A stretch of 21,907 nt of DNA from a virus. Below the pieces are notes generated by a model. That model was given only the letters and a program-made list of their open reading frames with translations. It made no database searches and was not told where the DNA came from. Made by a program: the position numbers and the translations under genes. Shown here piece after piece: positions 1 through 21,907 of this stretch. The DNA lies in IMG/VR virus record IMGVR_UViG_3300018481_001078, positions 1 to 21,907 of that record; one strand, 5' to 3'. Within the stretch, counting starts at the first letter, position 1; each line of letters begins with the position of its first letter.

Positions 1-324
1 CAATTTGATGATCGTACTACAGTTGCACCGTTAAATTCTCAGCTTCGACTTGATAATATTGATGGTTCTGCAGCTACTAAGGTTTGGTTTCATAATAATG
101 ATGCTGATGGTTTAGATTTATCAAATCTATTAACTCTAGTTGAAGAAGACTTTATCATCTTTATTCAAGATAAAAATGATGCTGCTAAATATCAGCGTTA
201 TGTCTCAGTTGGACCTATGATAAATTCAGGAACTTATTGTGAAATACCAGTTTCAAATTTAGCGAGTTCTGGACAACTATCTAATAATCAACGATGTTTT
301 ATTATGGTGTACGGCGGAGGATAA
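1..324 (+). CDS. C-terminal part of a phage structural protein, probably tail or tail-fibre (5' truncated)
   Basis: Frame 1 is open from the first base to TAA at 322-324, giving the last 107 residues of a protein that starts outside the window. The residues include PLNSQLRLDN near the start, a WFHNNDADGLDLS stretch, then FIIFIQDKND and a closing MVYGGG. Alternating short beta segments with a C-terminal 'x-S-G-x-L-x-N-x-Q-R' element resemble the repeated C-terminal module of phage tail and virion-associated proteins. This assignment is pattern recognition from memory, not a search. The AT-rich codon use matches the neighbours. The position before a lysis-like pair and late-promoter elements fits a late structural gene. 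The exact virion role cannot be deduced. Confidence 0.55.
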   Translation, partial: QFDDRTTVAPLNSQLRLDNIDGSAATKVWFHNNDADGLDLSNLLTLVEEDFIIFIQDKNDAAKYQRYVSVGPMINSGTYCEIPVSNLASSGQLSNNQRCFIMVYGGG

Positions 325-352
325 TTCTCTTTTTTGATGGTATAAGTTTTTA

Positions 353-748
353 ATGAATCTGCATGAAATTTTAACTAATGATAATTTCCTTCTGTACGCC
401 TCTAAATTCTATGATAACCCTCAGGTTCATAGCGTTGCTGAGTTTTATGAAGATCTCAAAAGATTCAAATATATTAAGAAACTCATTACCCGATATATAC
501 AAACGGGCGAGTTGAAAGAACGATTAATCCTCAATCACTTTGTAGTACTACTCAACATATTCGGACCAATTCCACTGGTTCGGATATGTTTTCTTAAGAT
601 GCCAGATCATCTAAAATACATCAAGCCTTTCTTCATCCTCCTGAATATTCTCCCCGATAACGTAATGAATATAAATAAGCAGTGCTTCATAAAGACCGAT
701 ATGATTCCAATGGATCAACATATAGTAGATGCACTACGAAAGATATAA
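353..748 (+). CDS. Conserved T4-superfamily hypothetical protein (DUF7207-like)
   Basis: This encodes 131 residues with no signal peptide. The pattern LYASKFYDNPQ near residue 15, then EFYEDLKRFKYIKKLITRY, then GELKERLILNHFVVLLNIFG, resembles a small conserved protein family I recall from T4-like phages of cyanobacteria and alphaproteobacteria (the DUF7207 label is from memory). The mostly helical middle (residues 55-100) is hydrophobic but interrupted by charges and prolines, so I do not call it membrane-spanning. The ATG lies 28 bases after the upstream stop. The gene ends directly against the next start (TAA at 746-748, ATG at 749), so the two are probably co-translated. No function is known to me. 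Confidence 0.7.
   Translation: MNLHEILTNDNFLLYASKFYDNPQVHSVAEFYEDLKRFKYIKKLITRYIQTGELKERLILNHFVVLLNIFGPIPLVRICFLKMPDHLKYIKPFFILLNILPDNVMNINKQCFIKTDMIPMDQHIVDALRKI
670..677 (+). promoter_or_regulatory. Possible T4-type late promoter octamer inside a gene
   Basis: This is an exact TATAAATA on the + strand, 71 bases upstream of the ATG at 749. T4 late promoters consist essentially of this octamer, read by the phage sigma-like factor gp55. The copy sits within coding sequence. In an AT-rich 22-kb window read on both strands, a few exact octamers are expected by chance, so the call is weak. It would give late expression of the putative internal capsid protein at 749. Confidence 0.25.
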
Positions 749-937
749 ATGAAAACCTTCAAAGAGTTTCTCGAAGATACATTTGCTGCAGGCATAGCTG
801 CCAATTCTATTGGCAATGGTACTGCAATTCAGGGATTTGATCCGTTGATGAAAAAGGCTAAAAAGAGAATGATGCTAACGAGGCTTATTGACAATGACAA
901 ACGGAAGAATCTTAATTTCCGTAGTAATCGGAAATAG
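749..937 (+). CDS. Small basic protein with capsid-targeting-like N-terminus
   Basis: This encodes 62 residues starting MKTFKEFLED and ending in a strongly basic tail (KKAKKRMM, DNDKRKNLNFRSNRK). The first residues resemble the capsid-targeting sequence of T4 internal proteins (MKTYQEFIAEA), which directs proteins into the prohead and is removed by the gp21 protease. The match is MKT-aromatic-x-EF-aliphatic-x-acidic. The usual cleavage context, aliphatic-x-E followed by a small residue, is only approximated here. The start abuts the preceding stop. The 3' end overlaps the convergent - strand gene by 63 bases. A small basic protein packaged with DNA is one reading; an unrelated small phage protein is the alternative. 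Confidence 0.6.
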   Translation: MKTFKEFLEDTFAAGIAANSIGNGTAIQGFDPLMKKAKKRMMLTRLIDNDKRKNLNFRSNRK

Positions 938-1360
938 CGTTTCTAACGGATTACATTCTCGAGATAATAACACTTTCAAAAGATATGGACCAGCAGGCAA
1001 GTGTTCAGGTAGTAATGAATATCTAATAATTTTGTGATCAGGTTCTGGTTTGAAAAGAATTACCTCAGATGATAGTGAATAATCAGTATTAGTAGATATA
1101 TTATGAGCAATTCGTACACTTGTAACTTTACAAGTCTTGTATCTTTCTACATAATATGAAATCGTTATTGTATCATTGTGGTTTATTATTACCGTTCCAT
1201 TTCTATCGTATGCATATGAGTCGGCATTTTCTAAAGTAACATGTTCATGTCTTTCATATGGTATGAAATAAGAATCAAATGCCCAATAAGTATAAAATGC
1301 TAAAATCAAATAAATTGGCAATAGCAGTATATATGGAACAGCTCTACGAACACTTATCAT
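875..1360 (-). CDS. Membrane-anchored protein with extracytoplasmic domain, function unknown
   Basis: This encodes 161 residues on the - strand. An N-terminal hydrophobic segment (about residues 7-28, AVPYILLLPIYLILAFYTYW) preceded by VRR suggests a single inside-to-outside membrane anchor. The remainder (30-161) is a soluble beta-rich domain with two separated cysteines (in KTCKVTS and SRECNP) that could form a periplasmic disulfide. The start codon overlaps the stop of the upstream - strand gene by 4 bases, so the two are translationally coupled. The pair stands alone on the - strand behind a late promoter octamer. Phages often place lysis genes this way, so an inner-membrane spanin-like or lysis-regulating role is possible. 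No family was recognised. Confidence 0.65.
   Translation of the reverse strand: MISVRRAVPYILLLPIYLILAFYTYWAFDSYFIPYERHEHVTLENADSYAYDRNGTVIINHNDTITISYYVERYKTCKVTSVRIAHNISTNTDYSLSSEVILFKPEPDHKIIRYSLLPEHLPAGPYLLKVLLSRECNPLETLFPITTEIKILPFVIVNKPR
915..935. terminator. Hairpin between convergent genes, possible weak bidirectional terminator
   Basis: A perfect 7-bp inverted repeat, ATTTCCG (915-921) and CGGAAAT (929-935), has a 7-base loop. It lies where the + strand gene at 749 ends and the - strand gene at 1360 runs in. Neither strand has a clear T-run after it, so intrinsic termination would be weak. The symmetry could reduce read-through between opposing transcripts. It lies inside coding sequence of both genes. 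Confidence 0.3.
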
Positions 1361-1773
1361 TTTTGAACAATCCCTGCTATTGGAAGGGTTGTAATTTTAT
1401 CTGTACTTGATCTCACAACCATTAATGTGAAAGAACTTAATACCGTTATGAGAATAAATCCAACAGCACCGTATACTAATTTTCTAATTGGCTCATATTC
1501 TAATTTTGTTACAAAGAGATTTAAGCCTTGAGATTCATACCTATTAAAAGTTACATCTAGCTTTTCAACAATAACTTTAATAGCACTAATTTTATCATCT
1601 AACATTTTAACACGTTCAGTAATTTTTTCATCAAGTGCTCTCGCTCTATCGGTAAGTCTTTCATCAAGAGCTTTAGCTCTTTCAGACAATCTTGCGAGTT
1701 GTGCGCTTGGACTTTCACGGTGTGGTGGTTCGTCATAATCTGTTTCAAAATCTATTGGCGGTGTTTTTGTCAT
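1357..1773 (-). CDS. Coiled-coil membrane protein with one C-terminal TM segment (XhlA/holin-like topology)
   Basis: This encodes 138 residues on the - strand. The N-terminal 23 residues are polar and acidic. Residues 31-63 are three consecutive 11-residue repeats (ERAKALDERLT, DRARALDEKIT, ERVKMLDDKIS) that predict a coiled coil. A helix continues to about residue 80, then EYEPIRKLVYG leads into a single transmembrane segment at about 99-120 and a short outer tail. Helical coil, then 'E-(F/Y)-x-P-(V/I)', then 'VYGxVGxIL', is an arrangement common in phage XhlA/holin-associated small proteins. It is the first gene of a two-gene - strand unit. Involvement in lysis is inferred from topology and location only. 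Confidence 0.7.
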   Translation of the reverse strand: MTKTPPIDFETDYDEPPHRESPSAQLARLSERAKALDERLTDRARALDEKITERVKMLDDKISAIKVIVEKLDVTFNRYESQGLNLFVTKLEYEPIRKLVYGAVGFILITVLSSFTLMVVRSSTDKITTLPIAGIVQK

Positions 1774-1796
1774 AATTTCTCACGATTCTTTCCTAG

Positions 1797-1804
1797 TATT
1801 TATA
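1797..1804 (-). promoter_or_regulatory. T4-type late promoter octamer for the - strand pair
   Basis: Read on the - strand this is an exact TATAAATA, ending 23 bases upstream of the ATG at 1773. It is followed by an AGGA-like ribosome site. That is the expected position for a T4-type late promoter, which needs the phage gp55 sigma-like factor and the sliding clamp. It fits late expression of the membrane protein pair. Exact position, strand and downstream SD make chance less likely than for the copy at 670. Confidence 0.6.
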
Positions 1805-1825
1805 GTTTCATGGCCCACAATCAGG

Positions 1826-1854
1826 TTGACAAATCGTGCTAAAATATATATAAT
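1826..1854 (+). promoter_or_regulatory. Consensus sigma70-type promoter driving the RNR-primase operon
   Basis: TTGACA (1826-1831) and TATAAT (1849-1854) are both exact and are separated by 17 bases, the optimal spacing. Transcription would start near 1861, leaving an approximately 80-base leader before the nrdJ start at 1941. The host vegetative RNA polymerase should read it without phage factors, so this is probably an early promoter. Confidence 0.85.
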
Positions 1855-1867
1855 TTATTTTTAATGG

Positions 1868-1886
1868 TTTTTGACCGGTGAAAAAA
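1868..1886. promoter_or_regulatory. Dyad-symmetric site just downstream of the promoter, possible operator
   Basis: The palindrome ACCGGT (1874-1879) is flanked symmetrically by a G on each side, a T5 run on the left and an A6 run on the right. It lies at about +7 to +25 relative to the predicted transcription start. The symmetry suits a dimeric DNA-binding protein rather than an RNA hairpin, because there is no loop. No regulator is identified. Confidence 0.35.
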
Positions 1887-1940
1887 GTAGCAAGTTAAAT
1901 ATCGTACATTGTAATCAAAAAAATTTAGTAGGAGATGTGG

Positions 1941-4301
1941 ATGGTAGTTCCAATGCATAATAGTGATATAAAGAAAACATGGAACGACATACCAAATTCA
2001 AAATACAGACAGCTTCATGCAGGAATGGGACAGGCCGTAGCTGAACGTACTATTCTAAGGAAAAAGGACGGGCAGTGGGAAAACTGGGGTGACGTATCTA
2101 AACGAGTAGCAATAGGAAATTCCCTTTTATATAATAAGGGTAATGTCTGGGAAGAGTATATCAGTCTCCAGCAGCATATTGCAAATGCGACAATTCTCCT
2201 ATCTGGTCGACACCTCCAACATGGTGATATTACTCAGCCGACTAGAAACATGGAAGTGTTCACTAATTGTTCTACTGCGGCCGCATCTTTTCTTTCCTTT
2301 TATTTGCTCCTGAATGGTTCTGGCGTTGGACGCTGTTATGACGATGACCTAATCATTATTGATTGGGACAATGCCCCAACTCTTCGTGTTGTACTCTCGC
2401 AAGACCATAAAGACTTTGACTGGTCAGCGCACGAATCCGTTCGTGATGCAGAGCACAAATATGGCAAAGATTCCAAGAATGTGATGTGGTTTAAGGTTCC
2501 CGACTCCCGCGAGGGTTGGGGCCAAGCTCTAGAAGTATGGGAAAATGCTGCATTTGAAAAGATCCATAAGGACAAGATGTTGATCCTTGACTTTTCCGAT
2601 GTTCGTGCAAAAGGTGAACTGATCGGCGGTATGCAAGACCGTCCTGCTTCTGGTCCAGTTCCACTCATGAATGCATTCCGCAAAGCATCATCTCTCAAGG
2701 GTTCTGGCCTTGCTCCTTGGAAGCAGGCCATGTATGTTGACCATTATTTCTCAGAGTGTGTTTTAGTTGGTGGTGCTCGTCGTGCTGCAAGAATGTCAAC
2801 TAAATTTTGGAAAGACCCTGATATTATTGACTTCATTCGTATCAAACGTCCGATCGAATTTAACAATCTTTCACCAGCAGAAGTCCGAGTACGCCTTCTA
2901 GAAAATTCCCAGATATACGGTTTCCTTTGGTCTTCAAATAATTCTGTCTGTGTAGATGAAGAATTTTGGAATTTGATTGATCTTAAACGAACTGAAAAAG
3001 AATATAAAACTGAGAATGCAAAGCATGCTCGTCGGGTACTCAAAGAAATTGAACAGTGCTCATATGGTGATGGTACCGGTGAACCTGGCATTATTAATGT
3101 AGATAAATTGAAGCGTAATGACACTGGTTGGAGCGACTTAATCAACCATTCATTTGTTGGTTCAAAGAAATATGCGCTTCGTGAAGATACCGAATTGTTT
3201 ATGACTAAACTTGCACGAAAGGCGAAAAAGAAAAAGTATAATATGATCGTAAATCCTTGCGGAGAAATTGAACTTTCTGTGCTCGGTGGGTATTGTGTTA
3301 TTGCTGATGTGGTTCCCTTTCATGCCGAAACCTTAGATGAAGCCGAAGATGCTTTCCGTGCTGCTACGCGCGCGCTTATTCGTACTAACACTATGGATTG
3401 CTTATATCGCTCGGAGTCAAAACGAACTAATCGTATTGGCGTCGGCATGACTGGGGTTCATGAATTTGCATGGAAATTCTTTGGTGTAGGTTTCAAGGAC
3501 CTCATTGATCCGGATTTTAAACTCTTCGATGACATTCTTATTCCCGGTGGGCATATTCAATCTATAACTGATCTGAAGGGTAAAGGAAAAGTTGCTGCAG
3601 CTGCATTTTGGAAAACCCTTGAGCGATTCCGTGATGCAGTCATTGATGAAGCAACCAGATATTCAAAGGAACTCGGTGTAACAGTTCCTCACACAATGTT
3701 GACTATCAAGCCCGCTGGAACGACTTCAAAGTTGTTCGGTCTTACAGAAGGCTGGCATCTTCCTTCACTTGCCTTTTATCTTCGCTGGGTTCAATTCCGT
3801 TATGATGATCCGCTCGTTGTAAAGTATATGGAAGCAGGTTACCCGTTTAAAGAGTTGACAACCTATGAGGGAACGGTTATAATTGGTTTTCCAACAGCAC
3901 CTGTTCTTGCAACTATTATGCCATCAGAACATCTTGTAACCGCAGCAGAAGCAGCACCTGAAGAACAATATAAGTGGTTGCAGCTTGGTGAAAAGCATTG
4001 GTTGGGTGATAAGTACGACAATCAAATTTCCTATACACTGAAATATGATCCAGAAAAAGTTGACATGAAACATTTCTCTGATATGCTTCGTAAGTATCAG
4101 CGCACTATTAAATGTTGCTCCGTTATGCCTCAGGAAAATGGTTCTTCATATGAATATCTTCCAGAGGAACAGATCACAAAAGCTAAATACGAAGAAATTT
4201 CTCACATGATCCAGAAGGTCCTTGAGGAAGATATTGATAAGGCTCATATTGATTGTGCCTCAGGTGCTTGCCCAGTCGATTTTAAAGTAAAGGCTGCATA
4301 A
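1941..4301 (+). CDS. nrdJ: Adenosylcobalamin-dependent (class II, monomeric type) ribonucleoside-triphosphate reductase
   Basis: This enzyme reduces ribonucleoside triphosphates to deoxyribonucleotides using vitamin B12 and does not need oxygen. It encodes 786 residues. I chose ATG 1941 because AGGAG at 1930-1934 is 6 bases upstream; ATG 1935 would have no spacer. Visible elements are NCSTAAASF with C110 (first active-site cysteine), the thiyl-radical loop NPCGEIEL with C440, C452 in GGYCVIAD, and a C-terminal redox pair C772/C777 (CASGAC). The C-terminal five-residue spacing matches C731/C736 of the Lactobacillus leichmannii enzyme (residue numbers from memory). No ATP-cone domain stands out at the N-terminus. 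It is the first gene behind a consensus promoter, and it supplies dNTPs for phage replication if host B12 is available. Confidence 0.95.
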   Translation: MVVPMHNSDIKKTWNDIPNSKYRQLHAGMGQAVAERTILRKKDGQWENWGDVSKRVAIGNSLLYNKGNVWEEYISLQQHIANATILLSGRHLQHGDITQPTRNMEVFTNCSTAAASFLSFYLLLNGSGVGRCYDDDLIIIDWDNAPTLRVVLSQDHKDFDWSAHESVRDAEHKYGKDSKNVMWFKVPDSREGWGQALEVWENAAFEKIHKDKMLILDFSDVRAKGELIGGMQDRPASGPVPLMNAFRKASSLKGSGLAPWKQAMYVDHYFSECVLVGGARRAARMSTKFWKDPDIIDFIRIKRPIEFNNLSPAEVRVRLLENSQIYGFLWSSNNSVCVDEEFWNLIDLKRTEKEYKTENAKHARRVLKEIEQCSYGDGTGEPGIINVDKLKRNDTGWSDLINHSFVGSKKYALREDTELFMTKLARKAKKKKYNMIVNPCGEIELSVLGGYCVIADVVPFHAETLDEAEDAFRAATRALIRTNTMDCLYRSESKRTNRIGVGMTGVHEFAWKFFGVGFKDLIDPDFKLFDDILIPGGHIQSITDLKGKGKVAAAAFWKTLERFRDAVIDEATRYSKELGVTVPHTMLTIKPAGTTSKLFGLTEGWHLPSLAFYLRWVQFRYDDPLVVKYMEAGYPFKELTTYEGTVIIGFPTAPVLATIMPSEHLVTAAEAAPEEQYKWLQLGEKHWLGDKYDNQISYTLKYDPEKVDMKHFSDMLRKYQRTIKCCSVMPQENGSSYEYLPEEQITKAKYEEISHMIQKVLEEDIDKAHIDCASGACPVDFKVKAA

Positions 4302-4326
4302 ATTAATTTCTTTTGAAAAGCGTAAA

Positions 4327-5355
4327 ATGAACAATATAGCACTTGATGAAAAATACGTTTCCCTTCTTTCAAATCAACTTCTCCGATTTAAGATTACTCG
4401 TCGAAATCCTTTCCAAGTCAATTTTCGATGTCCGTATTGTGGAGACTCAAAAAAGGATTTACGGAAAGCTCGTGGATATGTGTATGAGAAGAACAGCAAT
4501 CTTTGGTTCTCTTGTCGCAACTGTTCAAAATCCACAAATGTTCCGGCATTAATCAAGCATGTAGATCAACGTCTACATACGGAATATGTCAAGGAAAAAT
4601 ATCAAAATGAACCCTCAGTAAAGGTTCCTCTACAGACAAAAATTGAAGTTACTGAAATAGTCAACGATATTGCTCTATTAAGTATTGACAAATTAGACCC
4701 TTCACATACTGCATATAAGTTTCTTGAAAAACGATTAATTCCAAAAAAAAATTGGAAAAAACTCTTTTATACCGATAAATTCTTTACATTTTCAAACTCC
4801 TTAGAACCAGGAAAATTTAGCAAAGCAGTTTTGAAACATGATGAAGCCCGTATTGTAATACCGTTCTATGACAAACATCATAAGTTGATAACTATCCAAG
4901 GTCGCGCTCTAGGTGACTCTAAGGCAAAATATATTACTATTAAGATTGATAAAACCCAACCACATATATTTGGCGGCGACACTGTAAACCACTCAAAACG
5001 CATATATATAGTCGAGGGACCTTTTGATTCTATGTTTCTCCCTAATGCAATGGCAGCAGCACAATCCGACCTTGCATCTGCAATGATTGAATACGGAGCC
5101 GACCCTTCGGAAGACTATGTTCTTGTTTTTGATAATGAGCCGCGAAATAAAGATATTTGTAGGTTGATGAAAAAGGCCATTGTTGATGGCTGGAAAATAT
5201 GCATTTGGCCATTAATTTTTGCTAAAGATATTAATGAGATGGTACTCAGCGGCATTACAGCCTCTACAGTTCAACATGACATTGATGAGCGAACATTTAA
5301 AGATCTTAGAGCTACGCTTGAACTAGGAAGATGGAGTAAAAAATGGCAAGATTAG
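4327..5355 (+). CDS. DNA primase, T4 gp61-like (zinc ribbon plus TOPRIM)
   Basis: This encodes 342 residues, the same size class as T4 gp61, which makes RNA primers for lagging-strand synthesis with the gp41 helicase. An N-terminal zinc ribbon is visible at C35-x2-C38 (CPYCGD) and C63-x2-C66 (CRNCSK). Residues 226-236 (IYIVEGPFDS) carry the first TOPRIM glutamate (E230), and VLVFDNE (D269) is the metal-binding second motif. It follows nrdJ by 25 bases, in a presumed nucleotide-supply and replication operon. The next gene begins inside its last codons (13-base overlap). Helicase gp41 and the rest of the replisome are not in this window. Confidence 0.88.
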   Translation: MNNIALDEKYVSLLSNQLLRFKITRRNPFQVNFRCPYCGDSKKDLRKARGYVYEKNSNLWFSCRNCSKSTNVPALIKHVDQRLHTEYVKEKYQNEPSVKVPLQTKIEVTEIVNDIALLSIDKLDPSHTAYKFLEKRLIPKKNWKKLFYTDKFFTFSNSLEPGKFSKAVLKHDEARIVIPFYDKHHKLITIQGRALGDSKAKYITIKIDKTQPHIFGGDTVNHSKRIYIVEGPFDSMFLPNAMAAAQSDLASAMIEYGADPSEDYVLVFDNEPRNKDICRLMKKAIVDGWKICIWPLIFAKDINEMVLSGITASTVQHDIDERTFKDLRATLELGRWSKKWQD

Positions 5356-5582
5356 TACATGTTTATGATGAAGAAGTTTATGGTGAAAATGAAGCCTTTT
5401 ATGATGCGGATACAGGAAAACTCGTGCATACATGGAATGTCAATGATGCTTCCTGGTTTGTTGAATTAGAGCCTGTTTTTAAAAAGTACGGAATTAAGTT
5501 TTTAAGTGATAGAGGTAACAAATTTCATAAGAAATTTATTGCCTATTTAGAAGACAAATATTGCAATGAGAAGGAAGAATGA
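5343..5582 (+). CDS. Small conserved phage protein, unknown function
   Basis: This encodes 79 residues beginning MARLVHVYDEEVYGENEAFYDADTG. It is acidic and aromatic-rich, with a likely alpha/beta fold and no cysteine motif or membrane segment. A GGAG (5333-5336) lies 6 bases before the ATG. The gene overlaps the end of the primase gene by 13 bases, so its synthesis is probably coupled to primase translation. It has the look of the small conserved genes beside replication genes in T4-like phages, but I do not recognise a function. Confidence 0.75.
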   Translation: MARLVHVYDEEVYGENEAFYDADTGKLVHTWNVNDASWFVELEPVFKKYGIKFLSDRGNKFHKKFIAYLEDKYCNEKEE

Positions 5583-5583
5583 T

Positions 5584-5799
5584 ATGGGATGGAGTCACGG
5601 AAGCGCTGTTTTTAGCGACATTATTTCAGCATTAAAAGAACATATTGAAGATGATGAACTACGAGTACTTGTTTATTTCGATCTAATCAGCGCTTTTGAA
5701 AATGCTGATTGCGATAATCTTAATGAATGCTTAGGCGAAGATCCTTCTTTCGATGAAGCATATTACGAGTTGAATCCAAGTGACCCAGACGAAGAATGA
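5584..5799 (+). CDS. Small acidic conserved phage protein, unknown function
   Basis: This encodes 71 residues starting MGWSHGSAVFSDII. I chose ATG 5584 over an earlier in-frame ATG at 5566 because AAGGAAG at 5571-5577 sits about 6 bases upstream and the MGWS N-terminus is shared by similar small proteins I recall from phages and alphaproteobacteria. The C-terminal half has the pattern FENADCDNLNECLGEDPSFDEAYYEL and is strongly acidic. Two cysteines are six residues apart. Its function is unknown; the acidity would suit a protein-binding or DNA-mimic role, but this is speculation. The next gene starts within its 3' end. Confidence 0.75.
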   Translation: MGWSHGSAVFSDIISALKEHIEDDELRVLVYFDLISAFENADCDNLNECLGEDPSFDEAYYELNPSDPDEE

Positions 5800-5959
5800 A
5801 AGGCTAAATGAGGTCTGGGATAAGCTATCTATCGCAGATCAACTTTCCTCCCAAAGCCATGCTAAATATCTGATAGAACGCGGATATAGCCTAGGTGACT
5901 GGGAAGAGTTATCTAAAATAATTGCTTACAATAGGAGTCTAGAAACTAAATCCACATGA
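5780..5959 (+). CDS. Short GTG-initiated protein, unknown function
   Basis: This reading frame of 59 residues opens with GTG at 5780, overlaps the preceding gene by 20 bases and closes with TGA at 5957-5959. The protein (MTQTKNERLNEVWDKLSIAD, then SQSHAKYLIERGYSLGDWEELSKIIAYNRS) has a normal residue balance and predicted helices. It accounts for the otherwise empty 190 bases between 5799 and 5991. The ribosome site is weak (GAG at 5767-5769), so coupling to the upstream gene is likely. No other frame here encodes a sensible protein. Confidence 0.6.
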   Translation: MTQTKNERLNEVWDKLSIADQLSSQSHAKYLIERGYSLGDWEELSKIIAYNRSLETKST

Positions 5960-5990
5960 TAAATATTACCAGGAATAGGAAATTCTTGGT

Positions 5991-6422
5991 ATGTGGTTTT
6001 TTGAAGGTAAGGAATTTAAGGGTGACATTGCCGATGAGACGATCGGCTTTGTCTATCAGATAACTAAAATTGATGATGGCAGAAAATATATAGGAAAGAA
6101 ATTATTTAGGTTTAGTAGAACCAAACAGGTTAAAGGTAAAAAGAAGAGATTCAAAATAGCCTCTGATTGGAAAACTTATTATGGATCAAATAAAAAATTA
6201 CTTGCAGACGTTGAACTTTTTGGTAGCGAGTTTTTTAGAAGGGATATATTACATCTATGTAAGAGTAAGGGAGTATGCTCTTATCTCGAAACAAAAGAGA
6301 TCATTTTACAAGATGCTTTGTTATCGAATGAATATTATAACGAATGGATTACTGCTAAAATATCGAGGAGTCATCTAAAGGATCTCACTAATGAAACCAA
6401 AACCAAAAAGAGAAAAATATAA
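5991..6422 (+). CDS. GIY-YIG-like endonuclease family protein (variant motif)
   Basis: This encodes 143 residues. The GIY-YIG core is recognisable in altered form: FVYQITKIDDGRKYIGKK (about residues 20-37) supplies the 'YIG', while the first 'GIY' is replaced by GFVYQ. It is followed by SDWKTYYGSNKKLLADVELFGSEFF and an LETKEIILQDALL helix that can provide the catalytic glutamate. Proteins of this layout are common in T4-like phages and relate to Seg-type homing endonucleases, but many act as stand-alone phage proteins. It is not flanked by a split gene, so an actively homing element is not evident. AGGA lies 10 bases upstream. The end overlaps the next gene by 32 bases. Confidence 0.7.
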   Translation: MWFFEGKEFKGDIADETIGFVYQITKIDDGRKYIGKKLFRFSRTKQVKGKKKRFKIASDWKTYYGSNKKLLADVELFGSEFFRRDILHLCKSKGVCSYLETKEIILQDALLSNEYYNEWITAKISRSHLKDLTNETKTKKRKI

Positions 6423-6723
6423 GCGAAAATCAGATTATATAACTGTTATCCAAAGTGAGGTTATGCTCCAACTAGGTCAAAGGATACATGTTCATCGACA
6501 ATTGCTCAATAATATTATGTCTAAAAATATTGAACAACTCGAAGAACTAGGCGCGATAAATGTCATTGTAGAAGTCGATGGTTTATATCAGGCATCTCTT
6601 GATGCTATCCTTGATAGTCTCTCAGATTGTCTAGATATGAATCTTGCAAAAGAGAGTTTATCCGCGATTAAAGACTCAATGTATATCCGTCGTGGATTAG
6701 TAAAGTTTGAAAAAACTACCTGA
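6391..6723 (+). CDS. Conserved hypothetical phage protein, helical
   Basis: This encodes 110 residues with a very basic start (MKPKPKREKYKRKSDY) followed by a helical, mixed-charge body and no cysteines. AAGGA at 6378-6382 is 8 bases upstream of the ATG. The gene overlaps the GIY-YIG gene by 32 bases. The basic N-terminus could bind nucleic acid, but I do not recognise a family. It is the last gene before the promoter at 6730 and so may end the nrdJ-led transcription unit, although no terminator hairpin was seen after it. Confidence 0.65.
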   Translation: MKPKPKREKYKRKSDYITVIQSEVMLQLGQRIHVHRQLLNNIMSKNIEQLEELGAINVIVEVDGLYQASLDAILDSLSDCLDMNLAKESLSAIKDSMYIRRGLVKFEKTT

Positions 6724-6729
6724 AAAAGA

Positions 6730-6759
6730 TTGACAACCTTAAACCAACTGATATATAAT
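6730..6759 (+). promoter_or_regulatory. Consensus sigma70-type promoter for the DUF2693/heptose operon
   Basis: TTGACA (6730-6735) and TATAAT (6754-6759) are both exact, with an 18-base spacer. The predicted start near 6766 leaves about 18 bases before the start codon at 6784. It lies in one of the few gaps on the + strand, directly after a stop codon. Confidence 0.85.
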
Positions 6760-6783
6760 TAACCATGAATAGGAAACATGATA

Positions 6784-7050
6784 ATGCATTTTGACCCAAA
6801 GGCACTTGCCGAAGAACTTAAGAAATATGTAGTCGAAATTCGCTTTGTTAAGGCGAACGGTGAAACTCGTGTTATGCGAGCAACGCTTAAAAAGGAATCC
6901 CTTCCAGTTCAGGAAGATACTGGTACTACTAAGCAGCTTCTTCTCGAAAGCGAAGATCCTCTTTTCACCGTCTGGGATATTGATGCCCGCGGTTGGCGTT
7001 CTTTCCATCTAAACTCAGTACAATCTATCCAAACCCTTGATGTAGTCTAA
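6784..7050 (+). CDS. DUF2693-like SH3-beta-barrel protein
   Basis: This encodes 88 residues starting MHFDPKALAEELKKYVVEIRF. I chose ATG 6784 because AGGA (6771-6774) is 9 bases upstream; ATG 6778 would leave only 3. The sequence GETRVMRATLKKE followed by FTVWDIDARGWRSFHLNSVQSI matches the pattern of the DUF2693/SH3-like proteins widespread in T4-like phages. They are small beta barrels whose molecular role is not established. The gene is first behind a strong promoter, which suggests high early expression. The 3' part is richer in G and C than the average of the window, and a structured GC-rich segment follows the stop codon. Confidence 0.7.
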   Translation: MHFDPKALAEELKKYVVEIRFVKANGETRVMRATLKKESLPVQEDTGTTKQLLLESEDPLFTVWDIDARGWRSFHLNSVQSIQTLDVV

Positions 7051-7126
7051 TAGACGGGGCCGCGGCTTGAACGGACGCTCCGCGGTCGCACCGATTCCGA
7101 TAGAGCCGATAGCGGTGCGATCTCAT
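7051..7126 (+). ncRNA. GC-rich double-hairpin leader, possible regulatory RNA element
   Basis: An unusually GC-rich gap (47 of 70 bases, 7051-7120) lies between two AT-rich genes. Hairpin 1 pairs GGCCGCGG (7058-7065) with CCGCGGTC (7080-7087), 8 bp with one G-U. Hairpin 2 pairs TCGCACCG (7086-7093) with CGGTGCGA (7113-7120), 8 perfect pairs, and its loop holds two copies of CCGATAG (7097-7103, 7106-7112). The two stems share bases 7086-7087 and so abut or compete. No T-run follows, so it is not a classic terminator. The ribosome site GGAG at 7129-7132 for the next gene lies 9 bases downstream, which would suit control of translation, mRNA stability or processing. No known RNA family was recognised. 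Confidence 0.5.
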
Positions 7127-7140
7127 TTGGAGAATTTATA

Positions 7141-7431
7141 ATGGCAATTAAGATTGAAGTATATGACGGTGAAATTGGCCTCAATGATGCAGTCCTTTGG
7201 CATTCTGAAAAACTCGGAGTCCGTACAGGTACTGTTATTAAATTAACTGAAAAATTTAGAAAGGGTTGGAGTCAGGGCGTAAGAAATACCTCTGTAACTG
7301 TTAAATGCAATGATAAATTAGATAATCGTCGTAGCAAAGTTATTACTCTTACTCGCCTAGACAAAATCATTCCAAACCGTTCTATTTCTTCTTATAATAC
7401 CGTAAGAAGCATGGAGTCTTTTCAAAAATGA
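7141..7431 (+). CDS. Hypothetical phage protein, beta-rich
   Basis: This encodes 96 residues starting MAIKIEVYDGEIGLNDAVLW. It consists of short alternating strands with a basic central part (KLTEKFRKGW, then NRRSKVITLTRLDK), which suggests a small beta barrel that may bind nucleic acid or another anion. GGAG (7129-7132) is 8 bases upstream. Its stop overlaps the start of speD in ATGA, so it belongs to the same operon. No family was recognised. Confidence 0.65.
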   Translation: MAIKIEVYDGEIGLNDAVLWHSEKLGVRTGTVIKLTEKFRKGWSQGVRNTSVTVKCNDKLDNRRSKVITLTRLDKIIPNRSISSYNTVRSMESFQK

Positions 7432-7793
7432 GCTATGAGCCGTGGGGATTTTCATTGCTTCTCAATGCATCTGGTTGTGACCATGATGCATTGACCAGTT
7501 CTGAGATTATTACTAAATTCGTTAAACAATTAGTTGAAGAAATAGATATGGTTGCCTATGGGGAACCACAGATCGTTAATTTTGGAACAGGTAATAAAGC
7601 TGGTTATACACTTGTTCAACTAATTGAAACTTCAAATATCTGTGCCCATTTTGTCAATTCACTTGATGAAATTTATCTTGACGTGTTTTCTTGTAAACCT
7701 TTTAGTCAAGAACATGTTATTGAAGTTTTCAAGGAATATTTCAAACCTACAGATTACACTTGTGAAGTTCTTCCGAGAAAGGCTCCTCGATGA
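7428..7793 (+). CDS. speD: S-adenosylmethionine decarboxylase-like pyruvoyl enzyme (SpeD family)
   Basis: This encodes 121 residues, the length of bacterial class 1b SpeD. SpeD cuts itself at a serine to make a pyruvoyl cofactor, then decarboxylates SAM for spermidine synthesis. Spacing matches the Thermotoga enzyme's active site (S63, H68, C83, from memory): S69 in ETSN, H74 in AHF and C89 in DVFSCK, at the same +5 and +20 intervals. The residue before the serine is T68 instead of the usual glutamate, and the residue after is N70 instead of histidine. Phage SpeD-like proteins I recall share this look. The substrate could be SAM or, as shown for some SpeD relatives, another amino acid such as ornithine or arginine. 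It is coupled by ATGA overlaps on both sides to the heptose genes. Confidence 0.78.
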   Translation: MSYEPWGFSLLLNASGCDHDALTSSEIITKFVKQLVEEIDMVAYGEPQIVNFGTGNKAGYTLVQLIETSNICAHFVNSLDEIYLDVFSCKPFSQEHVIEVFKEYFKPTDYTCEVLPRKAPR

Positions 7794-8398
7794 GCAATTT
7801 TGAAGAATACTTTTGTGATTTTATAGAAGTTGCTGTTAGATTTTATACGTCAGCGGAAAACAAAAACCGATACGATAATGTCATTAGCATTCTAGATAAT
7901 GTCAGACACTTTAACGGAAGAGTGTTTATTATTGGCATGGGTGGTTCTGCTGCCAATGCCCAGCATCTTGCTAATGATTTGCGTAAGATGAACCACATTG
8001 ATGCGACTGCCCTTTCCGACAATATTGCAGAACTTACTGCTCGTGCAAATGACGACGGATTTGAGACCGTTTATTCCAATAGCCTTAAAGTCTCAAATCT
8101 CTGTTTTGCCGATGTTGTTTTTGTACTTTCGGTATCAGGAGGTAACATTGAGAAAAATGCTTCAATAGCCCTTGTCAATGCCCTTAAACTCGCTGAAGAA
8201 CGAAGCGCCCCTATTGTAGGTATCGTCGGAATGAAAGATTCTGTTGCTGCAGATTATAATGAAAACACAATGAACTCAATCATTGTTACTCCGGAAGTTG
8301 CTAAATACGAAACACAGTTTGCAGAAGCAATGCAAGCTGTTGTTTGGCATGGTCTTATTTCTGATCCTCGTTTAATGGTGGTCCCTGCAAAATGGTAG
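7790..8398 (+). CDS. gmhA: SIS-domain sugar isomerase, GmhA-like (sedoheptulose 7-phosphate isomerase)
   Basis: GmhA converts sedoheptulose 7-phosphate to D-glycero-D-manno-heptose 7-phosphate, the first step of heptose activation for LPS and related glycans. This protein has 202 residues, close to the usual 190-200. The SIS fold shows in VFIIGMGGSAANAQHLANDL (about 45-64), LSDNIAELTARANDDGFETVYS (76-96) and VLSVSGGNIEKN (112-123). H59 and H187 fall at the metal-binding histidines of GmhA. The partner residues differ: D63 replaces the usual glutamate, and E179 sits where glutamine is expected. A shifted substrate is therefore possible. It overlaps speD by 4 bases and the nucleotidyltransferase by 7. 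Confidence 0.8.
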   Translation: MSNFEEYFCDFIEVAVRFYTSAENKNRYDNVISILDNVRHFNGRVFIIGMGGSAANAQHLANDLRKMNHIDATALSDNIAELTARANDDGFETVYSNSLKVSNLCFADVVFVLSVSGGNIEKNASIALVNALKLAEERSAPIVGIVGMKDSVAADYNENTMNSIIVTPEVAKYETQFAEAMQAVVWHGLISDPRLMVVPAKW

Positions 8399-8778
8399 CC
8401 GGTTTCATTTGTGGTACTTGGGATTTGTTTCATGCTGGTCATGTTATGGCATTAGAAGAAGCTAGTGATAATTGTGGCCATCTGACTGTTGGTATTCAAG
8501 CAGAAAGTCCTAAACGAAAACCAATCCAAGGTTTATATGAGCGATTTGTCCAAGTAAGTGCATGTAAGTATGTTGATTTCGTGATACCGTATTCTACCGA
8601 AGAAGATTTAGAACAGCTTTTAAAGTCTTATCATATTGATGTTAGATTCCTCGGTGAAGATTACATGATGACGGGTAAAAAAATAACTGCAGAAAAAGCA
8701 GTTCATATTATCTATTTGACAAGAAAACATAACTTTAGTACTACTAAGCTAATTGCCGATATTAGAGGAAAAAAATAA
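8392..8778 (+). CDS. TagD/HldC-type cytidylyltransferase-family nucleotidyltransferase
   Basis: This encodes 128 residues. It contains the nucleotidyltransferase signature GTWDLFHAGH (residues 8-17, equivalent to GxFDxxHxGH) and a C-terminal NFSTTKLI (about 114-121) equivalent to the RTxGISTT motif. Size and motifs match glycerol-3-phosphate cytidylyltransferase (TagD), the HldC heptose-1-phosphate adenylyltransferase and the C-terminal domain of HldE. Between a GmhA-like isomerase and an HddA-like kinase, transfer of a nucleotide to a heptose 1-phosphate is the favoured role. Activation of glycerol phosphate or another alcohol phosphate is the alternative. It overlaps gmhA by 7 bases and the next gene by one (TAATG). 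Confidence 0.8.
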   Translation: MVAGFICGTWDLFHAGHVMALEEASDNCGHLTVGIQAESPKRKPIQGLYERFVQVSACKYVDFVIPYSTEEDLEQLLKSYHIDVRFLGEDYMMTGKKITAEKAVHIIYLTRKHNFSTTKLIADIRGKK

Positions 8779-9782
8779 TGTTCGTTGAAAATGAGATCTC
8801 CGAAAAGGCTTTCGGAGGAACTGAATTGACAAAGCGTGGTCTTGCAAAGCTTATTGATCCTGAATTGCTTTCTAATTTCCAGATCACATGCTCGCGCGTG
8901 AGAAGTCTTGACGAAGATAAGATCAGGGTTTATTGGGTTCATGATCTTCCTAATGATCCAGAGTGTGAAAAGCTCAAGGATGAAAACTTTAGAAATCAAT
9001 TCCATCAAATCGTATTTACTTCTGAATATCAATATGTTATGTTCCGAAATATTCTCGATCTTCAATTTGATGAGCGATATCGCGTTATTGAATCCTGTAT
9101 CGAACCGATTGACTTTGTAGCAAAACCTGATGATAAAATCAATCTGATTTACCACACAACTCCGCATCGTGGACTAGCACTTCTTATTCCAGCTTTTGAT
9201 TATCTTTCAAAACTGCATCCTGAAATTCATCTGCATGTCTTTTCGTCATTCAAGATGTATGGTTGGCCGGATGCTGATGATACCTTTGAACCTCTATTCA
9301 AACAGTGCCGCGAGCATCCCATGATTACTTATCATGAGTTTTCAGGTGCGACTTCTAATGATGAAGTAAGAGAACAACTCCAACAGACTCATATCTTTGC
9401 ATATCCCTGTATTTGGCAAGAAACCTTCTGCCGTTCATTGGTAGAAGCAATGTCTGCATCTGTTGTCTGCGTTCATCCAAATTATGGTGCACTTCCGTTT
9501 ACTTCTGGTGGACTTAGCATCATGTATCCTGGTGATATTAACAACCAGAAACATGTCAATATCTTTGCGAGATATACCGACATTGCTATTAACATGATTA
9601 AGTCGAAGAATGCTGCACTAGATCAAAGACTCGTATTCAATAAGGCATATGTAGATACTCTCTATTCGCAGGGTTATATCGCAAGCAAATGGTCTGCATT
9701 GATGGGTCAATTATTGAAAGCATTTCCAACTGTTGAGTCTAGAAAAATGCCAGGACAGATTTTAACTTTCAAAACCTCATGA
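8778..9782 (+). CDS. Glycosyltransferase, GT4/GT1-like (GT-B fold)
   Basis: This encodes 334 residues. The N-terminal FGGTELTKRGL matches the loop that opens many GT4 enzymes. The C-terminal donor domain shows INLIYHTTPHRGLALLIPAF and the EX7E motif E215-E223 in QETFCRSLVEAMS, followed by a CVHPNYGALPF loop. Such enzymes transfer a sugar from a nucleotide donor to an acceptor glycan, lipid, protein or nucleic acid; the acceptor cannot be read from sequence. Placed between a nucleotidyltransferase and a heptose kinase, it probably uses the heptose made by this cassette. It overlaps both neighbours (1 and 4 bases). No membrane segment or signal is visible, so it is likely cytoplasmic. Confidence 0.85.
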   Translation: MFVENEISEKAFGGTELTKRGLAKLIDPELLSNFQITCSRVRSLDEDKIRVYWVHDLPNDPECEKLKDENFRNQFHQIVFTSEYQYVMFRNILDLQFDERYRVIESCIEPIDFVAKPDDKINLIYHTTPHRGLALLIPAFDYLSKLHPEIHLHVFSSFKMYGWPDADDTFEPLFKQCREHPMITYHEFSGATSNDEVREQLQQTHIFAYPCIWQETFCRSLVEAMSASVVCVHPNYGALPFTSGGLSIMYPGDINNQKHVNIFARYTDIAINMIKSKNAALDQRLVFNKAYVDTLYSQGYIASKWSALMGQLLKAFPTVESRKMPGQILTFKTS

Positions 9783-10762
9783 TTGTAGCATCTACACCTC
9801 TCAGAATATCTTTTTTCGGCGGTGGTTCTGATTTGCCTGCCTTCACGGCAAAAGAAACCGGAGCAACGCTTGCGGTTACTATAAACAAATATGTCCATGT
9901 TATCGTGAAGGAAAACGATAGAAAACTTCGTTTTATCCACGAAGATATATCAGATCTTGATACAATGAGAAACCCTATTGCTGCTGCAATTTTCAAGGCA
10001 TATGGCATTACTGAGGGTTATGATGTTATTTCTCTCTCAGATGTGCCTGCGATTGGTTCGGGATTAGGTGGATCATCTGCTTTTACCATTTCACTTATCC
10101 GTGCATTCAACCAACAATACCTTCTTCCTACAGATGTTGCAAAAATGGCGGTTGAAATTGAAGTAGATAAATGTAACTATCCAATTGGCATTCAAGATCA
10201 ATATGTTATTGCCAAGGGTGGTATGCACCTTTATAAATTCTACAACACCCCACGAGAAGGAGTTATTCAAACTACCTTTAATATCAAATCTGATATGATC
10301 CAAACTCTTGAAAGCAGATTACTGTTAATTCATTCTGGACTCAATCGTCAATCAACGGCTGGAACTATCCTTCAAGAGCAACAAGAAGAAATGAATATTA
10401 ATGAAGAAAAGTTTGCTAGTGTCAGAAGAATTCGCGATCGTGCATTCATGGGAATGGAATTTCTGAATACTGGCAAACTTGATGCTTTCGGAGAACTTCT
10501 TCATATCAATTGGATGGATAAGAAAAAACTTACTAACAGTCTTAGTAATGTACTGTTTGATGATATGTATGAGTTTGCTTTAAATAATGGCGCTATTGGC
10601 GGAAAACTGCTCGGCGCCGGCGGAGGTGGCTTCTTTCTGTTCTATTCACCGACTTCAGAACTTAAACAACTTCTTAGTACCAATCTAAAGGCTAACTTTC
10701 CTAACAGTGCTGAATTCCCATTTAACTTCGTTGGACACTCTACCAAAATCACAAGGATTTAA
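9779..10762 (+). CDS. hddA: GHMP-family kinase, HddA-like (heptose 7-phosphate kinase)
   Basis: HddA phosphorylates D-glycero-D-manno-heptose 7-phosphate at C1. This protein has 327 residues. The N-terminus STPLRISFFGGGSDLPAF (5-22) is the hallmark of the HddA/fucokinase branch of GHMP kinases. PAIGSGLGGSSAF (90-102) is the ATP-binding loop, and GAIGGKLLGAGGGGFFLF (about 278-295) is the third GHMP motif. All motifs look intact, so the enzyme should be active. With the GmhA-like protein it gives two consecutive steps of the heptose pathway. The bisphosphatase step (GmhB) is not encoded here and would come from the host or another phage locus. It starts inside the glycosyltransferase stop (ATGA). 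Confidence 0.85.
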   Translation: MIVASTPLRISFFGGGSDLPAFTAKETGATLAVTINKYVHVIVKENDRKLRFIHEDISDLDTMRNPIAAAIFKAYGITEGYDVISLSDVPAIGSGLGGSSAFTISLIRAFNQQYLLPTDVAKMAVEIEVDKCNYPIGIQDQYVIAKGGMHLYKFYNTPREGVIQTTFNIKSDMIQTLESRLLLIHSGLNRQSTAGTILQEQQEEMNINEEKFASVRRIRDRAFMGMEFLNTGKLDAFGELLHINWMDKKKLTNSLSNVLFDDMYEFALNNGAIGGKLLGAGGGGFFLFYSPTSELKQLLSTNLKANFPNSAEFPFNFVGHSTKITRI

Positions 10763-10764
10763 TC

Positions 10765-11394
10765 ATGAGCCTAAAAATTGTACATCTTCCAGGAGATTCT
10801 GGAAACTATGAAGTTATCTATGATGCTGCTATTGCTGCTGCCGATGTTCCGGGAGTAGCTATTGAAATTGGCCTTCGTCGCGGCGGTGGTTCAAAGCAGA
10901 TCATTGATGCGATGGTCAAAACAGATAAACGTAAGACGATGGTTGCAGTTGACCCGTATGGAAATATTGATTACAATACTGTAGTTGATTTTAATAAGGG
11001 TCCACAAACTGTTAAAATGGACTATACTAATTCAATGAGAGATCAATGTCTTGTCAATATGTATGAATATGCACAGATGTCTAAAGTAAACTTTGTCTTC
11101 TTTCCCCTGGAAGACACGGAATTTTTCAAGAGATTTGCTGATGGTATTCCGGTCTATGAGGAATTTAAACGTCTAGAGACTCAGTACTCTATCGTGCATT
11201 TTGATGGGCCTCATTTCACCGATGATGTTCTTAATGAAATTTATTTTTTCATGCCCAGAACTCCTCGTGGAGCTGCCTTTGTTTTTGACGATGTGTCATA
11301 TTACGATCATTCAGTTGTTGATAAAGTATTGATCGAGAATGGATGGCTCAACAAGGCCAAAATGCCCTATAAGTGGAGCTATATTAAGGGTTGA
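10765..11394 (+). CDS. Class I SAM-dependent methyltransferase-like protein (TylF-like)
   Basis: This encodes 209 residues. AIEIGLRRGGGSKQIIDAM (about 32-50) corresponds to the SAM-binding motif I region, and MVAVDPYGNIDY (59-70) has the acidic residue expected at the end of strand 2. SIVHFDGPHFTD and AAFVFDDVSYYDH fit the metal-binding acidic positions of sugar O-methyltransferases related to macrocin O-methyltransferase (TylF). Its place at the end of the heptose cassette suggests methylation of the transferred sugar or a linked glycan. It starts 2 bases after the kinase stop. The assignment to the Rossmann methyltransferase fold is fairly safe; the substrate is inferred. Confidence 0.7.
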   Translation: MSLKIVHLPGDSGNYEVIYDAAIAAADVPGVAIEIGLRRGGGSKQIIDAMVKTDKRKTMVAVDPYGNIDYNTVVDFNKGPQTVKMDYTNSMRDQCLVNMYEYAQMSKVNFVFFPLEDTEFFKRFADGIPVYEEFKRLETQYSIVHFDGPHFTDDVLNEIYFFMPRTPRGAAFVFDDVSYYDHSVVDKVLIENGWLNKAKMPYKWSYIKG

Positions 11395-11405
11395 ATGAAC
11401 TTGAT

Positions 11406-11831
11406 ATGATAAATAAAAATATCATCAACTCTGCAAAGAAGAAAAAGATGGACACTGGAAATAATGTTCTTTCTTTCCCAAGAAAGAACATAAGGGTGCA
11501 AACCCTTGAACAAGTTGACGAGGTTATGACTAACGCACAAATGCGGCATGTTGAACAAGCAGTAGAATTCGTAGCACCTATTCTTTTTGAATATCTATGC
11601 CAAGCAGGATTTGATTTTTCTAATTCGACTGATGAATTGGAAAAGGCTGATATTAAACAGGCTGCATTTATTTTAGAAGCTATCCGTTCAGTTCTTTCAA
11701 TGAAATACGGAATTGAACATCCTTTTCAAGAACTTGCTAATGTTGCCTTTACTGATTTGGAAGACGGTGGGTTTAAGCTTGCCGATAGTGTTAATATTAC
11801 TTTTAAGAAAATGAAAATCAAACAGCATTGA
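11406..11831 (+). CDS. Conserved T4-like phage hypothetical protein
   Basis: This encodes 141 residues from ATG 11406. Alternative starts are TTG 11391, which overlaps the upstream stop, and ATG 11448, which gives the compact N-terminus MDTGNNVLSFPRKNIRV. None has a good ribosome site, so the start is uncertain. The body is helical (MRHVEQAVEFVAPILFEYLCQAGFD, then KADIKQAAFILEAIRSVLSMKYGIEHPFQELA) and ends with a short beta segment. The pattern resembles a small protein of unknown function found beside replication genes in T4-like phages of marine and soil bacteria. It precedes RNase H by 9 bases and is probably co-transcribed. Confidence 0.7.
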   Translation: MINKNIINSAKKKKMDTGNNVLSFPRKNIRVQTLEQVDEVMTNAQMRHVEQAVEFVAPILFEYLCQAGFDFSNSTDELEKADIKQAAFILEAIRSVLSMKYGIEHPFQELANVAFTDLEDGGFKLADSVNITFKKMKIKQH

Positions 11832-11840
11832 AGTGATGAA

Positions 11841-12707
11841 ATGATATTATTAGACTTGTCTCAGGTCTGTATTAGTAATCTAATGGTCCAACTTGTTCAT
11901 AATAAAAATACTGAACTAGATGTCGGATTCCTTCGACACCTAATTTTAAATCAAATTAGATTCATCAATTCCAAATTCAAAAAGGAATATGGTGAACTTG
12001 TCATATGTTGTGACAATCGTCAGTATTGGCGTAAGAAAACATTCCCTTTCTATAAAGCTCGCCGCAAGACTGACCGTGCAAAGTCAACCCTCGACTGGGA
12101 TACTATTTTTGAAGCACTGAATGCTATTCGTGCAGAACTCAAAGAATTTTTCCCTTATCGCGTCATTGATGTCGAACGAGCAGAAGCCGACGATGTTATT
12201 GGTGTAATTTGTAGCATCTTTGGTAATGAGGGAATAAATTTTGGTGAAAAAATCCTTATCGTCTCTGGAGACAAGGATTTTGGTCAACTTCAAAAATATT
12301 CCAATGTTTTTCAATACAATCCCACACAGAAAAAAGACATTGTAATTGATGATCCTTCTGCATTTCTTTTAGAACATATTATTAGAGGTGATACCGGGGA
12401 TGGTATTCCTAACATGTTTTCGGATGATGACACTTTAATCACCGATGATAAACGATCTGCTCGAGTTACTGAAAAGCGGATAAATGATGTTATAGAACGA
12501 TTAAAGTCTGATAAACTTACAGATTTGGAACTTAGAAATTATAAACGTAATGAAGAATTAATTGATCTTTCTAAAATTCCAGGAGATCTTCAAAATACTA
12601 TTCTTGGAGAATTTTATACCCAGGCAGGTAAGACTAGATCAAAACTTTTCAATTACTTTATTAAATTCAAACTAAAAAATCTACAAGAATCGATCGGAGA
12701 ATTTTAA
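11841..12707 (+). CDS. rnh: T4-type RNase H, 5' to 3' exonuclease removing lagging-strand primers
   Basis: This encodes 288 residues (T4 RNase H has 305). It is a FEN/PIN-like nuclease that removes RNA primers and adjacent DNA during lagging-strand synthesis. Metal-binding acidic residues appear in LLDLSQ at the N-terminus, in VICCDN, in ERAEADDVIG and in VSGDKDFGQLQ. The helix-hairpin-helix signature IRGDTGDGIPNMFSDDD follows. All expected catalytic positions look intact. It works with the primase gene upstream and would need phage DNA ligase and polymerase elsewhere. The stop shares a base with the next start (TAATG). Confidence 0.9.
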   Translation: MILLDLSQVCISNLMVQLVHNKNTELDVGFLRHLILNQIRFINSKFKKEYGELVICCDNRQYWRKKTFPFYKARRKTDRAKSTLDWDTIFEALNAIRAELKEFFPYRVIDVERAEADDVIGVICSIFGNEGINFGEKILIVSGDKDFGQLQKYSNVFQYNPTQKKDIVIDDPSAFLLEHIIRGDTGDGIPNMFSDDDTLITDDKRSARVTEKRINDVIERLKSDKLTDLELRNYKRNEELIDLSKIPGDLQNTILGEFYTQAGKTRSKLFNYFIKFKLKNLQESIGEF

Positions 12708-13165
12708 TGAAACTAGGATTAGCAGAAATTTTAGAAAAGGCAGCAAGCTTTCCCAACAAAAAAGATAAAATAGATTTTCTTCATAAACATAATAATCAAG
12801 CACTTCAGACTATTTTAGTCTGTGCATATGATCCTTTTATCGAGTGGAATCTTCCACCTGGAAAACCGCCTTATAAAAAGTCTGACGTACTTGATAATGA
12901 AGCACTGTTATATCAAGAAATCAGACGCTTTTATTTGTTTCTAAAAGGACATAATAGTCCAGTAGAAGATAAATTATTGAAACGCGAGCAATTGTTTCTC
13001 GGATTGCTCGAGTCAATTAGTGGTCCTGATGCCGAACTGATGTGCGCGATAAAGGATAAGAAGTTGCCATATAAAGGTCTCAATGAAAAAATTATTCGAG
13101 AAGCCTTCCCAGACCTGTTACATACTAAGGAGTCCAAGAGTGTCGAAAACGAAAAAGTCGTATAA
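12707..13165 (+). CDS. Conserved phage protein, DUF6433-like
   Basis: This encodes 152 residues. It contains EILEKAASFPNKKDKIDFLHKHNNQALQTILVCAYDP followed by an aromatic and proline-rich WNLPPGKPPYKKSD and a helical C-terminal half ending KGLNEKIIREAFPDLL. The pattern resembles a family I know as DUF6433, found in T4-like phages next to replication and late-transcription genes; the name is from memory. No catalytic motif is evident. It is translationally coupled to RNase H through TAATG, so a role near replication or late transcription is plausible. The last 26 bases overlap the start of the next gene. Confidence 0.7.
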   Translation: MKLGLAEILEKAASFPNKKDKIDFLHKHNNQALQTILVCAYDPFIEWNLPPGKPPYKKSDVLDNEALLYQEIRRFYLFLKGHNSPVEDKLLKREQLFLGLLESISGPDAELMCAIKDKKLPYKGLNEKIIREAFPDLLHTKESKSVENEKVV

Positions 13166-13397
13166 CGATAAGTACAATGGTCGTGATGACGACGAAGAAG
13201 AAGTAGTTTATAAGCGTTCTTCACATAAAGAATACCGTCAAAATCTAAGAAAAAATCGAGCATTAAAGACTCGTAATATTGAGGAATTTGTTGCTATCGA
13301 ACTCGAAGAAGAGGGAGATTATGCTGAAGAGGAATATATTCCTTTTTATAATGAAGAAGATGATGAACCAACAAATTACATCATAGGAGTCAAATAA
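13140..13397 (+). CDS. Small charged protein, unknown function (GTG start)
   Basis: This encodes 85 residues. I chose GTG 13140 rather than an earlier in-frame ATG at 13083 because AAGGAG (13127-13132) is exactly 7 bases upstream and the gene would otherwise overlap its neighbour by 80 bases. The N-terminal half is rich in lysine and arginine (SKTKKSYNDKYNG, later HKEYRQNLRKNRALKTRN), interrupted by an acidic block (RDDDEEEVV). The C-terminal half is strongly acidic (ELEEEGDYAEEEY, then NEEDDEPTN). Such a split-charge, low-complexity protein is probably partly disordered. No family was recognised. Confidence 0.65.
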   Translation: MSKTKKSYNDKYNGRDDDEEEVVYKRSSHKEYRQNLRKNRALKTRNIEEFVAIELEEEGDYAEEEYIPFYNEEDDEPTNYIIGVK

Positions 13398-13398
13398 A

Positions 13399-13641
13399 GT
13401 GCCCAAATACATGATTAGGGACAAAACAACCGGTGAAGAACTGGGAGTCATGGATATGACACTTGAGGAACTCGATTTTTGGGAAAAGATTAATCCAAAA
13501 CTAGAAGTTGCTATTGGTGCGCCTATGATACATTCTGGTACCGGACTTAAGAAACCCGATGCTGGTTTCAGAGACCTTCTAAAAACGATTAAAAAGGGTA
13601 ATTCAAAAGGCTTTAAAAAGTCTACAGTGAATGACTTTTAA
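13399..13641 (+). CDS. Small conserved phage protein (GTG start), FmdB-like outline without zinc cysteines
   Basis: This encodes 80 residues, initiated by GTG at 13399 with AGGAG at 13385-13389. The N-terminus MPKYMIRDKTTGEELGVMDMTLEELDFW and the conserved ending KKPDAGFRDLLKTIKKGNSKGFKKSTVNDF match a small protein that I recall as common in T4-like phages. The first strand resembles FmdB-type regulators, but the zinc-binding cysteines of that family are absent, so I do not assign a regulatory role. It lies one base after the preceding stop and overlaps the nuclease gene by 11 bases. Confidence 0.7.
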   Translation: MPKYMIRDKTTGEELGVMDMTLEELDFWEKINPKLEVAIGAPMIHSGTGLKKPDAGFRDLLKTIKKGNSKGFKKSTVNDF

Positions 13642-14329
13642 ACATGGGTTATTAAAGTTTCCCGACCTATCTGCTCGTCTGACTCCAGAAGGCAGATATT
13701 ACAAGACTCCATCAGGAAAGGAATACCCGTCTGTAACTACAGTTATCGGTCGTGCCTCTGATATGACTTGGTTGGAAGCATGGCGTGATCGCATCGGTCG
13801 AGATAAGGCTGATAGAATTTCTAAGCAGGCAATGGCAAAGGGAACTGCGGTTCATAATATCTGTGAATCCTTTCTCTTAAATGATCCTGACTTTCGACAA
13901 AAGTATCTTAAGTTAATGCCAACTACCCAGATGTCTTTTGTAGGCATTCGAAAAGTTCTTGAAAAATATGTTGAAACGATATACGGTATTGAATGTCCTC
14001 TTTATTCTTATGAATTAAAAACCGCAGGACGTGCGGATTGTCTTTGTAAATTTGCCGGTGAGAATGTAGTTCTCGACTTTAAGACTACAAGAGATATGAA
14101 ACCTAAAAAAGAGTCTGATATTAAAAATTATTTTTTTCAGCTTACAGCATATGCTTTGATGGCTGAGCAGTTGACTAATCTTGAATTTCCTGGTATAGTT
14201 GTGTGCCTGACAAATGGACATGATGCTCCTCAGCTTTTTGTGAGAGAAAAAAAGAAATACATAGAAAAAACTAAGGAAATATTTTATGAGCAAGGAAAAC
14301 TTGAAGACGCGAAACAAGTTCAGTGCTGA
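13631..14329 (+). CDS. PD-(D/E)XK nuclease, RecB/Cas4-like exonuclease family
   Basis: This encodes 232 residues. The sequence shows GTAVH (71-75), a motif seen in RecB/Cas4-type nucleases. The catalytic core is RADCL (D136) followed by VLDFKTT (D149 and K151 of the D-x-K signature), and motif QLTAYALMAEQ (170-180) contains the downstream QxxxY. The whole fold is present in about 230 residues without a helicase or iron-sulfur cysteine cluster, so it is a stand-alone nuclease. In T4-like phages such proteins are annotated as exonucleases and probably act in recombination, DNA degradation or processing of replication intermediates. It ends inside the following methyltransferase gene (44-base overlap). 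Confidence 0.85.
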   Translation: MTFKHGLLKFPDLSARLTPEGRYYKTPSGKEYPSVTTVIGRASDMTWLEAWRDRIGRDKADRISKQAMAKGTAVHNICESFLLNDPDFRQKYLKLMPTTQMSFVGIRKVLEKYVETIYGIECPLYSYELKTAGRADCLCKFAGENVVLDFKTTRDMKPKKESDIKNYFFQLTAYALMAEQLTNLEFPGIVVCLTNGHDAPQLFVREKKKYIEKTKEIFYEQGKLEDAKQVQC

Positions 14330-15005
14330 TCTGATTTATGATGCTGATTCTTATGATAATGTGATTATCAATGAGCAGGACAGATCTTATGGTCCGATAT
14401 TCAATGACTCAATCCCCGATAAAGTCCTAGACTTTGGAGGTAACCGCGGTTACTTTGCGGCATATGCCCATTTCCGTGGAACCAAGAATATTATTTCTAT
14501 TGAACCAGAACCTTCCAATATCGAAATCTGGAAGCAGAATGCTCCTCCGACAGCAGCTCTTATCATGGGTGCAGCATCACTTGTTGCAGGTGACGGTGTC
14601 CTTTATCTTAATTCTGGCATTAATCATGGAACTCATTCTGTCAAACCGAAACGTGGACGCGAAACTATTCCTGTAAAGTTCTATTCCTTCTGGGACCTGA
14701 TCGAACAGTATAAGCCTGATTTTGTCAAGATTGACATTGAAAGCGGTGAGTATATGCTCGATTTAGACAAACATCCTTTCCCTGATTTTGTCAAATATAT
14801 TGCTATAGAATACACCATTATTGGTAATGTAAAGGATTATATCCGAACTAAAATCCTTAGTCAAAATCATGATGAAGAAGTACAAAATGACGTATTCTTC
14901 CGCACATATCAACATATCAAGAAACAATTCCCTGTAGTTTTGAAGGATTCTACAAAGAATCTTCATAAATTGAACTGGGATGCAGTGTATTGTGGTAAGA
15001 GATAA
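14286..15005 (+). CDS. FkbM-family SAM-dependent methyltransferase
   Basis: This encodes 239 residues. KVLDFGGNRGYFAAYAHFRG (47-66) is SAM-binding motif I, IISIEPEPSNIEIWKQN (about 69-85) is motif II with the conserved E-P-x-P, and PDFVKIDIESGEY is the characteristic K-x-D-(I/V)-E-G-like motif of FkbM enzymes. FkbM proteins O-methylate sugars or other hydroxyl groups and often accompany glycan genes. AAGGAA at 14274-14279 lies 6 bases upstream of the ATG. It overlaps the nuclease gene by 44 bases. The target could be the glycan built by the heptose cassette about 4 kb upstream, but this is inference. Confidence 0.82.
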   Translation: MSKENLKTRNKFSADLIYDADSYDNVIINEQDRSYGPIFNDSIPDKVLDFGGNRGYFAAYAHFRGTKNIISIEPEPSNIEIWKQNAPPTAALIMGAASLVAGDGVLYLNSGINHGTHSVKPKRGRETIPVKFYSFWDLIEQYKPDFVKIDIESGEYMLDLDKHPFPDFVKYIAIEYTIIGNVKDYIRTKILSQNHDEEVQNDVFFRTYQHIKKQFPVVLKDSTKNLHKLNWDAVYCGKR

Positions 15006-15017
15006 ATGGAGCTTCCA

Positions 15018-15407
15018 ATGCGAATGTGGCTTATTGTCAGTATTCTTCTTCTATCATTAACCCCTGCTTATTCTCATAACAGTTCTCATGTTTGGGAAAA
15101 AGCTGATCCAGCTACTCAACAGTGGTTTTCTACGCTTACGCAGCCTGACAATCCTAAACTTTTATGCTGCGGTGAAGCAGATGCCTATTTTTGTGAGGCC
15201 TTTGTTAGAAAAGAAAAATCTTTCTGTCGTATTACTGATGATAGGGATGATGTTCCTCTTAATAGAATGCATGTACCTCCAGGAACAGAAATAGAGATTC
15301 CTAATTGGAAAATCAAACACGATCGTGGAAATCCTACTGGAAGGGATATTGTTTTCTTAACTCCTGCAGCAATAGTAATCTGCTTTGTTTTTGGATCAGG
15401 AATATGA
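15018..15407 (+). CDS. Exported protein with CCGEADAY motif, host-type conserved hypothetical
   Basis: This encodes 129 residues from ATG 15018, which has GGAG (15008-15011) 6 bases upstream; the earlier in-frame ATG at 15006 abuts the previous stop without a ribosome site. The N-terminus MRMWLIVSILLLSLTPAYS is a signal peptide with likely cleavage after AYS. The mature part contains LLCCGEADAYFCEAF, a dense cysteine cluster, and IPNWKIKHDRGNPTGRDIVFL. I recall similar periplasmic proteins in rhizobia and bradyrhizobia, so acquisition from a host is likely. A hydrophobic C-terminal segment (PAAIVICFVFGSGI) could insert in a membrane. Function unknown. Confidence 0.72.
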   Translation: MRMWLIVSILLLSLTPAYSHNSSHVWEKADPATQQWFSTLTQPDNPKLLCCGEADAYFCEAFVRKEKSFCRITDDRDDVPLNRMHVPPGTEIEIPNWKIKHDRGNPTGRDIVFLTPAAIVICFVFGSGI

Positions 15408-15883
15408 ATATTAAATATACTCGAGAAAAATTCATAAAAATAACAGATGTTAATGCTTTTAGTTCAAACGCAAAAGAAATGTCTAGGGCATTAAATATAT
15501 TTGCCGACTATCTTCTTGGCAAATCCCTATCAAGCCGCATTTCTATGAGAGTTCATTTTACGAAACTTGGTTCCAATGCGATGGTCTGTTGGGAAAACGA
15601 AAACTATAAACCCCGTGAATTTATTATGGAAGTAGATTTGTATAATACTGGAACGTGGAAAAACCTTATTACTACACTTGCTCATGAGATGGTACATGTA
15701 AAACAGTTTGCCCGCAATGAGATCTTTCAGAATATGCGAAAGCCTTCTGATGTTTTAATGTGGCGAAATAAAGAAATCCATTTCAAGCAAATGTATGAAA
15801 AGGATCGTCCCTGGGAAATTGAAGCATATGCCAGAGAAGATGAGATTGCTAAACTATATTGGGATCAACCATGTCAGACATGA
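15404..15883 (+). CDS. Zinc-metallopeptidase-like protein (HEMVH, SprT-like)
   Basis: This encodes 159 residues from ATG 15404, which overlaps the previous stop by 4 bases; an upstream in-frame ATG at 15305 would lie inside the preceding gene. The motif TLAHEMVHVKQF is a standard HExxH zinc site. A further acidic element, RPWEIEAYARE, follows about 45 residues later and could give the third ligand. This arrangement is shared with phage SprT-like or minigluzincin-like proteins. Phage members are of uncertain substrate; DNA-protein crosslink proteolysis or protein processing are possible roles. It overlaps the acetyltransferase gene by 13 bases. Confidence 0.75.
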   Translation: MNIKYTREKFIKITDVNAFSSNAKEMSRALNIFADYLLGKSLSSRISMRVHFTKLGSNAMVCWENENYKPREFIMEVDLYNTGTWKNLITTLAHEMVHVKQFARNEIFQNMRKPSDVLMWRNKEIHFKQMYEKDRPWEIEAYAREDEIAKLYWDQPCQT

Positions 15884-16338
15884 TATACACTCGTGAATTG
15901 AAACACACCGATATTTCTGCAGTTAAGGAAATCATTACCGAAAACTGGAGTACAGCAGTTGCTACTAATGCTGTCAATGAAATGGAAGAAATGTTCTTTA
16001 CTACTTCATTGTGGCCTCCAAAATATATCGTAGCATTAGATGAACAAAATAAGATAATCGGTTGTGCAGGTTATAAATCATCATGGTTGATGGCTAATAC
16101 TTATGAGTTTATTTGGATCAACGTCCTTAAAAGGTATCAGTATCAAGGAGTTGGCAGCGTTCTGACGAGAGAACGATTAAAGGCAATAGAAAAGCTTGGT
16201 GGTAATCTTATCTTAGTAATGACTCACACCCCATTTTTCTTTGAAAAGTTCGGATTTAATAAGACCTCTGAATTTGACGGTTGGCATCTCATGACCAAAA
16301 AGTTAAATACAGTATCATTAAATTATTCTTTAAGATGA
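15871..16338 (+). CDS. GNAT-family N-acetyltransferase
   Basis: This encodes 155 residues, starting at ATG 15871 (MSDMIYTRELKHTDISAVKEI). The acetyl-CoA binding motif A is visible as VLKRYQYQGVGSVLTRERLKAI (Q/R-x-x-G-x-G), preceded by the beta-bulge strand IIGCAGYK and followed by LVMTHTPFFFEKFGFNKT, typical of single-domain GNAT enzymes. Substrates range from proteins to small molecules and antibiotics and cannot be read here. It overlaps the metallopeptidase-like gene by 13 bases, and the promoter at 16348 follows its stop. Confidence 0.85.
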   Translation: MSDMIYTRELKHTDISAVKEIITENWSTAVATNAVNEMEEMFFTTSLWPPKYIVALDEQNKIIGCAGYKSSWLMANTYEFIWINVLKRYQYQGVGSVLTRERLKAIEKLGGNLILVMTHTPFFFEKFGFNKTSEFDGWHLMTKKLNTVSLNYSLR

Positions 16339-16347
16339 AAATATTGG

Positions 16348-16376
16348 TTGACAGTTGATTACACTAATGATAATAT
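16348..16376 (+). promoter_or_regulatory. Sigma70-type promoter for the DUF932 gene
   Basis: An exact TTGACA (16348-16353) is followed after 17 bases by TAATAT (16371-16376), or after 15 bases by the better-matching GATAAT (16369-16374). It sits in the 70-base gap before the DUF932 gene. The -10 region is covered by an inverted repeat, which suggests regulation. Confidence 0.65.
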
Positions 16377-16385
16377 TCTATCATT
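16366..16385. promoter_or_regulatory. Perfect inverted repeat over the -10 region, candidate operator
   Basis: AATGATA (16366-16372) and TATCATT (16379-16385) form a perfect 7-base inverted repeat with a 6-base centre. It overlaps the -10 element and predicted start of the promoter above, a classic site for a dimeric repressor. As an RNA hairpin it would be weak, being all A-T except one pair per arm. Confidence 0.4.
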
Positions 16386-16408
16386 GTTAAACAACCAAAG
16401 GAATGCTA

Positions 16409-17380
16409 ATGGCGCATAATATCGAGAGACTAGCAGACGGTTCATATTCCATGGCTTATGTCGGTGAGACACCATGGCATGAACTAGGAAAGAAGGTACA
16501 TGGGGATCTTACCCCCGCCCAGATGCTTAAGGAAGCAGGATTAGACTGGGAAGTTGAACAGGTACCTGCTTTTGCAATGGTCGGCGATAAGAAAATTGCA
16601 ATGGACCATTGTGCACTCATCCGGAAATCGGATGGTAAGAAACTCGATGAAGTAACAACTGACTGGAAATCCATTCAGAATCTTACAGCGTTCGAGTTTT
16701 TCAATGACTTTGTCGGTGAAGGCAACATGTCAATGCACACTGCTGGTTCACTCCAGGGTGGTTCAATTGTCTGGGGTCTGGCAAAGATCAAAGAAGGATT
16801 CACCATATTCGAGAAGGATAAGGTGGATGGTTATCTACTCTTCACTAACTTCCACAAGTACGGCTATTCTACAGACGTTCGGTTCACCCCGATCCGAGTA
16901 GTTTGCAATAATACGCTAACCTTGTCTCTCCAGTCAAAATCTGACCGCGTAGTTCGAGTTTCTCATCGTCGGGAATTCATTGCTGACGAAGTTAAGGAAA
17001 CTTTGGGCGTTGCAAAGGAAAAACTGGCGAAATACAAGGAAATGGCCGAGTTCTTGGGGTCCAAACGGTATGCTCCTACTGATGCTCTGGCATACTTCAA
17101 GGATCTGTTCCCTTCAACTGCAGGCAAAGAGAAAGAGGAAGACAAGGTAATCGAGCCGTCACGTTCTGCTCGAATGGCCATGGCTATCCTGGAAACTCAA
17201 CCCGGTGCTCAATATGCTCCTGGCACCTGGTGGAACACCTACAATGCGGCAACTTTCTTGGTTGACCACACGATCGGTCGTTCTCGGGATACCCGCCTGA
17301 CTTCCTCCTGGTATGGAAACGGTAGGAAGTTGAAGATCAAGGCGTTGGAAAAAGCAGTAGAAATGGCTAACGCTGCTTAA
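16409..17380 (+). CDS. DUF932 / phage-plasmid-like protein (TIGR03299 type)
   Basis: This encodes 323 residues from ATG 16409, with AAGGA (16398-16402) 6 bases upstream; ATG 16403 would leave no spacer. The N-terminus MAHNIERLADGSYSMAYVGETPWHELGKKV and the later FTPIRVVCNNTLTLSL are signatures of the DUF932 family of phages and plasmids, whose role is unknown. The codon choice is richer in G and C at third positions than most neighbours, as often seen in highly expressed genes. Its own strong promoter supports high early expression. The stop shares one base with the next gene (TAATG). Confidence 0.85.
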   Translation: MAHNIERLADGSYSMAYVGETPWHELGKKVHGDLTPAQMLKEAGLDWEVEQVPAFAMVGDKKIAMDHCALIRKSDGKKLDEVTTDWKSIQNLTAFEFFNDFVGEGNMSMHTAGSLQGGSIVWGLAKIKEGFTIFEKDKVDGYLLFTNFHKYGYSTDVRFTPIRVVCNNTLTLSLQSKSDRVVRVSHRREFIADEVKETLGVAKEKLAKYKEMAEFLGSKRYAPTDALAYFKDLFPSTAGKEKEEDKVIEPSRSARMAMAILETQPGAQYAPGTWWNTYNAATFLVDHTIGRSRDTRLTSSWYGNGRKLKIKALEKAVEMANAA

Positions 17381-17856
17381 TGAGGTACCCAATCGCATAC
17401 TTCATGGTAGGCTTGCCGGGGTCCGGCAAGTCTACTATTGCTGATGAAGTTGCTAAAAGTGCAAACCTCGAAATCGTTTCTGCCGATGCATTCATTGAAG
17501 AATATGCAGCATCAAAGAAGAAAACATATGTTGAGGTTTTCCGTGAAGCAGCTTCGACTGCCGAAGAAAATGTAAAAAAAACTGTAGCACGAATTGTGGA
17601 AGAAGGCAAATCCTTTATTTGGGATCAAACTAATCTTACAATAAATACCCGTGCTAGAAGAATTGAAATGCTTTCTAATAATTATGTTTGCAAGGCTATT
17701 ATTGTAGTAGCTTCCACAAAGGAAGTATTGGCCGACAGATTAGCAGGCCGACCGGGAAAAAAAATTCCAAACGAAGTTCTCCAAAACATGATAAGCACAT
17801 ATCAAGAACCTTCTGCTAAAGAAGGCTTTGATACAATTTATAGGATAATGACATGA
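17380..17856 (+). CDS. P-loop kinase (AAA/PNK-like)
   Basis: This encodes 158 residues. The Walker A loop MVGLPGSGKSTIADEV (9-24) is at the N-terminus. SADAF, WDQTNLT and LADRLAGRPGKKIP match the substrate-side acid, the D-x-TN element and the lid arginines of polynucleotide-kinase-like or small-molecule P-loop kinases. T4 Pnk has a similar kinase domain fused to a phosphatase; the phosphatase is absent here. A polynucleotide 5'-kinase for RNA or DNA end repair is possible, as is a nucleotide kinase or a zeta-toxin-like activity. It is coupled to DUF932 by TAATG and to the following gene by a 4-base overlap. Confidence 0.78.
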   Translation: MRYPIAYFMVGLPGSGKSTIADEVAKSANLEIVSADAFIEEYAASKKKTYVEVFREAASTAEENVKKTVARIVEEGKSFIWDQTNLTINTRARRIEMLSNNYVCKAIIVVASTKEVLADRLAGRPGKKIPNEVLQNMISTYQEPSAKEGFDTIYRIMT

Positions 17857-18038
17857 AATTATTTGCCGTAAGAGATGACAGTAAAATCATTTCTGATTTT
17901 TTTCCAAATAAAAAGGATGCTAAAAAGCATCGTGACTCTATCGGTAACGCATATGTTACCAAAGGTACTGATCATTGGTTGTATCAGGCTAAACCGAAAC
18001 TTCATCAGGCAAAAAAGCGTAAAAATAGGAGAAATTAA
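17853..18038 (+). CDS. Small basic protein, unknown function
   Basis: This encodes 61 residues, starting MKLFAVRDDSKIISDFFPNKKDAKKHRDS and ending in a lysine- and arginine-rich tail (LHQAKKRKNRRN). It overlaps both neighbours (ATGA upstream and one shared base downstream). The high positive charge suggests RNA or DNA binding. The opening MKLFAV-x-D and the later GTDHWLYQ resemble tiny genes of rhizobial phages, but no function is known to me. Confidence 0.65.
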   Translation: MKLFAVRDDSKIISDFFPNKKDAKKHRDSIGNAYVTKGTDHWLYQAKPKLHQAKKRKNRRN

Positions 18039-18292
18039 TGACCGAAATCCAATTGCAGGCTCTTCTCAGTTATATTGATGCTAAAATTACTTTATCAATT
18101 GCACAGTCAAAAGGGCATATTAAACAAGTAGATCCTTCACTTTATAAGGATACCGAGGATGCTTTTCAAATTCTTTGGAATACGACGGTGACTCCACCCG
18201 CCAGCGCCGAAGCGGGCTACACCGCGGCCGATATCGAGGTGCTCAAAGGCCTCGAACCTGCGCGACGCCGGCCCGACGGGTACATCGTATGA
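18038..18292 (+). CDS. Small phage protein with C-terminal ParE/GyrB-like graft
   Basis: This encodes 84 residues. Residues 1-50 are ordinary AT-rich phage coding (MTEIQLQALLSYIDAKITLS, then PSLYKDTEDAFQILWNT), a helical protein of unknown role. From about residue 51 composition switches to 70% GC, and residues 62-84 read YTAADIEVLKGLEPARRRP followed by DGYIV. This closely resembles the N-terminal arm of topoisomerase IV subunit B or gyrase B in alphaproteobacteria (YxAxDIxVLxGLEPVRxRPGMYIG). The P-G-M-Y-I-G end is altered to P-D-G-Y-I-V and then stops. The fused tail may be a captured host fragment or a selected mimic. Confidence 0.7.
   Translation: MTEIQLQALLSYIDAKITLSIAQSKGHIKQVDPSLYKDTEDAFQILWNTTVTPPASAEAGYTAADIEVLKGLEPARRRPDGYIV
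18188..18287 (+). other. GC-rich host-like insertion (ParE/GyrB N-terminal fragment)
   Basis: Exactly 70 of these 100 bases are G or C, in a neighbourhood that is mainly AT-rich. The reading frame continues the upstream phage gene without interruption and encodes a segment resembling the start of alphaproteobacterial ParE/GyrB. Codons such as GCC, GGC, CTC and CGC contrast with the AT-ending codons on each side. Short-range illegitimate recombination with host DNA is the simplest explanation. The left edge cannot be placed to better than about 10 bases, and the right edge coincides with the start of the next gene. Confidence 0.6.
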
Positions 18293-18441
18293 AAAAGTTC
18301 ATGAAGGTTGATGATTATCTTGAAAAAGAACGTAATCGTCTGAAACAATATTTTAAAGAGCATCCGGAAATTCAACAAATACTCATGCCTACTACGGATG
18401 ATCCGGATGTGCAGTATGTGCTTGTAAGAGAAACAGCATGA
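18289..18441 (+). CDS. Very small helical protein, unknown function
   Basis: This encodes 50 residues (MKKFMKVDDYLEKERNRLKQ, then YFKEHPEIQQILM). The ATG at 18289 overlaps the preceding stop by 4 bases; an alternative ATG lies at 18301. The ribosome site for either start is poor and falls in or near the GC-rich graft, so expression probably depends on coupling. The protein is charged and helical without recognised motifs. Its stop overlaps the next start in ATGA. Confidence 0.6.
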   Translation: MKKFMKVDDYLEKERNRLKQYFKEHPEIQQILMPTTDDPDVQYVLVRETA

Positions 18442-18581
18442 TCTGGGAAACGCTCTTAATGATAGCTATGATAATTGGCATTATTGTAGGACTTTATATG
18501 ATGATACATAACGCATATAAAGGATCCGCCTTTGATCAGCTTGGTCGCGGAGCACATCGGGAGGATAAGGATGATCGCTAA
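18438..18581 (+). CDS. Small single-span membrane protein
   Basis: This encodes 47 residues, running from ATG 18438 to TAA 18579-18581. Residues 4-22 (ETLLMIAMIIGIIVGLYMM) form one strongly hydrophobic segment, followed by a short charged tail (GRGAHREDKDDR). It overlaps the upstream gene by 4 bases and the downstream gene by 11, matching the packing of this operon. Small one-span phage proteins can act as holins, superinfection-exclusion factors or envelope modulators; nothing here distinguishes these. Confidence 0.6.
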   Translation: MIWETLLMIAMIIGIIVGLYMMIHNAYKGSAFDQLGRGAHREDKDDR

Positions 18582-18834
18582 AATAACTGAAATCATGTCT
18601 AAAGCCTCGGCTGGTGCATATGGTGAAGATTCTGAGCTCATTGGTAAGATAGCAGGCTTAATGAGTACTGCAATATATGATAAAACTTGGGTACCGTTTA
18701 TTTGTGGTACGATCGGACCGGATCCGCCGGACGGATTACATGATGGTTATATGATATGTCCTGCATTTGGTGCAGATCACCAATGTACTAGGATGTACAG
18801 GAAAGTAAAAGACGGAGAAAAATGGGAGAAGTAA
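18571..18834 (+). CDS. Hypothetical phage protein
   Basis: This encodes 87 residues. I chose ATG 18571 because GGGAGG (18559-18564) is 6 bases upstream; an earlier in-frame start at 18532 would lie deep in the upstream gene. The N-terminal half is a helix (MIAKITEIMSKASAGAYGEDSELIGKIAGLMSTAIYD) and the C-terminal half includes FICGTIGPDPPDGLHDGYMICPAFGADHQCTRMYR, with three cysteines and a histidine that could bind a metal. No family was recognised. It overlaps the next gene by 13 bases. Confidence 0.65.
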   Translation: MIAKITEIMSKASAGAYGEDSELIGKIAGLMSTAIYDKTWVPFICGTIGPDPPDGLHDGYMICPAFGADHQCTRMYRKVKDGEKWEK

Positions 18835-19040
18835 TAAAATTTCCAAGTAAAAACAAGAATCCAGATGTTTCCCAGTGGGATCGGTTGCATACCCCAGAAC
18901 ACATGGCCTTTGCTGCATTGTGTAACAATATAGAACTTAAAATTCATCATTTAGTACAAGAAGGCCTTATTGAATCCGGAACTTGCGAGATTGATGACAG
19001 GGGTGCCCCAATGATTACAATAATAGTGCCTGAAAGTTGA
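18822..19040 (+). CDS. Small hypothetical phage protein
   Basis: This encodes 72 residues (MGEVIKFPSKNKNPDVSQWD, then HLVQEGLIESGTCEIDDRGAPMITIIVPES). The start MGEVIKFP is typical of short cytoplasmic phage and plasmid proteins with an N-terminal 'V-I-x-F-P' element. The rest looks like a small alpha/beta domain. GGAG sits about 10 bases upstream, and the gene overlaps its predecessor by 13 bases. No function is known to me. Confidence 0.65.
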   Translation: MGEVIKFPSKNKNPDVSQWDRLHTPEHMAFAALCNNIELKIHHLVQEGLIESGTCEIDDRGAPMITIIVPES

Positions 19041-19046
19041 ATCCAT

Positions 19047-19205
19047 ATGAAGGATGAACGTAATGTTAATGATGCGATATTCCTATCTCTAGGAGCATAT
19101 TTCGCATTTATGCTTGGATGCCTTATTTTTCTATATGGAGGAGGATTTTGGGGAGTTGCTGCTTATATAGTAGTCCTAATTATAATTTTTTTATTAGCAG
19201 GTTAA
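19047..19205 (+). CDS. Small two-span membrane protein
   Basis: This encodes 52 residues from ATG 19047 to TAA 19203-19205, filling the gap between the preceding gene and the promoter at 19212. After a charged start (MKDERNVNDA) there are two hydrophobic stretches, about residues 11-31 (IFLSLGAYFAFMLGCLIFLY) and 34-52 (GFWGVAAYIVVLIIIFLLAG), joined by a glycine-rich turn. The predicted topology is a helical hairpin. This size and shape suit a holin, an exclusion protein or a membrane modulator. Confidence 0.6.
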   Translation: MKDERNVNDAIFLSLGAYFAFMLGCLIFLYGGGFWGVAAYIVVLIIIFLLAG

Positions 19206-19211
19206 TGTCAG

Positions 19212-19240
19212 TTGACAAAAGATAGTAACTTTGATAGATT
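19212..19240 (+). promoter_or_regulatory. Probable sigma70-type promoter with exact -35
   Basis: TTGACA (19212-19217) is exact. After 17 bases there is a poor -10, TAGATT (19235-19240), within a GATAGATTAGAT stretch. The predicted start is about 22 bases before the ATG at 19269. The spacing and the repeated use of TTGACA in this genome support a promoter despite the weak -10. Confidence 0.5.
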
Positions 19241-19268
19241 AGATCATTCTCAAATCAAGGGAACAAGC

Positions 19269-20399
19269 ATGGCTCGTAGAAACCTTGCGAAGCGGAAAAA
19301 GAAAACTGTCCGCTTTGGATCTGCTGCATCTGCTCATCTTAATGTCAAATATTACGGTTCTGAAAAACCAATCCCCCAAGGACGTGAAATTACTCAACAG
19401 GAACTAGGTTCCTGTCTGAATTGGTATTCAGCGATGTGTGATGCTTCACATGCTCGTGAATGGCTCTTAGATTATTATGTGGGCATTGGTGAGTCTAAAA
19501 AGGCAGAACTTATTAAACAGATTCCCGATAGTGCACTTCCACTAACGGCTGGTTGGTTAGCAAGGATTACGCTCGAAGGTGGAATCCTTTCAGTTCATTC
19601 TAAAAATTTCATGCGAAAATTGGTTGATAATTCCTTTAAATTTATCAAGGATGCGAATGAGGAAATTGTTAAAAAGCCAAACATCCAAGATCATATGAGG
19701 GAAAAGGTTTCCGAGATGATCGGTGAAATTGAAGGGATGATTGATGACGGATACACCGAAGGATTATATGAATTTCTTAACAATAATGAATTCCCTCCAT
19801 TACTGACAAAGAGAATTGCTGATCATTTTAGACCTCAGGCTGAAGAGGCCAGAGCGGTGATGACCGGTGATGATCCCCAGTTGGTTGAGGGTTATGCATA
19901 CATGTCTAAGAAACAACTGGCTGGTCATTTAAAAATGCTGGATGGGTACATCTCAGACGCTGAGCGCCATGCAACCAATAGTAAAAAACTGAAACCGAGA
20001 GCACCTAGGATTAAGAAACCAGTTCCTCCCGAAAAGCGAGTTAAGAGGTTGAGGTTCCAGAAAGAGGAAATTGCTTTAAAAATTGCATCTGTTCCTCCGA
20101 CACGGATTATCGGTGCCCAGGAATTATGGATGCTCAATACGAAAAACCGACTCCTTACTGTTCTTCGAGCAATTGATCGAGGCGGAATTGATGTAAGAGG
20201 CAACCGATACTTTGGGTTTGATGAAAAGATCTCTGTATCAAAACGAGTCCGTGAAAGTAAAATTGATGAAACACTTTCATTGGTTTTAAAAGGCGGAAAA
20301 GTTGCAAAGAACAAACTCATGGATTCCCTGAAAACTAAACCTGCAGGACTCCAATACCGAGGTAATGAAACAACGGTATTGCTGTATATAGGATTATAA
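19269..20399 (+). CDS. Large basic phage protein, unknown function
   Basis: This encodes 376 residues from ATG 19269, with AAGGGA (19257-19262) 6 bases upstream. A TTG at 19212 is in frame but lies in the -35 element and lacks a ribosome site. The N-terminus MARRNLAKRKKKTVRF and a middle segment (SKKLKPRAPRIKKPVPPEKRVKRLRFQKEE) are very basic; between them is a helical acidic domain (DHMREKVSEMIGEIEGMIDD). The C-terminal 70 residues are basic again. The composition points to nucleic acid binding, and T4-like phages carry similar unnamed proteins. No catalytic motif was found. Confidence 0.7.
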   Translation: MARRNLAKRKKKTVRFGSAASAHLNVKYYGSEKPIPQGREITQQELGSCLNWYSAMCDASHAREWLLDYYVGIGESKKAELIKQIPDSALPLTAGWLARITLEGGILSVHSKNFMRKLVDNSFKFIKDANEEIVKKPNIQDHMREKVSEMIGEIEGMIDDGYTEGLYEFLNNNEFPPLLTKRIADHFRPQAEEARAVMTGDDPQLVEGYAYMSKKQLAGHLKMLDGYISDAERHATNSKKLKPRAPRIKKPVPPEKRVKRLRFQKEEIALKIASVPPTRIIGAQELWMLNTKNRLLTVLRAIDRGGIDVRGNRYFGFDEKISVSKRVRESKIDETLSLVLKGGKVAKNKLMDSLKTKPAGLQYRGNETTVLLYIGL

Positions 20400-20400
20400 A

Positions 20401-20835
20401 ATGAGCGCAGTATATCTTGCCGGCCCTATCGACGGATGTACCCATGATGAAATGTGGGAGTGGAGAATATACGCAAAAAAACTGCTTCATCCACTTCAGT
20501 GTTTTAATCCCTGTAAACGAATGTTTAATATTCCAGCAGCAGGAAGAACTGAAGCTGCTAAACAGATTGTCACGCTAGATAAAGCAGAAATTGCAGCATC
20601 AGATGCCTTGTTAGTATGGTATAATCAGCCGGCAGCAGGATCTAAAATGACCGGTTCTACGATGGAAATCATCTATGCGTTTGAACGTGGTAAACTGGTA
20701 GTAGTTGTTAGCAGTGAAAAGACAATCTCACCATGGATTGATTATCACAGTCATGTTATTTTTTCGGACATAGAACCTGCTGCTAAATATATCAAGAATT
20801 TTCTCACTCCTGACATATATTATCCGCCAGCATAA
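20401..20835 (+). CDS. Nucleoside 2-deoxyribosyltransferase-like enzyme
   Basis: This encodes 144 residues. AVYLAGPIDG (3-12) is the N-terminal nucleotide-binding strand-loop (YxAGP), ASDALLVW is the following strand, and GSTMEIIYAFERGK contains the catalytic glutamate E89 of the deoxyribosyltransferase family (G/S-x-x-x-E-(I/L)-x-x-A). These enzymes swap bases between deoxyribonucleosides or hydrolyse deoxynucleoside monophosphates (DNPH1-like). In a phage it would recycle or sanitise the nucleotide pool, alongside nrdJ. It starts 2 bases after the preceding stop. Which of the two reactions it performs cannot be decided here. Confidence 0.78.
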   Translation: MSAVYLAGPIDGCTHDEMWEWRIYAKKLLHPLQCFNPCKRMFNIPAAGRTEAAKQIVTLDKAEIAASDALLVWYNQPAAGSKMTGSTMEIIYAFERGKLVVVVSSEKTISPWIDYHSHVIFSDIEPAAKYIKNFLTPDIYYPPA

Positions 20836-20844
20836 GGAACACCA

Positions 20845-21111
20845 ATGAAAAAAGCTAAAAAGATACTTCCAAGACAAGGATCAATTCCTATTAAGACGAG
20901 AACCTTCAAGCTGGAACCTCTTCCAGAGAGTCAATGGGTTGCATGTCCTTCTTGCCGTGGAACCGGTTTTATTAAGAATATCGGGGATAATGGTTCAGTA
21001 AAAGGGCAAATGGCATGTCCAGTTGCTACATGTACCGAGGGAACTATTGACAGTAAAATGGTATATTCTGATATTATTCAGCCTAAATTGGTTGACATGC
21101 CGCAAGATTAA
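20845..21111 (+). CDS. Zinc-knuckle (DnaJ-type CxxCxGxG-like) small protein
   Basis: This encodes 88 residues. A basic N-terminus (MKKAKKILPRQGSIPIKTRTFKL) precedes CPSCRGTGFIKN, a DnaJ-like CxxCxGxG motif, and CPVATCTEGTID, a related second half with a four-residue cysteine spacing. The four cysteines could hold one zinc ion. Such single knuckles are common in small phage proteins and bind protein or nucleic acid. It lies 9 bases after the deoxyribosyltransferase gene, and the promoter of the tmRNA gene overlaps its last codons. Confidence 0.75.
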   Translation: MKKAKKILPRQGSIPIKTRTFKLEPLPESQWVACPSCRGTGFIKNIGDNGSVKGQMACPVATCTEGTIDSKMVYSDIIQPKLVDMPQD

Positions 21112-21120
21112 TGTTATAAA
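21092..21120 (+). promoter_or_regulatory. Sigma70-type promoter of the tmRNA gene
   Basis: TTGACA (21092-21097) and TATAAA (21115-21120) have a 17-base spacer. The -35 lies inside the end of the zinc-knuckle gene. The predicted start near 21127 is just upstream of the tmRNA acceptor piece, so the tmRNA can be made independently of the preceding operon. Confidence 0.75.
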
Positions 21121-21122
21121 TA
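21115..21122 (+). promoter_or_regulatory. T4-type late promoter octamer overlapping the -10 of ssrA
   Basis: An exact TATAAATA begins at the first base of the sigma70 -10 element, so the same spot can in principle be read by host RNA polymerase early and by a phage gp55-type late sigma factor. This would keep tmRNA transcription going through infection. The overlap may also be partly coincidental, because both motifs are AT-rich. Confidence 0.45.
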
Positions 21123-21126
21123 TAGG

Positions 21127-21397
21127 ATCAGATGTTGATATTTGTTTGTTGATGTTTTCGGGACCCGGGGGCAGTACCCGGCGCCTCCACCAAAAGTTTA
21201 TCTACTATGGGGGCGACATAGGATCGACTGGAATAGAGACGCAAAAGTAGTCTGATTCGCTGACCAAGTGGTCAAAATAACTGTCGCAGATAACGACAAC
21301 AATAGGGACTATGCCCTCGCGGCATGAGTTACTTGGGTTTTAAGGAACCTAGAAACAGAACTTCTTAAAGCGATGGGGAAGGGAGTAATTTCTTCCC
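21127..21397 (+). ncRNA. ssrA: Permuted two-piece transfer-messenger RNA (tmRNA)
   Basis: tmRNA rescues stalled ribosomes and tags the unfinished protein for proteolysis. Here the acceptor piece comes first: a T arm with stem CCGGG (21165-21169)/CCCGG (21177-21181), a 7-base loop GGCAGTA, then CGCCTCC (21182-21188) and ACCA ending at 21192. After a 16-base spacer the coding piece starts with GGGGGCG at 21209-21215, which pairs with CGCCTCC over 7 bp. The third pair is G-U, the alanyl-tRNA synthetase identity signal. GGATCGACTGG resembles the conserved start of tmRNA. The tag frame is at 21286-21327. This order of pieces is characteristic of alphaproteobacterial ssrA. The outer ends are estimated from the promoter and terminator. 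The conserved CCTAG..AACAG element at 21348-21358 is also as I recall from alpha-tmRNA. Confidence 0.9.
21286..21327 (+). other. tmRNA tag reading frame ADNDNNRDYALAA
   Basis: The resume codon GCA (21286-21288) follows a TAACTGTC context similar to the tmRNA consensus upstream of the resume codon. The frame gives ADNDNNRDYALAA and ends with TGA at 21325-21327. With the alanine carried by the tRNA-like part, the added peptide would be AADNDNNRDYALAA. The hydrophobic end ALAA matches ClpXP/ClpAP recognition signals. The end -YALAA is as in Escherichia coli, while the middle is unlike the alphaproteobacterial tags I recall. Confidence 0.85.
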
Positions 21398-21406
21398 TAT
21401 TTCTTT
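21375..21406 (+). terminator. Intrinsic terminator of the tmRNA gene
   Basis: GGGAAG (21376-21381) pairs with CTTCCC (21392-21397), and the pair may be extended by a G-T closing pair. It is followed by the T-rich TATTTCTTT. Position after the tag and the 3' elements of the coding piece fits the transcript end. The hairpin loop is 10 bases. Confidence 0.65.
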
Positions 21407-21423
21407 AATTAGAAAGAAAAATA

Positions 21424-21651
21424 GTGCGAATATGTATAATACTGTTTATGGCATTAACTTCTGTTCCTGCAACTGCTCAAACATTTAAAGAGAAACTCAG
21501 TTGCACTCCAGATGTCATAAAATTCTGCCATCATTTAAAATTGCAGAAAGATGATCCCGATATTATGACTCAAATTATCTCATGTCTTGTTTCTAATAAA
21601 CAATCATTACGACCATCTTGTCAAGTAGCTTTAACTAAACGAGGTTTTTGA
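21424..21651 (+). CDS. Exported cysteine-rich protein, host-type
   Basis: This encodes 75 residues, initiated at GTG 21424. An N-terminal signal peptide (MRICIILFMALTSVPATAQ) has probable cleavage after AQ or nearby. The mature protein has four cysteines in the pattern CTPDVIKFC, then IISCLVSNKQSLRPSC, matching small periplasmic cysteine-rich proteins I recall from rhizobia, bradyrhizobia and Methylobacterium, where the spacing predicts two disulfides. GAAAG/AGAAA is a poor ribosome site, and the gene starts about 18 bases after the tmRNA terminator, so the promoter is unclear. It may have come from a host. Confidence 0.7.
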   Translation: MRICIILFMALTSVPATAQTFKEKLSCTPDVIKFCHHLKLQKDDPDIMTQIISCLVSNKQSLRPSCQVALTKRGF

Positions 21652-21652
21652 A

Positions 21653-21907
21653 ATGAAAGTACAGCAAATGAAACCAGTGAATACTCCTTCGGGTTTAAAG
21701 ACAATTTCTAGGACTGTAAAAATGCCTGGCGGTGAAATGGCCAGAGTTCAAGTTAGTAATACAGGACACGTTACATGGAATGGTGCAAAACTTGGAGTCT
21801 TTAAAGGACGACTGAGCGAAGATAAAAAGTATTTTATTCCGTATAGATTTTCTGATAGTGTTCTTCTTACTAAAAATTTTAAACGTAAGCGTATTCCAAC
21901 GCTTAAA
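21653..21907 (+). CDS. Hypothetical phage protein (3' truncated by window end)
   Basis: From ATG 21653 the frame is open to the last base (85 codons, no stop), so the gene continues outside the window. The start is one base after the previous stop. The residues include MKVQQMKPVNTPSGLKTISR, then WNGAKLGVFKGRLSEDKKYFIPYRFSD, with beta-strand character and many basic residues. No family was recognised. Confidence 0.6.
   Translation, partial: MKVQQMKPVNTPSGLKTISRTVKMPGGEMARVQVSNTGHVTWNGAKLGVFKGRLSEDKKYFIPYRFSDSVLLTKNFKRKRIPTLK

Follow-up and report, generated by a model that had tools for sequence, protein, structure and literature searches.

The window analysed here, a viral contig of 21,907 nt from IMG/VR (record IMGVR_UViG_3300018481_001078), carries near one end a permuted, two-piece tmRNA gene of the alphaproteobacterial type (21128-21372, plus strand; Table 1). 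In a cmscan search the locus matched the alpha_tmRNA family (RF01849) at 21088-21369 with 90.9 bits (E 7.9e-24; gathering score 50) and the tmRNA_permuted family (RF04321) at 21130-21327 with 89.5 bits (E 2.4e-16; gathering score 47); alpha_tmRNA is the best match of its clan, within which weaker overlapping matches would have been dropped. Independently of cmscan, ARAGORN called a permuted tmRNA at 21099-21418 with the tag VADNDNNRDYALAA. An earlier note on this DNA, made from the sequence alone, had described a phage-borne, permuted, two-piece tmRNA gene of the alpha type and had named a scan with the alpha-tmRNA covariance model as one check; that scan is significant, and the second family and ARAGORN bear out the description. 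The RF04321 score of the window gene is lower than that of most chromosomal genes, the best listed of which reach approximately 140-167 bits.

Table 1. Features of the permuted tmRNA gene and its surroundings in the window.
Feature	Position	Strand	Basis
Neighbouring phage gene phrog_11903 (context marker, outside the RNA)	19212-20399	+	Homologue upstream of a tmRNA in L063
-35 box TTGACA, inside the end of upstream ORF 20845-21111	21092-21097	+	Exact consensus, 17 nt from the -10 box
TATAAATA: -10 box TATAAA (from 21115) and match to the T4 late-promoter motif	21115-21122	+	70 nt before CTCCACCA
Acceptor piece: P2 5' strand, T arm, acceptor 3' strand, CCA	21128-21192	+	cmscan alignments, covariation
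T arm CCGGG-GGCAGTA-CCCGG	21165-21181	+	cmscan; two-sided changes keep pairs across viral copies
Acceptor stem 3' strand CGCCTCC (21182-21188) and ACCA (21189-21192)	21182-21192	+	Sequence, cmscan
16-nt spacer, removal by processing expected	21193-21208	+	Lies between CCA and GGGGGCG
Coding piece: GGGGGCG (21209-21215), D-arm region, P2 3' strand, tag, pseudoknot	21209-21372 (3' end approximate)	+	ARAGORN, cmscan
Tag frame ADNDNNRDYALAA and stop TGA	21286-21327 (from 21283 if the resume codon is GTC)	+	ARAGORN, sequence
Post-tag pseudoknot GGGTT/AACCT and TTAAGG/TCTTAA around conserved AACAGAA	21335-21368	+	Second-stem conservation test
Intrinsic terminator, 13-pair stem then T-rich tail	21372-21401	+	Terminator scan

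The acceptor piece precedes the coding piece, and CGCCTCC pairs with GGGGGCG in a 7-bp acceptor stem whose third pair is the G-U (G3-U70); the earlier reading had placed both strands and the ACCA correctly. The 5' end of the acceptor piece at 21128 was set from the promoter, and the 5' strand of P2 runs from 21130. In other viral copies, the spacer between the two pieces ranges from 8 to 38 nt. The tag reads (V)ADNDNNRDYALAA, is followed directly by TGA, and has a hydrophobic C-terminal end, LAA. Both the tag frame and the resume codon had been called intact: the frame is indeed open to its stop, while the codon is ambiguous, either GTC (21283), as ARAGORN has it, or GCA (21286) in the same frame. 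Of the two, GCA is the more typical resume codon, and the hexamer GTCGCA is present also in L082, the closest viral relative. With a folding energy of -19.3 kcal/mol, the terminator hairpin is more stable than its shuffles (z = -4.2); together with the TTGACA - 17 nt - TATAAA promoter, it gives the gene the transcription signals of its own that had been proposed for it. Directly after the terminator lies a small GTG-start ORF (21424-21652) that by eye features a signal-peptide-like start and several cysteines.

The structure of the RNA is conserved across viral relatives. Nine of the 18 predicted pairs in the tRNA-like part change on both sides with pairing kept among 44 such relatives, and these include pairs of the T arm, P2, and the acceptor stem. 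One acceptor-stem pair varies between C-G, A-U, and G-C with both sides changed, and the G-U alanine identity pair is invariant in all 44 copies. Of 62 distinct viral copies, 61 have the second stem of the pseudoknot, whereas swapping partners among copies leaves it in 23.4 on average. This count holds only with the stem confined to the position where it is expected; it was obtained after a looser and too permissive first test (stem allowed anywhere) had yielded no excess, and is to be weighed accordingly. The cmscan alignment places non-standard pairs in the window's P2, and a free cofold of the two pieces barely beats shuffles (-38.3 versus -34.4, sd 3.4) and is uninformative. LAA ends 40 of 43 distinct viral tags; chromosomal tags, from 71 loci, end in LAA in 40 and in VAA in 21.

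Some viral loci depart from this common form. Loci L035, L041, L064, L073, L045, and L049 have unusually long tags of 28 aa, and in L045 and L049 the tag finishes with ALAASA, not LAA. In addition, approximately 40 viral loci that match the pattern (L003, L004, L006, and others) received no ARAGORN call; the tag of L004 looks normal by eye, and ARAGORN therefore probably misses many viral permuted tmRNAs.

The gene resides in phage DNA. Nearby on the contig, matches to phage families identify a DNA primase, exonucleases, and a ribonucleotide reductase, and the phrog_11903 gene ends 0.7 kb upstream. A homologue of this last gene (34% over 388 aa) sits on the same strand approximately 0.5 kb upstream of a permuted tmRNA in L063, and distant homologues occur in Caulobacter, Rhizobium, Sinorhizobium, Ochrobactrum, Stenotrophomonas, and Pseudomonas phages. 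A search of viral contigs with the upstream protein confirmed no relative; L063 surfaced later among the loci found by pattern. Nucleotide similarity to named phages is confined to two short matches, both inside permuted tmRNAs. Caulobacter phage Cr30, Ochrobactrum phage OC, and Rhizobium phage L338C, which are related to the window through single genes, gave no permuted tmRNA match, and the L082 contig has no other gene in common with the window. A search for SmpB in nine phage records (the window contig and eight others; several of the nine are fragmentary) returned no gene, so SmpB of the host would be needed. Elsewhere in the window (7790-10762), a SIS-type isomerase, a nucleotidyltransferase, a glycosyltransferase, and a GHMP-type kinase stand in a row, as judged from their translations; the isomerase resembles the phosphoheptose isomerase of Cr30, which in that phage adjoins the homologue of the 19212-20399 gene.

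Phage tmRNA genes are known, as the earlier note had stated, and two-piece cases have been published (PMC9004378, PMC11915505), among them those of Methylophilales phage Melnitz and of pelagimyophages such as Mosig (PMC9004378). A 2021 phage collection contained 53 two-piece genes out of 133 distinct phage tmRNA structures (PMC9004378), and the database behind RF04321 counts 79 phage sequences when tmRNAs of every form are taken together (PMC11915505). Because phage permuted tmRNAs have already been described, the window gene represents a new example and not a new kind; it scores well above the curated threshold of RF04321, has no excluding feature, and is another member of that family. It resembles the Melnitz and Mosig genes as a permuted alpha-type ssrA of a T4-like phage with its own promoter (PMC9004378), but the phage, the tag, and the neighbours are different. 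In Melnitz a glutamine riboswitch is linked to ssrA, whereas no riboswitch family reached threshold in the window (cmscan). With the chromosomal tmRNAs of Alphaproteobacteria (RF01849) the window gene shares gene order, the G-U acceptor stem, the T arm, the D-arm sequence, and the order of tag and pseudoknot. Unlike them, it features no leader hairpin before P2, a divergent P2, a tag of its own, and a TATAAATA promoter 70 nt before the acceptor, where the chromosomal distance is approximately 84 nt.

An automated promoter scan missed the -35 and -10 boxes of the window gene because it demands T as the last base of the -10 box. The -10 box is the first part of TATAAATA, which is a T4 late-promoter element. 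The Melnitz paper gives the motif as TATAAAT (PMC9004378). Of 100 distinct viral permuted tmRNA genes, 51 have TATAAATA upstream; none of 55 chromosomal genes does, and the background rate is 1.4% of segments. In the viral genes the motif mostly lies 66-69 nt before CTCCACCA, with extremes of 57 and 89. A wider chromosomal set contained a single TATAAATA, placed elsewhere at 133 nt upstream; chromosomal genes feature a -10-like box at approximately 84 nt, followed by the leader hairpin. A perfect TTGACA lies 16-18 nt upstream in 26 of 52 TATAAATA occurrences in viral genes (L002-L120) and also precedes the motif at L082, and several other viral occurrences have a separate TATAAT box just before TATAAATA. 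Three copies of TATAAATA in the whole window are within chance, so the case for a late motif rests on this comparison and not on the window copy alone; the TATAAA of the window may be an ordinary -10 box and nothing more.

The T4 gp55-type late sigma factor family is found in the large contigs G001, G003, and G004, in RHph_I1_18 and Cr30, and in the 152-kb contig L063; the window, a 21.9-kb fragment of a phage genome, gave no match to it. The link between TATAAATA and a late sigma factor is not strict, since G003 has the factor and no TATAAATA at its tmRNA. Taken with the sigma70 -35 box, TATAAATA suggests that transcription takes place early as well as late during infection. We infer that the phage copies lost the leader and gained a combined early/late promoter, from which transcription would start where the acceptor piece begins. 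A narrow literature search found no published report of the TATAAATA promoter pattern.

In a tree built from 68 viral permuted tmRNAs and 65 from alphaproteobacterial chromosomes, the viral and chromosomal labels change only 3 times, against a shuffled mean of 44.6 (0 of 500 shuffles as low), a separation to be read with an unsettled bootstrap, many weak forks, a shared low G+C that may group the viral rows, and a limited chromosomal sample drawn from higher-scoring matches. The exceptions, L034 and L101, come from viral collections and fall among chromosomal genes. The window gene sits on a long branch (0.38), and its nearest relative, with which it forms its sole well-supported grouping, is the viral L082 (support 98/97, 63% identity). 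This separation argues against a recent capture but not against an ancient one, and it points to an old phage-resident lineage whose ultimate origin is of the alpha type. Capture from an alphaproteobacterial host, which the earlier note had read from the permuted form, is therefore supported in part, as to that ultimate origin, and is put too strongly if a recent pick-up is meant.

The host itself was sought through a stretch of the D arm; Phyllobacteriaceae and Finniella-like MAGs share it but differ in the tag region, and the stretch yielded no host prediction. The form of the RNA alone does not name a host either, since Tunturi_5, a phage of an Acidobacteriota strain, carries a permuted tmRNA.

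A two-piece tmRNA is processed into two RNAs, charged with alanine, and delivered by SmpB, and the tag that it adds directs proteins to ClpXP. We consider it most likely that the window gene is a working permuted ssrA of the phage. The analysis shows its anatomy, its conserved structure, its residence in a phage, and a promoter motif associated with viral copies; processing, charging, function, timing, and benefit are inferred. A precursor would extend from approximately 21128 to the terminator, and tRNA-processing enzymes of the host would excise the spacer through RNase P cleavage at 21209 and 3' trimming at 21192. The dependence on host processing that had been proposed is reasonable, as the RNA is of the cleaved kind. 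The acceptor and coding pieces would then stay joined via the acceptor stem and helix P2; the host alanyl-tRNA synthetase would charge the RNA through the G-U pair, host SmpB would deliver it to stalled ribosomes, and the LAA-ending tag would direct the unfinished proteins to ClpXP. Transcription would probably be early (sigma70) plus late (T4-type TATAAATA). The phage could benefit if ribosomes stalled on broken mRNAs during infection were released for its own translation.

Alternatively, the phage RNA could serve as a decoy or inhibitor: in competition with the host's tmRNA or SmpB, it would dampen trans-translation, or the proteolysis that depends on the tag, rather than perform it. A divergent P2 could make it a poorer substrate, as such a role would have it, but a decoy would have no need of the tag frame, stop codon, LAA end, or pseudoknot, all of which the viral copies preserve; we regard this role as unlikely. 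Slightly less probable again is that the gene is a passenger, either newly taken from a host or in decay, that does nothing for the phage. Its long branch and a model score below those of chromosomal genes fit such a history, whereas the viral copies form lineages apart from the chromosomal ones, compensating changes preserve their structure, and a phage-type promoter motif is common to them.

Finally, the end of the contig could be misassembled or stem from a bacterial chromosome, given that the tmRNA gene lies near it and that viral collections contain some host-like copies, such as the two that group with chromosomal genes. This we consider very improbable, with a phage gene 0.7 kb upstream whose homologue likewise neighbours a permuted tmRNA in the 152-kb viral contig L063, and with a viral tmRNA as the nearest relative.

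Read as a working phage ssrA, the window gene adds a clean, intact case to the known phage permuted tmRNAs. A pattern scan of IMG/VR recovered at least 119 contigs with a permuted tmRNA pattern, which indicates that these genes are frequent in viral contigs. In the sample examined, they are mostly no recent host captures and often feature a phage-type promoter motif; frequency, origin, and shared motif together turn the timing and purpose of phage-run ribosome rescue into a testable question. We tentatively suggest, at somewhat less than an even chance, that T4-like phages keep an old branch of permuted tmRNA, adapted to phages, that has lost the host leader hairpin, has exchanged its promoter for a combined early/late one (TTGACA - TATAAATA), and keeps its tags to the LAA end. 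If so, ribosome rescue would be under phage control through the whole infection.

Two further named phages carry permuted tmRNAs. The gene of Tunturiibacter phage Tunturi_5 (L140; PP885688.1, 157899-158195) is unannotated, scores 86.4 bits, falls below the threshold of the alpha model, and features a long tag region; the gp55 family gave no match in this phage. In Rhodobacter phage RcRudolph (L136; OP009285.1, 49133-49421), a permuted tmRNA of 103.6 bits lies under gp61 (49133-49468), a "hypothetical protein" that is likely a misannotation.
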